Positions 1 through 64,000 of a stretch of 64,000 nucleotides of DNA are shown one piece after another; position 1 is the first letter of the stretch; every line of letters begins with the position of its first letter. Under the pieces are notes generated by a model, which searched no databases, was not told where the DNA came from, and saw only the letters and a program-made list of their open reading frames with translations. This DNA is from Streptomyces hygroscopicus (GTDB taxonomy: Bacteria > Actinomycetota > Actinomycetes > Streptomycetales > Streptomycetaceae). The translations under genes were made by a program, and so were the position numbers. The stretch covers positions 8,742,001 to 8,806,000 of the forward strand of contig CP018627.1 in the NCBI GenBank assembly GCA_002021875.1. Direction: 5' to 3'.

Positions 1-106
1 CGGTGGAGGGGGCGTTAGCGGTCGGCGGTTGGGGGCTGAGCCTGCTGCCGGTGCACTGCGGTCCCTCGCCCAGAAGGGGCGGCGCCCGCAGGGGAGGCCC
101 TCCGCG

Positions 107-913
107 TCAGGACGGGGCGGGCCCCTGCGGTCCCGCCTGGCAGCTCGGGCACCAGAAGGTCGAGCGCTCCTGACCCGCACGGCCCTGGTCGGCGGCGCGC
201 ACCGGCGTACCGCAGCGCAGGCAGGGCCGCCCCGGGCGCCCGTACACCCACAGCCGCCGGTCGGGGCGTGGCTCGGCCGTGGTGACCCGGGCGCGCCGGT
301 TCCTGTTGGCCTCCAGCAGCTTCTTGGCGTGGGCCACCAGGCGCTCGGGGGAGGACACCTCGCCGATCGGCAGCCAGGGCGAGACACGCAGCACGAAGCA
401 CAGCTCGGACTTGTAGACATTGCCGATCCCGGCGAGGTTCCGCTGGTCCAGCAGCGCTTCGCCCAGGGGCCGGGACGGGTCGGCGAGCAGTCGGCGCAGT
501 GCCTCGTCCGGATCCCAGTCGGGGCCGAGGAGATCGGGACCGAGATGCCCGACGATCTTGTCCTCGTCGCCGGTGCGGAGCAGTTCGAGGACGGGGAGGC
601 GGTAGCCGACGGCGGTGTGGGCGGCGGTGGCGAGGATGGCCCGGATCTGGTGGTGCGGGCCGCCACGCCATCGCTCGCCCGGCCCGTACACCTGCCAGGA
701 TCCGTCCATCCGCAGATGGGAGTGGAGAGTCAGCCCGCCCTCGACACGGGTCAGCAGATGCTTGCCGCGCGGGACGACCTCGAGGACCTGGCGGCCGGTG
801 AGGTCGACGGTCGCCAGGCGGGGGACGCGCAGGTCACTGCGGGTGAGCGGAGAACCGGCGAGGGCCTGGTGAAGGCGCTGTGCGGTCTGCCAGACGGTGT
901 CTCCTTCGGGCAT
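107..913 (-). CDS. nei: Nei/Fpg-family DNA glycosylase-AP lyase (endonuclease VIII type)
   Basis: Base-excision repair enzyme that removes oxidised bases and cuts the abasic site. I start it at the ATG giving MPEGDTVW, because processed Pro2 is the family nucleophile and Glu3 the general acid; a start three codons upstream would bury Pro2. Lys51 in RGKHLL matches the Nei catalytic lysine, HLRMDG lies at about 66-71, and GIGNVYKSE marks the helix-two-turn-helix near 160-170. A C-terminal zinc finger uses Cys231, Cys234, Cys255 and Cys258. The 268 aa length is normal. It lies downstream of lhr on the same strand, 120 bp away, so co-transcription is possible. Nei versus Fpg substrate preference cannot be decided from sequence; the Streptomyces position favours a Nei2-like enzyme. 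Confidence 0.9.
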   Translation of the reverse strand: MPEGDTVWQTAQRLHQALAGSPLTRSDLRVPRLATVDLTGRQVLEVVPRGKHLLTRVEGGLTLHSHLRMDGSWQVYGPGERWRGGPHHQIRAILATAAHTAVGYRLPVLELLRTGDEDKIVGHLGPDLLGPDWDPDEALRRLLADPSRPLGEALLDQRNLAGIGNVYKSELCFVLRVSPWLPIGEVSSPERLVAHAKKLLEANRNRRARVTTAEPRPDRRLWVYGRPGRPCLRCGTPVRAADQGRAGQERSTFWCPSCQAGPQGPAPS

Positions 914-1033
914 GGCATCCATGATGCCGGTGGGCGCGGGCAGGTGGGAGCGCTCAGTCTTCGTCCGGTGCGGAGCCCCCGTTGGATCAAGGGCGCCGCG
1001 AGGGGCGCTACATGGTGCCGGGGGCGTTTGCGA

Positions 1034-4000
1034 TCAGGGACGTAGCCGGAAGCCCCGCGGGGTCGGGTGGAAGCCCGCCGATTCCAGGAGCTTGCCGATC
1101 GGGGACGAGAGCGCCTGGACGCCGTTGACGCGCTCGACGGTGACGGAGCCGAGCGCACCCGCACGGGCGGACTCGGCCAGCGACTCCACCGCCGTCCACA
1201 GCCGGACGTCGTCCTCGGGGGAGGCGGCCTCGGCCTCGCCCGAGGGCCAGGCGAGCAGGGTCTTGCCGCCCCGCTCCATATAGAGCGCGAGCTCTCCGTC
1301 GACGAGCACCACCATCGCTCCCGCCTTACGGCCCGGCCGGTGGCCCGCGTCCGCGGGCGGATCGGGCCAGGGGAGCGCGGCGCCGTAGGCATTGGCGGGG
1401 TCGGCCGAGGCGAGCACGAAGGCGCGCCGGGACTGCCCCCGCTGTCCGTCGAAGGCGGGGGTCGCCGCGCGGTCGCGGGCCGTGCTGACCGCGCGCAGCC
1501 GGTCCACCGCGCCGTCCATCGCGAACTGTGCGGCGCCGAGACCCTCGACCACATAGCCGCGGCGCGCCTGGCCGGTCTCCTCGAACGCGGACAGCACCCG
1601 ATAGGCGGCGGAGAAGCCGCCCTCGACCCCCTCGGCGGCAACCGCCCCGCGGGTGACCACGCCGTGCCGGTCGAGCAGGGTGCGGGCCAGGGCGTGGGCG
1701 CGGTGGGTGGGCTCGGGCTCGCGCTCCGGCAGCAGGGACCAGCGCCCGGCGACCGTGGGCGGGCCGTTGCGCGACGCCGTGGGCCGGCCGGTGCGGCCCG
1801 TAAGGCCGCCGTAGCGCCCCCGGGGGACCGTGCGCTTGGCGCGGTGGGCGGTGGAACCCGCGGTACGGCCCGAGCCCAGCAGGGAACGCAGCGGGGCGAG
1901 GGTGTCACCGGTGACCCGGCCGGACCAGACCAGGTCCCACAGAGCCTCGGCGAGCTCGGGGTCCTGGAACTCGTGCCCGGCGGCGCGGGCCTGCTCGGCG
2001 ATCTGGCGGAAGAACAGCCCGTACCCCCCGGCCAGGGAGTCGAGGACGGCCTGGTGGAGGGGGCCCGCCTCAAGGGGGTGCGGGGTGTGCAGCAGCAGCG
2101 GGGCGGTGTCGGCCAGGTGCAGGGTGACCCAGCCGTCCTTCCCCGGCAGCGCTCCGGCCCCGGCCCAGACGACCTCCCCGGAGGCGGCGAGCTCGTCGAG
2201 CATCGTGGGCGCGTAATCGCTCACCCGGGACGGCAGGACCAGCTTCTCCAGGGCGGAGGCGGGCACGGGCGCGCCCTGGAGCTGCTCGATCGCGCGCACC
2301 AGCCCGTCGATACCGCGCAGGCTGTGGGTGCCCAGATGCTGCCATTGCGGGAGGAAGGCAGCGAGCGCCGAGGGCGGTACGGGCTCCAGCTCATGGCGCA
2401 GCGCGGCCAGGGAGCGGCGCCGCAGCCGGCGCAGCACGGTGGCGTCGCACCACTCCTGGCCGATGCCCGAGGGATGGAATTCGCCCTGGACGACGCGGCC
2501 GTCGGCGGCCAGGCGGTGCAGGGCGCCCTCCGTGACGGCCACGCCGAGGCCGAAGCGGGCGGCGGCCTGAGTCGAGGTGAACGGGCCGTGGGTGCGGGCA
2601 TAGCGGGCCAGCAGATCGCCCAGGGGGTCCTTGACCGGTTCGGTGAACGCCTCGGGGACGCCGACCGGCAGCGCCGTGCCGAGCGCGTCCCGCAGCCGCC
2701 CCGCGTCCTCCACCGCGGCCCAGTGGTCCTCGCCCGCGATCCGGACCCGGATGGCGCGCCGGGCCCCGGCCAGGTCCTCGGCCCATCCGGGCTCTGCACC
2801 GCGCTCGGCCAGCTCGGCGGCGGTGAGTGGGCCGAGCAGCCGCAGGACGTCGGCGACGCCCTCGGCGTCCTTGATCCGGCGGTCCTCGGTGAGCCACTGC
2901 AGCTCGTACTCCAGCTCGGCCAGGACGTCGGCGTCGAGCAGCTCGCGCAGCTCGGCCTGGCCCAGGAGCTCGGCCAGCAGCCGCGCGTCGAGGGAGAGGG
3001 CGGCGGCGCGGCGCTCGGCGAGCGGGGAGTCGCCCTCGTAGAGGAACTGCGCCACATAGCCGAAGAGCAGCGAGCGGGCGAAGGGGGACGGCTCGGGGGT
3101 GGTCACCTCCACCAGCCGGACCCGGCGGGCCTCGATGTCGCCCATCAGCTCGGTGAGGCCGGGGACGTCGAAGACGTCCTGGAGGCATTCGCGGACGGCT
3201 TCGAGGACGATCGGGAAGGAACCGAACTCGCTCGCCACCTGGAGGAGCTGCGCGGCGCGCTGGCGCTGCTGCCACAGCGGGGTGCGCTTGCCGGGGTCGC
3301 GGCGGGGCAGCAGCAGCGCGCGGGCGGCGCATTCGCGGAACCGGGAGGCGAACAGCGCCGATCCGCCGACCTGGTCGGTGACGATCTGGTTGATCTCGCC
3401 CTTGTCGAACGCGACATCGGCCGCGCCCACCGGGGACTGATCGGTGTCGTACTCCACGCCCTGGCGCATCGGGTCGGCGTCCAGGAGGTCGAGACCCATC
3501 AGATCGGCGTCGGGCAGCCGCAGCACGATGCCGTCGTCGGCGTGCATGACCTGGGCGTCGATGCCGTACCGCTCGGACAGACGGGAGCCCAGGGCGAGCG
3601 CCCACGGGGCGTGGACCTGCGCGCCGAAGGGGGAGTGGACCACCACCCGCCAGTCGCCCAGCTCGTCGCGGAACCGCTCCACCACGATCGTGCGGTCGTC
3701 CGGCACATGCCCACAGGCACGGCGCTGCTCGTCCAGATACCCGATGACGTTCTCGACGGCCCAGGCGTCCAGACCGGCGGCCAGCAGCCGCAGGCGGGCG
3801 TCCTCGGGCTGCAGCGCGCCGACTTCGCGCAGGAACGCGCCCAGGGCGCGGCCCAGCTCCAGGGGGCGGCCGAGCTGGTCGCCCTTCCAGAACGGCAGCC
3901 GGCCGGGGACGCCGGGGGCGGGGGAGACCAGGACCCGGTCGCGGGTGATGTCCTCGATCCGCCATGAGGTGGTGCCCAGGGTGAACACATCGCCCACCCG

Positions 4001-5707
4001 CGACTCGTAGACCATCTCCTCGTCGAGCTCGCCGACCCTGCCGCCGCCCTTCTTGGGGTCGGCGCCCGCCAGGAAGACGCCGAAGAGCCCGCGGTCGGGG
4101 ATGGTGCCGCCGGAGGTCACCGCGAGCCGCTGCGCCCCGGGGCGGCCCGTGACCGTATGGGCGACGCGGTCCCACACCAGGCGCGGCCGCAACTCCGCGA
4201 AGGCGTCGGAGGGGTAGCGGCCCGCGAGCATGTCGAGGACCGAGGTGTACGCCGACTCCGGGAGCGAGGCGAACGGCGCGGCTCGGCGGATCAGGGCCAG
4301 GAGCTCGTCCACGTCCCAGGTGTCCATGGCGGTGATGGCGATCAGCTGCTGGGCGAGCACGTCCAGCGGGTTGGCGGGCACCCGCAGCGATTCGATGGCC
4401 CCCTCGCGCATCCGCTCGGTGACCACCGCGGCCTGCACCAGATCCCCGCGGTACTTCGGGAAGACGACGCCGGTGGAGACCGCGCCCACCTGGTGGCCGG
4501 CCCGGCCCACCCGCTGCAGACCGGAGGCCACCGAGGGCGGTGACTCGACCTGGACGACCAGGTCGACCGCGCCCATGTCGATGCCGAGTTCGAGGCTGGA
4601 GGTGGCGACGACGGCGGGCAGCCGGCCGGCCTTGAGGTCCTCCTCGACCAGCGCCCGCTGCTCCTTGGACACCGAGCCGTGGTGCGCGCGGGCCAGCAGC
4701 GGGGGCGCGCCGCGGGCCGCACCGGCCTCGGCCATCAGCTCGGCGGGGGAGTGGTCCTCGGGCAGGGCCTCACCGGTGGCCCGCTCGTAGGCGATCTCGT
4801 TCAGCCGGTTGCACAGCCGCTCGGCCAGCCGGCGGGAGTTGGCGAAGACGATGGTGGAGCGATGGGCCTGGACGAGATCGGTGATCCGCTCCTCCACATG
4901 GGGCCAGATCGACGGCCGCTCGCCCGCCTCGCCCTCCTGGGCGGGGGAGCCGCCCAACTCGCCGAGATCCTCCACGGGCACGACCACCGACAGGTCGAAC
5001 TCCTTGCCCGACGGCGGCTGGACGATCTCCACCTTGCGCCGCGGCGACAGGAACCGCGCCACCTCGTCCACCGGCCGCACGGTCGCGGACAGCCCGATGC
5101 GCCGGGCGGGGCGATCGAGCAACTCGTCGAGGCGCTCCAGGGACAGTGCGAGATGGGCGCCCCGCTTCGTCCCCGCGACGGCGTGGACCTCGTCGAGGAT
5201 CACGGTCTCCACCCCGCGCAGCGCCTCCCGGGTGGCGGAGGTGAGCATCAGGAACAGCGACTCGGGGGTGGTGATGAGGATGTCCGGCGGGCGGGTGGCC
5301 AGAGCGCGGCGCTCGGCGGCCGGGGTGTCGCCCGAGCGGGTGCCCACCCGGATCTCCGGCTCGGGCCTGCCCAGCCGCACCGCCTCCTGGCGGATGCCGG
5401 TCAGCGGGCTGCGGAGATTGCGCTCGACGTCCACCGCCAGGGCCTTCAGCGGGGAGACGTACAGCACCCGGCAGCGCTTCTTCGCCTCGGCGGGCGGCGG
5501 CTCACCGGCCAGCCTGTCCAGGGCCGCCAGGAAGGCGGCCAGGGTCTTGCCCGAGCCGGTGGGGGCGACCACCAGGACGTCCGAGCCCTCGCCGATCGCC
5601 CGCCACGCGCCCTCCTGCGCGGGCGTGGGCGCGGTGAAGGCGCCCGTGAACCACCCGCGGGTGGCCGGGGAGAATGCGTCGAGCGCCGAGCCTGCCATGC
5701 CCTCCAT
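1034..5707 (-). CDS. lhr: Lhr-family ATP-dependent DNA helicase
   Basis: Very large superfamily-2 helicase (1557 aa), the usual size for actinobacterial Lhr. It shows Walker A APTGSGKT at about 48-55, a DEVH box in VETVILDEVHAV, a motif III SAT (GLSATVRPV) and motif VI in QRVGRAGHQ, followed by the long Lhr C-terminal region that in Lhr-Core proteins forms winged-helix and Lhr-specific domains. Such enzymes are damage-induced 3'-5' DNA translocases that unwind RNA:DNA hybrids. The reading frame stays open to 6916, but that extension runs antisense through an AraC gene. I start at the ATG giving MEGMAGSALDAF, preceded by AGGTG at a spacing of 4; the ATG at 5698 is an alternative. It diverges from the AraC gene across about 70 bp. 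Confidence 0.9.
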   Translation of the reverse strand: MEGMAGSALDAFSPATRGWFTGAFTAPTPAQEGAWRAIGEGSDVLVVAPTGSGKTLAAFLAALDRLAGEPPPAEAKKRCRVLYVSPLKALAVDVERNLRSPLTGIRQEAVRLGRPEPEIRVGTRSGDTPAAERRALATRPPDILITTPESLFLMLTSATREALRGVETVILDEVHAVAGTKRGAHLALSLERLDELLDRPARRIGLSATVRPVDEVARFLSPRRKVEIVQPPSGKEFDLSVVVPVEDLGELGGSPAQEGEAGERPSIWPHVEERITDLVQAHRSTIVFANSRRLAERLCNRLNEIAYERATGEALPEDHSPAELMAEAGAARGAPPLLARAHHGSVSKEQRALVEEDLKAGRLPAVVATSSLELGIDMGAVDLVVQVESPPSVASGLQRVGRAGHQVGAVSTGVVFPKYRGDLVQAAVVTERMREGAIESLRVPANPLDVLAQQLIAITAMDTWDVDELLALIRRAAPFASLPESAYTSVLDMLAGRYPSDAFAELRPRLVWDRVAHTVTGRPGAQRLAVTSGGTIPDRGLFGVFLAGADPKKGGGRVGELDEEMVYESRVGDVFTLGTTSWRIEDITRDRVLVSPAPGVPGRLPFWKGDQLGRPLELGRALGAFLREVGALQPEDARLRLLAAGLDAWAVENVIGYLDEQRRACGHVPDDRTIVVERFRDELGDWRVVVHSPFGAQVHAPWALALGSRLSERYGIDAQVMHADDGIVLRLPDADLMGLDLLDADPMRQGVEYDTDQSPVGAADVAFDKGEINQIVTDQVGGSALFASRFRECAARALLLPRRDPGKRTPLWQQRQRAAQLLQVASEFGSFPIVLEAVRECLQDVFDVPGLTELMGDIEARRVRLVEVTTPEPSPFARSLLFGYVAQFLYEGDSPLAERRAAALSLDARLLAELLGQAELRELLDADVLAELEYELQWLTEDRRIKDAEGVADVLRLLGPLTAAELAERGAEPGWAEDLAGARRAIRVRIAGEDHWAAVEDAGRLRDALGTALPVGVPEAFTEPVKDPLGDLLARYARTHGPFTSTQAAARFGLGVAVTEGALHRLAADGRVVQGEFHPSGIGQEWCDATVLRRLRRRSLAALRHELEPVPPSALAAFLPQWQHLGTHSLRGIDGLVRAIEQLQGAPVPASALEKLVLPSRVSDYAPTMLDELAASGEVVWAGAGALPGKDGWVTLHLADTAPLLLHTPHPLEAGPLHQAVLDSLAGGYGLFFRQIAEQARAAGHEFQDPELAEALWDLVWSGRVTGDTLAPLRSLLGSGRTAGSTAHRAKRTVPRGRYGGLTGRTGRPTASRNGPPTVAGRWSLLPEREPEPTHRAHALARTLLDRHGVVTRGAVAAEGVEGGFSAAYRVLSAFEETGQARRGYVVEGLGAAQFAMDGAVDRLRAVSTARDRAATPAFDGQRGQSRRAFVLASADPANAYGAALPWPDPPADAGHRPGRKAGAMVVLVDGELALYMERGGKTLLAWPSGEAEAASPEDDVRLWTAVESLAESARAGALGSVTVERVNGVQALSSPIGKLLESAGFHPTPRGFRLRP

Positions 5708-5779
5708 CGTGCACCTGACCACTGACAATGGACGGAGTCGCAGGTCAGCGGGGGCCCGGGCGGGGCGCACAATGGTGCC

Positions 5780-6631
5780 ATGGGAAACGGGGAGAGCGCG
5801 CGGCACTGGCGGTACCCCCAGCTTCCGGGCGTCGATCTGCTGCGGGCCCGCTACATCCACAAGACCTTCGTGTGGCACACCCATGAGTCCTTCGTGATCG
5901 CCGCGATCACCGAGGGCGTCGAGGAGTTCCACCACCGCGGCGCCGTCGAGCGCACCGGGCCCGGCGGGCTCGCGCTCATCAACCCGGAGGTACCGCACAC
6001 CGGACGGGCGGGGGCGCCCGAGGGGTGGGCGTACAGCGTGCTGTACCCGGCCGCGGACCTGGTCGCCGGTGTCGCCGCCGAGACGACCACGCTCCGTGGC
6101 ACGGCCGGATTCCGGACCCCCTCCGTCGACGACCCCCAGGGCGCGCGGCTGGTCACCGCGGTGCACCGGGCCGCCGAGGAGGGCAACGCGCTGGCCGCCG
6201 ACAGCCTGCTGCGCATCGCCCTCGCCCGGCTGCTGCGCGACCATGGCGGCCCGCTCCCCGAGCGCACGGCGCGCACCGCGGGTGCGCGAGGGGCGGCGCG
6301 CGCCCGCGCGATCCTCCAGGAGCGCATGGCCGACCCGCCGTCCCTGGAACGGCTGGCGGCCGAGCTGGAGACCGGTCCCTTCGCCCTGCTGCGTGCCTTC
6401 CGTACGGTCTACGGGATGCCGCCGCACACCTGGCTCACCGACGCCCGGGTCCGCCGGGCCCGGTGGCTGCTGGACGCCGGGACCGCGCCCGCCGAGGCGG
6501 CCGTCACCGTCGGCTTCACCGACCAGTCCCATCTGAACCGCCACTTCACCCGCATCGTGGGGGTGCCACCGGGCGCTTACCAGCGGGAGCGCGCAAGAAC
6601 GTACAAGACCGGACCTGAAGCGCTCTCCTAA
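5780..6631 (+). CDS. AraC-family transcriptional regulator
   Basis: 283-aa regulator with an N-terminal cupin-like sensing domain (RYIHKTFVWHTHESFVIAAI, a His-rich AraC_binding start) and a C-terminal double helix-turn-helix from about 185 to 280. The second HTH carries the AraC signature in AAVTVGFTDQSHLNRHFTRIVGVPPGAYQ. It sits immediately before and on the same strand as azlC and azlD; the azlC start is one base after the end of its coding sequence, so it probably controls an amino-acid exporter operon that it also belongs to. No Shine-Dalgarno is visible. A CACAAT -10-like hexamer ends six bases before the ATG, suggesting leaderless mRNA. The ligand is unknown, with branched-chain or another amino acid inferred from context. 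Confidence 0.85.
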   Translation: MGNGESARHWRYPQLPGVDLLRARYIHKTFVWHTHESFVIAAITEGVEEFHHRGAVERTGPGGLALINPEVPHTGRAGAPEGWAYSVLYPAADLVAGVAAETTTLRGTAGFRTPSVDDPQGARLVTAVHRAAEEGNALAADSLLRIALARLLRDHGGPLPERTARTAGARGAARARAILQERMADPPSLERLAAELETGPFALLRAFRTVYGMPPHTWLTDARVRRARWLLDAGTAPAEAAVTVGFTDQSHLNRHFTRIVGVPPGAYQRERARTYKTGPEALS

Positions 6632-6632
6632 C

Positions 6633-7373
6633 GTGCGCGGTGTGTCAGAACAGATAGAGATGCGAACCGATCCCCCCGCACCTCCGGCGGACTCGGCCGT
6701 TGTCCGCGACGCCCTGGGCGTCGGTGTCGCCGTGGGGCTCTCCGGCTTCGCCTTCGGGGTGACGTCGGCGGGCGCCGGACTCGGCCTGCTGCAGACCTGC
6801 GCGCTCAGCCTGCTCGTCTTCACCGGGGCATCGCAGTTCGCCCTCGTGGGCGCGCTGGCGGCGGGCGGCAATCCGTTCACCGCCGCCGCCGGGGCGTTCT
6901 TCCTCGGAGCGCGCAACGCCTTCTACGGGCTGCGGCTGTCCGGACTCCTCGGGCTGCCGCGCGCGGTGCGCCCCCTGGCGGCCCACTGGGTCATCGACGA
7001 GACCTCCGCCGTCGCCCTCGCCCAGCCCGACCGGCGCACCGCGCGTCTCGGGTTCACCATCACCGGGCTGACGCTGTACGTCCTGTGGAACCTCACCACG
7101 CTGATCGGTGCCCTGGGGGCGTCCGCGCTCGGCGACACCGACGCCTGGGGCCTGGACGCCGCCGGGCCCGCCGTCTTCCTCGCCCTGCTGGCCCCCATGC
7201 TCAGCGGCACCGTCGAACGGGCCGTGGCCGGTCTCGGCGTCCTGCTGGTGCTCCTGTGCCAGCCGGTGCTGCCCGCCGGGGTCCCGGTCCTGGTGGCGGC
7301 GCTCGCCGCCCCCGCCGTCCTTACGGTGCACGGGCGCATGACGCGCGGCACGGAGCCCGGTGAGCGCCGATGA
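6633..7373 (+). CDS. azlC: AzlC-family amino-acid exporter, large subunit
   Basis: 246-aa polytopic membrane protein of the AzlC (LIV-E) family. Family features include the VGLSGFAFGVTSAGAGL start of the first membrane region, FTGASQFALVGALAAGG, and FFLGARNAFYGLRLS. AzlC with AzlD exports branched-chain amino acids or analogues. The gene starts at GTG one base after araC ends; in-frame alternatives are GTG at 6642 and ATG at 6660, since no strong ribosome site separates them. Its 3' end overlaps azlD by ATGA, which indicates translational coupling and a 1:1 complex. The divergent lhr neighbour is functionally unrelated. Confidence 0.88.
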   Translation: MRGVSEQIEMRTDPPAPPADSAVVRDALGVGVAVGLSGFAFGVTSAGAGLGLLQTCALSLLVFTGASQFALVGALAAGGNPFTAAAGAFFLGARNAFYGLRLSGLLGLPRAVRPLAAHWVIDETSAVALAQPDRRTARLGFTITGLTLYVLWNLTTLIGALGASALGDTDAWGLDAAGPAVFLALLAPMLSGTVERAVAGLGVLLVLLCQPVLPAGVPVLVAALAAPAVLTVHGRMTRGTEPGERR

Positions 7374-7672
7374 CCATCTGGATCGCCATCGGCGTCACCG
7401 CGGCGGGCTGCTATCTCGTCAAGCTGCTGGGCCTCTCGGTGCCCGCCGGAGTCCTGGAGCGCCCGCTCGTCAGGCGTCTGGCCGCGCTGCTGCCCGTGGC
7501 CCTGCTCGCCGCCCTCACCGCCCAGCAGACCTTCAGCGACGGCCAGCATCTCCTCCTGGACGCGAGGGCGGCCGGGGTGGGGGCGGCGGCGCTCGCGCTG
7601 GTGCTCCGCGCCCCCTTCCTGGTGGTGGTCGCCGTGGCCGTCGTCGTCACGGCCGGTGTCCGGGCCCTGTGA
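7370..7672 (+). CDS. azlD: AzlD-family amino-acid exporter, small subunit
   Basis: 100-aa hydrophobic protein with three to four predicted membrane helices: MTIWIAIGVTAAGCYLVKLLG, the region around LLPVALLAALTAQQTF, and the C-terminal helix PFLVVVAVAVVVTAGVRAL. This is the size and pattern of AzlD, the obligate partner of AzlC in branched-chain amino-acid export. The start codon overlaps the azlC stop as ATGA. It is the last gene of the araC-azlC-azlD unit and converges on the next gene with only about 20 bp between them. Confidence 0.85.
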   Translation: MTIWIAIGVTAAGCYLVKLLGLSVPAGVLERPLVRRLAALLPVALLAALTAQQTFSDGQHLLLDARAAGVGAAALALVLRAPFLVVVAVAVVVTAGVRAL

Positions 7673-7691
7673 CCGCCGCGGACGCCCCCGC

Positions 7692-8684
7692 TCAGATCCG
7701 CCGTCCGTAGGCCCGCAGCGTCAGCAGCGCCTCGACGGTCGCCACCGACCGCCACTCCAGCGTGGCGCCAGGTGTCCATGGGCGCCGGTGCGGCGGCCAG
7801 CCGCCGTCCTCCTGCTGCGCGGCCACGAGCACGTCCAGGGACCGCTCCACCTCGGCGTCGGTGAACCACCGGCGCGCCAGCGAGCCGGGCGTACGGGCGA
7901 TGTCGTGCACCTGGAAGGGCTCACCGGGGCCCTGCCCCGGCGACAGGGGACGGTCCTCGGTGCGCTCGGGGGCCGCCGGCGGCACGATCAGCCGCTCCTC
8001 CCGCACCCGGCGGCCGAGCCGCTCGGCCGCCGCCTCGGCGCGTGCCCGGTCCGGCGCCCCGTCGAGGAAGGCGACTGCCGCCGCGACCTCGTACGGACGC
8101 CTCGTCGCGCCGCCCTCCCCCAGGGCGGCGACCGCCGCCCAGCAGAAGTCCGTGGCCCGGAAGAGCCACGCATGCCACACCTCGTTACGGTGCAGCAGCC
8201 CCACTACCGGCCCGGTGGTCAGCAGATCACTGCGCGGATCGTCCGCCGACGGGACCCAGGGGGCCGCCGGATAGCCGCGCAACGAGGGGTGGCAGGCGGG
8301 CAGCGCGCCGTCCGGTGTGGACACGGACGTCAGATAGCGGCACAGGCGCTCCACCCGCTGCCCGCCGCAGCGCCCGATCCCGTCGAGCACCCGTAAGGCG
8401 TGCACGGCATGCAGCGGCTGGCTCACCGGGCCGCGCAGATCCGGCTCCAGCGCATGGCCGTAGCCCCCGTCGGTCCCCAGATACGCGGCCAGCGCGGTCT
8501 CGACCGCCTCGGCGCCGCCGGCCAGGAAGTGATAAGCGAATCTGCGCTGCTCCAGCACGCGGGCCGTCAGCCAGACGAACCGCTCGGCGCGGGAGAGCGC
8601 GGAGGACTCGGCCGGCTGCGCCGGCTCGGCGGGCCCGGGTGTGGGGAGGGAGGGCGAGGAGGGGAGGCTTGCGGATCGGTCCAT
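7692..8684 (-). CDS. Conserved hypothetical, prenyltransferase/terpene-cyclase-like alpha/alpha toroid
   Basis: 330-aa soluble protein I cannot assign a reaction to. It contains repeats resembling the QW-type or prenyltransferase alpha/alpha barrel: LGTDGGYGHALEPDLRGP near residue 65, LTSVSTPDGALPAC near 120, and AAQQEDGGWPPHRRPW near 290. These resemble structural repeats of squalene/terpene cyclase-like proteins, but I see no DXDD motif, so cyclase activity is doubtful. It has no signal peptide or membrane span. The first 30 residues are Ser/Pro-rich. A TACGGT hexamer ends six bases before the ATG and there is no Shine-Dalgarno, consistent with leaderless transcription. It is divergent from the DUF3046 gene. 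Confidence 0.6.
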   Translation of the reverse strand: MDRSASLPSSPSLPTPGPAEPAQPAESSALSRAERFVWLTARVLEQRRFAYHFLAGGAEAVETALAAYLGTDGGYGHALEPDLRGPVSQPLHAVHALRVLDGIGRCGGQRVERLCRYLTSVSTPDGALPACHPSLRGYPAAPWVPSADDPRSDLLTTGPVVGLLHRNEVWHAWLFRATDFCWAAVAALGEGGATRRPYEVAAAVAFLDGAPDRARAEAAAERLGRRVREERLIVPPAAPERTEDRPLSPGQGPGEPFQVHDIARTPGSLARRWFTDAEVERSLDVLVAAQQEDGGWPPHRRPWTPGATLEWRSVATVEALLTLRAYGRRI

Positions 8685-8763
8685 GGACAGACCGTAGGCC
8701 GCGAGACACGGTCGGTAGGGGGCTCACGCCTGGGTGCACCCCCGGGAGCGCGATACTGGGCAC

Positions 8764-8958
8764 ATGCGGTTGACGGACTTCTGGCAGCGAATGGCGGACC
8801 ACTTCGGCGCGGCGTACGCCGACTCCTTCGCGCGCGATCATGTGATGTCGCAACTCGGCGGCCGGACGGTGCACGAGGCACTGACGGACGGCTGGGAGGC
8901 CAAGGACGTCTGGCGCGCAGTCTGCGCCGCGATGGAGATCCCCGACAGCAGGCGCTGA
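8764..8958 (+). CDS. DUF3046 small protein
   Basis: 64-aa protein matching the DUF3046 family, conserved just upstream of recA in actinobacteria. It begins MRLTDFWQRMADHFG, and its middle (GGRTVHEALTDGWEAKDVW) is the conserved part. No function is known. I moved the start ten codons downstream of the longest frame because the family starts at MRLT, and a GATACT -10-like hexamer lies exactly six bases upstream (8752-8757) without a Shine-Dalgarno, pointing to a leaderless transcript. Conservation beside recA hints at a role in or near DNA repair, but that is only inference. Confidence 0.8.
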   Translation: MRLTDFWQRMADHFGAAYADSFARDHVMSQLGGRTVHEALTDGWEAKDVWRAVCAAMEIPDSRR

Positions 8959-9037
8959 GCGGTCCCCGGCTGCCCCGGGTGCACCAGCTTCCCGGGGTGG
9001 CCGGATTTCTTCGTCCGGTGTACGCCACACTTGCTCC

Positions 9038-10243
9038 GTGGCCCCGACCGAAGAGACCCTCTCCTCCGACGCCGACGACACCCCGAGCGCCGCTCGGGCC
9101 TCCTCGGACTCCCCGCAACCCGCCGCGCGCATGCCGCGCTGGCTGCCGCGCGCCATGGTGCTCGCACTCGCGCTGGTGGCCTGTTACCGCCTTGCGACCT
9201 GGGCCTTCGATCAGCTGACCGGGCTGCTGTTGAACATCCTGATCGCGTTCTTCCTGGCGCTCGCGATCGAACCGGCCGTGGACCGGATGGCCGCCCGCGG
9301 CATGCGCCGGGGGCTGGCCACGGGGCTGGTCTTTCTCGCCATCCTCATCGGCACCGCGGGCTTCTTCACCCTGCTCGGCTCGATGCTCGCCGATCAGATC
9401 ATCACCATGGTCCAGGACTTCCCGCAGTACCTCGACAACGTGGTCAGGTGGATCAACGACACGTTCCACACCCATCTGTCGCGTCTGGAGATCCAGGACA
9501 GCCTGGTGCACTCCGACTGGCTGCAGAGCTACGTCAAGAACAGCGCCGACAATGTGCTGGACGTCTCCGCACAGGTGCTCGGCGGGTTGTTCAAGACACT
9601 GACGGTGACCCTGTTCGCCTTCTACTTCGCCGCCGACGGGCCCCGGCTGCGCCGCGCCCTGTGCTCGGTGCTGCCGCCGACCCGGCAGGTCGAGGTGTTG
9701 CGCGCCTGGGAGATCGCGGTCGCCAAGACCGGCGGCTACATCTACTCCCGCGGGCTGATGGCGCTGATCTCCGGTGTCGCCCACTACATCCTGCTGGAGG
9801 CCCTGGGTGTGCCCTACGCCCCGGCGCTCGCCGTCTGGGTGGGGCTGATCTCGCAGTTCATCCCGACCATCGGCACCTATTTGGCCGGGGCCCTGCCGAT
9901 GCTGATCGCGTTCACCATCGACCCCTGGTACGCGCTGTGGGTCCTGGTCTTCGTCGTGATCTACCAGCAGTTCGAGAACTATCTGCTGCAGCCGAGGATC
10001 ACCGCCAGGACGGTGGACATCCACCCGGCCGTCTCCTTCGGATCGGTGATAGCGGGCACCGCGCTGCTGGGCGCGGTGGGCGCGCTGATCGCGATTCCGG
10101 CGACCGCGACGCTGCAGGCGTTCCTCGGCGCGTACATCAAGCGGTATGACGTGGCCGACGATCTGCGGGTGCACGGGCGCACGCGGCGGCGCGGCATGTC
10201 GGCCCTCGCGCGGATGCGCGCCGCGTTGGTGCGGCGTAGTTGA
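9038..10243 (+). CDS. AI-2E family transporter-like membrane protein
   Basis: 401-aa membrane protein of the AI-2E/UPF0118 family. About seven or eight hydrophobic segments are visible, including LLNILIAFFLALAIEPAVDRM, GLVFLAILIGTAGFFTLLGSML, and the family-typical C-terminal block from FIPTIGTYLAGALPML to YQQFENYLLQPRI. Members export small molecules; autoinducer-2 export by E. coli TqsA is the namesake, but some homologues are Na+/H+ antiporters, so the substrate is unknown. It starts with GTG; CACACT ends six bases upstream, again leaderless-like. Its stop codon overlaps the -35 hexamer of the recA promoter. Confidence 0.85.
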   Translation: MAPTEETLSSDADDTPSAARASSDSPQPAARMPRWLPRAMVLALALVACYRLATWAFDQLTGLLLNILIAFFLALAIEPAVDRMAARGMRRGLATGLVFLAILIGTAGFFTLLGSMLADQIITMVQDFPQYLDNVVRWINDTFHTHLSRLEIQDSLVHSDWLQSYVKNSADNVLDVSAQVLGGLFKTLTVTLFAFYFAADGPRLRRALCSVLPPTRQVEVLRAWEIAVAKTGGYIYSRGLMALISGVAHYILLEALGVPYAPALAVWVGLISQFIPTIGTYLAGALPMLIAFTIDPWYALWVLVFVVIYQQFENYLLQPRITARTVDIHPAVSFGSVIAGTALLGAVGALIAIPATATLQAFLGAYIKRYDVADDLRVHGRTRRRGMSALARMRAALVRRS

Positions 10244-10269
10244 CATAAAAATCGAACATCCATTCTGAT
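10240..10269 (+). promoter_or_regulatory. recA promoter
   Basis: TTGACA at 10240-10245 is a perfect -35; TCTGAT at 10264-10269, 18 bp downstream, is the likely -10. The SOS box lies between and partly over the -10, as expected for LexA repression. The -35 overlaps the stop codon of the preceding membrane-protein gene. The TSS is inferred, not measured. Confidence 0.75.
10252..10267 (+). promoter_or_regulatory. LexA (SOS) box of recA
   Basis: TCGAACATCCATTCTG fits the Gram-positive/actinobacterial SOS pattern CGAAC-N4-GTTCG. The left half-site is perfect and the right is ATTCT, three of five. It is placed between the -35 and -10 of recA. Confidence 0.8.
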
Positions 10270-10283
10270 GGAGGCCCGACAGG

Positions 10284-10292
10284 TTATCCACA
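10284..10292 (+). promoter_or_regulatory. DnaA-box 9-mer in the recA leader
   Basis: TTATCCACA, a perfect match to the strong E. coli-type DnaA box, lies downstream of the recA promoter and about 90 bp before the RecA start. Streptomyces boxes usually favour TTGTCCACA, but TTATCCACA is bound too. One isolated box may be fortuitous. Confidence 0.5.
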
Positions 10293-10379
10293 GGCCGGGG
10301 ACGTCAGGGCCGCTTGTCAGTGGCAGGCGCTAGCGTCATGGACGTGAAGCGATCGACTCAAGCAAACCGGGTGGGACCC

Positions 10380-11519
10380 ATGGCAGGAACCGACCGCGAG
10401 AAGGCGCTCGACGCCGCGCTCGCACAGATTGAACGGCAATTCGGCAAGGGCGCCGTGATGCGCATGGGCGATCGGCCGAACGAGCCGATCGAGGTCATCC
10501 CCACCGGGTCGACCGCTCTCGACGTCGCCCTCGGCGTCGGCGGTCTGCCGCGCGGCCGGGTGGTCGAGGTCTACGGCCCCGAGTCCTCCGGTAAGACGAC
10601 CCTGACCCTGCACGCGGTGGCCAATGCCCAGCGGGCCGGCGGCACCGTCGCCTTCGTGGACGCCGAGCACGCCCTCGACCCGGACTACGCGCAGAAGCTG
10701 GGCGTGGACACCGACTCACTGATCCTCTCCCAGCCGGACAACGGCGAGCAGGCGCTCGAGATCGTGGACATGCTGGTCCGCTCCGGCGCCCTCGACCTCA
10801 TCGTCATCGACTCCGTCGCCGCCCTGGTGCCGCGCGCGGAGATCGAGGGCGAGATGGGCGACTCCCACGTCGGCCTCCAGGCCCGGCTGATGAGCCAGGC
10901 GCTCCGCAAGATCACCAGCGCGCTCAACCAGTCCAAGACCACCGCGATCTTCATCAACCAGCTCCGCGAGAAGATCGGCGTGATGTTCGGCTCGCCGGAG
11001 ACCACGACCGGTGGCCGGGCGCTGAAGTTCTACGCGTCGGTGCGCATCGACATCCGCCGCATCGAGACCCTCAAGGACGGCACCGACGCGGTCGGCAACC
11101 GCACCCGCGTCAAGGTCGTCAAGAACAAGGTCGCGCCGCCCTTCAAGCAGGCCGAGTTCGACATCCTCTACGGCCAGGGCATCAGCCGCGAGGGCGGCCT
11201 GATCGACATGGGCGTCGAGCACGGCTTCGTCCGCAAGTCCGGCGCCTGGTACACCTACGAGGGCGACCAGCTCGGCCAGGGCAAGGAGAACGCCCGCAAC
11301 TTCCTGAAGGACAACCCCGATCTCGCCAATGAGATCGAGAGGAAGATCAAGGAAAAGCTCGGCATCGGAGTCAAGCCCCAGGACCCGGCGGCCGCGGCAC
11401 CCACCGCGGACGCGGCTGGTGCCGCGGGCGTGACCGACGCCGCGCCGGCTAAGGCCGTGGCCGCCCCGGCGGCCAAGACCGGGGCGAAGGCGGCCAAGGC
11501 CGCCGCAGCCAAGAGCTGA
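10380..11519 (+). CDS. recA: RecA recombinase
   Basis: Central homologous-recombination ATPase and LexA coprotease. The 379-aa protein starts [20 protein letters not shown], the usual actinobacterial start; the frame is open 22 codons further upstream but those residues are not family-like. Walker A GPESSGKT is at 66-73, followed by VEVYGPES and [11 protein letters not shown]. The DNA-binding loops L1 ([13 protein letters not shown]) and L2 ([16 protein letters not shown]) are intact. The last 45 residues are an Ala/Lys-rich tail typical of Streptomyces. It is transcribed from a LexA-controlled promoter at 10240 and is followed 3 bp later by recX. A hairpin after recX probably ends the operon. 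Confidence 0.98.
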
Positions 11520-11522
11520 TCC

Positions 11523-12134
11523 ATGACACGGCGGACCGAATGGCCGGACGGCCCAGGCCGTCCGGAGCGCCCGGACCGTCCGGACAGCGGCGCCCCCTCC
11601 TTGTCGAGGGCCGAGCAGGGGCCGCCGCCCGGCCCGGAGGAGCAGGCGCGGGCGATCTGCCTGCGCCTGCTCACCGGGACCCCACGCACCCGTAAGCAGC
11701 TCGCGGACGCGCTGCGCACCCGGGGCATCCCCGATGACGCGGCGCAGGAGGTGCTGTCCCGGTTCGAGGGCGTCGGCCTGATCGACGACGCGGCGTTCGC
11801 CGAGGCATGGGTGGAGTCCCGGCACCACAGCCGGGGGCTCGCCCGGCGGGCGCTCGCCCGTGAGCTGCGCACCAAGGGCGTGGACTCCGCCCTGATCGAC
11901 GACGCCGTGGGACAGCTCGACGCCGAGCAGGAGGAGCGGACGGCGCAGGAGCTGGTCGAGCGCAAGCTGAGGGCCACCCGTGGCCTCGACCGGGAGAAGC
12001 GGATCCGCCGCCTCGCCGGGATGCTGGCCCGCAAGGGCTACTCCGAGGGGCTGGCGCTGCGGGTGGTGCGGCGCGCACTGGAGGAGGAGGGAGAGGACTC
12101 GGAGCTCCTGGAGCACCACATCCCTGACCTCTGA
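11523..12134 (+). CDS. recX: RecX regulatory protein
   Basis: 203-aa RecA modulator that binds RecA filaments and limits their activity. Three tandem helical RecX repeats are visible from about residue 40: AICLRLLTGTPRTRKQLADAL, RFEGVGLIDDAAFAEAWVES with LARRALARELRTKGV, and RIRRLAGMLARKGYSEGLALRVV. The first 40 residues are Pro/Gly-rich and disordered. The ATG lies 3 bp after the recA stop, so translation is probably coupled and read-through from recA supplies expression. The position is the standard recA-recX arrangement. Confidence 0.95.
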   Translation: MTRRTEWPDGPGRPERPDRPDSGAPSLSRAEQGPPPGPEEQARAICLRLLTGTPRTRKQLADALRTRGIPDDAAQEVLSRFEGVGLIDDAAFAEAWVESRHHSRGLARRALARELRTKGVDSALIDDAVGQLDAEQEERTAQELVERKLRATRGLDREKRIRRLAGMLARKGYSEGLALRVVRRALEEEGEDSELLEHHIPDL

Positions 12135-12162
12135 GCCCCAGCGGCTCTGCCGCGGCGGGGCT
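12134..12162 (+). terminator. Hairpin after recX
   Basis: AGCCCC at 12134-12139 pairs with GGGGCT at 12157-12162, with an inner GCGG/CCGC pairing. It overlaps the recX stop region, has no U-tract, and is typical of Streptomyces GC-rich terminators. Confidence 0.5.
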
Positions 12163-12322
12163 GTGGGCTGTGACGGGCCCTGGGGCCAATCCGGTGAAGC
12201 CGGTTACCGAGAACGAGCGATGTGCGGCCGCGCGGCAGACGCCCGACCCTTAAGACGGGTGCCCCCCGAGTGCAATACCCGAGTGCGGCACCCGAGACGT
12301 GCGGCCCCCGGGCCCGGTGGCG

Positions 12323-12709
12323 CTAGCGCACGGGGAGGCCCGCCGCGCGCCATGCCTGGAAGCCGCCGATGAGATCGGTCGCCCGCTCCAGGCCCAGCTG
12401 ACGCAGCGAGACGGCGGCGAAGCTGGACGCGTAGCCCTCGTTGCACACCACCACGACCCGCAGATCGTGATGGGTGGCCTCGGGCAGCCGGTGGTCGCAC
12501 TGCGGGTCGAGCCGCCATTCCAGCTCGTTCCGCTCGACGATCAGCGCCCCCGGGATGGTGCCGTCGCGCTCCCGGAGCGCCGCATACCGTATGTCCACCA
12601 GCAACGCGCCCTGGACCTGCGCCGCCGCGGCATCCAGGGGCTCCAGCCGGTCGAGTTCCTCGCGGGCCTCGGCCAGCAGCTCGTCCACGCTCCGCTTGGT
12701 CGTGCCCAT
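12323..12709 (-). CDS. Rhodanese-like sulfurtransferase domain protein
   Basis: 128-aa single rhodanese domain. The active-site loop is VVVCNEGYASS, with Cys as the persulfide carrier and the CxxGxxS pattern. Other family marks are LLVDIRYAALRERDGTIPGAL, which normally contains DxR, and DLIGGFQAWRAAGLPV at the C-terminus. Such proteins transfer sulfane sulfur to thiophilic acceptors. It follows the cysteine dioxygenase gene by 5 bp (or overlaps it if the GTG at 12724 is used), so the two form an operon. A joint role in cysteine breakdown and sulfane-sulfur handling is likely. It converges on recX. Confidence 0.85.
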   Translation of the reverse strand: MGTTKRSVDELLAEAREELDRLEPLDAAAAQVQGALLVDIRYAALRERDGTIPGALIVERNELEWRLDPQCDHRLPEATHHDLRVVVVCNEGYASSFAAVSLRQLGLERATDLIGGFQAWRAAGLPVR

Positions 12710-12714
12710 CGTGT

Positions 12715-13290
12715 CTATCCCCACTCCTCGGGCCGCTCGACCTGCTCCAGCCGCAGCGTATGACCGGTGCGGCTGTAGCGCCGCATGAGCGGCAGCGGCG
12801 GATAGTAGGCGTGCACCGACACCGCATGCTCGGTGTCGGACGGATTGATCACCTCATGCACATGATGCGGTCCGAAGGCCCGGCCCTGCCCGGCGGGCAG
12901 CCGCCGCTCGCGGTCCACATCGTCGGCCAGCTCAAGGGTCTTCCAGCCCTCGGTAGGGAGGCGCGCGGTGAGTGACTGCTCGTTGAGCTCACCCGCCGCC
13001 GCGACGAAGGCGCCATGGGAGCCGCCGTGGTCGTGCCAGCCGGTGCCGGTGCCCGGAGGCCAGCCGATCAGCCAGGCTTCGCTGCCGCCCGGCCCGTCGA
13101 GGCGCAGCCAGGTGCGGCCCTCCGGATCGAGCGGAAGCGAGGCGACGAGTTCGGCGTCGGCGGCGGTCCGGCGAGCGAAGTCGAGCAGTTCCGCGGCGCT
13201 GGGCGGAGCGGCCGGGCCGGATGCCGGGTCCGTGATGACGTCCGTGGAAGGGCGCACGGGACCGGAGGTGGAAGTGCGTACGTCGGGCAC
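12715..13290 (-). CDS. Cysteine dioxygenase-family (cupin) protein
   Basis: 191-aa cupin of the cysteine dioxygenase type I family. The iron ligands are visible as WHDHGGSHG (His-x-His) and the later HHVHEV histidine, with the SVHAYYPPLPLMRRY C-terminus typical of bacterial CDOs. It would oxidise L-cysteine to cysteine sulfinate. The frame is open to 13374, but I start at GTG 13290 (VPDVRTSTSG), which has AGGACGG about 7 bp upstream; the longer version has no ribosome site and overlaps the leader peptide. It heads an operon with the rhodanese gene and is preceded by a cysteine-rich leader ORF, so regulation by cysteinyl-tRNA supply is likely. Confidence 0.85.
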   Translation of the reverse strand: MPDVRTSTSGPVRPSTDVITDPASGPAAPPSAAELLDFARRTAADAELVASLPLDPEGRTWLRLDGPGGSEAWLIGWPPGTGTGWHDHGGSHGAFVAAAGELNEQSLTARLPTEGWKTLELADDVDRERRLPAGQGRAFGPHHVHEVINPSDTEHAVSVHAYYPPLPLMRRYSRTGHTLRLEQVERPEEWG

Positions 13291-13320
13291 AGAGAACCGT
13301 CCTGGGTGATCGCGAAAGAG

Positions 13321-13337
13321 GCGCGGCCGCACCGCGC
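13321..13337 (-). promoter_or_regulatory. GC-rich hairpin between the cysteine leader ORF and the dioxygenase gene
   Basis: GCGCGG at 13321-13326 can pair with CCGCGC at 13332-13337 around a five-base loop. It lies after the leader-peptide stop and before the AGGACGG ribosome site of the dioxygenase gene, where an attenuator or ribosome-site sequesterer would be expected. Alternative structures were not computed. Confidence 0.4.
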
Positions 13338-13351
13338 GGGAAAGAAACGGA

Positions 13352-13441
13352 TCAACAGGACGGACGACAGACACAGCCCGCGTAGCGGACCAGGTCCAGA
13401 TGGACCCTCCGCCAGAAGCGAGGCAAGCAGGTGTCAGTCAC
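13352..13441 (-). CDS. Cysteine-rich leader peptide (putative attenuator)
   Basis: 29-codon ORF starting at GTG and ending RRVHLDLVRYAGCVCRPSC before TGA. Three cysteines fall in the last seven codons. The RR-VHLDL-VR core matches the small leader peptides found in Streptomyces upstream of sulfur-metabolism genes, whose terminal Cys codons are thought to sense Cys-tRNA. A TTGACC -35 (13473-13478) and a GATTCA -10-like hexamer (13451-13456), 16 bp apart, place the transcript start close to the GTG, so it may be leaderless. The dioxygenase start is 61 bp downstream. The only possible start in this frame is this GTG, because an in-frame stop lies at 13475-13477. Confidence 0.7.
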   Translation of the reverse strand: MTDTCLPRFWRRVHLDLVRYAGCVCRPSC

Positions 13442-13588
13442 GCTGTGAAGTGAATCATGCGCCGGAAAGGAAGGTCAACCTCACCGGCTCGCGCCCGGAC
13501 CACGCACGCCTTGACACGGACCGCACGCCCGGACGCAAGCCGCACGCCCGAGCGCGACCCCGGTGCGGCGTCGTTGGTCGATCCCGCA

Positions 13589-15337
13589 CTACCGCCGCGC
13601 GCTCGCCTCCGCCGGTACGCCCCTGGCCGCGTTCCCGCCCCGGGCCGCGTCCGCGCACGCGTACAGCGCGCTCGGCCGCACCCCGGACAGCGCCGCGGCG
13701 AGATGGCCGTCCGGCCGCACCAGCAGCACGGTGTGCGCCGGGGCTCCCGGATACGCCTCGGCGACCAGCAGCTCGGTGCGCATGGGCAGCGCCGCGACGG
13801 CCGCCGCGAGCCTCGGCATCAGCCCGGCGCGCATCCAGTGGCGGCGGTCCCACACCCCGGTGCCGGGGGCGACCAGCACCACCAGCAACTCCCGGCCGAG
13901 CCGCTCCCGCAGCCGTACGACCGAGCCGTCCGGCGCGGTCACCGGCACATCGGCGACCGGCGCCCCGGGCGGCGTGCCCACCGTGATCGAGCCATCCGGC
14001 GCCGCCGCCGGGGCCAGTGGCGAACGGTCGTAGACCGGCGGCGCGCCCAGCGGACCCTGTCCGAGGTGACCGTCGGTGAGCAGCGCGTCGTGCCCGCGTG
14101 CCCCGCCGGGCCGCACGGTGCGCCGCACCGCGTGCCAGCCGCCGGCCGCCCGCACCAGCGGCAGCGCCTGGTCCGCCGCGCGCAGCCGGGCCCCCACGGC
14201 TCCGCGCCGCTCCGCCTGATAGCTGTCCAGCAGAGCCTCCGAGGCCCCGTGGTGCCAGGCCAGGGACAGCTTCCAGGCGAGGTTGTCGACGTCCCGCAGC
14301 CCCTCTTCGAGCCCCTGGGTGCCGAGCGCGCCCAGCAGATGGGCGGCGTCCCCGGCCAGGAAGGCACGCCCCACGCGCCAGCGCAACGCGAGCCGGTGGT
14401 GCACGGTGTGCACGCCGGTGTCCAGCAGCTCGTAGGGGGGCTCGGAATCCCCGCACCACCCCGTGAGGGTGTCGCGCACCCGCACCAGCAGGGCATCGGG
14501 GGTGACGAGATCGCGGCCGGGCGGCAGCAGCCAGTCGACCCGCCACAGGCTGTGCGGCAGCGGCCGTGCGGTCACCTCCGCGTCGATACTGCGCCAGGGC
14601 GGGGAGCGGTGCAGCACGGCCTCGCCGGGCCAGGGGAGTTCGGCGCGCAGCGCCGCGACGGCGTGCCGCTCCACGGCCGTACGGCCCGGGAAGCGCACGC
14701 CCAGGAGCTTGCGGACGGTGGACCGCGGCCCGTCGCAGCCCACCAGATAGCTGCCCCGCCACCAGGTGGCCTGGGCGCCCCGGGTGCGTACCCCGACCCC
14801 GTGGTCGTCCTGCTCCAGGCTGTCGATCCGGCTTCCGGAGACGATGCGGACGAGGTCCTCGTCGCCGATGGCGGCCAGTGAGCCCCGCAGCGCCCGGGTG
14901 AGCTCATGCTGGGGCAGATGCACCGGTGAGGCCGTCGGCGCCGGTGCCGCCTCGTCCTCCGGCCCGTCAGCGCCGGGGGAGTCCATGGCCTCCGTAAGGC
15001 CGCCGTCCCAGCCGCCGCCACGCTCGCCGCGGAAGGGACCGCCGGTGCCGCGCCCGCCGCCGAAGAGGCTGCCGGGCGTGAGGGCCACCTGCCGTACCAG
15101 ATGCCGCCGCCGCATCGTGCGCCATCCGGTCCACGGCCGCGTCCGGGCGGTGACCCGGCAGCCCAGCCGCTCCAGCAGGGCGGCGGCGTCCGGGCGCAGC
15201 ACGACGGTGCGGGCCAGTCGGCTCTCGTCACCGCCCGTGGACTCGTCCAGCAGGATGACGGGCACCTCGAGGTGCGCCAGGGCGAGGGCCAGGGTGAGGC
15301 CGACCGGGCCCGCCCCGGCGACGATCACCGGGTCCAC
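13589..15337 (-). CDS. FAD-dependent aromatic-type monooxygenase (PHBH fold)
   Basis: 582-aa group A flavoprotein hydroxylase. It has the FAD-binding GAGPVG (residues 7-12) after VDPVIVA, the DG motif in YLVGCDGPRSTVRKLLGV, and the second FAD motif FLAGDAAHLLGALGTQGLEEGLRDVDNLAWKL. The C-terminal thioredoxin-like extension is typical of polyketide-tailoring and phenol hydroxylases. Residues about 105-160 are a Gly/Pro-rich insertion. I start at GTG 15337 with AGGA 8 bp upstream; the longer frame to 15496 enters the glu terminator hairpin. The substrate is unknown and no biosynthetic genes are adjacent. A perfect inverted repeat at 15364-15378 sits just upstream and may be an operator. Confidence 0.82.
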   Translation of the reverse strand: MDPVIVAGAGPVGLTLALALAHLEVPVILLDESTGGDESRLARTVVLRPDAAALLERLGCRVTARTRPWTGWRTMRRRHLVRQVALTPGSLFGGGRGTGGPFRGERGGGWDGGLTEAMDSPGADGPEDEAAPAPTASPVHLPQHELTRALRGSLAAIGDEDLVRIVSGSRIDSLEQDDHGVGVRTRGAQATWWRGSYLVGCDGPRSTVRKLLGVRFPGRTAVERHAVAALRAELPWPGEAVLHRSPPWRSIDAEVTARPLPHSLWRVDWLLPPGRDLVTPDALLVRVRDTLTGWCGDSEPPYELLDTGVHTVHHRLALRWRVGRAFLAGDAAHLLGALGTQGLEEGLRDVDNLAWKLSLAWHHGASEALLDSYQAERRGAVGARLRAADQALPLVRAAGGWHAVRRTVRPGGARGHDALLTDGHLGQGPLGAPPVYDRSPLAPAAAPDGSITVGTPPGAPVADVPVTAPDGSVVRLRERLGRELLVVLVAPGTGVWDRRHWMRAGLMPRLAAAVAALPMRTELLVAEAYPGAPAHTVLLVRPDGHLAAALSGVRPSALYACADAARGGNAARGVPAEASARR

Positions 15338-15363
15338 GGTGCGGTTCCTGTGGCCCTGCGGGT

Positions 15364-15378
15364 CGTACGTGACGTACG
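15364..15378. promoter_or_regulatory. Inverted repeat upstream of the monooxygenase gene
   Basis: CGTACGT-G-ACGTACG is a perfect 7-1-7 inverted repeat whose nearer end is 26 bp upstream of the monooxygenase GTG. It is a plausible repressor operator; the regulator is unknown. Confidence 0.45.
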
Positions 15379-15454
15379 GAAATTGGCAGTTGAAACCCGG
15401 TGAGCGATCACAGAAAGCATGCAACCCACTGCCGCTGCCCGCGTCAAGCGACGA

Positions 15455-15482
15455 AGGGCGGTGGCGCGTGCGCCACCGCCCT
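15455..15482 (-). terminator. gluABCD terminator
   Basis: A 13-bp perfect GC-rich stem (AGGGCGGTGGCGC with its complement, 2-nt nominal loop) begins 42 bp after the gluD stop. It separates the glu operon from the monooxygenase gene. Confidence 0.75.
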
Positions 15483-15524
15483 GGTAAGGGTTTCACTCGT
15501 CCGCCCGGCCCCTCGGACGGCCCC

Positions 15525-16469
15525 TCAGTTCGTCTTGCCGGTGGGCGCGTCCGGGGCGGAGACCGTGGAGTGGTCGACGACGTCGAGCGCGTCGGTGGCC
15601 GCCAGCGGCTGGCCCGCGTCCGCGACCCGGATGCCGGTCTTGGCGCGCCGGCCGCGCCGCTCGATCCAGGTGGCGAGGGCGGAGAGGGCCAGACACATCG
15701 CGATGTAGATGGCGCCGCCGACGATGATCACCGGAACGTAGGGGTTGTCGTCGTTGACGACGATGTTCCCGGCCAGCTGCTGAAGCTGGAACAGCAGCTC
15801 CTGGTAGGTGATGACATAGCCGAGGGAGGTGTCCTTCAGCGTCACCACCAGCTGGCTGATGATGGTCGGCAGCATCGCCCGTACGGCCTGCGGCACCAGG
15901 ACCGTCAACATGACCTGGGTCTTGCGCATGCCCAGGGCGTAGGCGGCCTCGCGCTGGCCCCTGGGCACCGAGTTGATGCCCGCCCGCAACACCTCGGCCT
16001 GGACCGAGCCGTTGTAGACGGTCAGTCCGATGACCAGCGCCCAGAAGCCGGTGTTGTCACCGCTGAGCCCCAGGTCCGACCGGTAGGTCAGGAAGAGCAC
16101 CCACAGCACGTAGATGGTGATCAGCAGCGGGACGGCCCGGAACAGCTCGATGAAACCGGTCGCGAACCAGCGGACGGCCTTGTGGTCCGAGAGCCGGCCG
16201 ACGGCGAGCAGGACGCCGAGGGCCAGCGAGAGGACCGCCGCGACCGCGAACACCTTCAAGGTGGTGACCACACCGTCGCGGATGCTGGTCCGCACGCCCG
16301 CGTAGTTGAAGATGTCCCACATCTCGGGCGCGAACTGACCCTTGTCGTTCAGCCGCACCACGGCGAAGACGATCAGCCCGAGGACGGCCAGGCCGCCGAC
16401 GACGGAGTAGATGCGGTTCCGGACGCGGGCCTTGGGGCCGGGGGCGTCGTACAGGACGCTCGAGCTCAT
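15525..16469 (-). CDS. gluD: Glutamate ABC transporter permease GluD
   Basis: 314-aa inner-membrane permease of the HisM/GlnP family. It has a first helix IYSVVGGLAVLGLIVFAVV, several further helices, and the EAA-type cytoplasmic loop in EVLRAGINSVPRGQREAAYALGM. It partners with GluC to form the membrane channel for glutamate import. The ATG overlaps the gluC stop (ATGA), so translation is coupled. The frame is open to 16553, but that part overlaps gluC. It is last in the gluA-gluB-gluC-gluD operon, followed by a strong hairpin. The C-terminal tail after about residue 275 is hydrophilic. Confidence 0.93.
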   Translation of the reverse strand: MSSSVLYDAPGPKARVRNRIYSVVGGLAVLGLIVFAVVRLNDKGQFAPEMWDIFNYAGVRTSIRDGVVTTLKVFAVAAVLSLALGVLLAVGRLSDHKAVRWFATGFIELFRAVPLLITIYVLWVLFLTYRSDLGLSGDNTGFWALVIGLTVYNGSVQAEVLRAGINSVPRGQREAAYALGMRKTQVMLTVLVPQAVRAMLPTIISQLVVTLKDTSLGYVITYQELLFQLQQLAGNIVVNDDNPYVPVIIVGGAIYIAMCLALSALATWIERRGRRAKTGIRVADAGQPLAATDALDVVDHSTVSAPDAPTGKTN

Positions 16470-17113
16470 CGGGCCACCTCCAGGCGGCTCTCCAGCAGTC
16501 GGAAGAGACCGCTGATGGCGAAGGTGATGACCAGATAGCACAGCGCGATCCACAGGAAGATCCAGCCGATCGCGAAGCCCTTGTCGCTCAGCAGCTTCGA
16601 GACATTGAACAGCTCGGTGTTGCTGAACGCCCCGGCGATGGCCGAGTTCTTGGTGAGCGCGATGAAGATGCTGCTCATGGGGGGAATCACGGACCGGGTG
16701 GCCTGGGGGAACACGATCAGCCGGAGGGTCTGGAAGAAGGTCATCCCCAGGCTGCGGGCGGCCTCCGCCTGGCCGAGCGGCACGGTGTTGATACCGGACC
16801 GCACGGCCTCGCAGACGAAGGACGACGTGTAGCAGCCCAGCGCCCCCATGGCGAGAACGAACGGGCTCGTTCCGGGGAAGAAGATCTGCGGGATCACGAA
16901 GAACGCGATCAGGAACAGCAGGGTCAGCGGGGTGTTGCGCAGCAGGGTGACCCAGGCCGTCCCGAACGCCCGCAGCGGCGGTATGGGCGACACCCGGAAG
17001 CCGGCTATGACAATGCCCAGGACGAGAGCCAGCGCCGCACTGGCCGCCGTGATGGAGAGGGTTCCCAGGAACCCCTCACGGAACTGGGGCAAATGATCGA
17101 GGAGTACGTTCAT
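16466..17113 (-). CDS. gluC: Glutamate ABC transporter permease GluC
   Basis: 215-aa permease of the polar amino-acid ABC family. It begins MNVLLDHLPQFREGFLGTLSI and carries the EAA loop CEAVRSGINTVPLGQAEAARSLGMTFFQ, which contacts the GluA ATPase. Hydrophobic segments include ALALVLGIVIAGF, TLLFLIAFFVIPQIFF and IGWIFLWIALCYLVITFAI. GGAG lies 5 bp before the ATG. It overlaps gluD by 4 bp and follows gluB by 73 bp. The role is glutamate uptake; this family can also carry aspartate or glutamine. Confidence 0.93.
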   Translation of the reverse strand: MNVLLDHLPQFREGFLGTLSITAASAALALVLGIVIAGFRVSPIPPLRAFGTAWVTLLRNTPLTLLFLIAFFVIPQIFFPGTSPFVLAMGALGCYTSSFVCEAVRSGINTVPLGQAEAARSLGMTFFQTLRLIVFPQATRSVIPPMSSIFIALTKNSAIAGAFSNTELFNVSKLLSDKGFAIGWIFLWIALCYLVITFAISGLFRLLESRLEVAR

Positions 17114-17186
17114 CGATTCTCCGCGGTAGCGGTCAGGTCAGCGGCGTGCGGAGCGCACCGGCTTCCAGGCGAACGGGGAATCCTGC

Positions 17187-18098
17187 TCAGTAGCGGGGCA
17201 GGGGGGTCTTCGGGGCGACGTAGGAGGAGCCGGACTTGCCGAGCGTGCCTTCGTACGCCTTCTTGTAGTCGCCGTTCTTGATGTGCTTCTCGAGCGAGTC
17301 GCTGATCGCGTCGCGGAGCGCCTTGTCGTTCTTGTTCATGCCGATGCCGTACGGCTCCTCGGTGAACGGCTTGCCGACCACGTGCAGCTTGGTCGAGCGC
17401 TGGGCGGCGTAACCCTTGAGGATCGCGTCGTCGGTGGTGACCGCGTCGACCTGGCCGTCGAGGAGCTGCTTGACGCAGAGCGAGTACTTGCTCAGCTCGG
17501 TGGTCTTGGCGCCGTACTTCGGCTTCTTGATCTCCTGGAGCGGGGTGGAGCCGACGATGGAGCAGACCTTCTTGCCCTTGATGCTGTCCGGGCCGGTGAT
17601 CTTGCCCTTGTCCTCCGCGCGGACCAGCAGGTCGGCACCGGCCTGGTAGTACGGGCCCGCGAAGCCGACCTGCTTCTTGCGCTCGTCGTTGATGGTGTAT
17701 GTGCCGACGTAGTAGTCGACCTGACCCTTGGAGATCGAGGTCTCGCGGACGTTGGAGTCCACCGTCTTGAAGGTGATCTTGTCCGCGGAGAAGCCGAGGT
17801 CCGCGGCGACCATCTTGGCGATCTCGATGTCGAAGCCGGAGCGCTTGCCCTCGGTGTCCTGGAACCCGAGGAAGGGCTGGTCGGCCTTGGCGCCGATGAC
17901 GATCTTGCCGCGCTTCTGCGCCGCCTTCAGGGTCGACGAGTCGATCTTCACGTCCTTCGCGACCGTGTAGTCGCCGCTGTAGACCTCGCCGCCCTTCGGC
18001 TTGTCCCCGGCGGTGCCCTTCTCGCCGCCACAGGCGGTCGCCGTCGCGGCCAGCGCGAGAACCACCGTGGCCGCCGCGGCCGTCTTACGAATCCTCAT
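17187..18098 (-). CDS. gluB: Glutamate-binding lipoprotein GluB
   Basis: 303-aa extracellular solute-binding lipoprotein of SBP family 3. The signal peptide MRIRKTAAAATVVLALAATATAC ends in lipobox ATAC, with the lipidated Cys near residue 23. The mature protein starts with a Gly/Lys-rich linker, then VIGAKADQPFLGFQDTEGKRSGFDIEIAKMVA, the family-3 opening. GQVDYYVGTYTINDERKKQVGFAGPYYQAG and VDAVTTDDAIL form the ligand cleft. I prefer ATG 18098 because AGAGGG lies 9 bp upstream; an ATG three codons earlier abuts that ribosome site. It delivers glutamate to GluCD. Confidence 0.93.
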   Translation of the reverse strand: MRIRKTAAAATVVLALAATATACGGEKGTAGDKPKGGEVYSGDYTVAKDVKIDSSTLKAAQKRGKIVIGAKADQPFLGFQDTEGKRSGFDIEIAKMVAADLGFSADKITFKTVDSNVRETSISKGQVDYYVGTYTINDERKKQVGFAGPYYQAGADLLVRAEDKGKITGPDSIKGKKVCSIVGSTPLQEIKKPKYGAKTTELSKYSLCVKQLLDGQVDAVTTDDAILKGYAAQRSTKLHVVGKPFTEEPYGIGMNKNDKALRDAISDSLEKHIKNGDYKKAYEGTLGKSGSSYVAPKTPLPRY

Positions 18099-18179
18099 GG
18101 TGCCCATCCCTCTGTGTTCAGTACGTGGTCCAGATACGCAGTGGCGAACGTGCCGGCGGTCTGCCGGGCTGGCGTGGAC

Positions 18180-18956
18180 TCAGTGGTGAAGGATCTTCGA
18201 CAGGAAGTCCTTGGCCCGGTCGCTGCGGGGGTTGCTGAAGAACTGCTCCGGCTCGGCCTCTTCGACGATCCGGCCGTCGGCCATGAAGACCACCCGGTTC
18301 GCGGCGGAGCGGGCGAAGCCCATCTCGTGCGTGACGACGACCATCGTCATGCCGTCCCTGGCGAGCTGCTGCATGACCTCCAGCACCTCGTTGATCATCT
18401 CCGGGTCCAGCGCCGAGGTCGGCTCGTCGAAGAGCATCACCTTCGGGTCCATGGCCAGGGCGCGCGCGATCGCCACGCGCTGCTGCTGGCCGCCGGAGAG
18501 CTGGGCGGGGTACTTGTCCGCCTGGGCACCGACCCCCACCCGGTCGAGCAGCGTGCGGGCCTTCTCCTCGGCGGCCTTCTTGTCCGTCTTACGGACCTTG
18601 ACCTGGCCCAGCATCACGTTCTCGAGCACCGTCTTGTGCGCGAAGAGGTTGAAGGACTGGAAGACCATGCCGACGTCGGCGCGCAGCCGGGCGAGCTCCT
18701 TGCCCTCCTGGGGCAGCGGCTTGCCGTCGATCGTGATGGACCCGGCGTCGATCGTCTCCAGCCGGTTGACCGTGCGGCACAGCGTCGACTTCCCGGACCC
18801 GGACGGCCCGATGACGACGACCACTTCGCCCCGGCTGATGGTCAGGTCGATGTCCTGGAGCACATGCAGCGCGCCGAAGTGCTTGTTGACCCCTGACAGC
18901 GCAACCAACGCGTCCGCCACCGGTGCGGCGTCCTTGGTCACCGATACTTCGCTCAT
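18180..18956 (-). CDS. gluA: Glutamate ABC transporter ATP-binding protein GluA
   Basis: 258-aa ABC ATPase of the GlnQ class. It has Walker [10 protein letters not shown] near 60, signature [15 protein letters not shown] near 155, Walker [16 protein letters not shown], and H-loop [17 protein letters not shown]. It energises glutamate import by GluBCD. The reading frame stays open far upstream to 20207, but that part is antisense to the two-component genes. I start at ATG 18956 ([12 protein letters not shown]). It is the first gene of the operon and diverges from gluR across a 306-bp region that should hold both promoters. Confidence 0.94.
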
Positions 18957-19262
18957 CGGCGTCTCGCTCCGTCCTCCTCGGTTGGGAGGACAGTAGTGAC
19001 CGGCCGCGACCAGCGTCATTACATCTGAGCTGAAATTGAGGATAACGATATGGCTGCGGCGTGACACGCTGCGTGAACGAGACGACGCGGGCTGTACCGG
19101 CTGCATAACGGAAACCGGTGTGTGGCCGAATGCGTCTTGACGGGTGCCCCTCGATCGGAGTGGATGCCCTGTGGCCATGTTCGTGGCCGTATTCGAAGCC
19201 ATGGTGACGGGGGCGCGTACGGGGCGCGTCTCCGCTGGTACGGGAAGGTGGCGGAGGGGCTG
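18957..19262. promoter_or_regulatory. Divergent gluA / gluR control region
   Basis: About 306 bp without a gene, noticeably AT-richer around 19020-19060. It must carry the gluABCD promoter and the gluR-gluK promoter. ATAACG occurs at 19042-19047 and 19105-19110, 63 bp or six helical turns apart on the same strand, a possible paired activator site. In S. coelicolor the GluR regulator acts on the corresponding region; the exact site here is not established. Confidence 0.5.
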
Positions 19263-19973
19263 GTGAGACTGCTGCTCGTCGAGGACGACAACCACGTCGC
19301 CGCGGCCCTGTCCGCCATCCTCTCCCGGCACGGTTTCGAGGTCACCCACGCCCGCAGCGGCGAGGAGGCGCTGCAGGCGCTGCTGCCCGACTCCGGCGCC
19401 CCCTTCGGCGTCGTACTCCTCGACCTCGGCCTGCCCGACCAGGACGGTTTCGAGGTGTGCGGCAAGATCCGCAAGCGCACCGCCACCCCCGTGATCATGG
19501 TGACCGCGCGCGCTGATGTGCGCTCGCGCATACACGGGCTCAACCTCGGCGCCGACGACTATGTGGTCAAGCCGTACGACACCATGGAGCTGCTCGCCCG
19601 CATCCACGCCGTCAGCCGCCGCACCGCCCCCCAGGACACGGGCCATGGCGCCGACGAGGGCCCGGACGGCCCCCATCCGCCGCTGCGGCTCGGCCCGGTG
19701 ACCATCGAACTGCCCACTCGCCAGGTCTCGGTCAACGGCACGACCGTCTCGCTCACCCGTAAGGAGTTCGATCTGCTCGCACTGCTCGCCCAGCGCCCCG
19801 GTGTCGTCTTCCGCCGGGAGCAGATCATCAGCGAGGTCTGGCGCACCAGTTGGGAGGGGACGGGGCGCACCCTGGAGGTCCATGTCGCCTCCCTGCGCTC
19901 CAAACTGCGGATGCCCGCCCTGATCGAGACCGTGCGCGGGGTGGGCTACCGCCTCGTCGCCCCGGCCCGCTGA
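19263..19973 (+). CDS. gluR: OmpR/PhoB-family response regulator (GluR-type)
   Basis: 236-aa response regulator. The receiver has the acidic pair in [11 protein letters not shown], phospho-acceptor Asp54 in [16 protein letters not shown], and Lys in [15 protein letters not shown] winged-helix DNA-binding domain starts about residue 140, with [27 protein letters not shown] and [16 protein letters not shown] signature (here [14 protein letters not shown]). I start at GTG 19263 behind GGAGGGG; the longer frame has no receiver homology. It is paired with the next gene. In S. coelicolor the equivalent pair beside gluABCD senses glutamate and activates its uptake, so the same role is inferred here. 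Confidence 0.9.
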
Positions 19974-19992
19974 GCGACCGGGGCTCCTTAAG

Positions 19993-21438
19993 GTGCGCAC
20001 CCGACTCCTCCCGCTTCTCATCGTCCTTATGGCGGGCGTGCTGCTCGCGCTCGGCTTCCCGCTCGCCGGGAGCGTGGCCGCCCGGGAGCAGCAGCGGGTG
20101 GTCGTCGACCGGATCGACGACACCGCGCGCTTCGCCGCGCTCGCCCAGTTCGTCACCGCCGGGCCGACGGGGGCGGCCGGCGCCGAGGGGGGCGAGCGGC
20201 TGAACACCCTGCGCGCGGAGCTGAAGCGCTACCACGACCTGTACGGCATCCGGGCCGGGGTCTTCTACCGGGACCGGGACGCGCCGCCCATGGCCGAGGC
20301 GCCCGGCAGCTGGCGGCTGCCGGACACGGGCGAGAGCGCCCGGGCCTTCGACGAGGCCCTCGCCGGGCGCCGCAGCCACGATCCGCCCCAGGTATGGCCC
20401 TGGCAGCGGGGCAGGCTCACCGTCGCCTCCCCCGTCGTCCGCGACGGGGACGTGGTGGCCGTCGTCGTCACCGACTCGCCCACCGGCCAGATGCGGTCGC
20501 GGACCCTGCACGGCTGGCTGGTCATCGGCGCGGGCGAAGGCGCCGCCATGCTGCTGGCCGTGGGGGCCGCCTTCCGGCTGACCGGATGGGTGCTGCGGCC
20601 CGTGCGCGTCCTGGACACCGCAACCCACGACATCGCGACCGGGCGGATGCAGTCGCGTGTCGCGGCCGCCTCGGGGCCCCCGGAACTGCGACGGCTCGCC
20701 CGCTCGTTCAACGAGATGGCCGACAACGTCGAACAAGTCCTGGAACAGCAGCGGGCGTTCGTCGCCGACGCCTCCCATCAGCTGCGCAATCCCCTCTCCG
20801 CGCTGTTGCTGCGCATCGAGCTGCTGGCGCTCGACCTGCCGGACGGCCATGAGGAGATCGCCTCGGTGCGCGCGGAGGGCAAGCGCCTGGCCAGCGTCCT
20901 GGACGATCTGCTCGACCTCGCCCTGGCCGAGCACTCCGCCGCCGATCTGCGGCTCACCGACATCGCGGAGCTGGCGGCCGACCGGGTGGACGCCTGGCTT
21001 CTGGTGGCCGAGCGGGAGGAGGTCGGGCTCGCCTACACCGGCCCCGCGGCGATCACCGGCTGGGCCGACCCGGTGGCCCTGTCCAGCGCGCTGGACGCCG
21101 TCGTCGACAACGCCCTGAAGTTCACGCCCGAGGGGGCGCATGTGGAGGTCTCGGCGCGCACGGACGGCGACACCGTCGCGATCGTCGTCGCCGACGGCGG
21201 CCCGGGCCTCACCGAGGACGAACTCGCCCGGGTCGGCGACCGCTTCTGGCGCAGCAGTCGCCACCAGAACATCTCGGGCTCGGGCCTGGGCCTGTCCATC
21301 ACCCGTGCCCTGCTCGCGGCGGGCGGGGGCACGATCGACTACGCCCCCAACGAGCCCCGCGGGCTGCGCGTGACCATCACCGTCCCGCGCACCGGACCCG
21401 GTGAGCATGTGAAGGGGCCGGGCCCGGTGAGAACGTGA
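19993..21438 (+). CDS. gluK: Sensor histidine kinase (GluK-type)
   Basis: 481-aa membrane histidine kinase. The N-terminal helix [26 protein letters not shown] leads to an extracytoplasmic domain to about residue 170. A second helix ([19 protein letters not shown]) is followed by HAMP, then the dimerisation H-box [21 protein letters not shown] with His262. The ATPase has N-box [11 protein letters not shown]1 VADGGPGL and G2 [13 protein letters not shown]. It starts with GTG 20 bp after gluR and should phosphorylate GluR. The sensor domain contains no recognised fold by eye; glutamate sensing is inferred from the S. coelicolor counterpart and the adjacent transporter. Confidence 0.9.
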
Positions 21439-21494
21439 AGGCCGTAAGGACGTGCGGAAGACCGTAAGGACGGGCGGCGGAGAGACACTGTTGC

Positions 21495-22097
21495 TCAGCT
21501 CTGCGGCTTGCGCCAGATGATGCTGTAACGCCACAGGAGATGACGGCGGTAGTGCGAGCCGGGCAGGATCTCGGCGGCCATCGCCCGCATCTCCGGGTAC
21601 GTCACCGGCGGTGGCCACACGATGGGCGACGGGTGGTGCCACAGCCCTTTCATGGCGCGGTGGACGGTGCCGACGGCCACACCGGCGAGGACGTGCGGCA
21701 GGTCTTTGGGCAGGGTGTTACGGGCGAGGCCGACGACGGCCAGGACACCGCCGGGCCGCAGCAGGTCCCGCATGCGGGCCAGCCCGGTGGCACCGTCCAT
21801 ATGGTGCAGGGCGGCCACCGACGCGATGACGTCGAACGAGGCGGGCTCGAAGGGATGGCTCAGGAAGTCGCCGAGGATGTAGTCGACATCGTCCCGGTAC
21901 GCGCGGCCCAGATCGATGCTGGCCGCGTCGAGGTCGATGGCGGTGACGTGTGGCACGGCCTGCCGGAGTTCGCGGGCGAGCATGCCCTCGCCACAGCCGA
22001 CGTCGAGGGCGCGCTGGGCGCCGTCGGGGACCGCGCTGAGGATACGGGGGTGGTAGTGGATGTTGTTGTTCCACCGCCTGCCGTTCTTCATTGTCAT
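21495..22097 (-). CDS. Class I SAM-dependent methyltransferase
   Basis: 200-aa methyltransferase of the Methyltransf_11/25 type. Motif I is ALDVGCGEGMLAREL (about 30-44), the acidic loop VTAIDLDAASIDLG follows, and ASFDVIASVAALHHMDG and LLRPGGVLAVVGLARNTLP are the later motifs. The N-terminus (MTMKNGRRWNNNIHYHPRIL) resembles a widespread actinobacterial small-molecule methyltransferase subgroup. The substrate is unknown. CAGGAT ends six bases before the ATG and can serve either as -10 or as a weak ribosome site. It converges on gluK, and the TAXI gene lies upstream on the same strand. Confidence 0.8.
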   Translation of the reverse strand: MTMKNGRRWNNNIHYHPRILSAVPDGAQRALDVGCGEGMLARELRQAVPHVTAIDLDAASIDLGRAYRDDVDYILGDFLSHPFEPASFDVIASVAALHHMDGATGLARMRDLLRPGGVLAVVGLARNTLPKDLPHVLAGVAVGTVHRAMKGLWHHPSPIVWPPPVTYPEMRAMAAEILPGSHYRRHLLWRYSIIWRKPQS

Positions 22098-22154
22098 ATG
22101 AGGATCCTGCCGGACCTTCCAGCGGGGCCTTGGCCGACCTCGGACGTAGCCCGG

Positions 22155-23144
22155 CTACGGCTTGACCGAGCGGTAATAGCGCGCCGCGCCCTTGTGGAGG
22201 GCGAGCGGATCGGTGAAGACGGCGGTCCGCAGGTCCACCTTCTGGGCGGCGTGCACCTTCGCCCCGATGCGGTCCCGGTTCTCTATCACCGTACGGGTGA
22301 CGCCCTCCGCCAGATCGGGGTCCACCCGGTCCGTGGTGACCAGGAGGTTCGGTACGGCGATCGTCTTGACCGGCTCCGGCCTGCGTATCTCCTCGTATGC
22401 GTCGGCGGGCACGGTGGCCGCCCGGTAGTAGCGCGTCACCCCGCCCTGCCGGTGCAGCGGGCCGGTGAGGTCGCCGAGCTGGACGAGCCGGATCGGGTAG
22501 GCGTGGGCCAGGGTGCGCACCGCGGTGGTCGGCAGCCCGCCCGACCAGAAGAAGGCGTCGAGCTTGCCCTGCCGCAGCAGCTTCGGCATGGTGTCGATGC
22601 CGACCCGCTCTGCCCGGATGTCCCGGTCGAAGTCGAGCCCGGCGGCCTTGATCAGCGCCCGGGTGATCAGCTGCACGCCCGAGCCGTCGTCGCCCACGCC
22701 CACCCGTAGACGCTTCAGGTCGCGGGCCGATCGCACCGACGAGCCCCTAGGCACGACGAGCTGCATGTAGTCGTCGTACAGCCGGGCGCAGGCCCGCAGC
22801 CGCCCGGCTCCCTCCCCCTGGTAGGCGGCGACGGCGTCGGTGGCGGCGATGGCGAAGGTGGCCCTGCCCCGGGCCAGCCGTTGGACGTTGTCCGGGGACC
22901 CCCTGGTCTGTTCCAGCCGCACATCGACATCGGGGAGGTCCCGGGCGAGGTCCCGCTCGAGCATCCGGCCATAGGTGTCGTAGACCCCGGTGGAGACCCC
23001 GGTCGCGAAGGTCACCCGGCCGCTGGGCGAGGGGCCGCCGCCCATCGCCAGCAGCCACCACAGCAGCAGCCCGAGGGCGACGAGGCCCGCGGCGGCGGAC
23101 TGCAGGGCACGGCGCCGGTCCAGGCGCGGAAGGGTGACGGCCAT
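22155..23144 (-). CDS. TAXI-family solute-binding protein
   Basis: 329-aa protein of the TRAP-associated extracytoplasmic immunogenic (TAXI) family. The single N-terminal membrane anchor is LQSAAAGLVALGLLLWWLLAM. Family features include VTFATGVSTGVYDTYGRMLERDL, RGRATFAIAATDAVAAYQGEG, and the later LDAFFWSGGLPTTAV, which forms the ligand cleft. TAXI proteins bind dicarboxylates or glutamate-like ligands for TRAP transport, yet no TRAP membrane subunit is nearby. The start at ATG 23144 is chosen because the longer frame to 23246 adds non-homologous residues before the signal anchor. Location next to gluRK hints at sensing rather than transport. Confidence 0.82.
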   Translation of the reverse strand: MAVTLPRLDRRRALQSAAAGLVALGLLLWWLLAMGGGPSPSGRVTFATGVSTGVYDTYGRMLERDLARDLPDVDVRLEQTRGSPDNVQRLARGRATFAIAATDAVAAYQGEGAGRLRACARLYDDYMQLVVPRGSSVRSARDLKRLRVGVGDDGSGVQLITRALIKAAGLDFDRDIRAERVGIDTMPKLLRQGKLDAFFWSGGLPTTAVRTLAHAYPIRLVQLGDLTGPLHRQGGVTRYYRAATVPADAYEEIRRPEPVKTIAVPNLLVTTDRVDPDLAEGVTRTVIENRDRIGAKVHAAQKVDLRTAVFTDPLALHKGAARYYRSVKP

Positions 23145-23250
23145 GGCGAGGATCCTGCCAGCCCCGCTCCCGGGAGGGGAGGGGCGAGCCGCGGATCCCG
23201 CCCACCTCGTAGTCCCGGCGGACCACCACATCGGCGCCCCGGGCACTCGG

Positions 23251-24000
23251 TCACGTGCCGGACCGCAGGGCCCTCGACAGCCCCAGGGCCGCGGTCCGGA
23301 CGGCCGGCGCCAGCTGCGCGGGCCGGAAGCGGCTGCGGGGTACGGCGACCGACAGCGCCGCCACCGCGGTCGGCCCGTCGAAGACGGGAGCGGCGATGCA
23401 GCTGACCCCCGAAGCCGCCTCTTCCTCCTCGTAGGCCAGACCCGCGACCTGGGCCTGCTCGATGGCAGTGCGCAGCCGGTCAGGATCGATGATCGAGTGG
23501 GGGGTGAGGCGGGGCAGGGACGCGGCCAGGACGTCCTCGGCCAGCTCGGCGCCCGAGAACGCCAGAAGCGCCTTACCGACGCCGGTGCAGGTCAGGGGCA
23601 GCCGGCCGCCGATGCGGGACGGCAGCCGGAGGGCGTCGTGGCCGTGGATGCGCTCGACATAGACCACCTCGTGGCCCTCGCGGACCCCGAGGTGCACGGT
23701 CTCGTGGGTGGCCTCGAAGAGGTCCTGCAGGAACGGCAGCGCGGCCTCTCGCAGGTCGCGTCGGCGCGGGACGAGTGAGCCCAGCTCGAACAGAGCGCCT
23801 CCGAGCCGATAGGTCTCGGCGTCACGTTCGAGCAGGCCGAGACGGACCAGATCGGCGCAGAGCCGGAACACGGTGGTCTTGGCCAGCCCCGTACGCGCGG
23901 ACAGTTCTGTGAGACGGAACGCGCCGCCGTCGGGCCGGAAGCAGTCGAGGACCGCCACTGCCTTGTCGAGCATGTTGCCCTGGGAGCTGTTCCGTGTCAT
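23251..24000 (-). CDS. IclR-family transcriptional regulator
   Basis: 249-aa IclR regulator. The N-terminal winged helix is visible in MLDKAVAVLDCFRP, LTELSARTGLAKTTVFRLCADLVRLGLLERD; the effector-binding domain begins near residue 85 and includes HETVHLGVREGHEVVYVERIHG, GVGKALLAF and SGVSCIAAPVFDG, the GAF-like ligand pocket. The start at ATG 24000 (MTRNSSQGNML) is chosen over an extension to 24033 that overlaps the miaB promoter. It diverges from miaB with 74 bp between. Target and ligand are unknown; glucarate or aromatic acids are typical for the family. Confidence 0.88.
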   Translation of the reverse strand: MTRNSSQGNMLDKAVAVLDCFRPDGGAFRLTELSARTGLAKTTVFRLCADLVRLGLLERDAETYRLGGALFELGSLVPRRRDLREAALPFLQDLFEATHETVHLGVREGHEVVYVERIHGHDALRLPSRIGGRLPLTCTGVGKALLAFSGAELAEDVLAASLPRLTPHSIIDPDRLRTAIEQAQVAGLAYEEEEAASGVSCIAAPVFDGPTAVAALSVAVPRSRFRPAQLAPAVRTAALGLSRALRSGT

Positions 24001-24074
24001 GGAACACAGTGTGCCGCTGGGTGCCCGGCCCACCGCCAGGCAGGGGGGCTTCTGTGAGCGCCTACCCTTGATGC

Positions 24075-25607
24075 GTGACCATCAGCAGCGACCGGAGCCC
24101 GGCAGTGGACGTTCAAGCGACCAAGAGCTACGAGATCCGCACCTACGGGTGCCAGATGAATGTCCACGACTCCGAGCGGCTCTCGGGCCTACTGGAAGAG
24201 GCGGGCTTTGTCCGCGCGCCGGAGGGCACCGGTGAGGGCGAGGCCGACATCGTCGTCTTCAACACCTGCGCGGTGCGGGAGAACGCCGACAACCGCCTCT
24301 ACGGCAACCTCGGCCGACTCGCACCGATCAAGGCGCGGCGGCCGGGCATGCAGATCGCCGTCGGCGGCTGTCTGGCCCAGAAGGATCGCGACACCATCGT
24401 CAAGAAGGCGCCCTGGGTCGATGTGGTCTTCGGCACCCACAACATCGGCAGTCTGCCGGTGCTGCTGGAGCGCGCCCGCGTCCAGGAGGAAGCCCAGGTC
24501 GAGATCGCCGAGTCCCTGGAAGCCTTCCCCTCCACCCTTCCGACGCGGCGCGAGTCCGCGTACGCCGCGTGGGTCTCCATCTCGGTCGGCTGCAACAACA
24601 CCTGCACCTTCTGCATCGTCCCGGCGCTGCGCGGCAAGGAGAAGGACCGCCGCCCCGGCGACATCCTCGCCGAGGTGGAGACGCTGGTGGCCGAGGGCGT
24701 CACCGAGATCACCCTGCTCGGCCAGAACGTGAACGCGTACGGCTCCGACATCGGCGACCGCGAGGCGTTCAGCAAGCTGCTGCGCGCCTGCGGGAAGGTC
24801 GAGGGCCTGGAGCGGGTCCGGTTCACCTCGCCGCATCCGCGGGACTTCACCGACGACGTGATCTCCGCCATGGCGGAGACGGAGAACGTGATGCCGCAGC
24901 TGCACATGCCGCTGCAGTCCGGCTCGGACACGGTGCTCAAGGCGATGCGCCGCTCGTACCGGCAGGAGCGCTACCTCGGCATCATCGAGAAGGTGCGCGC
25001 CGCGATGCCGGACGCCGCCATCTCCACCGACATCATCGTCGGCTTCCCCGGTGAGACGGAGGAGGACTTCGAGCAGACGCTGCACGTGGTGCGCGAGGCA
25101 CGCTTCGCCCAGGCGTTCACCTTCCAGTACTCCAAGCGGCCCGGGACGCCCGCCGCAGAGATGGAGGGCCAGGTGCCCAAGGCGGTCGTCCAGGAGCGCT
25201 ACGAGCGGCTGGTCGCCCTCCAGGAGGAGATCTCCTGGGAGGAGAACAAGAAGCAGGTCGGCCGCACGCTGGAGGTGCTGGTCGCCGAGGGCGAAGGCCG
25301 TAAGGACGACGCCACGCGGCGGTTGTCCGGCCGTGCCGCCGACAACCGCCTGGTGCACTTCGCGCGCCCCGAGGAGCCGGTGCGCCCCGGCGACGTCGTC
25401 ACCGTCGACATCACCTACGCCGCCCCGCACCATCTGCTGGCCGAGGGCCCGGCCCGGGGCGTGCGGCGCACCCGCGCCGGAGACGCCTGGGAGCGGCGGA
25501 ACGCAGCCGGGGAGAAGAAGCCCGCGGGTGTGATGCTGGGCCTGCCGACGGTGGGCGCCCCGCCGCCGCTGCCGGCCGCGCCCGCCGCGGGCTGCGGCTG
25601 CGACTGA
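24075..25607 (+). CDS. miaB: tRNA-2-methylthio-N6-dimethylallyladenosine synthase MiaB
   Basis: 510-aa radical-SAM methylthiotransferase that converts i6A37 to ms2i6A37 in tRNAs reading UNN codons. The auxiliary cluster cysteines are in [23 protein letters not shown] and AVGGCLAQ. The radical-SAM motif is [13 protein letters not shown] (about 174-186). A TRAM domain occupies about 385-460, followed by a disordered C-terminal tail ending in AAGCGCD. It starts with GTG; TACCCT ends six bases upstream and no Shine-Dalgarno is seen. It works in the same pathway as miaA 1.6 kb downstream. A LigB-like gene follows after 22 bp. Confidence 0.95.
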
Positions 25608-25629
25608 GCGCACGGCTAGGCTGACGATC

Positions 25630-26400
25630 ATGCTGATCGCCGCCGCCGTCTGCCCGTGTCCGCCGCTGCTGGTGCCCGAGGTCGCCGCCGGAGCCGCTCC
25701 CGAGCTGGACGGGCTGCGCGCGGCATGCGCCGAGGCCGTCCGCGCCCTCGCGGCGGCGCGTCCGGAGTGCCTGATCGTGGTGGGGCCGGCCGAGCGTGCC
25801 GGGCGCGGACCGCATGCGCAGGGCGCGGCCGGATCGTTCCGCGGCTTCGGCGTGGAGCTGGATGTGCGGCTGGCGGCGCCGGCGGCGGACGGGTCGTCCG
25901 GCGGCGACGATGCCGCGGGGCGGAGCCCCTCGCCCCCGCCTGCGCCTGCGCCTTCGCTGCCACTGTCGCTGGCGGTCGCCGCCTGGCTGCTGGAGCACGC
26001 GGGGTGGGACCCGGCGGTGCCCGTCGAGGGGCTGGGTGTGGGGGAACCTCTCGCGGCCGAGCGGTGTATTGAAGTTGGAAGGGAGCTCGCCGGGCGGGCG
26101 GAGCGGATCGCGTTGCTGGTGATGGGCGACGGCACCGCATGCCGCACGCTGAAGGCGCCGGGCTATCTCGACGAGCGGGCGGCCCCGTTCGACGCCGAGG
26201 TGGCGCGGGCGCTGGCGGCCGCCGACACCGGGGCGCTGGCCGCGCTCGACGAGGAGTTGGCGTACGAGCTCAAGGCGGCGGGCCGCGCGCCGCTGCAGGT
26301 GCTCGCGGGGGCGGCCGAGAGGGCGCCCCTGAAGGGGGAGTTGCGGTATGACGAAGCGCCGTACGGCGTGGGGTATTTCGTGGCGAGCTGGTCTTCATAG
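25630..26400 (+). CDS. LigB-like (class III extradiol dioxygenase fold) protein, probable pseudoenzyme
   Basis: 256-aa protein of the class III extradiol ring-cleavage dioxygenase superfamily, conserved between miaB and miaA in Streptomyces. The opening MLIAAAVCPCPPLLVPEVAAG corresponds to the LigB CPHPP block, but the metal-binding His is Cys. The region usually GDLSH reads VMGDGTACRTL, again lacking His. So the metal site appears lost. The stretch at 95-125 is Ser/Pro-rich. TAGGCT ends seven bases before the ATG, suggesting its own leaderless promoter. No function is known; its position suggests a link to tRNA modification or to the neighbouring small proteins. The ending LRYDEAPYGVGYFVASW is typical of the family. 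Confidence 0.7.
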   Translation: MLIAAAVCPCPPLLVPEVAAGAAPELDGLRAACAEAVRALAAARPECLIVVGPAERAGRGPHAQGAAGSFRGFGVELDVRLAAPAADGSSGGDDAAGRSPSPPPAPAPSLPLSLAVAAWLLEHAGWDPAVPVEGLGVGEPLAAERCIEVGRELAGRAERIALLVMGDGTACRTLKAPGYLDERAAPFDAEVARALAAADTGALAALDEELAYELKAAGRAPLQVLAGAAERAPLKGELRYDEAPYGVGYFVASWSS

Positions 26401-26406
26401 ACCGCT

Positions 26407-26438
26407 CGCGGCCGTGGAGCGTCCGCTCCACGGCCGCG
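26407..26438. terminator. Bidirectional hairpin terminator
   Basis: A 15-bp perfect stem (left arm 26407-26421, right arm 26424-26438) with a 2-nt nominal loop, between the convergent LigB-like gene and the MT0933-type gene. It begins 6 bp after the LigB-like stop. Confidence 0.8.
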
Positions 26439-26512
26439 TACCGGCGGGGCCGGCCGGTCGGGGCCCGGCGTCGCCCGCCCCCGTTCTGGGCGCCGTCCTG
26501 GCCTGGCCGGCC

Positions 26513-26755
26513 TTATTCGTCGCGCTTGCGCTTGGGCTTGTCCTCGTCCATGTGCGAGAGGCGGTTGAGAGCGCCCTTCGCCTTGCCCCTGCCAGTCTCG
26601 ATCTTGGCGCTGTACTTGCCCTTGGTCCTGGTGTCGACCGTCTTGGCCGCCTTCTCCAGGCCCCGCTCGATCCTGGCCTCGTGCTGCTGCGCAAGGCTGC
26701 CGGCCTTGCCCTTCATCTGACCGGCTTTGGCCTTGAGATTGTCCATCAGGCCCAT
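26513..26755 (-). CDS. MT0933-type antitoxin-like small protein
   Basis: 80-aa basic, highly charged protein matching the MT0933_antitox family: MGLMDNLKAKAGQMKGKAGSLAQQHEARIERG at the start, then KTVDTRTKGKYSAKIETG in the middle. The family was named for a predicted mycobacterial antitoxin, but most Streptomyces copies are solitary and their role is unproven. The N-terminal helix is amphipathic with Lys/Ala repeats. No toxin-like partner is adjacent; the next gene on the strand encodes another small acidic/charged protein. Position between miaB and miaA is conserved in my recollection of the genus. Confidence 0.75.
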   Translation of the reverse strand: MGLMDNLKAKAGQMKGKAGSLAQQHEARIERGLEKAAKTVDTRTKGKYSAKIETGRGKAKGALNRLSHMDEDKPKRKRDE

Positions 26756-26779
26756 GTGCCACCTACCCTCGTCGGCTGC

Positions 26780-27040
26780 CTATGTGCGGGCGCTCTCACC
26801 GGTCTCACTGTCGGCCGCCTCGGCGGCGGACTGCTGCCTGGGGATCCCGGCGCCTTCACCCGCCGGGTTCTCCTTCCCGCTCCGCGCGGTCTCAGCCCCG
26901 TCGCCTTTCCCGGACACGGCCTCCGCCGTCATGGCGTCGGCCGTGACCTGGGCGTCCTGTGCGGACGGTGCCTTCTCGGACGAGCGGCTCGCCTCCTTCG
27001 GCACATGACGATCGCGACGAAACCTGGAAAACACGCCCAT
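26780..27040 (-). CDS. Small charged hypothetical protein
   Basis: 86-aa protein beginning MGVFSRFRRDRHVPKEASRSS, then an Ala/Glu/Thr-rich low-complexity tail. Small proteins with an MGVFSRFRR start are common near miaA in Streptomyces, with no known function. GGAG lies 6 bp upstream of the ATG, supporting this start over the longer frame to 27148. It is followed 25 bp later by the MT0933-type gene on the same strand, so the two may be co-transcribed. The basic N-terminus might bind membrane or nucleic acid, which is inference only. Confidence 0.65.
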   Translation of the reverse strand: MGVFSRFRRDRHVPKEASRSSEKAPSAQDAQVTADAMTAEAVSGKGDGAETARSGKENPAGEGAGIPRQQSAAEAADSETGESART

Positions 27041-27223
27041 ATCTACTCCATACCTTACTCGTGCGGGCGAAATCCCGTGCCGCTCGGAGCGTTCCCTTGC
27101 GCCGCGCGCGGAGGCCGATTCCGTGAACCGGCCCTCGGAACCTCGCAAGCGGGCAACGAACCCGACAGTGCCCCGTCACGTCGCTCATTCGAGGAGGCCC
27201 CCGGCGTTTGCGAGACTGGCCCG

Positions 27224-28162
27224 GTGAATACTGCAGGCCACCCGCCGCGAGTCATCGCCGTCGTCGGCCCCACCGCGGCCGGAAAGTCCGATCTGGGCGT
27301 CGCGCTCGCCAGACATCTCGACGGCGAGGTCGTCAACGCCGACTCCATGCAGCTGTACCGGGGCATGGACATCGGCACCGCCAAGCTGACGGAGGACGAG
27401 CGGCAGGGGGTGCCACACCGGCTGCTGGACATCTGGGACGTCACCCAGACCGCGAGCGTCGCCGAGTACCAGCGGCTGGCCCGCGCCGAGATGGACCGCC
27501 TGCTCGACGAGGGTCGCACCCCCGTCCTGGTCGGCGGTTCCGGCCTCTACATCCGCGGGGCCATCGACGCGCTCGAGTTCCCGGGCACCGACCCCGCCGT
27601 CCGGGCCCGGCTCGAGGCCGAGCTGGAGGAGCGGGGCTCCGGGGCCCTGCACGCCCGGCTCGCGGCCGCCGACCCCGAGGCAGCCCGCGCGATCCTGCCC
27701 AGCAACGGCCGCAGGGTGGTCCGGGCGCTGGAGGTCATCGAGATCACGGGCCGTCCCTTCACCGCCAATCTGCCCGGGCATGAGGCGGTCTACGACACGC
27801 TCCAGATCGGCGTCGACGTCGAGCGGCCCGAGCTGGACGAGCGGATCGCCCTGCGGGTGGACCGGATGTGGGACGCCGGGCTGGTCGAGGAGGTCCGCCT
27901 GCTGGAGGCCGCCGGGCTGCGCTCCGGCCGTACCGCCTCCCGTGCCCTCGGCTATCAGCAAGTGCTCGCCGCGCTCGCGGAGGAGTGCACCGAGGAGGAG
28001 GCGAGAGCCGAAACCGTGCGCGCCACCAAGCGGTTCGCGCGCCGCCAGGATTCCTGGTTCCGCCGCGATCCCCGGGTCCACTGGCTCAGCGGAGCCGCCG
28101 ACCGCAGAGGGGAACTCCTGGCGAGCGCGCTCGCGTTGGTTGAACGGGCGGTCACAGCCTGA
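27224..28162 (+). CDS. miaA: tRNA dimethylallyltransferase MiaA
   Basis: 312-aa enzyme that prenylates A37 of tRNAs, making the i6A substrate of MiaB. The P-loop is VVGPTAAGKSDL near 15-24. Other hallmarks are VNADSMQLYRGMDIGTAK (catalytic Asp), GVPHRLLDIWDV, VGGSGLYIRG, and TASRALGYQQVL. It ends with the usual TKRFARRQDSWFRRDP. The frame is open from 26348, antisense to two small genes, so I start at GTG 27224. GAGACT ends six bases upstream, again a leaderless arrangement. It diverges from the small hypothetical gene and leads toward dapF. Confidence 0.95.
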   Translation: MNTAGHPPRVIAVVGPTAAGKSDLGVALARHLDGEVVNADSMQLYRGMDIGTAKLTEDERQGVPHRLLDIWDVTQTASVAEYQRLARAEMDRLLDEGRTPVLVGGSGLYIRGAIDALEFPGTDPAVRARLEAELEERGSGALHARLAAADPEAARAILPSNGRRVVRALEVIEITGRPFTANLPGHEAVYDTLQIGVDVERPELDERIALRVDRMWDAGLVEEVRLLEAAGLRSGRTASRALGYQQVLAALAEECTEEEARAETVRATKRFARRQDSWFRRDPRVHWLSGAADRRGELLASALALVERAVTA

Positions 28163-28264
28163 TCACGTCATGGCATCGGGACGCTCAGCTCGTCATTCGG
28201 GCCCCGGCGGGCATGCCATCATCAAGCTCCGATCGTGCCGTGGTGTCTGGAGTTGGGAGGGCGT

Positions 28265-28768
28265 GTGGCGATGGAGGCCGGCCCTCGCGACGCATCGCAG
28301 CAATCGCCGCACGGAGACGCGGGGTCGCTGACCCCCGACGGCCCCGATGAGGCCGGAGCGCTCCACGAGACCGGCGCACCGGTCCTCGATGACGGATCCG
28401 AGGACCCGGACGGCGCGGGATCCGTCTCCGGGGAGTCCTTCCGGGAGCTGCGCCCGCCGCGCCGGCTGCGGATCTGGCAGATCGCGCCGATCGTCGGCCT
28501 CGCCATCCTCGGCTCGCTGATGTTCGCCTTCCCGCTCGCCTTCGAGTTCGGCGACGGAGGGGCGGTCGTGGCCATGCTCGGCCTGCTGCTGAGCAGCTGC
28601 GCGGCGGGCTGGGGCCTGATGGCCGCCCGCCGGGTGGGCTACACCTGGCCGGGCCTTCCCCCCAGAGGCTCCGGACGCCGCCCGGACTGGCGCTTCGTCG
28701 TCCTCTACGTGGCGATCGTGGCCCTGCTGGCCGCCCTCACCTTCTGGCGGGTCGCCCGCCTCCGCTAG
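28265..28768 (+). CDS. Small membrane protein of unknown function
   Basis: 167-aa protein. The first 70 residues are acidic and disordered (many Asp/Glu/Pro). Three hydrophobic segments follow: IWQIAPIVGLAILGSLMFAFPLAF, AVVAMLGLLLSSCAAGWGLMAA and FVVLYVAIVALLAALTFW, so it is probably an integral membrane protein with its long tail in the cytoplasm. GGGAGGG lies 4 bp before this GTG and 10 bp before an in-frame ATG at 28271, so the exact start is ambiguous. It lies between miaA and dapF on the same strand. I do not recognise a family. Confidence 0.65.
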   Translation: MAMEAGPRDASQQSPHGDAGSLTPDGPDEAGALHETGAPVLDDGSEDPDGAGSVSGESFRELRPPRRLRIWQIAPIVGLAILGSLMFAFPLAFEFGDGGAVVAMLGLLLSSCAAGWGLMAARRVGYTWPGLPPRGSGRRPDWRFVVLYVAIVALLAALTFWRVARLR

Positions 28769-28924
28769 GCCCCCTCTGACGGATCCTCGCGGCCTTACGG
28801 CGCCTGGCACAGCGCCCGGCACGGCGGCTCGCGGCGGTGCGCTCGTCGCGGCTCTGCGGCCCGCCCGGCGCCGATGGCCCGGGCACGGAGGGACGGCGCA
28901 CGCGGTGCCCCGTAGGATCGAGGG

Positions 28925-29857
28925 ATGAGCACCGCACCACGGCTGTCCTTCCTCAAGGGTCACGGCACCGAGAACGACTTCGTCATCGTCCCCGACCTGG
29001 ACGGCAGCCTGGAACTCTCCGCGGCCGCCGTCGCCCGGATCTGCGACCGCCGTGCCGGTATCGGCGGTGACGGGCTGATCCGCGTCGTGCGGTCCTCGGC
29101 GCACCCCGAGGCGCGGGCCATGGCCGACCAGGCCGAATGGTTCATGGACTACCGCAACAGCGACGGCAGCATCGCCGAGATGTGCGGCAACGGAGTCCGC
29201 GTCTTCGCCCGGTATCTGCAGCGGGCCGGTCTCGCCGAGGAGGGCGATCTCGCGGTCGCCACCCGGGCCGGAGTACGCCGGGTCCACATCGCCAAGGACG
29301 CCGGTGACGCCGCACAGCCGGGCGAGGCCACGGCGGGGCCCGACGGCCCGATCACCGTCGTGATGGGCGAGGCCACGCTGCCCGGGCCCGGCCCCGAGGC
29401 GGAGATCACGGTCACGGTCGGTGAGCACAGCTGGCCCGCGCGCAACGTGAACATGGGCAACCCGCACGCGGTCGCCTTCGTCGACGACCTCGCCCAGGCC
29501 GGTGATCTGCTCGCGGCCCCCGCCGTGCGCCCCGCGTCCGCGTATCCCCACGGCACCAACGTCGAGTTCGTCGTCGACCGCGGACCGCGCCATGTCGCGA
29601 TGCGCGTGCATGAGCGCGGCTCCGGTGAGACCCGCTCCTGCGGCACCGGAGCCTGCGCCGTGATGGTGGCCGCCGCGCGCCGTGACGGGGCCGACCCGGC
29701 GGTCACCGGCCACCCCGTCACGTACACCGTGGACGTTCCCGGAGGGCGCCTTGTGATCAGTGAACGGCCAGACGGTACGGTGGAGATGACCGGCCCTGCC
29801 GTGATCGTGGCCGAGGGGGAACTGGATCCCGCTTGGCTGGGCACGGACCTCGGCTGA
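28925..29857 (+). CDS. dapF: Diaminopimelate epimerase
   Basis: 310-aa epimerase interconverting LL- and meso-diaminopimelate for peptidoglycan and lysine. The two catalytic cysteines are Cys87 in SIAEMCGNGVRVFAR and Cys239 in RSCGTGACAVMVAA. The start FLKGHGTENDFVIV and the substrate-binding NMGNPHAVAFVDD and GTNVEFV motifs are present. There is an extra Gly/Pro loop at about 130-145 compared with shorter bacterial forms. TAGGAT ends six bases before the ATG without a clear Shine-Dalgarno, a leaderless pattern. Essential gene. Confidence 0.95.
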   Translation: MSTAPRLSFLKGHGTENDFVIVPDLDGSLELSAAAVARICDRRAGIGGDGLIRVVRSSAHPEARAMADQAEWFMDYRNSDGSIAEMCGNGVRVFARYLQRAGLAEEGDLAVATRAGVRRVHIAKDAGDAAQPGEATAGPDGPITVVMGEATLPGPGPEAEITVTVGEHSWPARNVNMGNPHAVAFVDDLAQAGDLLAAPAVRPASAYPHGTNVEFVVDRGPRHVAMRVHERGSGETRSCGTGACAVMVAAARRDGADPAVTGHPVTYTVDVPGGRLVISERPDGTVEMTGPAVIVAEGELDPAWLGTDLG

Positions 29858-29994
29858 CACTTCCCTCGAATGGGTGATCCGTTTCACTCTGGGCGAGAGC
29901 CGGTCGGCCGTGCGTGATGGGCTCGATAGCATCAAGCACCGGCCCCGGGGGAGTACCCACGCCGGTTGACGCTCGACGCCGCCGGAGGTTGCCC

Positions 29995-32211
29995 ATGAGC
30001 GCAGAGGCCACCGACCAGGCCCCGTTCGGCCGCAGGCGCGGCATCCCCCGCATCGACCTGCGCAATCTCCGCAGGTTCAGCCGGGCGGCCCTGCTCGGGC
30101 CGACCTCCCGCGGTCGGCTGCCGGACGCGATCGAGCATGTGGCCAAGGTCCACCGCGCACACCATCCCGGAGCCGATCTGGATGTGCTCCGCAAGGCGTA
30201 TGTGCTGGCCGAGTCCTCCCACCGCGGCCAGATGCGCAAGAGCGGTGAGCCGTACATCACCCATCCGCTGGCCGTCACGCTGATCCTCGCCGAACTGGGC
30301 GCCGAGACGACGACGTTGACCGCCTCGCTGCTCCACGACACCGTCGAGGACACCGAGGTGACCCTCGACCAGGTGGGCGAGGAGTTCGGCGAGGAGGTCC
30401 GCTATCTCGTCGACGGCGTCACCAAGTTGGAGAAGGTCGACTACGGCGCGGCGGCCGAGCCCGAGACCTTCCGCAAGATGCTCGTCGCCACGGGCAACGA
30501 CGTCCGGGTGATGTCGATCAAACTCGCCGACCGGCTGCACAACATGCGCACCCTCGGCGTGATGCGCCCCGAGAAACAGGTGCGCATCGCCAAGGTCACC
30601 CGCGATGTGCTGATCCCGCTCGCCGAGCGGCTGGGCGTGCAGGCGCTCAAGACCGAGCTGGAGGACCTGGTCTTCGCCATCCTCCACCCCGATGAGTACG
30701 CGCGGACCCGCGAGCTCCTCCAGGCCCACGCCGGGCGCCCCGACCCGCTGGCCCGCGCCGCCGAGGACGTACGGGGCGTGCTCCACGAGGCGGGCATCAC
30801 CGCCGAAGTCCTGGTCCGGCCGCGGCACTTCGTCTCCGTCCACCGGGTCGGGCTCAAGCGCGGCGAGCTGACCGGTACCGACCTCGGCCGCCTCCTCGTC
30901 CTCGTCTCCGACGACGCGGACTGCTACGCGGTCCTGGGCGAACTGCACACCTGCTTCACCCCGGTGATCTCGGAGTTCAAGGACTTCATCGCGGTCCCCA
31001 AGTTCAACCTCTACCAGTCGCTGCACACGGCCGTGGCCGGGCGCGACGGCGAGGTCACCGAGGTCCTCATCCGCACTCATCAGATGCACCGGGTCGCGGA
31101 GGCCGGAGTGATCGCCCTCGGCAATCCGTACACCCCGACGGAGGGCGCCGACGCCCCTGAGGGCGAGCGGGCCGACCCGACCCGCCCCGGCTGGCTGTCC
31201 CGGCTGCTCGACTGGCAGAGCGCCACCCCCGACCCCGACCTCTTCTGGACCTCGCTCCGCGACGACCTCGCCCAGGACCGCGAGATCACGGTCTTCCGCT
31301 CCGACGGCGGGACGCTCGGCCTGCCGGCGGGCGCGAGCTGCGTGGACGCCGCGTACGCCCTGTACGGCGAGGACGCGCACTCCTGTATCGGCGCCCGGGT
31401 CAACGGCCGGATCGCGACCCTGAGCACGGTGCTGCGCGACGGCGACACCCTGCAGCTCCTGATGGCCGGCGACACCCGGGACGCCGCCTCGCACGGCCCC
31501 TCGCCCGAGTGGCTCGACCACGCCCGCACCCCGGCCGCCCGCATCGCCATCAACCGCTGGCTGGCCGCCCACCCGGCGCCGCAGCCTTCCCCGCAGGAGT
31601 CCCGGGACGCGGTCCGGGAGCCGGAGGCGGAGTCCGCCTCCACCCTCTCCGGGCAGGACGGGCAGGACGGGCAGGACGCGCAGGGTTCGCAGGGTGGCGA
31701 AGCTTCCGTCCCCGCGGCCGGGGCGGTCCGCCCCGAGGCGGGCATCGTCGTCGACCGGCCCGGCGCGACCGTACGGCTGGCCCGCTGCTGCACCCCCGTG
31801 CCGCCCGACGCGGTCACCGGCTTCGCGGTGCGCGGCGGGGCCGTCACCGTGCACCGTGAGCGGTGCCCCGGGGTGGCGCGGATGGCCGCGGCCGGGCGCA
31901 CGGCCGTCGCGGTGCGCTGGGCGGACGAGGACGACGGGGACGGGGGCGGCGATTATCGCGTGACCCTCTTCGCGGAGGCGTTCAGCAGGCCGCATCTGCT
32001 CGCGGATCTCACCGAGGCCATCGCCGCCGAGGGCGCGGAGGTGGTCGCGGCCGCCGTCGAACCGCCCCGTGAGCAGCGTGTCCGGCACACCTACACGCTC
32101 CAGCTGCCCGACGCGGGCAGGCTGCCGGCGCTGATGCGGGCCATGCGCAACGTCCCCGGGGTCTACGACGTGACACGCGAGGGCCGCAGCATGGCCGCGG
32201 CGCGCTCCTGA
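29995..32211 (+). CDS. rshA: RelA/SpoT homologue (RshA-type) with intact hydrolase and degenerate synthetase
   Basis: 738-aa long RSH protein. The HD hydrolase domain is intact: SHRGQMRKSGEPYITHPLAV, LLHDTVEDTEVT, and IKLADRLHNMRTLG. In the synthetase half the ATP-binding loop reads RPRHFVSVHR instead of R-x-K-x3-SIY-x-K, and the HWxYK block after EVLIRTHQMHRVAEAGV is absent (ALGNPY), though the YQSLHT and EVLIRT residues remain. TGS (about 435-500), a low-complexity Gly/Gln/Asp stretch near 565, a zinc-finger-like domain (RCCTPVPPDAVTGF) and C-terminal ACT (from about 655) follow. GGAGG lies 7 bp before the ATG. Probably a (p)ppGpp hydrolase with weak or no synthesis, distinct from the main RelA elsewhere. 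Confidence 0.85.
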   Translation: MSAEATDQAPFGRRRGIPRIDLRNLRRFSRAALLGPTSRGRLPDAIEHVAKVHRAHHPGADLDVLRKAYVLAESSHRGQMRKSGEPYITHPLAVTLILAELGAETTTLTASLLHDTVEDTEVTLDQVGEEFGEEVRYLVDGVTKLEKVDYGAAAEPETFRKMLVATGNDVRVMSIKLADRLHNMRTLGVMRPEKQVRIAKVTRDVLIPLAERLGVQALKTELEDLVFAILHPDEYARTRELLQAHAGRPDPLARAAEDVRGVLHEAGITAEVLVRPRHFVSVHRVGLKRGELTGTDLGRLLVLVSDDADCYAVLGELHTCFTPVISEFKDFIAVPKFNLYQSLHTAVAGRDGEVTEVLIRTHQMHRVAEAGVIALGNPYTPTEGADAPEGERADPTRPGWLSRLLDWQSATPDPDLFWTSLRDDLAQDREITVFRSDGGTLGLPAGASCVDAAYALYGEDAHSCIGARVNGRIATLSTVLRDGDTLQLLMAGDTRDAASHGPSPEWLDHARTPAARIAINRWLAAHPAPQPSPQESRDAVREPEAESASTLSGQDGQDGQDAQGSQGGEASVPAAGAVRPEAGIVVDRPGATVRLARCCTPVPPDAVTGFAVRGGAVTVHRERCPGVARMAAAGRTAVAVRWADEDDGDGGGDYRVTLFAEAFSRPHLLADLTEAIAAEGAEVVAAAVEPPREQRVRHTYTLQLPDAGRLPALMRAMRNVPGVYDVTREGRSMAAARS

Positions 32212-32296
32212 ACGCAGCCGGGCCGCCTGAACTCCTTCGGGTGGATCAAAGCCGGGAGCGACTGCGCCGGCGCCGGGGCGCTGGTAGCCGTAGGTC

Positions 32297-33877
32297 ATGA
32301 CGTTTTCTTCGGGGCGCCGCCCCTGGCCGCCGCGCACCGGGCGCCGCAGGACCGCGCTGGTGGCCGCGGCCATGGCCGCCGTCTTCCTCGCGGTCGGCCC
32401 CTCCTCCGCCGCGGGGCCGGTATCGTCCACGCACCCCAGGCCGCTGGGCATCGGCGACCCCCTCTTCCCGGAGCTCGGCAACCCCGGGTACGACGTCACG
32501 GCGTACGACATCGCGTTCGACTACCGCCGTCAGGACCGGCCGCTCGACGCCGTCACCACCATCGACGCCCGCGCCACCGCCCCCCTGCGCACCGTCAATC
32601 TCGACTTCGCCCAGGGCGTCGTGGACTCGGTGCGGGTCGACGGAGCGCGGGCCCGGTTCGTGACGGCCGGTGAGGACCTGGTGGTCACGCCGTCCGCCCC
32701 GCTCCGTAAGGGCGCCGCCTTCCGGGTCACCGTCCACCACACCAGCGATCCGCGGGGCGGCACCAACGGCGGCTGGGTTCGCACCAGCGACGGGCTGGTC
32801 ATGGCCAACCAGGCCAACGCCGCCCACCGGGTCTTCCCTTGCAACGATCACCCCGCCGACAAGGCCCGCTTCACCTTCCGGATCACCGCCCCGAAGACCC
32901 TTACGGTCGTCGCGGGCGGACTTCCCGGACAGCGCGTCCACAAGGGATCGCGGACCACCTGGACGTACCGCCTCGCCCATCCCACGGCCACCGAGCTGGC
33001 GCAGGTCTCCATCGGCCGCTCCGCCGTGCCGCGCCGCACCGGGCCCCATGGGCTGCCGGTGCGCGACGTCGTACCCGTGGCGGACCGCGCACGGCTGGAG
33101 AAGTGGCTCGCGCGCACTCCCGGACAGCTGGCCTGGATGGAGAAGAAGGCCGGACGCTACCCCTTCGAGAACTACGGCGTCCTGATCGCCCACGCCACCA
33201 CCGGCTTCGAGCTGGAGACACAGACGCTTTCCCTCTTCGAGCGCGATCTGTTCACCAGCAAGGAGCTACCCCGGTGGTACATCGAATCGATCATGGTGCA
33301 CGAGCTGGCGCACCAGTGGTTCGGCGACAGCGTCAGCCCGCGCCGCTGGTCGGATCTATGGCTCAACGAGGGCCACGCCACCTGGTACGAGGCGCTGCAC
33401 GCCGATGAGCGCGGTAAGGCGAGCCTGAAGCGGCGGATGCGCAAGGCGTACGAGCAGTCCGACGCCTGGCGGGCCGAGGGAGGGCCGCCCGCGGCCCCCA
33501 AGCCGGCCGACTCCGGCCAGCAGATCGGCATCTTCCGCCCGGTCGTCTACGACGGCAGCGCGCTGGTGCTGTACGCACTGCGGCAGCGGATCGGCCGCGC
33601 CGCCTTCGACCGGCTGGAGCGGGAATGGGTGGTCCGCCACCGCGACAGTGTGGCCTCGACCGCCGACTTCATCCGGCTGGCCTCCCAGGTGGCAGGGCGC
33701 GATCTGAGCGGATTCCTCCACCCCTGGCTGTACGGCAAGAAGACGCCGCCGATGCCGGGACACCCCGACTGGCGGCCGACGGCGAAGGAGAGCACCAAGG
33801 GCGCCGCGCTGCCGGGCGCCCGGGCAGGGCGGCATGCGGTGCGTTACGCGGTGCCATGGGCCGTGAAACCAGGGTGA
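32297..33877 (+). CDS. Secreted M1-family metallopeptidase
   Basis: 526-aa M1 (aminopeptidase N type) peptidase. An N-terminal Sec-type signal (RRTALVAAAMAAVFLAVGPSSAA) indicates secretion. The zinc site is HELAHQWFGD with the second Glu ligand in NEGHATWYEALH, about 19 residues later. The N-terminal beta domain (YDVTAYDIAFDYRRQDRPLDAVTTIDARAT) and the FETQTLSLF-like exopeptidase motif (GFELETQTLSLFER) are recognisable. The length is short because only the catalytic core and a small tail are present, as in other Streptomyces secreted M1 peptidases. It is preceded by rshA at 85 bp, and no functional link is evident. Confidence 0.88.
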   Translation: MTFSSGRRPWPPRTGRRRTALVAAAMAAVFLAVGPSSAAGPVSSTHPRPLGIGDPLFPELGNPGYDVTAYDIAFDYRRQDRPLDAVTTIDARATAPLRTVNLDFAQGVVDSVRVDGARARFVTAGEDLVVTPSAPLRKGAAFRVTVHHTSDPRGGTNGGWVRTSDGLVMANQANAAHRVFPCNDHPADKARFTFRITAPKTLTVVAGGLPGQRVHKGSRTTWTYRLAHPTATELAQVSIGRSAVPRRTGPHGLPVRDVVPVADRARLEKWLARTPGQLAWMEKKAGRYPFENYGVLIAHATTGFELETQTLSLFERDLFTSKELPRWYIESIMVHELAHQWFGDSVSPRRWSDLWLNEGHATWYEALHADERGKASLKRRMRKAYEQSDAWRAEGGPPAAPKPADSGQQIGIFRPVVYDGSALVLYALRQRIGRAAFDRLEREWVVRHRDSVASTADFIRLASQVAGRDLSGFLHPWLYGKKTPPMPGHPDWRPTAKESTKGAALPGARAGRHAVRYAVPWAVKPG

Positions 33878-33997
33878 CGGCCCGGCCGCCGCGTGCGACC
33901 ATCAAGGAGTCGGCGTCGCGGCCGGCCCCGGCGGGGAATCCCGCGGGCCCGCCACGCGTTGTCGACAGTGACGGTATTCCACGACGTAAGGATTCCT

Positions 33998-35500
33998 TTG
34001 ACCCACTCCTCTTCCCTTCCGCAGGACCGGCAGCGACCCGCCGAGAGCCTTCGGGCCGACGCCCTGATGGAAGAGGACGTCGCCTGGAGTCACGAGATCG
34101 ACGAGGAGCGTGACGGCGACCAGTACGACCGCTCCGACCGTGCCGCGCTGCGGCGTGTGGGAGGGCTGTCCACCGAGCTCGAGGACATCACCGAGGTCGA
34201 GTACCGGCAGCTGCGCCTGGAACGCGTGGTGCTGGTCGGCGTATGGACCTCCGGTACGGCTCAGGACGCGGAGAACTCCCTGGCGGAGCTGGCCGCGCTC
34301 GCCGAGACCGCCGGTGCCCTGGTGCTCGACGGCGTGATCCAGCGGCGCAACAAGCCGGATCCCGCCACCTACATCGGCTCCGGCAAGGCCGAGGAACTGC
34401 GCGACATCGTGGTCGAGTCCGGTGCCGACACCGTGGTCTGCGACGGTGAGCTGAGCCCCGGCCAGCTGATCCATCTCGAGGACGTCGTCAAGGTGAAGGT
34501 GGTCGACCGGACCGCCCTGATCCTCGACATCTTCGCCCAGCACGCCAAGTCCCGAGAGGGCAAGGCACAGGTCTCGCTCGCCCAGATGCAGTACATGCTG
34601 CCGCGGCTGCGAGGCTGGGGTCAGTCGCTGTCCCGGCAGATGGGTGGCGGTGGCTCCGGATCCTCGGGCGGCGGTATGGCCACCCGTGGTCCCGGTGAGA
34701 CCAAGATCGAGACGGACCGGCGCCGCATCCGCGAGAAGATGGCGAAGATGCGCCGCGAGATCGCCGAGATGAAGACCGGCCGCGACATCAAGCGGCAGGA
34801 GCGCCGGCGCCACAAGGTCCCCTCCGTCGCCATCGCCGGATACACCAACGCGGGCAAGTCCTCGCTGCTCAACCGGCTCACCGGTGCGGGTGTCCTGGTG
34901 GAGAACGCACTGTTCGCCACCCTGGACCCGACCGTGCGCCGGGCCGAGACCCCCAGCGGGCGCCTCTACACACTGGCGGACACCGTCGGGTTCGTCCGGC
35001 ACCTGCCGCACCATCTGGTGGAGGCGTTCCGCTCCACGATGGAGGAGGTCGGCGACGCCGATCTGATCGTCCATGTGGTGGACGGCTCGCATCCGGCGCC
35101 GGAGGAGCAGTTGGCCGCCGTGCGTGAGGTGATCCGCGATGTGGGCGCGGTCGATGTGCCCGAGATCGTCGTGATCAACAAGGCGGATCTGGCCGATCCG
35201 CTGGTCGTGCAGCGGCTGCTGCGCATGGAGCGGCGCGCCATGGCGGTGTCGGCCCGTAGCGGACTGGGCATCGACGAGCTGCTCGCGGTGATCGACGAGG
35301 AGCTGCCCCGGCCCCAGGTCGAGATCGAGGTCCTGCTGCCGTACACCCACGGCAAGCTGGTCGCGCGTACCCACGTCGAGGGTGAGGTGCTCTCCGAGGA
35401 GCACACCCCCGAGGGCACACTGCTCAAGGCACGGGTGCACGAGGAGCTCGCGGCGGAGCTGCGGCGTTTCGTCCCGGCCGCGGCCGCCGGACAGCACTAG
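33998..35500 (+). CDS. hflX: GTPase HflX
   Basis: 500-aa ribosome-associated GTPase that splits stalled 70S ribosomes. The N-terminal HflX domain contains LERVVLVGVWTSGT and DPATYIGSGKAEELRD; a Gly/Ser linker (MGGGGSGSSGGG) precedes RGPGETKIETDRRRI. The G domain has G1 GYTNAGKSSL, G3 DTVGFVRHLPHHLVEAF and G4 NKADL. I start at TTG 33998 with AAGGA 5 bp upstream, because the GTG-started longer frame (33893) has no homology in its extra residues. A 19-bp perfect terminator hairpin follows. The acidic N-terminal extension (EEDVAWSHEIDEERDGDQ) is typical of Streptomyces. Confidence 0.93.
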   Translation: MTHSSSLPQDRQRPAESLRADALMEEDVAWSHEIDEERDGDQYDRSDRAALRRVGGLSTELEDITEVEYRQLRLERVVLVGVWTSGTAQDAENSLAELAALAETAGALVLDGVIQRRNKPDPATYIGSGKAEELRDIVVESGADTVVCDGELSPGQLIHLEDVVKVKVVDRTALILDIFAQHAKSREGKAQVSLAQMQYMLPRLRGWGQSLSRQMGGGGSGSSGGGMATRGPGETKIETDRRRIREKMAKMRREIAEMKTGRDIKRQERRRHKVPSVAIAGYTNAGKSSLLNRLTGAGVLVENALFATLDPTVRRAETPSGRLYTLADTVGFVRHLPHHLVEAFRSTMEEVGDADLIVHVVDGSHPAPEEQLAAVREVIRDVGAVDVPEIVVINKADLADPLVVQRLLRMERRAMAVSARSGLGIDELLAVIDEELPRPQVEIEVLLPYTHGKLVARTHVEGEVLSEEHTPEGTLLKARVHEELAAELRRFVPAAAAGQH

Positions 35501-35537
35501 CCACGACCGGCACACGGCGAGGGCACGACAGGCATAA

Positions 35538-35579
35538 GGCGAGGGCCCGCCCCCGGACTTCCGGGGGCGGGCCCTCGCC
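35538..35579. terminator. Strong hairpin terminator between hflX and the peptidase gene
   Basis: A 19-bp perfect GC-rich stem with loop ACTT, arms 35538-35556 and 35561-35579, followed by GTTGTAGTTGC. It serves the convergent hflX and trypsin-like genes. Confidence 0.9.
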
Positions 35580-35613
35580 GTTGTAGTTGCCTGACGACTA
35601 CCGGCTCAGCCGG

Positions 35614-36786
35614 TCACTGGCTCGCGAACTTCTTGCTGACGGCGTTGTAGACGCCCTTCGCTTCGGGGCCCAGGTGCGGGCCCGCCAGCCAGGTCGCGTT
35701 GGACGGGCCGATCGAGGTGTTGGACACCAGCGCGGGCTTGCCGTCCGCACCCTCGGCGACCCAGCCACCGCCGGAGGAACCCGCGGTCATGGTGCAGCCG
35801 ATGCGGTACATCGTGGGCTGCTTGGCGTCCAAGGAGAGCCGGCCCGGCTTGTCCGCGCACTGGTTCATCTTCTGGCCGTCGAACGGCGGGGCGGCCGGGT
35901 AGCCGGTGGCCGTGATCTCGTCGATGGACTTCACCGCCGGGGCGTTGAAGTCGACCGGCAGCGCGCCGCCCACCATCTCCTCGAGCGACTTGCCGCCGCT
36001 GACCTCCGGCTTCACATGCATCACCGCGAAGTCGTATGGAGCGCCCTTGCCGCCCACGGCCGCGCCCCTGTCGATCCACTGCGAGGAGGTCTGCGCCCAG
36101 TCGGCCCACCAGACACCCTTGGGAGCCAGCTCCTCCTTGGTGGCGTTCTCCAGCTCCGCCTGCGACTTGCCCGCGTCGTTGTAGGAGGGGACGAACATCA
36201 GGTTCTTGTACCAGCCGCCGCCCTTGCCCGCGTGGACGCAGTGGCCCGCCGTCCACACCAGGTTGGACTTGCCGGGGTGCGCCGGGTCCTCGACCACGGT
36301 CGCGGAGCAGACCATCGAACCCTCGGGGCCGTCGAAGAAGACCTTGCCCGCGTAGGGGACCTTGGAGCTGTACGGGCTGGTGACCTCCTTGGCCGGGACA
36401 GGCTGCGGATCGGGGTCGGTCACACCCTGGTCGTCCGCGATGTCGCTGTCGTCGACCGGCTTGTCGGGCTCCTGTGCGTCGCGCATCCGGTCCGGCTTCC
36501 ACAGACCCTTGATGATCGGGTTGATGAAGTCACCGGCCTCGCGCAGCCAGTCGTCCCGGTCCCACTTGTTCCAGGCACCGTTCTTCCACTGGTCCAGATC
36601 GATGCCGAGGTTCTTCAACTTGTCGTTGAGGTTGTCGGGCAGCTTGATGTCGTCCACGCCCTGCTCCGACGACGCGGTCGGCCTGGCGTCGGTGTTGTCG
36701 TCCGAGGAATCGCACGCGGTGGCGGTGAGCGCCAGAACCGAGGCTATGACGGCCACGGCCAGTGCGGGTCGGCGTGAGGATGGCAT
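35614..36786 (-). CDS. Trypsin-like serine protease, lipoprotein
   Basis: 390-aa secreted lipoprotein. The signal peptide has lipobox LTATAC, Cys at about 25. A disordered, acidic linker to residue 130 precedes the chymotrypsin-fold domain. The triad is visible as His in LVWTAGHCVHAG, Asp in GAPYDFAVMHV, and Ser in TMTAGSSGGGWVAE, with paired cysteines nearby. The domain is closer to bacterial trypsin-like V8-type proteases than to classical trypsins. A GGGGGAG ribosome site lies 8 bp before the ATG. It is anchored to the outer face of the membrane; the target is unknown. Convergent with hflX and divergent from the aminotransferase gene. Confidence 0.85.
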   Translation of the reverse strand: MPSSRRPALAVAVIASVLALTATACDSSDDNTDARPTASSEQGVDDIKLPDNLNDKLKNLGIDLDQWKNGAWNKWDRDDWLREAGDFINPIIKGLWKPDRMRDAQEPDKPVDDSDIADDQGVTDPDPQPVPAKEVTSPYSSKVPYAGKVFFDGPEGSMVCSATVVEDPAHPGKSNLVWTAGHCVHAGKGGGWYKNLMFVPSYNDAGKSQAELENATKEELAPKGVWWADWAQTSSQWIDRGAAVGGKGAPYDFAVMHVKPEVSGGKSLEEMVGGALPVDFNAPAVKSIDEITATGYPAAPPFDGQKMNQCADKPGRLSLDAKQPTMYRIGCTMTAGSSGGGWVAEGADGKPALVSNTSIGPSNATWLAGPHLGPEAKGVYNAVSKKFASQ

Positions 36787-37022
36787 GGGCGGAACTCCCC
36801 CTGAGGTACTGATCTGCTCTACGGCCTATCTGGAATTGTCATGCACCGCCCCGGCAATGGGGTGGTATCCCACTATGCCGGTGCCGCCTACGACGGCTGC
36901 GAGCGGGTCCTTGGTTCCCGGCCGCAAGGATCTTCGCTCAGCCCGTGATCCAGAGCGTCACGCGTCGTTGGTACGTACGGGGGACAGCCGGAGGGCGTTC
37001 AGCAGCAGGAGGACCGAGACTC

Positions 37023-38768
37023 GTGGCCGTGACCCAGCTCCCGCCGATGGCCCTGTCCGCCGTCTCCAACGACGGTGGCGCCACCCAGGGAATTCTGCGG
37101 CGCCAGGCGCTGCGTGAGTCGGCCGCCCGCACCTATGCCCGGGCGCTGCCCATCGTTCCGGTGCGCGCCCGGGGGATGACGGTCGAAGGGGCCGACGGCC
37201 GCCGTTATCTCGACTGCCTCTCCGGGGCCGGGGCGCTGGCCCTGGGGCACAACCACCCGGTGGTGCTGGACGCGATCCGGGCCGTTCTGGACTCGGAAGC
37301 GCCGCTGCAGGTCCTGGATTTGGCGACACCAGTCAAGGACGCCTTCACGGATGAGCTGTTCGCGACTCTTCCGCCCGGACTCGCCGCCCGCGCGCGGGTG
37401 CAGTTCTGCGGACCGGCGGGCACGGACGCGGTCGAGGCCGCGCTCAAGCTGGTGCGGATCGCCACGGGGCGCGATGGCCTGCTCGCCTTCTCCGGGGCCT
37501 ACCACGGGATGACGGCCGGTGCGCTGGCCGCCTCCGGCGGGGCCTCTGCGGCCGGGGTGCCCCGGCTGCCCTTTCCGTATGACTACCGCTGCCCGTTCGG
37601 GGTCGGCGGGGAGCGCGGTGCCGAACTCTCCGCGTGCTGGGCCGAGACGCTGCTCGACGACCCGAAGGGCGGGGTGCCCGACCCGGCCGGGATGATCCTC
37701 GAACCCGTACAGGGCGAGGGAGGGGTGATCCCGGCCCCGGACGGCTGGCTGCGCCGGATGCGCGAGATCACCGCGGCCCGCTCCATCCCGCTCATCGCGG
37801 ACGAGGTGCAGACCGGCGTCGGGCGCACCGGGGCCTTCTGGGCGGTCGACCACAGCGGGGTGGTGCCCGATGTGATGGTGCTCTCGAAGGCCATCGGTGG
37901 CGGCCTGCCGCTGGCCGTCGTGGTCTACCGGGAGGAGCTCGACATTTGGACCCCCGGAGCCCACGCGGGCACCTTCCGCGGCAACCAGCTGGCGATGGCC
38001 GCGGGCACGGCCACCCTCGCGTACGTCCGGGAGAACCACCTCTCCCAGCGGGCGGCGGTCGTCGGCCGACGGATGCTGGAGCGGCTGCGCCGATTCGCCG
38101 CCGGGCGCCCGCAGATCGGGGAGGTACGCGGCCGCGGCCTCATGATCGGCCTGGAACTGGTCGCCCCGGAGACCGGGCCCATCGCGGAGACGGGACCCAT
38201 CGCGGAGACGGGACCCATCGCAGAGGCGGGGGCCATGGCGGAGGCCGGGCAGGCCGGGGGCGCAGCGCGGGTCGGGCCCGCAGCGCGGGTCGGGCCTGTC
38301 GCGGACGCAGCCTGGGAGGGGGCCCCGGGCGGCGCAACCCCGTACGGGGCATCCCAGAGCGAGGTGGCCCTGGACGAAGTGACCCCGTGCGAAGGAGCCT
38401 GGCTGACGGGCGCCAAGGGCGAGGGCGCGCGCGGAGCCCTGGGCGGGGGTGTGCGCCAAACCCCGGGCGGGGAAGCGTCGTACGCCGGTGTCGCGCGTAC
38501 GGCCGCTCCGCCTGCCGCTCCCGCGCTCGCGGCGGCGGTCCAGCAGGAGTGCCTGCGGCGCGGGCTCATCGTCGAACTCGGCGGACGCCACAACGCGGTG
38601 ATCCGCCTCCTCCCTCCACTCACCATCACCGACGAGCAGACAGAGGCCGTTCTGGACCGGCTAGCCGACGCCCTGGACGCGGCGATCAGCACCTCCGGAA
38701 CCCGCTCCGGTGGACTCCCGCCCGCCGCTGCCCCGTTCGCCCCACCGTCCGCCGGAAACCGACGCTGA
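37023..38768 (+). CDS. PLP aminotransferase (diaminobutyrate/ornithine class), with repeat insertion
   Basis: 581-aa class III aminotransferase resembling 2,4-diaminobutyrate:2-oxoglutarate transaminases such as RhbA and PvdH. PLP-binding Lys lies in VMVLSKAIGGGLPLAVVVY; other marks are CGPAGTDAVEAALKL, SGAYHGMTAGALAASG, ILEPVQGEGGV and DEVQTGVGRTG. A C-terminal VELGGRHNAVIRLLPPLTIT is characteristic of DABA aminotransferases. About 117 residues (about 383-500) are inserted between the large and small domains, rich in Gly/Ala and built on 18-bp DNA repeats. The GTG start has AGGAGG 10 bp upstream. It is the first gene of a three-gene NIS siderophore-like group; DABA could supply a diamine building block. 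Confidence 0.82.
   Translation: MAVTQLPPMALSAVSNDGGATQGILRRQALRESAARTYARALPIVPVRARGMTVEGADGRRYLDCLSGAGALALGHNHPVVLDAIRAVLDSEAPLQVLDLATPVKDAFTDELFATLPPGLAARARVQFCGPAGTDAVEAALKLVRIATGRDGLLAFSGAYHGMTAGALAASGGASAAGVPRLPFPYDYRCPFGVGGERGAELSACWAETLLDDPKGGVPDPAGMILEPVQGEGGVIPAPDGWLRRMREITAARSIPLIADEVQTGVGRTGAFWAVDHSGVVPDVMVLSKAIGGGLPLAVVVYREELDIWTPGAHAGTFRGNQLAMAAGTATLAYVRENHLSQRAAVVGRRMLERLRRFAAGRPQIGEVRGRGLMIGLELVAPETGPIAETGPIAETGPIAEAGAMAEAGQAGGAARVGPAARVGPVADAAWEGAPGGATPYGASQSEVALDEVTPCEGAWLTGAKGEGARGALGGGVRQTPGGEASYAGVARTAAPPAAPALAAAVQQECLRRGLIVELGGRHNAVIRLLPPLTITDEQTEAVLDRLADALDAAISTSGTRSGGLPPAAAPFAPPSAGNRR
38170..38241 (+). repeat. 18-bp tandem repeat inside the aminotransferase gene
   Basis: Four 18-bp units, three near-identical (GAGACGGGACCCATCGCG type) and one diverged, encode ETGPIA x3 then EAGAMA. 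A second 18-bp pair, GCAGCGCGGGTCGGGCCC then a one-base variant, lies at 38262-38297. The unit length keeps the frame. Confidence 0.85.
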
Positions 38769-38867
38769 CGTGCCCCGCACCGTACGACCGCACCGCCATC
38801 GCACCACCGAAGGAGGCAGGCGCCGGGCCCAGGACGTGAACGCCGTGATGCCCGCGCCACACCCACC

Positions 38868-41357
38868 ATGCCGCACACCCCCGGGGGAGCCCCCTTGTCT
38901 CCCCGACCGCAGCCCGTGCCCGGCGCCCTGACCGACTCCGGCGAATCCGCCCACCCCGGCCCCCCGCCGCCCCTCCCGTACCCGCCCCACACGGCGCCTC
39001 CCCCGGCCGGGACGACCAGACCGCCCGCCCCACCCGTCCCACCCGCAGCGGTCCCGACGGTTAGGGCACCGTCCACCGCCATGACGGCCGCCGGAGACCA
39101 GGCGGAGCCCCCAGCACCGCGACCAACCCTCGCTGCGGCGCCACCACCCCTGGCGGCAGTGCCACCCCGGTCGGCGGTGCCATCACCGGCGGCGGTAGGG
39201 CCACTTCCCCCGGCGGCGGTGCCACCATCCCCGGCCACGGTGCCACCATCCCCGGCGGCGGTGCCACCGTCCCCGGCGGCGGTGCCACCGTCCCCGGCGG
39301 CGGTGCCGCCACGCTCTGCGGTGGAGCCACTGCCCCTGGCAGGGTCGCCCGCCACGGCGCCGCTCGTCAGCGCGGCGGAAGCGAGTCCGGAAGCGAGAGC
39401 ACCCCGGCCCTCCGTCCCAGAGCCATTGGCGGAGGAGCCGTCCGTGCCGCAACTGCCCACCCAGGGGCTGCCCCTCCCCGCGATGGCCGTCCCTCGGCAG
39501 GACCGCGACAGCCATGAAGCGCCCGCCGACCGTGCCCGTGTGGTCGGCGTGGATCCACTCGACGACCCCGACCCGCAGATCGCGGCCGATGGTGCGGCCG
39601 TCGAGAACCTGCTGCGCTGCTGGGTACGGGAGAGCGGCCTCGCGCACCCCGATGGGGACACCCTGCGTATCCCGCTCGCCGCCAGCGGAACCGTCCTCCT
39701 CGTCCCGGTGCGCTATTGGTCGCCCACCGGCTGGCACCGCTTCGGCCCGCCGCTGCTGGAGCACGGCCCCCACGACGCGCCCGCCGTCGGGGCGGTCACC
39801 CTCGCGGCCCTCCTCACCCGCGAGGCGGCCTACAGCGCACGGCGGGACGACCCCGACGCGGACGCCACCGAACTCGTCGGCCGTGTCGCGGACTCCGTAC
39901 GACGCACCGCCCTCTTCCTCGCCCACCGCCGTGCGGCGCCCGCCGATCCCGGCACGAGCACCCCGTTTCTCAACGCGGAGCAGTCCCTCCTCTTCGGTCA
40001 CCCCCTGCATCCCACGCCGAAGAGCCGCGAGGGCCTCTCCGACAGCGAATCCACCGTCTGCTCACCGGAATCGCGTGGCTCCTTCTCCCTTCACTGGATC
40101 GCGGTCGCCCGGTCCGTGCTGGCCTGCGAGTCGGCCTGGACGGAGCGCGGCCGGACCGTGCCCGCCGAGCGGCTCGCCCTCTCCCTGGCGGGCAGCGGCC
40201 TCCAACTGCCGGACGGGACCGTCCCCTTGCCGCTGCATCCCTGGCAGGCTCGCGAGATCCGGCACCGTCCGGACGCAGCCGCGCTCTTCGACTCCGGCCT
40301 GTTGCACGACCTCGGGCCGTCCGGCGGACACTGGCACCCCACCTCCTCGGTCCGCACCGTCTACCGGCCCGGCGCTCCTGCCATGCTGAAACTCTCCCTC
40401 GCTCTGCGGATCACCAACTCCCGTCGTGAGAACCTCCGTAAGGAACTCCGCCGCGGTGTCGAGGTGCACCGGCTGCTCCGCAGCGGACTTGCCGAGCAGT
40501 GGCGGGCGGCCTTCCCCGGATTCCCGGGCTTCGACATCGTCCGTGACCCGGCCTGGCTGGCCGTCGATGGACCGGATGGCGAACCCGTTTCCGGCCTCGA
40601 CGTCGTCATCCGGCACAATCCGTTCGGCCCCGGCGACGACGCCGTCTGCGTCGCCGGACTCCTCGCGTTGCGCCCCTGGCGCGGACAGCCCGTGATGCGC
40701 TCCCGTCTCGCCCACCTCGTCGCCCGGCTCGCCGCTCGCACCGGCCGTTCCACCGCGGCCGTCGGCGCGGAGTGGTTCCTGCGCTATCTGCACACGGTCG
40801 TACGCCCCGTTCTCTGGCTGGACGGAGAAGCCGGTATCGCGCTCGAGGCGCACCAGCAGAACACCCTGGTGCTGCTGGACCCCGACGGCTGGCCGATCGG
40901 CGGCCGCTACCGGGACAACCAGGGCTACTACTTCCGCGCGTCCCGGCACGCCGAACTCCAGCGCCGGCTGCCCGGTATCGGCGGCCGCAGCGACACCTTC
41001 GTCCCCGACGAGGTCACCGACGAGCGGTTCGCCTACTACCTGGGTGTCAACAACGTCCTCGGAATGATCGGCGCCTTCGGGTCCCAGCGACTCGTCGACG
41101 AGCGCGTCCTGCTGGCCGCGTTCCGCCGCTTTCTCACCGAGGCCGCGTCCGGCCCCGGCAGGACCCGCTCACCGCTTCCCGCCCGGCTCCTGGAGACGCC
41201 CACTCTGCGCTGCAAGGCCAACCTGCTCACGCGGCTGCGCGGCCTGGACGAACTCGTGGGACCAGTGGACACCCAGTCCGTCTATGTGACCATCGCCAAC
41301 CCCCTCGTCACTTCTGTCTCTCCTTACGGCATCCCAGCTGTCACCCCCATGGCTTGA
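38868..41357 (+). CDS. IucA/IucC-family NIS siderophore synthetase with Pro/Ala-rich N-terminal extension
   Basis: 829-aa NIS synthetase. The ATP-grasp-like core begins near residue 240 and includes LLFGHPLHPTPKSREG, PLHPWQAREIRH, KLSLALRITNSRREN and EAHQQNTLVLLDPDG, all typical of IucA/IucC enzymes that adenylate citrate or succinate-type carboxylates and couple them to amines. The first 230 residues are a disordered Pro/Ala-rich extension, with five 7-residue AVPPSPA-type units. The start is uncertain: the ATG has no ribosome site, while an in-frame TTG at 38895 has GGGGGAG 6 bp upstream. Member of the NIS trio. Usual family length is about 600 aa. Confidence 0.85.
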   Translation: MPHTPGGAPLSPRPQPVPGALTDSGESAHPGPPPPLPYPPHTAPPPAGTTRPPAPPVPPAAVPTVRAPSTAMTAAGDQAEPPAPRPTLAAAPPPLAAVPPRSAVPSPAAVGPLPPAAVPPSPATVPPSPAAVPPSPAAVPPSPAAVPPRSAVEPLPLAGSPATAPLVSAAEASPEARAPRPSVPEPLAEEPSVPQLPTQGLPLPAMAVPRQDRDSHEAPADRARVVGVDPLDDPDPQIAADGAAVENLLRCWVRESGLAHPDGDTLRIPLAASGTVLLVPVRYWSPTGWHRFGPPLLEHGPHDAPAVGAVTLAALLTREAAYSARRDDPDADATELVGRVADSVRRTALFLAHRRAAPADPGTSTPFLNAEQSLLFGHPLHPTPKSREGLSDSESTVCSPESRGSFSLHWIAVARSVLACESAWTERGRTVPAERLALSLAGSGLQLPDGTVPLPLHPWQAREIRHRPDAAALFDSGLLHDLGPSGGHWHPTSSVRTVYRPGAPAMLKLSLALRITNSRRENLRKELRRGVEVHRLLRSGLAEQWRAAFPGFPGFDIVRDPAWLAVDGPDGEPVSGLDVVIRHNPFGPGDDAVCVAGLLALRPWRGQPVMRSRLAHLVARLAARTGRSTAAVGAEWFLRYLHTVVRPVLWLDGEAGIALEAHQQNTLVLLDPDGWPIGGRYRDNQGYYFRASRHAELQRRLPGIGGRSDTFVPDEVTDERFAYYLGVNNVLGMIGAFGSQRLVDERVLLAAFRRFLTEAASGPGRTRSPLPARLLETPTLRCKANLLTRLRGLDELVGPVDTQSVYVTIANPLVTSVSPYGIPAVTPMA
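39211..39315 (+). repeat. 21-bp tandem repeats encoding Pro/Ala units in the NIS synthetase
   Basis: Five consecutive 21-bp units of the type CGGCGGCGGTGCCACCGTCC plus C, with few mismatches. Two middle copies are identical. Each encodes a 7-residue PAAVPPS-type unit. Confidence 0.85.
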
Positions 41358-41434
41358 CTCCGCGACCCGCGATCACGCCCCTCACCCCCACATCCCTCAC
41401 GACGTGTCGAGCCCCCTGAGAGGAGAGCGTCGCC

Positions 41435-42133
41435 GTGCCGCACACCGACTCAAGTACGAGCTCCAGCACCGACGACACCATCGACATGCGGCTGCGCCAG
41501 GAAGAGGACATCGCACGACTCATCGGCCTGGACGCCACCGGACGGGAGGCCGACGGCCGGGCGGATCTGCTCGACCACATCGTCGAATGGCGGCCCACCA
41601 GCACCCCGTTGGGCACCTTCCAGCTCGTCCCGGTCCGCATCGGGCGCGATCTGCGGCTCATCGCCCAATGGATGAACGACCCCTCCGTCGCCGCCTTCTG
41701 GGAGCTCGACGGCCCCGATGAGACCACCGCGAGCCACCTCGGGGATCAGCTCGACGGCGATGGCCGCAGCGTGCCCTGTCTGGGCGTCCTGGACGGCGCC
41801 CCGATGAGCTATTGGGAGGTGTACCGCGCCGATCTGGACCCGCTCGCGCGGTACTACCCGGCCCGGCCGCACGACACGGGTATCCACCTGCTCATCGGCC
41901 GGGTCGGCGATCGTGGCCGTGGCCTGGGGACGATCCTGCTCCGCGCCGCCGCCGACCTCGTCCTCGAGCACCGTCCGTCCTGCACCCGGGTCGTGGCCGA
42001 ACCGGACCTTCGCAACACCCCCTCCGTCGCCGCCTTCCTCGGCGCCGGATTCCGCTTCTCCGCGGAAGTCGAACTCCCCGGCAAACGCGCCGCGCTGATG
42101 CTGCGCGACCGTGCCCTGAGACACGTCCTGTGA
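41435..42133 (+). CDS. GNAT-family siderophore-type acyltransferase
   Basis: 232-aa GNAT acetyltransferase of the IucB/AlcB-like (Acetyltransf_8) type. After a 20-residue disordered start, the region LVPVRIGRDLRLIAQWMNDPSVAAFWELDG is family-typical, as is PMSYWEVYRADLDPLARYYPARPHDTGIHLLIG. The acetyl-CoA loop is GDRGRGLGTILLRAAADLV. These enzymes acylate amino or N-hydroxyamino groups in hydroxamate siderophores. The GTG start has AGAGGAGAG 6 bp upstream. It is the third gene of the NIS trio and follows the synthetase by 77 bp. No N-hydroxylase is adjacent, so the acceptor may be a plain amine. Confidence 0.83.
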   Translation: MPHTDSSTSSSTDDTIDMRLRQEEDIARLIGLDATGREADGRADLLDHIVEWRPTSTPLGTFQLVPVRIGRDLRLIAQWMNDPSVAAFWELDGPDETTASHLGDQLDGDGRSVPCLGVLDGAPMSYWEVYRADLDPLARYYPARPHDTGIHLLIGRVGDRGRGLGTILLRAAADLVLEHRPSCTRVVAEPDLRNTPSVAAFLGAGFRFSAEVELPGKRAALMLRDRALRHVL

Positions 42134-42370
42134 TCCTCCGCAACCATCCGTGCCCCCGGTGATGTGCCTGCTTCGATGCGAGACTTCACTGTTGATACAC
42201 CGCTCGCCCGGTCCCGGTTCCCACGCAGCGAGGACGGCCGTCCCACGAAAGCGGGGTCCGTCCGTCCCAGGAGACGGGGATCCGCCCGAGCCCCGCGCTC
42301 GCCGAAACCGTCCGTCACCGACCACACCGACGGGAGTGATGTCGGTGCCGCCCCGTAGGCTGGCAGCCCT

Positions 42371-44371
42371 ATGACTGAATCGTCCTCGCCTCCACTCGCC
42401 GATCTGCTGCAGGCCGCCGTAACCACCGTCGGCGGCACCGAGCGCCCTGGTCAGACCGCCATGGCCCAAGCCGTGGCGGAGGCGATCGACGACAGCTCCC
42501 ACCTGCTGGTTCAGGCCGGGACCGGCACCGGGAAGTCCCTCGGCTATCTGGTGCCCGCCCTCGCCCACGGCGAGCGTGTCGTCGTCGCCACGGCGACCCT
42601 CGCCCTGCAGCGGCAGCTCGTCGAGCGAGACCTGCCCCGCACCGTGGAGGCCCTGCACCCGCTGCTGCGCCGCCGCCCCGAGTTCGCCATGCTCAAGGGC
42701 CGCTCCAACTATCTGTGCCTGCACCGGCTCCACGAGGGCGTCCCGCAGGAGGACGCCGATGAAGCCGGCCTTTTCGACCCGTTCGAGGCCGCCACGCCCA
42801 CCAGCAAGCTCGGCAAGGACCTGCTGCGGTTGCGCGACTGGTCGGACGAGACCGAGACGGGCGATCGGGACGATCTGAGCCCCGGTGTCTCGGACCGCGC
42901 CTGGTCCCAGGTGTCGGTCACCTCCCGGGAGTGCCTCGGCGCGTCCAAATGCGCCTATGGCGCGGAGTGCTTCGCCGAGGCCGCCCGCGAGCGGGCCAAG
43001 CTCGCCGACGTCGTCGTCACCAATCACGCGCTGCTCGCCATCGACGCCATCGAGGGCGCCCCCGTGCTGCCCAGCCATGAGGTGCTGATCGTCGACGAGG
43101 CTCATGAGCTGGTCTCCCGGGTCACCGGCGTCGCCAGCGGGGAGCTCACCCCCGGCCAGGTCAACCGCGCCGTGCGGCGTGCCGCGAAGCTGGTCAACGA
43201 GCAGGCGGCAGACGCCCTCCAGACCGCCTCGGAGGGCTTCGAGCGGCTGATGGAGCTCGCGCTGCCCGGCCGCCTCGAGAAGATCCCCGAGGACCTCGGC
43301 TATGCACTGATGGCGCTGCGTGACGCGGCCCGCACGGTGATCTCGGCGCTCGGCGCCACGCGGGACGCCTCGGTCAAGGACGAGGACGCGATCCGCAAGC
43401 AGGCCCTGGGCTCCGTGGAGAACATCCACCAGGTGGCCGAGCGGATCGTCGAGGGCTCCGAGTACGACGTGGTCTGGTACGAGCGGCACGACCGCTTCGG
43501 CGCCTCGCTGCGGGTCGCCCCGCTCTCCGTGTCGGGGCTGCTGCGCGAGAAGCTGTTCGAGGACCGGTCCGTCGTCCTCACCTCCGCCACGCTCAAGCTG
43601 GGCGGGGATTTCAACGGGGTGGCGGCCTCACTCGGTCTCGCCCCGGAGAGCCAGCAGGATCCGGAGGGCGGGGAGGAGACCGCGCCGCGCTGGCAGGGCC
43701 TCGACGTCGGCTCGCCGTTCGACTACTCGAAGCAGGGGATCCTCTACGTCGCCAAGCATCTCGCCCAGCCCGGCCGCGACGGCAGCCGCGCCGATATGCT
43801 CGATGAGCTCGCCGAGCTGGTCGAGGCCGCGGGCGGTCGCACACTCGGGCTGTTCTCGTCCATGCGTGCCGCCCAGGCGGCCGCGGAGGAGCTGCGCGGG
43901 CGTCTCGATGCGCCCATCCTCCTCCAGGGCGAGGAGACGCTGGGCGAGCTGATCCGTGCCTTCGCCGCCGATGCCCGGACCTGCCTGTTCGGCACGCTGT
44001 CCCTCTGGCAGGGCGTCGATGTGCCGGGGCCCAGCTGTCAGTTGGTGGTGATGGACCGGGTGCCCTTCCCCCGCCCCGACGACCCTCTGATGAGTGCCCG
44101 CCAGAAGGCGGTGGAGGAGGCCGGGGGTAATGGCTTCATGGCCGTCGCCGCGACCCATGCCGCGCTGCTGATGGCGCAGGGCGCGGGCCGGCTCGTGCGC
44201 GCTTCGGACGACCGGGGGATCGTCGCCGTCCTGGATCCGCGGGTCGAGCGGGCCCGCTACGGCTCGTTCCTCCGTAAGTCCATGCCGGACTTCTGGTACA
44301 CGACCGACCGCAACCAGGTGCGCCGCTCGCTGGCCGCCATCGACGCGGCGGCCAAGGCCCAGGGGGCCTAG
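42371..44371 (+). CDS. dinG: DinG-type ATP-dependent DNA helicase
   Basis: 666-aa XPD/DinG-family superfamily-2 helicase. Walker A is LVQAGTGTGKS (about 45-55); the DEAH box is VLIVDEAHEL. The four cysteines for the iron-sulfur cluster are Cys116 in NYLCLHR, and Cys188, Cys194 and Cys200 in ECLGASKCAYGAECF. Motif VI is GAGRLVRASDDRG. Such helicases unwind 5'-3', resolve R-loops and D-loops, and in many bacteria respond to DNA damage. I see no LexA box in the 237 bp upstream. TAGGCT ends nine bases before the ATG. It converges on lexA with a terminator between. Confidence 0.92.
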   Translation: MTESSSPPLADLLQAAVTTVGGTERPGQTAMAQAVAEAIDDSSHLLVQAGTGTGKSLGYLVPALAHGERVVVATATLALQRQLVERDLPRTVEALHPLLRRRPEFAMLKGRSNYLCLHRLHEGVPQEDADEAGLFDPFEAATPTSKLGKDLLRLRDWSDETETGDRDDLSPGVSDRAWSQVSVTSRECLGASKCAYGAECFAEAARERAKLADVVVTNHALLAIDAIEGAPVLPSHEVLIVDEAHELVSRVTGVASGELTPGQVNRAVRRAAKLVNEQAADALQTASEGFERLMELALPGRLEKIPEDLGYALMALRDAARTVISALGATRDASVKDEDAIRKQALGSVENIHQVAERIVEGSEYDVVWYERHDRFGASLRVAPLSVSGLLREKLFEDRSVVLTSATLKLGGDFNGVAASLGLAPESQQDPEGGEETAPRWQGLDVGSPFDYSKQGILYVAKHLAQPGRDGSRADMLDELAELVEAAGGRTLGLFSSMRAAQAAAEELRGRLDAPILLQGEETLGELIRAFAADARTCLFGTLSLWQGVDVPGPSCQLVVMDRVPFPRPDDPLMSARQKAVEEAGGNGFMAVAATHAALLMAQGAGRLVRASDDRGIVAVLDPRVERARYGSFLRKSMPDFWYTTDRNQVRRSLAAIDAAAKAQGA

Positions 44372-44472
44372 CGGGCCAAGGACCGGGCGGCCGGCGGGGC
44401 GTCGCGCCCCAAGGCCGCCACGGTCGCCACATGCGACAGGGCGGCCCGCCCCGATGGTCGGCACATACAGCA

Positions 44473-44506
44473 GGGCCCCGGAACCGGCGCAGTGGTCCCG
44501 GGGCCC
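44473..44506. terminator. Hairpin terminator between dinG and lexA
   Basis: GGGCCCCGG-A-ACC (44473-44485) pairs with GGT-C-CCGGGGCCC (44494-44506), 12 of 13 pairs, in the convergent dinG/lexA gap. Confidence 0.75.
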
Positions 44507-44547
44507 GGTCGTGGGGCACGCTCAGGGCGCACCTCGATCCGGTGCGC

Positions 44548-45351
44548 TCAGACGCGCCGCAGCACCGCGACCACCTTGCCCAGAATGGTGGCCTCGTCGC
44601 CGGGAATCGGCTGGTAGGCGGCGTTGTGCGGGAGCAGCCACACATGGCCGTCCTCACGCTTGAAGCGCTTCACCGTGGCCTCGCCATCGAGCATCGCGGC
44701 GACGATGTCACCGTTCTCGGCGACGGGCTGACGGCGCACCGTCACCCAGTCCCCGTCGCAGATGGCGGCCTCGATCATGGAGTCGCCGACCACCTTCAGC
44801 ACGAAGAGCTCACCGTCGCCGACCAACTGCCGGGGGAGCGGGAAAACATCCTCGACCGACTCCTCGGCGAGGATCGGCCCACCGGCCGCGATCCGGCCGA
44901 CGAGCGGCACATAGGAGGCGGCGGGCTTGCCTGCGGTGTCCGTGGGCTGGGCGCTGGGCTGGTCGGAGCCGCGGACCTCGTAGGCCCGGGGCCGATGGGG
45001 GTCGCGCCGCAGAAAGCCCTTCCGCTCCAGAGCCATCAGCTGATGGGCGACGGACGAGGTGCTGGAGAGGCCCACCGCCTGGCCGATCTCCCGCATGGAC
45101 GGCGGGTAACCACGCCGCTGCACAGAGTCGCGAATGACCTCGATGACGCGCCGCTGCCGGTCGGTCAGCCCTGAGCTGTCCGCCCGGATGCCTGGAGGTC
45201 GCCCTGGTAGCGAGCGCGTGGGCTTCTGTCCTTCCGGGTTCGTGGCGTCGTCGTTCATCGGGTGGGTCTGGTTCATCGAGTGTGTCTGTTCGAGTCGGCT
45301 CTGGGAGCGCTCCTGGGCGGTAACGGTGGCGCTCTCTGCGGTGGTGGTCAC
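44548..45351 (-). CDS. lexA: SOS repressor LexA
   Basis: 267-aa LexA. A 45-residue disordered N-terminal region ([17 protein letters not shown]...) precedes the winged helix ([47 protein letters not shown]). Cleavage should occur at Ala-Gly in VGRIAAGGP, and the serine protease dyad is Ser191 (VGDSMIEA) and Lys228 (GEATVKRFK). I start at GTG 45351, with GAGAGGGG 5 bp upstream, agreeing with the Streptomyces start VTTTA. The frame runs open further, over its own operator. It represses recA and itself; its SOS box lies at 45415. Confidence 0.96.
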
Positions 45352-45414
45352 GACGGCCCCTCTCGAGATGTTCTCCCTAGTTGGACAACGGTAGTTGCTT
45401 TCGAAAGGTTGCGC

Positions 45415-45428
45415 CAAACACACGTTCG
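45415..45428 (-). promoter_or_regulatory. LexA autoregulatory SOS box
   Basis: Read on the lexA strand: CGAAC-GTGT-GTTTG, one mismatch from CGAAC-N4-GTTCG, and stronger than the recA box. It is about 64 bp upstream of the lexA GTG. Confidence 0.9.
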
Positions 45429-45613
45429 AGTGAAATTTCGCAGATGGGCTGACGTGATCACAGGGTTAGGTGTATGGACCGTTTGATCCGGCCGCCGTGG
45501 GGACGGCCCCAGTCTTGCATCCCGACCCCCGTGAATCCGGGACGCGTGGGGCTCGCGTAGTCTCGTGCCTGCTCCCCAGCCGTGACACGCCATCCGGCTC
45601 GGTTGAGTGCCAG

Positions 45614-45629
45614 CCACCAGATCTAGTGG
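45614..45629 (+). promoter_or_regulatory. NrdR box 1
   Basis: CCACCAGATCTAGTGG, a nearly perfect palindrome resembling the NrdR consensus acaCwAtATaTwGtgt in Streptomyces form. It is the first of a pair, with 16 bp between the boxes. Confidence 0.75.
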
Positions 45630-45645
45630 TTTGATGGATGCAAGC

Positions 45646-45661
45646 CACCCACAAGTTGTGG
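45646..45661 (+). promoter_or_regulatory. NrdR box 2
   Basis: CACCCACAAGTTGTGG shares 10 of 16 positions with box 1; the box centres lie 32 bp apart, three helical turns, as known for NrdR operators. Confidence 0.7.
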
Positions 45662-45793
45662 TCCCTGGTGGATTCGCTGCCAAGGTTTTCGCCTATGCTT
45701 GTGGCCGTCCCGGCGGGCCTCCCGGCCCGATCGGGGCTAGTCAGGCATGTTCAGGCATGCGCCGTTCTTGAGGGTGAGGGAGGGTTCGGAGTC

Positions 45794-46315
45794 ATGCACT
45801 GCCCCTTCTGCAGGCACCCCGACAGCCGTGTCGTCGACAGCCGCACCACCGACGACGGCTGCTCGATCCGCAGGCGCCGCCAGTGCCCCGACTGCTCGCG
45901 TCGCTTCACGACCGTGGAGACCGCGTCACTGATGGTGATCAAGCGCAGCGGGGTCACCGAGCCCTTCAGCCGCGACAAGGTCATCTCGGGTGTGCGCAAG
46001 GCGTGCCAGGGCCGTCCGGTCACCGAGGACGCCCTCGCCAAGCTCGGTCAGCAGGTGGAGGAGGCGGTCCGGGCCACCGGCAGCGCCGAGCTGTCCACCC
46101 ATGACGTCGGGCTCGCCATACTCGGCCCGCTTCAGAAGCTCGACCTCGTCGCCTACCTCCGCTTCGCCTCCGTCTACCGCGCCTTCGATTCCCTCGAGGA
46201 CTTCGAGGCGGCCGTGGCGGAGCTGCGTGACCAGCAACGGCCTCCCGCGCACGACCGCGGGTCCGGCGCCGAAGGGGCCGCGGAGGCCCCCGCGCCGGCC
46301 GTCGCCGCCGACTGA
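45794..46315 (+). CDS. nrdR: Transcriptional repressor NrdR
   Basis: 173-aa ribonucleotide-reductase regulator. The zinc ribbon uses Cys3, Cys6, Cys31 and Cys34 (MHCPFC and RQCPDC), and the ATP-cone that senses ATP/dATP spans about 49-139 ([24 protein letters not shown]). The C-terminal 25 residues are Ala/Pro-rich. The frame is open upstream, but MHCPFC is the conserved start. The paired boxes upstream suggest it represses its own nrdR-nrdJ transcript, and it likely controls other nrd operons elsewhere in the genome. Confidence 0.95.
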
Positions 46316-46429
46316 CCGGCGACCCACACACCTACCCGGGGCGCTTGCCGCATCCGGGTGAAAGACAGATACGTGCCCGGGGAAGAAATGGGCACATCAG
46401 GGCGTTTTCGCCCGTACCAGGGAGGCGGA

Positions 46430-49291
46430 ATGACAGAGACGACGAGCGGCCCGGCACGAGGCTCCCGCTCCAAGGGAAGCAAGGCGAACAAGGGTCTGCG
46501 CATCGAGCGCATCCACACCACCCCCGGCGTGCATCCGTACGACGAGGTGGTCTGGGAGCGTCGTGACGTCGTCATGACCAACTGGCGCGACGGTTCGGTC
46601 AACTTCGAGCAGCGCGGCGTGGAGTTCCCCGACTTCTGGTCGGTGAACGCGGTCAACATCGTCACGAGCAAGTACTTCCGTGGCGCGGTGGGTTCCCCGG
46701 AGCGCGAGGCGAGCCTTAAGCAGCTCATCGACCGCGTGGTGCGCAGCTACCGCAAGGCCGGTGAGGACAATGGTTACTTCGCCTCGCCCGCGGACGCCGA
46801 GATCTTCGACCACGAGCTCACCTATGCGCTGCTGCACCAGGTCTTCAGCTTCAACTCGCCTGTCTGGTTCAACGTCGGTACCAAGCAGCCGCAGCAGGTC
46901 AGCGCCTGCTTCATCCTCTCCGTGGACGACTCGATGGAGTCGATCCTGGACTGGTACAAGGAAGAGGGGATGATCTTCAAGGGCGGCTCCGGCGCCGGCC
47001 TGAACCTCTCCCGTATCCGCTCCTCCAAGGAGCTGCTCTCCTCGGGCGGCAACGCCTCCGGCCCCGTCTCCTTCATGCGCGGCGCCGATGCCTCCGCCGG
47101 AACGATCAAGTCGGGCGGCGCCACCCGCCGGGCCGCCAAGATGGTCGTGCTCGACGTCGATCACCCGGATGTCGAGGCGTTCATCGAGGCCAAGGTCAAG
47201 GAGGAGGAGAAGATCCGCGCCCTGCGCGACGCGGGCTTCGACATGGACCTGGGCGGCGACGACATCACGTCCGTCCAGTACCAGAACGCCAACAACTCCG
47301 TCCGCGTGAACGACACGTTCATGAAGGCGGTGGAGTCCGGCTCCTCGTTCGGGCTGCGCAGCCGGCTGACCGGTGAGCCCATTGAAGAGGTCGACGCCAA
47401 GTCCCTCTTCCGCAAGATGGCCGAGGCGGCCTGGGCCTGCGCCGACCCGGGCATCCAGTACGACGACACCATCAACCACTGGCACACCTCGCCGGAATCG
47501 GGCCGGATCACCGCCTCCAACCCGTGCAGCGAGTACATGCACCTGGACAACTCCTCGTGCAACCTCGCCTCGCTCAACCTGATGAAGTTCCTCCAGGACG
47601 ACGACGCGGGCAACCAGCGCTTTGACGCCGAGCGCTTCGCCAAGGTCGTCGAGCTGGTCATCACCGCGATGGACATCTCCATCTGCTTCGCGGACTTCCC
47701 GACCGAGAAGATCGGCGAGACCACTCGCGCCTTCCGCCAGCTGGGCATCGGCTACGCCAACCTGGGCGCCCTGCTGATGGCCACCGGCCACGCCTACGAC
47801 AGCGACGGCGGCCGGGCCCTGGCCGGAGCCATCACCTCCCTGATGACCGGCACCTCGTACAAGCGCTCCGCGGAGCTCGCCGCCGTGGTCGGCCCGTACG
47901 ACGGCTACGCCCGTAACGCGGACGCCCACCAGCGCGTCATGAAGCAGCACTCGGACGCCAACGCCATCGCCAAGCGCATGGACGACCTGGACACCCCGGT
48001 CTGGGCCGCGGCCACCGAGGCATGGCAGGACGTGCTGCGCCTCGGCGAGAAGAGCGGCTTCCGCAACGCCCAGGCGTCGGTGCTCGCGCCGACCGGCACC
48101 ATCGGCCTGATGATGGACTGCGACACCACGGGCGTCGAACCGGACCTGGCCCTGGTCAAGTTCAAGAAGCTGGTCGGCGGCGGCTCCATGCAGATCGTGA
48201 ACAACACGGTCCCCAAGGCGCTCAAGCGGCTCGGCTACCAGGAGGAGCAGGTCGAGGCGATCGTCGCCCACATCGCCGACCACGGCAATGTGATCGACGC
48301 GCCGGGGCTGAAGCCCGAGCACTACGAGGTCTTCGACTGCGCGATGGGCGAGCGCTCCATCTCGCCGATGGGCCATGTGCGGATGATGGCGGCCGCCCAG
48401 CCGTTCCTGTCCGGCGCGATCTCCAAGACGGTCAACATGCCGGAGTCGGCCACCGTCGAGGAGATCGAGGAGATCTACTTCGAGGGCTGGAAGCTCGGCA
48501 TCAAGGCGCTGGCGATCTACCGCGACAACTGCAAGGTCGGCCAGCCGCTCTCCGCCAAGAAGAAGGAGGAGAAGGCACAGGTCGAGCCCGAGGTCGAGAA
48601 GGTCGTCGAGTACCGCCCGGTCCGCAAGCGGCTCCCCAAGGGCCGTCCCGGCATCACCACCTCCTTCACGGTGGGCGGCGCCGAGGGCTACATGACCGCC
48701 AACTCCTACCCGGACGACGGTCTCGGTGAGGTCTTCCTGAAGATGTCCAAGCAGGGCTCGACCCTGGCGGGCATGATGGACGCCTTCTCGATCGCCGTCT
48801 CGGTCGGTCTGCAGTACGGCGTGCCGCTGGAGACCTACGTCTCGAAGTTCACCAACATGCGCTTCGAGCCGGCCGGTATGACGGACGACCCGGACCTGCG
48901 GATGGCGCAGTCGATCGTCGACTACATCTTCCGCCGGCTGGCGCTGGACTTCCTGCCCTTCGAGACCCGCTCGGCGCTCGGCATCCACTCCGCCGAGGAG
49001 CGCCAGCGCCACCTGGAGACGGGGTCCTACGAGTCCAGCGACGACGAGATGGATGTCGAGGGCCTGGCCCAGTCGGCGCCGCGTCATGTGGAGGCTCAGA
49101 AGAGCAGCACGTCCCAGCCGCGGACCACGCCCGAGTCGGCGAGGGAGGCCCACAGCTCGACCGAACTGGTCGAGATCCAGCTGGGGATGAACGCGGACGC
49201 GCCGCTCTGCTTCTCCTGCGGCACCAAGATGCGCCGCGCGGGTAGCTGCTACCTGTGCGAGGGCTGCGGTTCGACGAGCGGCTGCAGCTGA
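46430..49291 (+). CDS. nrdJ: Vitamin B12-dependent (class II) ribonucleotide reductase NrdJ
   Basis: 953-aa adenosylcobalamin-dependent reductase that makes dNTPs with or without oxygen. Residues NPCSEYMHLDNSSCNLASLN contain the conserved active-site cysteine region, with FNSPVWFNVG and GIQYDDTINHWHT also typical. The C-terminal swivelling tail ends CYLCEGCGSTSGCS, with the redox cysteines. GGAGG lies 4 bp before the ATG. Lys/Glu-rich linker about 700-720. It is 114 bp from nrdR, and the two share NrdR boxes upstream. No cobalamin riboswitch was found upstream of either gene. Confidence 0.96.
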   Translation: MTETTSGPARGSRSKGSKANKGLRIERIHTTPGVHPYDEVVWERRDVVMTNWRDGSVNFEQRGVEFPDFWSVNAVNIVTSKYFRGAVGSPEREASLKQLIDRVVRSYRKAGEDNGYFASPADAEIFDHELTYALLHQVFSFNSPVWFNVGTKQPQQVSACFILSVDDSMESILDWYKEEGMIFKGGSGAGLNLSRIRSSKELLSSGGNASGPVSFMRGADASAGTIKSGGATRRAAKMVVLDVDHPDVEAFIEAKVKEEEKIRALRDAGFDMDLGGDDITSVQYQNANNSVRVNDTFMKAVESGSSFGLRSRLTGEPIEEVDAKSLFRKMAEAAWACADPGIQYDDTINHWHTSPESGRITASNPCSEYMHLDNSSCNLASLNLMKFLQDDDAGNQRFDAERFAKVVELVITAMDISICFADFPTEKIGETTRAFRQLGIGYANLGALLMATGHAYDSDGGRALAGAITSLMTGTSYKRSAELAAVVGPYDGYARNADAHQRVMKQHSDANAIAKRMDDLDTPVWAAATEAWQDVLRLGEKSGFRNAQASVLAPTGTIGLMMDCDTTGVEPDLALVKFKKLVGGGSMQIVNNTVPKALKRLGYQEEQVEAIVAHIADHGNVIDAPGLKPEHYEVFDCAMGERSISPMGHVRMMAAAQPFLSGAISKTVNMPESATVEEIEEIYFEGWKLGIKALAIYRDNCKVGQPLSAKKKEEKAQVEPEVEKVVEYRPVRKRLPKGRPGITTSFTVGGAEGYMTANSYPDDGLGEVFLKMSKQGSTLAGMMDAFSIAVSVGLQYGVPLETYVSKFTNMRFEPAGMTDDPDLRMAQSIVDYIFRRLALDFLPFETRSALGIHSAEERQRHLETGSYESSDDEMDVEGLAQSAPRHVEAQKSSTSQPRTTPESAREAHSSTELVEIQLGMNADAPLCFSCGTKMRRAGSCYLCEGCGSTSGCS

Positions 49292-49316
49292 TCGCAGATC
49301 CTTACGGATGACATCA

Positions 49317-49354
49317 GCGGCGGGGCGCGGGCCTTCGGGCTCGCGCCCCGCCGC
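49317..49354 (+). terminator. nrdJ terminator
   Basis: A 17-bp stem with one G-T wobble and a TTCG tetraloop, arms 49317-49333 and 49338-49354, 25 bp after the nrdJ stop. Confidence 0.85.
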
Positions 49355-49447
49355 CGTCGTCTCCGGGCGTCGTACGGTGCGATGCCGAACCGGGGGCGGA
49401 CTCTCCGGTATGTGATGGGGGCCACCGTACGGCCGTAGGATGGCGCG

Positions 49448-50056
49448 GTGCTGGTCAAGTGGATTCGCTGCACCGTGGTGGACCGCCCGGGTTTCGAGCG
49501 GGGGCAGCGGAAGTGGGCGGGGTTGCCCGGCGAACCGGGATTCCGGGGGCAGGGCGGTGGCTGGAGCCGGGGGCGCCCGGATGTGGCGCATGTCTTCGCG
49601 TTCTGGGAGAGCCGGGCGTTCTACGACTCCTTCATGGCGCGTTCGCACGACCGGCTGGCGGCCGCGCAGTCGGGCACGTACCGGGATATGCAAGTCCGGC
49701 TGTTCGAGCACCGATTCGATGTGAAGGTCGGCTTCGAGCCGCGGTTCTCCGACGCGGACGTGGTGCGCGTCGCGCACTGCCGTGTGCGCCCCGACCGGGT
49801 GGATCACTTCACGCTGGTGCAGGAGAAGGTGTGGAATCCGGCTATGGCCGGGTCGCCCGGGATGCTGCGCGGGGTGTTCGGCGAGGCGCCGGGGAACGAG
49901 TTCCTGGTGCTGTCGATGTGGGATTCGGCGGCCGAGCACGGGAAGTACCGCGTGGAGCGGGTCGAGCGGCTCGGCCTGCGCGCGCAGACGGAGGCGGATG
50001 TGGCGGCGATCGCCGGCGATGTAGTACGGGTCGAGTCCGCCTGGACGGTGGTGTGA
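49448..50056 (+). CDS. DUF4937-type (ABM-like) hypothetical protein
   Basis: 202-aa protein resembling the YdbC/DUF4937 family: MLVKWIRCTVVDRPGFERGQRKWAGL at the start, FAFWESRAFYDSFMARSHDRLAAAQSGTY in the middle, and a second similar half with FLVLSMWDSAAEHGKYRVERVERL. It looks like two ABM/dimeric alpha-beta barrel modules, a fold used by small monooxygenases and heme-degrading or sensing proteins; no function is proven. It starts with GTG. TAGGAT ends six bases upstream and no Shine-Dalgarno is present. Convergent with the TetR gene across a repeat-containing gap. Confidence 0.65.
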   Translation: MLVKWIRCTVVDRPGFERGQRKWAGLPGEPGFRGQGGGWSRGRPDVAHVFAFWESRAFYDSFMARSHDRLAAAQSGTYRDMQVRLFEHRFDVKVGFEPRFSDADVVRVAHCRVRPDRVDHFTLVQEKVWNPAMAGSPGMLRGVFGEAPGNEFLVLSMWDSAAEHGKYRVERVERLGLRAQTEADVAAIAGDVVRVESAWTVV

Positions 50057-50091
50057 GGACGGGATGAGCCCTCGGCCGGCGAGGGGCGGTC

Positions 50092-50149
50092 CTGCGCTCA
50101 AGAGGTGGCTATGCGCTCAGGAGGCGGGCCTTCGCTCAGGAGGTGGCCT
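50092..50149. repeat. Imperfect tandem repeat of about 19 bp, three copies
   Basis: Three units containing TGCGCTCAAGAGGTGG, TGCGCTCAGGAGGCGG and TTCGCTCAGGAGGTGG lie between the convergent DUF4937-type and TetR genes. Too short and diverged for a known element. Confidence 0.7.
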
Positions 50150-50151
50150 GA

Positions 50152-50778
50152 TCACCGGCGGGCAGGGGAATACGCCCCGGCCCGGATCGCGGCGGCGACG
50201 GCGGCCGCAGTCTGGTCGGCGAGCGGCGCGTCGATGGGCTCACGGGTGATGAGCGCCCGGAAGAACAGGGGCGCGGAGACGGCGCGTACGACCGCCGCGG
50301 CGTCGGTGCCGGACGGGGCCTCACCGCGGTCGACGGCCCGCCGCACCACGGACTCGCAGCGGGCGAAGCGCTCGGTGTAGAAGTCGCGCAGCGCCTCGGC
50401 CGCGCGCTCCGACTGGAACGCGGCCGCGATGAAGGCGGTCGGCGCGGCGGCGGCCGGCGCGCTGCCGAAGGTCTCGGTCACCTCGCGGGCGAGGGCGCGC
50501 AGATCGCCCTCCAGGCTTCCGGTGTCGGGTGGTGTCCAAGCGTCCTCGCCCGCGAGGTCGAGCGCGTCCGCAACAAGCCCCTCGACGCTGCCCCAGCGCC
50601 GGTAGACGGTCGTCTTGTGGATGCCGGAGCGTTCGGCCACGTACTCCACGGTCAGGCCGGGATAGCCGTGCGCGGCGAGGCCGGTGAGCACGGCGTCGCG
50701 CACCGCCGAGCGGGTGCGCGCGGTGCGCCCGCCGGGGCGGACGGTGCCCGGTGTCGGGGCGGCGCTCTCTGCGGACAA
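50152..50778 (-). CDS. TetR-family repressor
   Basis: 208-aa TetR/AcrR regulator. The helix-turn-helix is in AVRDAVLTGLAAHGYPGLTVEYVAERSGIHKTTVYRRWGSVEGLVADAL (about 25-73), with the usual C-terminal ligand domain. I start at TTG 50778, with GGAG 6 bp upstream, because the longer frame crosses the operators and the divergent promoter. Its left operator lies 4 bp upstream of that start. It diverges from an ABC-F gene, and paired near-identical palindromes between them suggest it represses both itself and the ATPase until an antibiotic-like ligand binds. Confidence 0.85.
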   Translation of the reverse strand: MSAESAAPTPGTVRPGGRTARTRSAVRDAVLTGLAAHGYPGLTVEYVAERSGIHKTTVYRRWGSVEGLVADALDLAGEDAWTPPDTGSLEGDLRALAREVTETFGSAPAAAAPTAFIAAAFQSERAAEALRDFYTERFARCESVVRRAVDRGEAPSGTDAAAVVRAVSAPLFFRALITREPIDAPLADQTAAAVAAAIRAGAYSPARR

Positions 50779-50781
50779 GTG

Positions 50782-50793
50782 CAACTCCAGTTG
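50782..50793. promoter_or_regulatory. TetR operator 1
   Basis: CAACTCCAGTTG, perfect palindrome with CC centre, 4 bp upstream of the TetR start; part of a longer direct repeat GCAACTCCAGTTGTGTT. Confidence 0.75.
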
Positions 50794-50829
50794 TGTTAGC
50801 GAGTTTCCTGTGTCATGATGAGGGTAACG

Positions 50830-50841
50830 CAACTCTGGTTG
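50830..50841. promoter_or_regulatory. TetR operator 2
   Basis: CAACTCTGGTTG matches operator 1 at 10 of 12 positions and is within GCAACTCTGGTTGTGTT, 48 bp from operator 1 on the ABC-F side. Confidence 0.75.
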
Positions 50842-50899
50842 TGTTTGGAGCGTGCGGTCCGGATGGCCCACGTGCTCGCGTGCTTGGAGGTGCGCCCCT

Positions 50900-52546
50900 G
50901 TGCCCACGCAGATCTCACTCCGAGGCGTCGCGCTGTCCCGGGGCGACCGGCTGCTGCTCGACGACGTGTCCTTCGCGGTCCGGCCCGGGGAGCGGGTCGG
51001 CGTGGTGGGGGAGAACGGGGCGGGCAAATCCACCCTCCTGTGGCTGCTGGCCGGGAGCGAGTCACCGGACGACGGCGCCGTGGTGACGGTGGCCGATGGC
51101 GGCATCGGTCACCTCGGCCAGACGCCCGAGCTGCCCCCGCACCACACGGTGCGCGACGCGGTGGACGCGGCCCTTGCCGAGGTGCGCGCGATGGAGCGCG
51201 GGCTGCGCGAGCTGGAGGCGGATCTCGGCGGTGGCGCCCCCGGCACGCTCGCGGCGTACGGCGATCTGCTGACCGCGTTCGAGGCCCGCGGCGGCTATGA
51301 GGCGGACGCCCGGGTGGAGAAGGCCCTGCACGGTCTGGGGCTCGGAGGCATCGGGTACGAGCGGCGGCTCGGCAGTCTGTCGGGCGGTGAGCAGGCCCGG
51401 CTCGGGCTCGCCTGCCTGATCGCCGCTGCCCCTGAGGTGATGCTGCTGGACGAGCCGACGAACCACCTCGACGGTGCCGCGCTCAGCTGGCTGGAGGAGG
51501 CGCTGCGGGGGCATTCGGGCACCGTCCTCGCGGTCTCCCACGACCGGGTCTTCCTGGAGCGGGTGGCGACCGCGATCGTCGAGGTGGACGCCGACCGGCG
51601 CGCCCTGGTGCGGTACGGCGGGGGGTACGCCGGATTCGTCGCCGAGCAGACCGCCGCGCGCCGCCGCTGGGAGCAGGCGTACGAGGAGTGGTGCGCGGAG
51701 ACGGCCGCGCTGACGGAGGCCGCCACCACCGTCGCACGGCGGGTCGCCCCGGGCCGCGGCATGAAGGACGGCAACAAGCTGGCCTACGACCGGGACAGGG
51801 GACGTGTGCAGTCCTCGGTGTCCAGCAGGGTGCGCAACGCCAGGGAGAGACTGCGCAGACTCCAGGAGGACCCGGTGCCGCGCCCGCCGGAGCCGCTGCG
51901 GTTCTCTGCGCTCCCCGCCGCGGGTACGGCGGACGGTGTGCTCATCGACCTCCACGACGTCCGCGTGGGGGAGCGGCTGGCGGTCGACCGGCTCACTGTG
52001 GCGACCGGGGAGAGACTGCTCGTCCACGGCGCCAATGGCGCGGGCAAATCCACACTGCTGCGGGTCATGGCGGGATGGGAGACGCCCGATGCGGGCCGGG
52101 CGACCCGCCGGGGCAGGATCGGCTATCTCGCCCAGGAGATACCGGTTGCCAGGCCCCGGGAGCGGCTGCTGTCGGCCTTCGGCCGTGGGCTGCCGGGGAC
52201 ACCGGAGGAGCAGGGCGCCCTTCTGCTGTCGTACGGACTGTTCCGCACGGATGATCTCCACGTCCCGGTGGGATCGCTCTCCGCGGGCCAGCGACGCCGG
52301 CTGGCGCTCGCCCGGCTGCTGGCCCGTCCCGCCGATCTGCTGTTGCTCGACGAGCCGACCAACCATCTTGCCCTCGGCCTGGTGGAGGAGCTGGAGGAGG
52401 CGCTGGCCCAGTGGACCGGGGCGCTGGTGGTGGTGTCGCACGACCGGCTGCTGCGCAGCCGCTTCACCGGGCGCCGGTGCGAAATACGAGGAGGTCGGCC
52501 CATGGCCTTGGAGGGGGATGCGGCACCGGCCGCGGCCTCGATCTAG
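50900..52546 (+). CDS. ABC-F family ATPase, probable antibiotic-resistance ribosome-protection type
   Basis: 548-aa protein with two ABC cassettes and no membrane domain. The first has Walker A VGENGAGKST (about 37) and signature LSGGEQARLGLACL; the second has GANGAGKSTLL (about 377), LSAGQRRRLALARLLA and LLLLDEPTNHLA. The linker between cassettes (about 250-340) is basic and would reach into the ribosome, as in ribosome-protecting ABC-F factors. A start at GTG 50900 follows GGAGG by 9 bp. It is controlled by the divergent TetR. Its class and ligand (macrolide, lincosamide, pleuromutilin etc.) cannot be told by eye. The stop codon overlaps the -10 of the next gene. Confidence 0.87.
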   Translation: MPTQISLRGVALSRGDRLLLDDVSFAVRPGERVGVVGENGAGKSTLLWLLAGSESPDDGAVVTVADGGIGHLGQTPELPPHHTVRDAVDAALAEVRAMERGLRELEADLGGGAPGTLAAYGDLLTAFEARGGYEADARVEKALHGLGLGGIGYERRLGSLSGGEQARLGLACLIAAAPEVMLLDEPTNHLDGAALSWLEEALRGHSGTVLAVSHDRVFLERVATAIVEVDADRRALVRYGGGYAGFVAEQTAARRRWEQAYEEWCAETAALTEAATTVARRVAPGRGMKDGNKLAYDRDRGRVQSSVSSRVRNARERLRRLQEDPVPRPPEPLRFSALPAAGTADGVLIDLHDVRVGERLAVDRLTVATGERLLVHGANGAGKSTLLRVMAGWETPDAGRATRRGRIGYLAQEIPVARPRERLLSAFGRGLPGTPEEQGALLLSYGLFRTDDLHVPVGSLSAGQRRRLALARLLARPADLLLLDEPTNHLALGLVEELEEALAQWTGALVVVSHDRLLRSRFTGRRCEIRGGRPMALEGDAAPAAASI

Positions 52547-52555
52547 GGTGGCGCC

Positions 52556-53215
52556 ATGGCACGACCCCGGCGCATCGTCCTCCTGCGGCACGGAGAATCA
52601 GAGGGGAATGCTGATGACTCGGTGTACGAAAGGGTGCCCGACCATGCTCTGAAGCTGACCGAGACCGGGCGTCGGCAGGCGACGGAGGCGGGCGAGCGGC
52701 TGCGCGCCGCTTTCGGCGACGAGCGCGTGTCGATCTATGTGTCGCCGTACCGCCGCACCCACCAGACCCTGCGGCTGCTCGATCTCGACCCCACGCGCAC
52801 CCGGGTCAGGGAGGAGCCGCGGCTGCGGGAGCAGGACTGGGGAAACTGGCAGGACCGCGAGGACGTGCGGAAACAGATGGCGTACCGCGACGCCTACGGG
52901 CACTTCTTCTACCGGTTCGCGCAGGGTGAGTCGGGCGCCGACGTCTACGACCGGGTGGACGCGTTCCTGGAGAGTCTGTGGCGCAGCTTCCAGGACCCGG
53001 CACATCCGCCGAACGTCCTGCTGGTGACCCATGGGCTGACCATGCGGCTGTTCTGCATGCGGTGGCTGCACTGGAACGTCGCCGAATTCGAGTCGCTGTC
53101 GAACCCCGGCAACGGCGAATCACGGGCCCTGCTGCTCGGCTCCGACGGGCGCTACCACCTGGACCGGCCCTTCGAACGCTGGTGCACCCCCAAGCCCTAC
53201 GGCCGCACCGGTTAG
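52556..53215 (+). CDS. Histidine phosphatase family (phosphoglycerate-mutase-like) protein
   Basis: 219-aa phosphatase with RHGES (residues 10-14, catalytic His), SPYRRTHQTLRLL, LREQDWGNWQDRE, and the second His in LLVTHGLTMRLFCMRWLHW. Substrate unknown; similar proteins act on phosphosugars or nucleotides. TAGGGT ends six bases before the ATG and this hexamer overlaps the ABC-F stop codon. There is no Shine-Dalgarno, so it may be leaderless. Its stop codon in turn overlaps the TAGAGT -10-like hexamer of the next gene. Confidence 0.85.
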   Translation: MARPRRIVLLRHGESEGNADDSVYERVPDHALKLTETGRRQATEAGERLRAAFGDERVSIYVSPYRRTHQTLRLLDLDPTRTRVREEPRLREQDWGNWQDREDVRKQMAYRDAYGHFFYRFAQGESGADVYDRVDAFLESLWRSFQDPAHPPNVLLVTHGLTMRLFCMRWLHWNVAEFESLSNPGNGESRALLLGSDGRYHLDRPFERWCTPKPYGRTG

Positions 53216-53226
53216 AGTGCGCAGCG

Positions 53227-54120
53227 ATGACCGCTGACCGTTTCCATCGGGCTCTTCGGAGTCTGCGCGGGCTGGCCGTGGGCGACGCCCTCGGTTCCCA
53301 GTTCTTCGTCCCCGCCAACTATCCGTTCCTCAAGCGTCGCGAGCTGCCGCCCGACCACTGGCAGTGGACCGACGACACCGAGATGGCCTGTTCGATCCTG
53401 GCAATCCTGGTGAACCACGGCCGGATCGACCAGGACCATCTCGCCCGGTCCTTCGCCGACCACCATGATTTCGACCGGGGCTACGGCCCCGCCGTGAACC
53501 GGATGCTTCGCCTGATCAGGGAGGGCGGCGACTGGCGTGACCTGGCCGCCGGGCTGTTCCAGGGGCAGGGGTCGTGGGGCAACGGCGCCGCCATGCGGAT
53601 CGCCCCGCTGGGAGCCTGGTACGCGGGCGATGTGGAGCAGGCGACGCATCAGGCGGAGATCTCGGCGTACACCACGCATCAGCACCGCGAGGCCGTGGCG
53701 GGAGCCATGGCGGTGGCCGCGGCCGCGGCGCTGGTGGCGGATCCGGCGGGCCACGGCGGGCCGGAGGAGCTGCTGGACCGGGTGGTCGAGGTGGTGCCGC
53801 GCAGCGCGGTCCAGGCGGGGCTGCGCCGCGCCCGCGACATGCTCGACTACGCGGACGCCGGGACCGTCGCCGCGGTGCTCGGCTGCGGCCGGCGCACCAG
53901 CGCCCATGACACCGTGCCGTTCGCCCTGTGGGCGGCCGCCCGCCACCTGGGCTCCTTCGAGGAGGCGTTCTGGAGGACGGCCTCGGCCGGCGGGGACGTG
54001 GACACCACCTGCGCCATCGTCGGGGGAGTGGTCGCGGCCGCTGCCGCCGGTGCGCCGCCCGCCGACTGGCAGGACCGCACCGAGGCGCTGCCGGAGTGGG
54101 TCCCGGCGCAGGCCGACTGA
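53227..54120 (+). CDS. ADP-ribosylglycohydrolase family protein
   Basis: 297-aa DraG/ARH-like hydrolase. Metal-binding blocks are GLAVGDALGSQFF, WTDDTEM and GGDVDTTCAIVGGVVAA, which together bind two Mg2+ in DraG. It would remove ADP-ribose from proteins or small molecules. The frame opens at 52978 inside the phosphatase gene, so I start at ATG 53227. A TAGAGT hexamer, overlapping the previous gene's stop, ends eight bases before this ATG. No ADP-ribosyltransferase is in the window. Confidence 0.85.
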   Translation: MTADRFHRALRSLRGLAVGDALGSQFFVPANYPFLKRRELPPDHWQWTDDTEMACSILAILVNHGRIDQDHLARSFADHHDFDRGYGPAVNRMLRLIREGGDWRDLAAGLFQGQGSWGNGAAMRIAPLGAWYAGDVEQATHQAEISAYTTHQHREAVAGAMAVAAAAALVADPAGHGGPEELLDRVVEVVPRSAVQAGLRRARDMLDYADAGTVAAVLGCGRRTSAHDTVPFALWAAARHLGSFEEAFWRTASAGGDVDTTCAIVGGVVAAAAAGAPPADWQDRTEALPEWVPAQAD

Positions 54121-54310
54121 CCCCTCCCGCGGGCGTGATGCGGTGCGTCGCCCGGTTTGCCCCACCGGTGAACCGGCCCTCCGCCGCGCCGTGTTGAGGC
54201 GAATCGGCCACTCGGTTCATCGGGGACGGGGCCGCCCGGATGAGCCGGGGACCGCTGCCGAGGATCCGGGTTCCGAACGCAGGTAAGAGCGGCGTAATGT
54301 TGTCCTCGCC

Positions 54311-55012
54311 ATGGCATATGAACCGCCCACTCACAGTGTCGAGCGCTCGCTTCGCGCCACGACGGGAGCCAAGATCGTCGTCGGTATCGACGAGGTCGGG
54401 CGCGGGGCATGGGCCGGTCCGGTGACGGCCTGCGCGGCGGTCACCGGTCTGCGCCGTCCGCCGACCGGGCTCACCGACTCCAAGCTGCTGAGCCCCAAGA
54501 AGCGCACGACCCTGGCCCAGGAGTTGCACTCGTGGGTCACCGCGCACGCCCTGGGTCACTCCTCCCCCGAGGAGATCGACGGCCTGGGGATGACGGCCGC
54601 CCTCCGGCTCGCCGCCACGCGTGCGCTGGACGCGCTGCCGGTCCGGCCGGACGCGGTGATCCTGGATGGGAAGTACGACTACCTCGGCGCTCCCTGGGCG
54701 GTCCGTACGGTCATCAAGGGCGATCAGTCCTGCGTGTCCGTCGCCGCCGCCTCGGTGATCGCCAAGGTGCGCCGGGATGCGATGATGGCCGAACTGGGAG
54801 CCGAGCACATGGACTTCTGCTTCGAGGACAACGCCGGATATCCGTCCCCCGTGCACCGCGCCGCCCTGCGGGAACTGGGGCCCACGCCCCACCACCGGCT
54901 GTCCTGGGCCTATATGGACGGGCTGCCCCGCTGGCGGCACCTGAAGCGGGTCCGCAGCACCCCCGAACCGGTCGGGCTGGAGGACGAAGGCCAACTCGGC
55001 TTCGACCTTTGA
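54311..55012 (+). CDS. rnhB: Ribonuclease HII
   Basis: 233-aa RNase HII that removes ribonucleotides and RNA primers from DNA hybrids. The catalytic Asp and Glu lie in [28 protein letters not shown] carries the next carboxylate, followed by [25 protein letters not shown] and [17 protein letters not shown] ends ten bases before the ATG, giving a very short leader. It is first in a conserved actinobacterial stretch leading to recQ. The C-terminal tail has little conservation. Confidence 0.94.
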
Positions 55013-55080
55013 GCAGACCAAGCGGTCAAAACCGCCACCCGCCGATGCGACTCGCACCGACGTTTGATAGACATCAGCCC

Positions 55081-55740
55081 ATGCCTCTCATCCCCGAGGA
55101 GCCTCAGATTCACGAGAGTGTCCCGGGTCCCCGCGCGACACCGGCCGCAGGCCGTACCGCGCCGACCCCTCGTCCTGTCCCTGGTCCCGGCCCCCGGCCC
55201 GCACCGCGGCGGCCCGGAAGCCCCGGTCCCAACCGTGGCTCCGCCGGAACCTCGTCGGCTCAGTCGCAGCGCACCACGAGCGATGCGACGAAGCCCCTGC
55301 CGACCGCCCCGGCGGCTTCGGCTGCCAAGGCCGCACCCGCCGCCGCGAAGGCCGGTCCCCAGCTCCAGCTGATCCCCGCCACGGTGGACGGCGCGCTGGA
55401 CGCGGCCGACGAGGCGGTCGACCTGCTGCTGGATTCCGGCCGGGCCCCCACTGACATCCTGGTGCTGACCACCGGGGAGCAGCATCCGTGGGCGGCGCAT
55501 GAGTTGTCCTTCGGCGAGGCGTCGTACTGGGCGCAGCACGACGCCGGAGACGATGTCTTCTATGCCGGTGCGGATGCCGACCGCGTCAAGGGCCGCCCGG
55601 TCGTGGTCGTCGCCGTCAACGGCGGTGCGAACGACGTCGTGGCCCGCGCGCTGCCCGAGGCGATGGGCCGTGCCGGGATGCTGCTGATCGTCTGCGGCGA
55701 CCCGAAGCGCATCAACGCCCTCATCGGTCCGGGCGCCTGA
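55081..55740 (+). CDS. Hypothetical protein with a free-standing UvrD-C-like domain
   Basis: 219-aa protein between rnhB and recQ. The first 95 residues are disordered Pro/Ala/Arg-rich. The C-terminal 120 residues contain DILVLTTGEQHPWAAHE, FYAGADADRVKGRPVVVVAVNGG and ARALPEAMGRAGMLLIVCGDPKRI. These resemble the 2A domain of UvrD/Rep helicases, especially the VHRVKGLE and ALTRARDxLxVVGDP regions. No ATPase motor (Walker A) is present, so it is not a helicase. The start at ATG 55081 (MPLIPEEPQ) is chosen because the longer frame is antisense-like shadow of rnhB. Function unknown; it may dock to a helicase. Confidence 0.6.
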   Translation: MPLIPEEPQIHESVPGPRATPAAGRTAPTPRPVPGPGPRPAPRRPGSPGPNRGSAGTSSAQSQRTTSDATKPLPTAPAASAAKAAPAAAKAGPQLQLIPATVDGALDAADEAVDLLLDSGRAPTDILVLTTGEQHPWAAHELSFGEASYWAQHDAGDDVFYAGADADRVKGRPVVVVAVNGGANDVVARALPEAMGRAGMLLIVCGDPKRINALIGPGA

Positions 55741-55828
55741 GGCCGCACGTCCCCGACCGCCCGGTGTCCGGCAGGCTCTGTCCCCCGTGGCGGAGCTGTC
55801 CGGCGTCCGGACGGACGGTGGTGGCCAC

Positions 55829-55861
55829 GGGCACCCCGCGACCGGTCGGACGCGGGTGCCC
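55829..55861. terminator. Hairpin between the UvrD-C-like gene and the next convergent gene
   Basis: GGGCACC-C-CGCG (55829-55840) pairs with CGCGGGTGCCC (55851-55861), with one bulged C. Confidence 0.65.
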
Positions 55862-55870
55862 GGCGACCGG

Positions 55871-56488
55871 TCAGACGGCGGCGGAGTGACTCAGCGCCGT
55901 ACGCGCTCCGAGGTGGGGCCGTGGCAGCGCCTTCGGGTCGCCGTCGCCCTCGACGGCCACGTCCAATTCGGTGGGCAGCGAAGCGGAGTGCGGCCGACGG
56001 CCGCCCCGCCCCTCCCCGAGGACCCGCCATCCGTCACGGGTCAGCGTGATGTACGCGCCGCAGCGCAGGCCGTGCAGGGTGCAGGCGTCGCGCAACCCCC
56101 ACATCCAGGCACCGTCCTCGTCCGTCCACCGGCTCTCGCCCTCGCGGCAGTAGAGCAGCACGGCGGTGCGGATCGGTGTGCGGCGCCGCAGATCGTGTGG
56201 GATCACCCGGCGCAACTGTGCCAGCAGCGCGTTCCGGAAGTCCCAGCCGTCGACGGCGGCGGTGCGGCGGACGAACGAGGCGCTCGCCGTGAGCCGTTCG
56301 TCCGGATCGAGGACCGCGACGACGACGGTCGAGGGCGTCGGCAGATGACGGCTGTGCAGTCCGGTGACCACCTCGCGTGGATTGCGCAGCAGCGGGATCC
56401 CCGCTGCCGCCCACTCGGCGGGCTGGAGCATCCGGCCGACTCGGGAAACGGAATCGGCGGACGGTGGCGGAGCGAAGCCGAAGGTCAC
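55871..56488 (-). CDS. Conserved hypothetical protein
   Basis: 205-aa protein that I recognise only as a Streptomyces conserved hypothetical near recQ. It begins VTFGFAPPPSADSVSRVGRM and has VVAVLDPDERLTASASFVR, WDFRNALLAQLRRVIPHDLRRR and RTAVLLYCREGESRWTDEDGAW, which look like a compact alpha/beta domain. The C-terminal 30 residues are less conserved and charged. I start at GTG 56488 with GGGAGGA just upstream; the longer frame to 56629 adds Arg/Ala-rich residues without homology. It follows recQ on the same strand, across an unusually AT-rich stretch near 56640-56690. Confidence 0.65.
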   Translation of the reverse strand: MTFGFAPPPSADSVSRVGRMLQPAEWAAAGIPLLRNPREVVTGLHSRHLPTPSTVVVAVLDPDERLTASASFVRRTAAVDGWDFRNALLAQLRRVIPHDLRRRTPIRTAVLLYCREGESRWTDEDGAWMWGLRDACTLHGLRCGAYITLTRDGWRVLGEGRGGRRPHSASLPTELDVAVEGDGDPKALPRPHLGARTALSHSAAV

Positions 56489-56716
56489 GGTCCTCCCTTC
56501 GTCTGCGCCCACGGTCCGTGCGAAGGGTCGGGCACGGGCGCGGGCCACGACACAGCCCCGTCGGACCACGGACGGACCGGGGGCGGGGGAGCTACGGACA
56601 ATTCTTGCGGTCGCGCCCGCGTGCGGCAATGAGCAGTTGGTCCCACTGACCGTTTTACCTGAATGTGCCTTCTATATTCCTGACCGGTTCATGCCCCGCC
56701 GCGGCCCCGGCCGCCC

Positions 56717-58882
56717 CTACCCCTGCACGGCCAGGACCAGCGGAAACACTCCGGCCGCTCCGGCCCGGCGGAGCAGCCGGGAGGCGACGGCCAAGGTCCA
56801 GCCGGTGTCCGCCATGTCGTCCACCAGCAGCACCGGCCCACCCGCCTCGGCAAGGGCCGCGGCCAGCGGGGGAGGCACGGTCAGCGCGCCGTGCAGCGCT
56901 CGCAGCCGCTGGGCGCTGTTGGTGCGCGGCACCCGGGTGTCGAATTCGCCGTCGTGGTACGCGATGCTCCCGAGCAGGGGCAACCGGCCGACGGTGGCGA
57001 TCCGTTCGCCAAGTGTCCGGATCAGCTGCGGGCGGGTGCGCGAGGCGACCGTGACAACTCCCACCGGGCGGTTCGCGGCGTCCGGCGCGCCCGAGGCCCA
57101 GCCGCCGGGGCCCTTGGCCCAGTCGGCGAGCACCGTCACCACCGCACCGGCCACATCGTCGGGCACCGGGGCGTCCGGGCTCTGCGGGGCCAGCAGCGGC
57201 CGCAGCCGGTTTCCCCAGCCGATGTCGGAGAGACGGCCCAGGGCCCGGCCCGGGGCGGCCTGCTCATCCGCCGGAATGCGGCCCTTGAGGTCGACGCCCA
57301 CGGCGGGCAGCCCGGTCGGCCACATACGGCGCGGCTCCACCTCGACACCGGGCCGCCCCAGCTCGCCGCGCGCCGCGTCCAGCGAGGCGTCGGACACCTC
57401 GGTGGTGAACCGGGCCCCCGCGCAGTTGTCACAGCGGCCACAGGGTGCCGCCTTCTCGTCGTCCAGCTGCCGCCGCAGGAACTCCATCCGGCAGTCGCCC
57501 GTCGAGGCGTACTCCCGCATGGCCTGCTGCTCGGCCTCCCGCTGGCGCGCCACCCACGCATACCGCTCCGCGTCATACGCCCAGGGCTGCCCGGTCGCGG
57601 TCCAGCCGCCGCGCACACGCCGCACCGCGCCGTCCACATCGAGCACCTTGAGCATGATCTCCAGACGTGACCGCCGCAGCTCGACCTGGGGCTCGAGCGC
57701 GGGCAGGGACACCGGCCGGTCCGACGCCGCCAGCACCTCGAGGGTGCGGCGCACCTGCTCCTCGGGCGGGAAGGCGAGCGAGGCGAAATACCGCCAGATC
57801 GCCTCGTCCTCGCGGCCGGGCAGGAGCAGCACCTCGGCGTGCTCCACACCGCGCCCGGCACGCCCGACCTGCTGGTAGTAGGCGATGGGGGAGGACGGCG
57901 AACCGAGATGCACCACGAAGCCGAGGTCCGGCTTGTCGAAGCCCATGCCCAGCGCGGAGGTGGCGACCAGCGCCTTGACCCGGTTGGCCAGCAGGTCCTC
58001 CTCGGCCTGCTGGCGATCCGCGTTCTCCGTCTTGCCGGTGTAGGAGGTGACGGTGTGGCCGCGCTGCCGCAGGAACGCGGTCACCTCCTCGGCCGCGGCG
58101 ACGGTGAGGGTGTAGATGATCCCGGAGCCCGGCAGCTCATCGAGGTGCTCGGCGAGCCAGGCGAGCCGATGCGCGGCGTCCGGCAGCGGCAGCACGCCCA
58201 GCCGCAGGCTCTCCCGATCCAGCGGCCCGCGCAGCACCAGCGCCCTCGCCGTCCCTTCACCGGTGCCCAACTGCTCGGCCACATCGGCCGTGACCCGCGC
58301 GTTCGCGGTCGCGGTCGTGGCGAGTACGGGCACGCCCTGGGGCAGATCGGCGAGCATGGTGCGCAGCCTGCGGTAGTCGGGCCGGAAGTCATGGCCCCAG
58401 TCGGAGATGCAGTGTGCCTCGTCCACGACCAGCAGGCCGGTGGCGGCGGCCAGCTGTGGCAGCACCGTGTCGCGGAAATCGGGGTTGTTGAGCCGCTCCG
58501 GGCTCACCAGCAGCACATCCACCCCGCCCTCGGCCACCTCCGCCTGGATGGTGTCCCACTCCTCGGTGTTGGCGGAATTGATGGTGCGGGCCTGGATACC
58601 GGCGCGCGCGGCGGCCTCGACCTGGTTGCGCATCAGCGCGAGCAGCGGGGAGACGATCACGGTCGGACCGCTGCCGCGCTCGCGCAGCAGCGCGGTGGCG
58701 ACGAAATACACCGCCGACTTGCCCCAGCCGGTGCGCTGCACGACCAGCGCCCGGCGGCGCTCGGCGACCAGCGCCTCGATCGCCCGCCATTGATCCTCCC
58801 GGAGCCGGGCGGAGCCGGTGGTGTCCCCTACGAGGCGGGCCAGGACGCGGTCGGCCGAGGTACGCAGATCTTCGTCGCTCAT
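56717..58882 (-). CDS. recQ: RecQ-family DNA helicase with C-terminal phosphoribosyltransferase-like domain
   Basis: 721-aa RecQ helicase. Walker A is [12 protein letters not shown] (about 50-60), DEAH is [23 protein letters not shown], and motif VI is QQVGRAGRG. The zinc site is [15 protein letters not shown] with CGRCDNC. The C-terminal part, from about 600, holds a PRTase-like module with the PRPP-loop [13 protein letters not shown], seen in ComF-type and purine PRTases. The usual RecQ winged-helix and HRDC are not obvious. Start ATG 58882 ([12 protein letters not shown]) rather than 58894. It diverges from DUF4192 across a palindrome of DnaA boxes. Confidence 0.9.
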
Positions 58883-58931
58883 GCCCCCATGCAACCCGAT
58901 CCCGCCGACATCGCGCCAATGGTCCGGGCAG

Positions 58932-58955
58932 CCTGTGGATAACGTTATCCACAGG
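58932..58955. promoter_or_regulatory. Palindrome of two inverted DnaA boxes
   Basis: A perfect 24-bp palindrome containing TGTGGATAA (58934-58942) and TTATCCACA (58945-58953), two perfect DnaA-box 9-mers head to head with CG between. It lies in the 110-bp recQ/DUF4192 gap. Confidence 0.85.
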
Positions 58956-58992
58956 GGTGGCGGGGCCGACGGGGCTGAGGGACCGTCGGGCC

Positions 58993-60534
58993 ATGACTCG
59001 ACACAACGAAGCGGCCGGTCTGCCCGGCGAAGAGCAGGTCACCCTCCGCAGCCCGGCCGAGCTCGCCGATGCCCTGCCCTATGTCCTGGGCTTTCAGCCT
59101 GACGACAGCATCGTGATGATCGCGCTGCACGGCTCCCGCGGCCGGTTCGGCGGCAGGCTGAGGCTCGGCATTCCCCGGATCCCGGAGGAGTGGCCCGAAG
59201 TCTGCGACCAGCTCGCCGAATGCCTGATCAGCGGCAGCGAGCGGCGTGGCGGGCGGCCGGACGGAGTCGTTCTGTTCCTGTGCCAGGAGCCGGCCGAGGG
59301 CGAGTCGGGGGAGGAGGCGATGGAGCGGCTGCGGCCACTCGCGCAGCGGCTGCGCACCGCGTGCGGCGGGTTGGAGGTGCCGGTGTTCGAGGCGCTGTGC
59401 ATCTCCGGCGGCCGGTTCTGGTCGTATGTCTGTCCCGACCGGCGCTGCTGCCCGCCGGAAGGCGTTCCGCTCGCCCTGCCCGGCACCTCGGTCATGGCCG
59501 CGGCGGCGACGTTCGCGGGGGTCCAGGTGCGCGGCTCGCTGCGCGAGATGGAGGCCAGGCTCGCCCCGCTCGGCGCACCCCGGGCCGACGGGCAGGAGCG
59601 GGCGCTGGACGCGGCCGGGGCCGAGCTCGTGCCGAGGATTCTGGACGGTGCTGAATCCACGACGGTATGCGCGCAAACCCTCGGTCTGGTGGGCCGGATG
59701 CTGGACACCTTCCAGTCCGCGCCGTCGGCCGCCGACGCGTGTGCGGCCGATCTTCACGATGACCGGCTGCTCGACGATCGGGAAGCGGCCGCGGTGATCA
59801 TCGGACTGCAGGACCGACGGACCCGGGACCGGGCGGCCGGGTGGATGGAGGAAGTGGACGCCGACGCGGCGCTGCGGCTGTGGCGCGCGCTGGCCCGTCG
59901 CTGCGTCGGCTCGTACGGGGAGCATGCGGCGGCGCCGCTCACCCTGGCGGGGTGGGTCGCCTGGTCGGCGGGTGATGAGCTCACTGCGCGAGTGGCGCTC
60001 GGCCGTGCCCTGCGGGTCGATCCCGACTACCTCTTCGCCAGGCTGCTGCATCAGGCGTGCAATGAGGGGGTCCATCCGAAGCTGCTGCGCCAGTGCCTGC
60101 GCCGGGAGGACTCCGACGGGGCCGACCCCGCCGAGCGTGCCGACCGCGCTGTGCACGCGGCGGTGCACGCGGAGTTGGAGAGGCTCGGCGACCCGGCGGA
60201 CGCCGAGCCGTTGGAGACGGCCGGAGCGGTCGAGTCGGCTGAGCCCGCCGAGCGGGCCACCCGCGCGGAGGCCGAGGAGGCCGAGGAGGCCGAGGAGACG
60301 AAGGAGACGGAGGAGGCGGAGGAGACGGAGGAGCCAGCGGAGACGGAGGAACTGGCTGAAGCAGAAGCCAAGGAAGAGCGGCAGTCTGCAAGGGAGTGGC
60401 CGGGCGGGACCGTGGGCTCGGGTGGGAAGAGCGGCCCGGCCGGAGCGGCCGCCCCAAGTGGCAGGCGTCGTCCGGAAGGGCGGCCGCGCGCCCGGCGCCG
60501 GACCGGTGGACGGGGGACGCGCAGCCGCCGCTGA
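58993..60534 (+). CDS. DUF4192 family protein with acidic repeat tail
   Basis: 513-aa actinobacterial DUF4192 protein. The domain spans about 15-370: [32 protein letters not shown] and [13 protein letters not shown] are hallmarks, then [20 protein letters not shown]. No enzymatic role is known. Residues 425-460 are Glu-rich with EEAEET repeats, then a basic Arg/Pro tail. Start ATG 58993 follows the palindromic DnaA boxes by 37 bp; the longer frame would cover them. It is divergent from recQ and may share its control. Confidence 0.75.
60265..60360 (+). repeat. GAG-rich low-complexity repeat in the DUF4192 gene
   Basis: Purine-rich tandem triplets (GAGGCC, GAGGAG, GAGACG types) encode the Glu-rich tail. 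Confidence 0.7.
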
Positions 60535-60745
60535 CCCGGACCGGCGGGAGAACCGTGGGGCGGGGCCAGAGGCGACGAGGGGAGCCCTGGAGCGTGGCCT
60601 GGGGTGGACGGCCGGTGGGTGGGTCGGCGGCGGTGGTCCGGGGCGTGGGGCGGCTCGGAGGCGTTCGGAAGGAGGTACGGGATTCGTGCAGGCGAGCGCT
60701 TGAGAGAGCGATTTCCCGAACATTGGTGATCATGCTCAAGGGCCT

Positions 60746-60773
60746 GATTATCGTCAGGCAGACGACTATGATC
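60746..60773 (+). promoter_or_regulatory. NrtR-type operator overlapping a leaderless promoter
   Basis: Half-sites GATTATCGTC (60746-60755) and GACTATGATC (60764-60773) are inverted, 8 of 10 matching, with an 8-bp spacer. TATGAT at 60767-60772 is a -10 six bases before the ATG of the NUDIX regulator. Pattern fits autoregulation by that protein. Confidence 0.75.
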
Positions 60774-60778
60774 GCGTC

Positions 60779-61540
60779 ATGCCCTACGACCCGTCGGCCT
60801 TTCCGGCGTTCGCCGTCACCGTTGATCTGGTCGTGCTCACCGTGCGGCGGCATTCGCTGTGTGCGCTGGCCGTCCGGCGCGGGGAGGCGCCCTTCAAGGG
60901 GCGGTGGGCGCTACCCGGCGGTTTCGTGCGGGCCGATGAGGATCTCGCCGCCGCCGCTGCCAGGGAGCTGGCCGAGGAGACCGGGCTGCTCGCCCATGAC
61001 CCCACGCTTCCGGTCCCTCCGAACGCTGCCCATCTCGAGCAGCTCGCCACATACGGCGATCCGAAGCGGGACCCCCGCATGCGCGTGGTCAGCGTGGCGC
61101 ACCTCGCGCTGGCGCCCGATCTGCCCGCGCCTCGGGCCGGAGGCGACGCGCACAGTGTGCGCTGGGCCCCGGTCGGATCGCTGCTCGACCAGGACGGGGC
61201 CTTCGGCCGCGACGGCGATTTGGCCGCCCCGCTCGCCTTCGACCATGCCCGCATCCTCGCGGACGGGGTCGAGCGCGCCCGCTCCAAGATTGAGTACTCC
61301 TCGCTGGCCACCGCCTTCTGCCCGCAGGAGTTCACGGTCGGCGAGCTGCGCCGGGTGTACGAGGCGGTGTGGGGCGTGGCCCTGGACCCGCGCAACTTCC
61401 ACCGCAAGGTCACCGGCACCCCGGGATTCCTGGTGCCCACGGGCGGTACGACGACCCGTCAGGGCGGCCGTCCCGCCCAGCTGTTCCGGGCCGGAGGAGC
61501 GACGCTGCTCAATCCGCCCATGCTCCGTCCCGAGGTGTGA
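60779..61540 (+). CDS. NrtR-type NUDIX transcriptional regulator
   Basis: 253-aa NrtR-like protein: N-terminal NUDIX domain and C-terminal winged helix. The NUDIX box GGFVRADEDLAAAAARELAEETGL is intact (G-x5-E-x7-RE-U-x-EE-x-GU), so it could still hydrolyse ADP-ribose-like ligands. The winged helix spans about 170-240 (FTVGELRRVYEAVWGVALDPRNFHRKV, a hallmark of NrtR). The ATG follows TATGAT by six bases, leaderless, inside its own operator. NrtRs usually sense ADP-ribose and control NAD genes; none are adjacent, so targets are unknown. Confidence 0.85.
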   Translation: MPYDPSAFPAFAVTVDLVVLTVRRHSLCALAVRRGEAPFKGRWALPGGFVRADEDLAAAAARELAEETGLLAHDPTLPVPPNAAHLEQLATYGDPKRDPRMRVVSVAHLALAPDLPAPRAGGDAHSVRWAPVGSLLDQDGAFGRDGDLAAPLAFDHARILADGVERARSKIEYSSLATAFCPQEFTVGELRRVYEAVWGVALDPRNFHRKVTGTPGFLVPTGGTTTRQGGRPAQLFRAGGATLLNPPMLRPEV

Positions 61541-61570
61541 CGAGCCGTGACACGACGAATCCACGGGAGG

Positions 61571-61598
61571 GCTATGTCCCGAAGAAATAGGACATAGC
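61571..61598. other. Perfect stem-loop between the NUDIX and ABC genes
   Basis: GCTATGTCC (61571-61579) and GGACATAGC (61590-61598) form a 9-bp stem with a 10-nt A-rich loop. It lacks a U-tract, so it may be a terminator or an operator; 30 bp after the NUDIX stop. Confidence 0.6.
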
Positions 61599-61670
61599 GG
61601 GTTAACGTGCTCCGGTACGTCACCAGTCCCCACGTGCCATCGAGCGGTTCCATGCCCCGCGGGAGAAGCC

Positions 61671-63863
61671 ATGATCCAGGCCACCGGACTGACCAGCACC
61701 CCCCGCCGCAACCAGCCGCCCGTTGTCGACGACCTCACCTTCGAGGCCCCGGCGGGCCGGGTCACCGCACTGCTCGGCGGCCCAGGCGCGGGCAAGACCA
61801 CCGCGCTGCGGCTTCTGCTGCAGCTCGACCGGGGCCATGGCTCCGCCTTCTTCCGGGGCCGCCCCCTGCACCGCATCCGGCGCCCGGCTCATGAGATCGG
61901 CGTTCTCCTCGAGGACGTCCCCGGCCACCCCGGCCGCACCGTGCGGGGGCATCTGAGGATGCTCGGTGCCGCGGCCGGGGTGCCCGCCGCACGCGCCGAT
62001 GTGGTGCTCGACGTGGTCGGCCTCACCGATTTGGCGGACGAGCGTCTCGGTGATCTGTCGACCGGGGCGGAGCGTCGTCTCGGGATCGCCATCGCTCTGC
62101 TCGGGGACCCGCACACCCTGGTGCTCGACGAGCCCGCACGGGGCCTGTCGGCCCGGGAGACCGCCTGGCTCTACGGGCTGCTGCGCCAATTCGCCGCCCA
62201 TGGCGGCGCCGTCCTCGTCGCCACCGAGAACGCCGAAGGCGCCATCCGCGTCGCGGACCAGGTGCTCACCCTGGAGTCGGGCCGACTGGTGGCCGATCAG
62301 CCGGTGGACGAGTTCGCCCAGACCCGGCTGCGCCCCCGTGTCGTGGTCCACTCCCCGCTCGTCGGCCGGCTCGCCGCAGTCCTGGAGGAGGAGGTCCACG
62401 CCGCCCGTCAGCTGGCCGAGGCCAAGGCGGAGGAGGAGGCCCGGGCCGCGGCCGGGCTCGCGGCCAAGGCCGAGGCGGCAAAGGCCGACGCCGCCCCGTC
62501 CGACGTCGCCGAAGGGGTCGACGTCACCAAGGACGAGGGTGCCGGGCCCAAGGTCAGGAAGAGGGCGATCTGGCGCAAGGTCAGGAAGGCCCAGCCCGCT
62601 GCCCGGGGCGCCGCTGTCGGGGCCGAGGAGAAGGCCACCGCGGAGGCCGCGGCCAACGACAAGGCGGCCCAGCCGGACGACAAGGCGCCCAAGCCGGACC
62701 ACAAGACGGCCAAGTCGGATGGCAAGGCGGCCAAGTCGGACAAGGCGAAGAAGGCTGCCTCCGCCCCCGTCCCTGTCCCCGCCGCCTCTGTGCCCGCCCC
62801 CGCTGCCGACGCCGATGCGGCCGTCGCGCGGACTGGGGCCGTGGCCGGGGCCGAGGAGGAGCCGGTCCCCGCGGTCGCCGACCCGTTCTCCGTGGTGCGG
62901 GACGACGAGACCCACATCTCCGTCTACGGCCTGTCCCCCGCCTCCGTCGGGGAGACCGCCTACCGCCACGGCATCGTGGTCCACCGGCTGGTCGAGGAGA
63001 CCGCAGATCTTGGCCCGGGCACCTCCGCGGGCGCCCGCGCCCGCGACCCCGAGGCGCCCCCGCTGCGTCTGCTCCCCAAGCTCCGCTTCCCCGGCCCCGC
63101 CTGGCCGATGCGCTACGAGCTGCGCCGCACCACCGGCGTACGGACCGGCTGGCTGATCGGCGTCGCCGCCATCGTCGCCTCCCTCCTCGCCTCCGTGCTG
63201 CTCGCCCGCGCGGGTGGCGTCGGGGAACTGCACCGGCTCACCGGCTGGCCCGCCGATCTCCCGCTGCCTCCCGTCGCCATCGCGGCCGGCCTGCTGGGAG
63301 CCCTCGCCTTCGGGGACGAGTTCCGCTTTCCGGCACTGGCCGCGACCCGGGACGCCGTGCCCCGGCGGTTGGGGCTGCTGGCCGCCAAATTCGCGGTCTG
63401 CGCGGCCGGTGCCATCATGCTGTCGCTCGGCGTCATCGTGCTCGACAGCGCGGCGCTCCTGCTGCTCGTCGGCGGCAACGCGGTACCGCTGCCGGGCGAC
63501 TGGCCGGAGTTGGTGGTCGGCGTCTTCGGGCTGACCATCGGCTCGTCGTGGGCCGGGCTGCTCGCCGCCGGAGTCTTCCGGTCCACCGCCCTCGGGCTGG
63601 CCACCCTGCTCGCCGTGCCGATCCTCGCGGTGCCCGTCGTCCAGCGCGCGGCGGAAGATCCGTCGCTGCGAACGCTGGCCATGCTGCCGCACCGGCTGCG
63701 CGCGGCGACGCTGGACCGGCCGCCCTCCATGATCGACCGAGGACTGGCGGTCGCGCTGCGGCTCGCCTCCCAACCGGTCGGACAGGCCCTGATGTTGTCG
63801 GTCGCCGTCCTGCTGTGTGCCTACGCCCTCACCGGCCTGCGCGGCAGGAGCACTCGCCAGTAG
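61671..63863 (+). CDS. Fused ABC transporter: ATPase, Lys/Ala/Asp-rich linker, membrane domain
   Basis: 730-aa protein uniting an N-terminal ATPase and a C-terminal membrane part. Walker A is LLGGPGAGKTTALRLL (about 35-48), the signature is unusual (LSTGAERRLGIAIALLG instead of LSGG), and Walker B is HTLVLDEPARGL. Residues about 240-420 are a Lys/Ala/Asp/Pro-rich low-complexity linker. After about 475 the membrane part has at least six helices, such as TGWLIGVAAIVASLLASVLLAR, VAIAAGLLGALAF, FAVCAAGAIMLSLGVIVL and ALMLSVAVLLCAYALTG. ATG follows GGGAGAAG by 2-3 bp. The membrane half resembles ABC-2-type exporters. Substrate unknown. Confidence 0.75.
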   Translation: MIQATGLTSTPRRNQPPVVDDLTFEAPAGRVTALLGGPGAGKTTALRLLLQLDRGHGSAFFRGRPLHRIRRPAHEIGVLLEDVPGHPGRTVRGHLRMLGAAAGVPAARADVVLDVVGLTDLADERLGDLSTGAERRLGIAIALLGDPHTLVLDEPARGLSARETAWLYGLLRQFAAHGGAVLVATENAEGAIRVADQVLTLESGRLVADQPVDEFAQTRLRPRVVVHSPLVGRLAAVLEEEVHAARQLAEAKAEEEARAAAGLAAKAEAAKADAAPSDVAEGVDVTKDEGAGPKVRKRAIWRKVRKAQPAARGAAVGAEEKATAEAAANDKAAQPDDKAPKPDHKTAKSDGKAAKSDKAKKAASAPVPVPAASVPAPAADADAAVARTGAVAGAEEEPVPAVADPFSVVRDDETHISVYGLSPASVGETAYRHGIVVHRLVEETADLGPGTSAGARARDPEAPPLRLLPKLRFPGPAWPMRYELRRTTGVRTGWLIGVAAIVASLLASVLLARAGGVGELHRLTGWPADLPLPPVAIAAGLLGALAFGDEFRFPALAATRDAVPRRLGLLAAKFAVCAAGAIMLSLGVIVLDSAALLLLVGGNAVPLPGDWPELVVGVFGLTIGSSWAGLLAAGVFRSTALGLATLLAVPILAVPVVQRAAEDPSLRTLAMLPHRLRAATLDRPPSMIDRGLAVALRLASQPVGQALMLSVAVLLCAYALTGLRGRSTRQ

Positions 63864-63883
63864 TACCCACCCCACCCCACCCC

Positions 63884-63902
63884 GGGCCGCCGGGTCCGGC
63901 CC
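63884..63902 (+). terminator. Weak hairpin after the fused ABC gene
   Basis: GGGCCG pairs with CGGCCC around a 7-nt loop, 20 bp after the ABC stop. Beyond it the window ends without another gene. Confidence 0.4.
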
Positions 63903-64000
63903 GCCGGTCGCCCCCCCCCGAAGCCAGTGGATCAGGCCCGAAGTGGATTCGCACACCCATAGCGCGAACTGCTCGCAACTCCCCGCAGCATGCTTCTTTC

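Follow-up and report, generated by a model that had tools for sequence, protein, structure and literature searches.

A candidate citrate-hydroxamate pathway split between two chromosomal loci in Streptomyces

Introduction

Rhizobactin 1021 is encoded in Sinorhizobium meliloti by the rhbABCDEF cluster on pSymA, and each of these six genes has a counterpart among those considered here, the order A-B-C-D-E-F being also that of the complete clusters found between hflX and dinG in some sister genera. Schizokinen has a backbone of citrate and N-acetyl-N-hydroxy-1,3-diaminopropane, the type of backbone predicted below, with a one-armed product in the genome under study. Aerobactin (IucABCD) and desferrioxamine (DesABCD) have lysine and cadaverine, respectively, as amine precursors, and their routes include no DABA aminotransferase, unlike the trio of genes described here. 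Both systems nonetheless provide relatives of the trio: among solved proteins, the aerobactin synthase IucA comes closest to the trio synthetase (5jm7, E 7e-51, followed by AcsD, E 1.5e-16), and a second synthetase found beside the trio in related genomes is AlcC/DesD/IucC-like.

Genes of the same three kinds are present in S. coelicolor as SCO5799-SCO5801, which correspond to the trio by their gene order ahead of lexA, nrdR and nrdJ. The S. coelicolor genes are termed a putative or siderophore-type cluster in passages that name neither a product nor partner genes (PMC7324645, PMC3224560). In a table of PMC3610822 with three columns, the values for SCO5799 and SCO5801 are positive throughout and those for SCO2782 (desA) strongly negative in two, and PMC6414726 gives one comparison with SCO5800 down where SCO2783 is up. 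Schizokinen has been tentatively identified in Streptomyces extracts, in reports whose relevant passages do not describe the responsible genes (PMC11865988, PMC13136089). The species of one schizokinen-reported strain, S. mutomycini, has a type-collection genome with aminotransferase, synthetase, acyltransferase and IucC-like genes at the hflX-dinG site, which is a lead only. A literature search, partial and mostly at the level of titles and abstracts, returned no report of the orphan gene pair described below or of a two-locus split. The kind of trio is known, and a split citrate-hydroxamate pathway lacking an iron box appears to be unreported as far as the search extends.

The locus studied here differs from rhizobactin 1021 in having the A, C and D genes at one locus and the B and E genes at another, in missing F in the genome concerned, and in having no iron box. 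Identities to the pSymA cluster are 58% for the aminotransferase (AT), 39% for the NIS (NRPS-independent) synthetase, 37% for the GNAT acyltransferase, 38% and 39% for the orphan decarboxylase (DEC) and hydroxylase (HYD) and 38% for the second synthetase of a related locus (L091). These one-to-one counterparts support the reading of the two loci as one split pathway.

The trio and its genomic site

The window, a stretch of 64,000 nucleotides from Streptomyces hygroscopicus, belongs to a genome assembled as a single contig of 12.0 Mb and carries the trio as three + strand genes at 37023-42133, about where the initial annotation had placed them; coordinates and profile matches confirm the NIS core that it described. 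The first gene (37023..38768, +) encodes a DABA-type class III aminotransferase (RhbA-like) that matches Aminotran_3 and scores 458 bits against the DABA transaminase profile TIGR00709 in a profile search, over the cut-off of 401.6; it starts with GTG, preceded by GGAGGA, and this start is conserved across 45 aligned upstream regions. The second (38868..41357, +) encodes an IucA/RhbC-type synthetase with an IucA_IucC plus FhuF architecture (PF04183, PF06276), in which a proline-rich repeat extends to about 39425 and the core conserved in an alignment with sister genera and pSymA begins at about 39660. Tandem repeats of 18, 21, 24 and 63 bases occupy 38167-38472, within an insert of the aminotransferase, and 39114-39340, within the proline-rich N-terminus of the synthetase, the true start of which is unsure because of them. 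The third gene (41435..42133, +) encodes a siderophore-type GNAT acyltransferase (IucB/RhbD/MbtK-like; PF13523, Acetyltransf_8, 157.8 bits), with MbtK as its nearest solved relative (E 1e-33). Upstream of the trio lies hflX, with a divergent gene between (35614-36786, -) that looks serine-protease-like by eye, has no match in a Pfam search and adjoins the trio in 58 of 62 loci. Downstream, dinG begins 237 bases past the GNAT gene, with no second synthetase (F) in between.

Elsewhere in the genome there is a complete desABCD set, and the NIS genes besides that of the trio comprise desD and an Sbn-like pair. The latter belong to a second NIS cluster (L072, G000:C1:4016000-4034000, positions 6813-13574), judged Sbn-like by eye, in which two synthetases are accompanied by a PLP decarboxylase and an ATP-grasp-like gene; this cluster has an iron box.

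A relative of the synthetase is found in 149 of 150 genomes of the genus (E<=1e-3), a count that also takes in other NIS enzymes, with most best matches 63-80% identical, and the GNAT in 139 of 150 (E<=1e-20); both sets include the window's own genome. Across the family, a close synthetase relative occurs in 148 of 150 genomes and 17 of 17 genera (E<=1e-60), some of these matches possibly being second clusters. Conservation of the trio exceeds chance. Gene content was compared in 62 loci, comprising the window, L091 and a further 60 chosen mainly because their contigs are long (58 from the 150-genome set and two from a class search). The synthetase is present in all 62, the GNAT in 61, the aminotransferase in 46 and the second synthetase in 35, and the patterns (ACDF 25, ACD 20, CDF 10, CD 6, AC 1) identify synthetase and GNAT as the constant core; the ACD form seen in the window is common. 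One of the loci (L102, G012:C1:8400700-8414300) holds synthetase and GNAT without hflX, AT or dinG, and the core pair has apparently moved in that genome. The earlier suggestion of vertical inheritance within a conserved hflX-dinG neighbourhood is supported by the 62 loci and by the trees of AT, synthetase and GNAT.

An orphan decarboxylase-hydroxylase pair

The amino-acid decarboxylase and N-hydroxylase were initially described as absent from the window, which is borne out, as none of the four PF00282 decarboxylase and 11 PF13434 hydroxylase matches of the genome falls inside it. What had been concluded from this, that the two steps are missing and that the product is something other than a hydroxamate, finds no support: the same chromosome carries, 4.4 Mb from the trio, an orphan two-gene pair, RhbB-like and RhbE-like, at C1:4340469-4343446, and complete hydroxamate sets occupy the trio's site in sister genera. 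The flavin hydroxylase gene (C1:4340469-4342037, PF13434) and the decarboxylase gene (C1:4342034-4343446, PF00282) overlap by four bases and have no NIS gene near them; besides the desferrioxamine set, they are the genome's one case of a PF00282 decarboxylase adjoining a PF13434 hydroxylase. Their neighbours, assigned by eye, are an aminopeptidase N-like gene at one end and, at the other, a nucleotidase-like and a pyruvate kinase-like gene, a neighbourhood repeated in related genomes. The initial annotation had also named a full hydroxamate cluster elsewhere that uses the trio as something that would count against its reading; the missing half does lie elsewhere, in a locus that is not a full cluster and whose use of the trio we infer.

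A non-hydroxamate product, formed by acylating DABA or a diamine and joining it to citrate or succinate without N-hydroxylation to give an amide or carboxylate ligand, is now very unlikely. It would fit the lack of any decarboxylase or hydroxylase gene there in all 62 loci and the five trio-bearing genomes (G008, G010, G079, G081, G099) in which no orphan DEC or HYD was found, but it is at odds with the orphan pair in this genome and most of the genus and with the complete sets of the sister genera.

The best match of the orphan decarboxylase is the DABA decarboxylase 2qma, its second best solved match being a desferrioxamine enzyme, and it scores 281.7 bits against the RhbB model NF052646, below the cut-off of 900. 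The orphan hydroxylase matches diamine hydroxylases, with a desferrioxamine enzyme as its best solved match and a TIGR04439 score below cut-off. Both are closer to enzymes of rhizobactin-like clusters (39-59% for DEC, 42-54% for HYD) than to the genome's own DesA (35%) and DesB (39%). This comparison bears on another possible source of hydroxylated diamine, namely DesA and DesB, which would lead through the trio to a cadaverine-based, arthrobactin-like citrate hydroxamate. The genome has the complete desABCD set (L073), and strains without the orphan pair would all need some other source; such a supply would, however, leave a DABA aminotransferase and a closer RhbB/RhbE-like pair without a role, and we regard it as quite unlikely. 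In six genomes (G005, G056, G066, G115, G126, G127), a decarboxylase gene and a hydroxylase gene lie side by side as second copies that share 62-68% identity with the orphan pair.

Co-occurrence and constraint

The orphan decarboxylase (best E under 1e-75 and not solely inside a second full cluster, which excludes G035, G043, G044 and G114) occurs in 127 of the 139 genus genomes that have the GNAT and in none of the 11 that lack it, its pepN site having been checked in 12 loci of the 127. With unresolved assemblies removed, that is, genomes broken at contig ends (G028, G050, G130, G139, plus G032 and G097), the figures are 127 of 138 against 0 of 6 (p 1.1e-6). The orphan hydroxylase (E<=1e-160) is present in 128 of 139 GNAT-bearing and 5 of 11 GNAT-lacking genomes, or 3 of 7 of the latter once G028, G050, G130 and G139 are set aside (p 0.002), and so tracks the trio less well than the decarboxylase. 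G051 was scored as trio-lacking, although of the trio it is missing just the GNAT gene. The decarboxylase alone hinted that pair and trio are always lost together; the hydroxylase and contig breaks weaken that view. Second NIS clusters carrying these enzymes occur in G035, G043, G044, G114 and G121, and G131 has the hydroxylase only. In the family as a whole, the decarboxylase is found in 142 of 150 genomes (E<=1e-75), and whether it lies at the site or elsewhere varies with the genus.

Kinship matters for these counts, since related genomes do not amount to independent observations. On the dinG tree (79 genus genomes with dinG plus one outgroup, G012 having no dinG), six changes of state were counted for the trio, and tree-corrected tests have too few pairs for significance. 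For the decarboxylase, the four pairs comprised on average 2.5 that went the same way, 0 that went the opposite way and 1.5 without difference, and for the hydroxylase the five pairs comprised 2.0, 0.1 and 2.9, respectively, both tests being underpowered. Cooperation of the trio and the orphan pair is suggested by homology together with a co-occurrence that has exceptions.

Over four species pairs, dN/dS is 0.08-0.40 for the synthetase, 0.11-0.31 for the GNAT and 0.16-0.23 for the aminotransferase, compared with 0.29-0.71 for the orphan decarboxylase, 0.33-0.98 for the hydroxylase and, as controls, 0.05-0.09 for dinG and 0.11-0.55 for pepN. The value of 0.98 comes from one species pair, and such weak constraint counts against a strict role for the hydroxylase. 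It is also among the observations that a slowly decaying remnant would explain, or a synthetase and acyltransferase turned to some unrelated use, along with at least six trio losses, 14 DEC changes and 11 HYD changes on the dinG tree, the frequent absence of the aminotransferase and second synthetase, and the repeats in AT and the synthetase N-terminus. Against decay or diversion stand the family-wide presence of a close synthetase relative, with its possible admixture of second clusters, the low dN/dS of all three trio genes and the retention of motifs, and we consider either outcome unlikely. Synthetase motifs are retained in 54-62 of the 62 loci at most positions, and the catalytic motifs of the genes are largely retained.

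Complete clusters in sister genera and origin of the split

Sister genera, surveyed through one genome each unless stated otherwise, show what the site can hold. Four of them (g115, g117, g118, g128) have the order AT-DEC-NIS-GNAT-HYD-IucC between hflX and dinG. Two genomes of g116 have the set minus IucC, and one of these lacks AT as well; two of g127 retain HYD, with AT and DEC gone; and in g123 NIS-GNAT-HYD-IucC is visible in a stretch that ends at a contig end. Both DEC and HYD are absent from the site in eight genera (g119, g120, g121, g122, g124, g126, g129, g130), in seven of which the genome has DEC elsewhere, none being listed for that of g124. Among the best 80 of at least 578 named loci, the full six-gene set is at the site in Embleya scabrispora and Yinghuangia seranimata, and a Pseudonocardiaceae MAG has DEC-NIS-GNAT-HYD-IucC; the other 77 have neither DEC nor HYD in the stretch compared, some of these stretches being ended by contig ends. 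A genome of another family (L080) also has DEC-NIS-GNAT-HYD-IucC between hflX and dinG. A gene that appears nitrilase/amidase-like by eye lies between cluster and dinG in three loci (L230:12920-13723, L233:2130-2996, L248:4034-4867).

In the trees, the trio's AT, synthetase and GNAT nest with hflX-site homologues. The orphan decarboxylases (12 rows) and hydroxylases (17 rows) each form one clade, with support of 97/92 and 96/93, and join at 100/100 a separate cluster of genome G447 (L240, gene order A-B-E-C-D, with an iron box), DEC also joining two Streptomyces second clusters, apart from the DEC and HYD of the hflX site; long branches and uneven composition were flagged in some rows. A departure of B and E from the hflX site is disfavoured by this grouping with the L240-type cluster. 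From these positions, the orphan pair appears to be what remains of a second cluster, covering functions lost at the first site, and two homologous clusters seem to have decayed in a complementary manner.

Upstream region and iron boxes

Two conserved blocks precede the aminotransferase at 36926..36985 (+), AAGGATCTT at 36926-36934 and CGTCGTTGGTACGTACGGGGGAC at 36963-36985, with columns at least 80% identical across the 45 aligned loci having AT. They are not an iron box and probably represent a promoter or control region. Iron boxes were sought by sequence scan with the 19-base consensus, allowing up to five mismatches. None was found in the 62 trio loci, anywhere in the window or in L161, none in 21 orphan-pair loci and none in L080, whereas 16 of the 18 other NIS loci (L072-L090, L080 excluded) have one; a Markov-shuffled control of 816 kb also gave none. 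In L230, L232 and L233, as in the separate cluster L240, a box lies directly upstream of AT; L243 has a version with six mismatches, and g116 has none. Three of the best 80 named loci have a box, namely those of Embleya, Yinghuangia and the Pseudonocardiaceae MAG, the Yinghuangia locus and L230 being probably one assembly. The scan does not detect every iron-controlled promoter, since it missed that of desA, the sole match in the genome's des locus (five mismatches or fewer) preceding a binding-protein-like gene. No common motif was seen when the upstream regions of trio and pair were compared by eye. Complete clusters usually have a box, and from its lack at either locus of this genome the pathway is probably outside DmdR/IdeR control.

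Proposed pathway and its significance

We regard it as fairly probable that the trio forms the A-C-D part of a split rhizobactin-1021/schizokinen-type citrate-hydroxamate pathway, with B and E at the second locus of the same chromosome. The aminotransferase would form L-DABA, which the orphan decarboxylase would convert to 1,3-diaminopropane and the orphan flavin hydroxylase would then N-hydroxylate; the GNAT would acylate the hydroxylamine, probably with an acetyl group, and the IucA-type synthetase would activate citrate and join it to the free amine. Where relatives have a second, DesD/IucC-like synthetase, a second arm would be added to give a schizokinen-like product, and the window's genome, lacking that gene at the site, would either produce the one-armed citrate hydroxamate or have a single synthetase act twice. 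This split pathway is supported by the complete sets that sister genera have between hflX and dinG, by the best relatives of the orphan enzymes and their co-occurrence with the GNAT, by the distribution of iron boxes and by the largely retained catalytic motifs. It is weakened by the looser tracking of the hydroxylase, the five trio genomes without orphan genes, the underpowered tree-corrected test, the upper dN/dS values of both orphan genes, their NCBIfam scores and desferrioxamine-enzyme matches, and the 16 of 62 loci without AT.

More tentatively, and as a possibility that we hold with less confidence, the pathway of Streptomyces-like genera may be a chimera in which A-C-D(-F) was kept at the hflX-dinG site and only B-E at the pepN-nucleotidase site, both without an iron box, making a siderophore-type ligand under developmental or other-metal control and not as an iron-starvation response. 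An orphan cluster widespread in Streptomyces thereby gains candidate partner genes, a predicted product class and a regulatory prediction. Cluster-finding that proceeds one locus at a time would overlook split pathways such as that proposed for the trio and the orphan pair, and if iron control has truly been lost, the ligand could have a role in development, with another metal or in competition.
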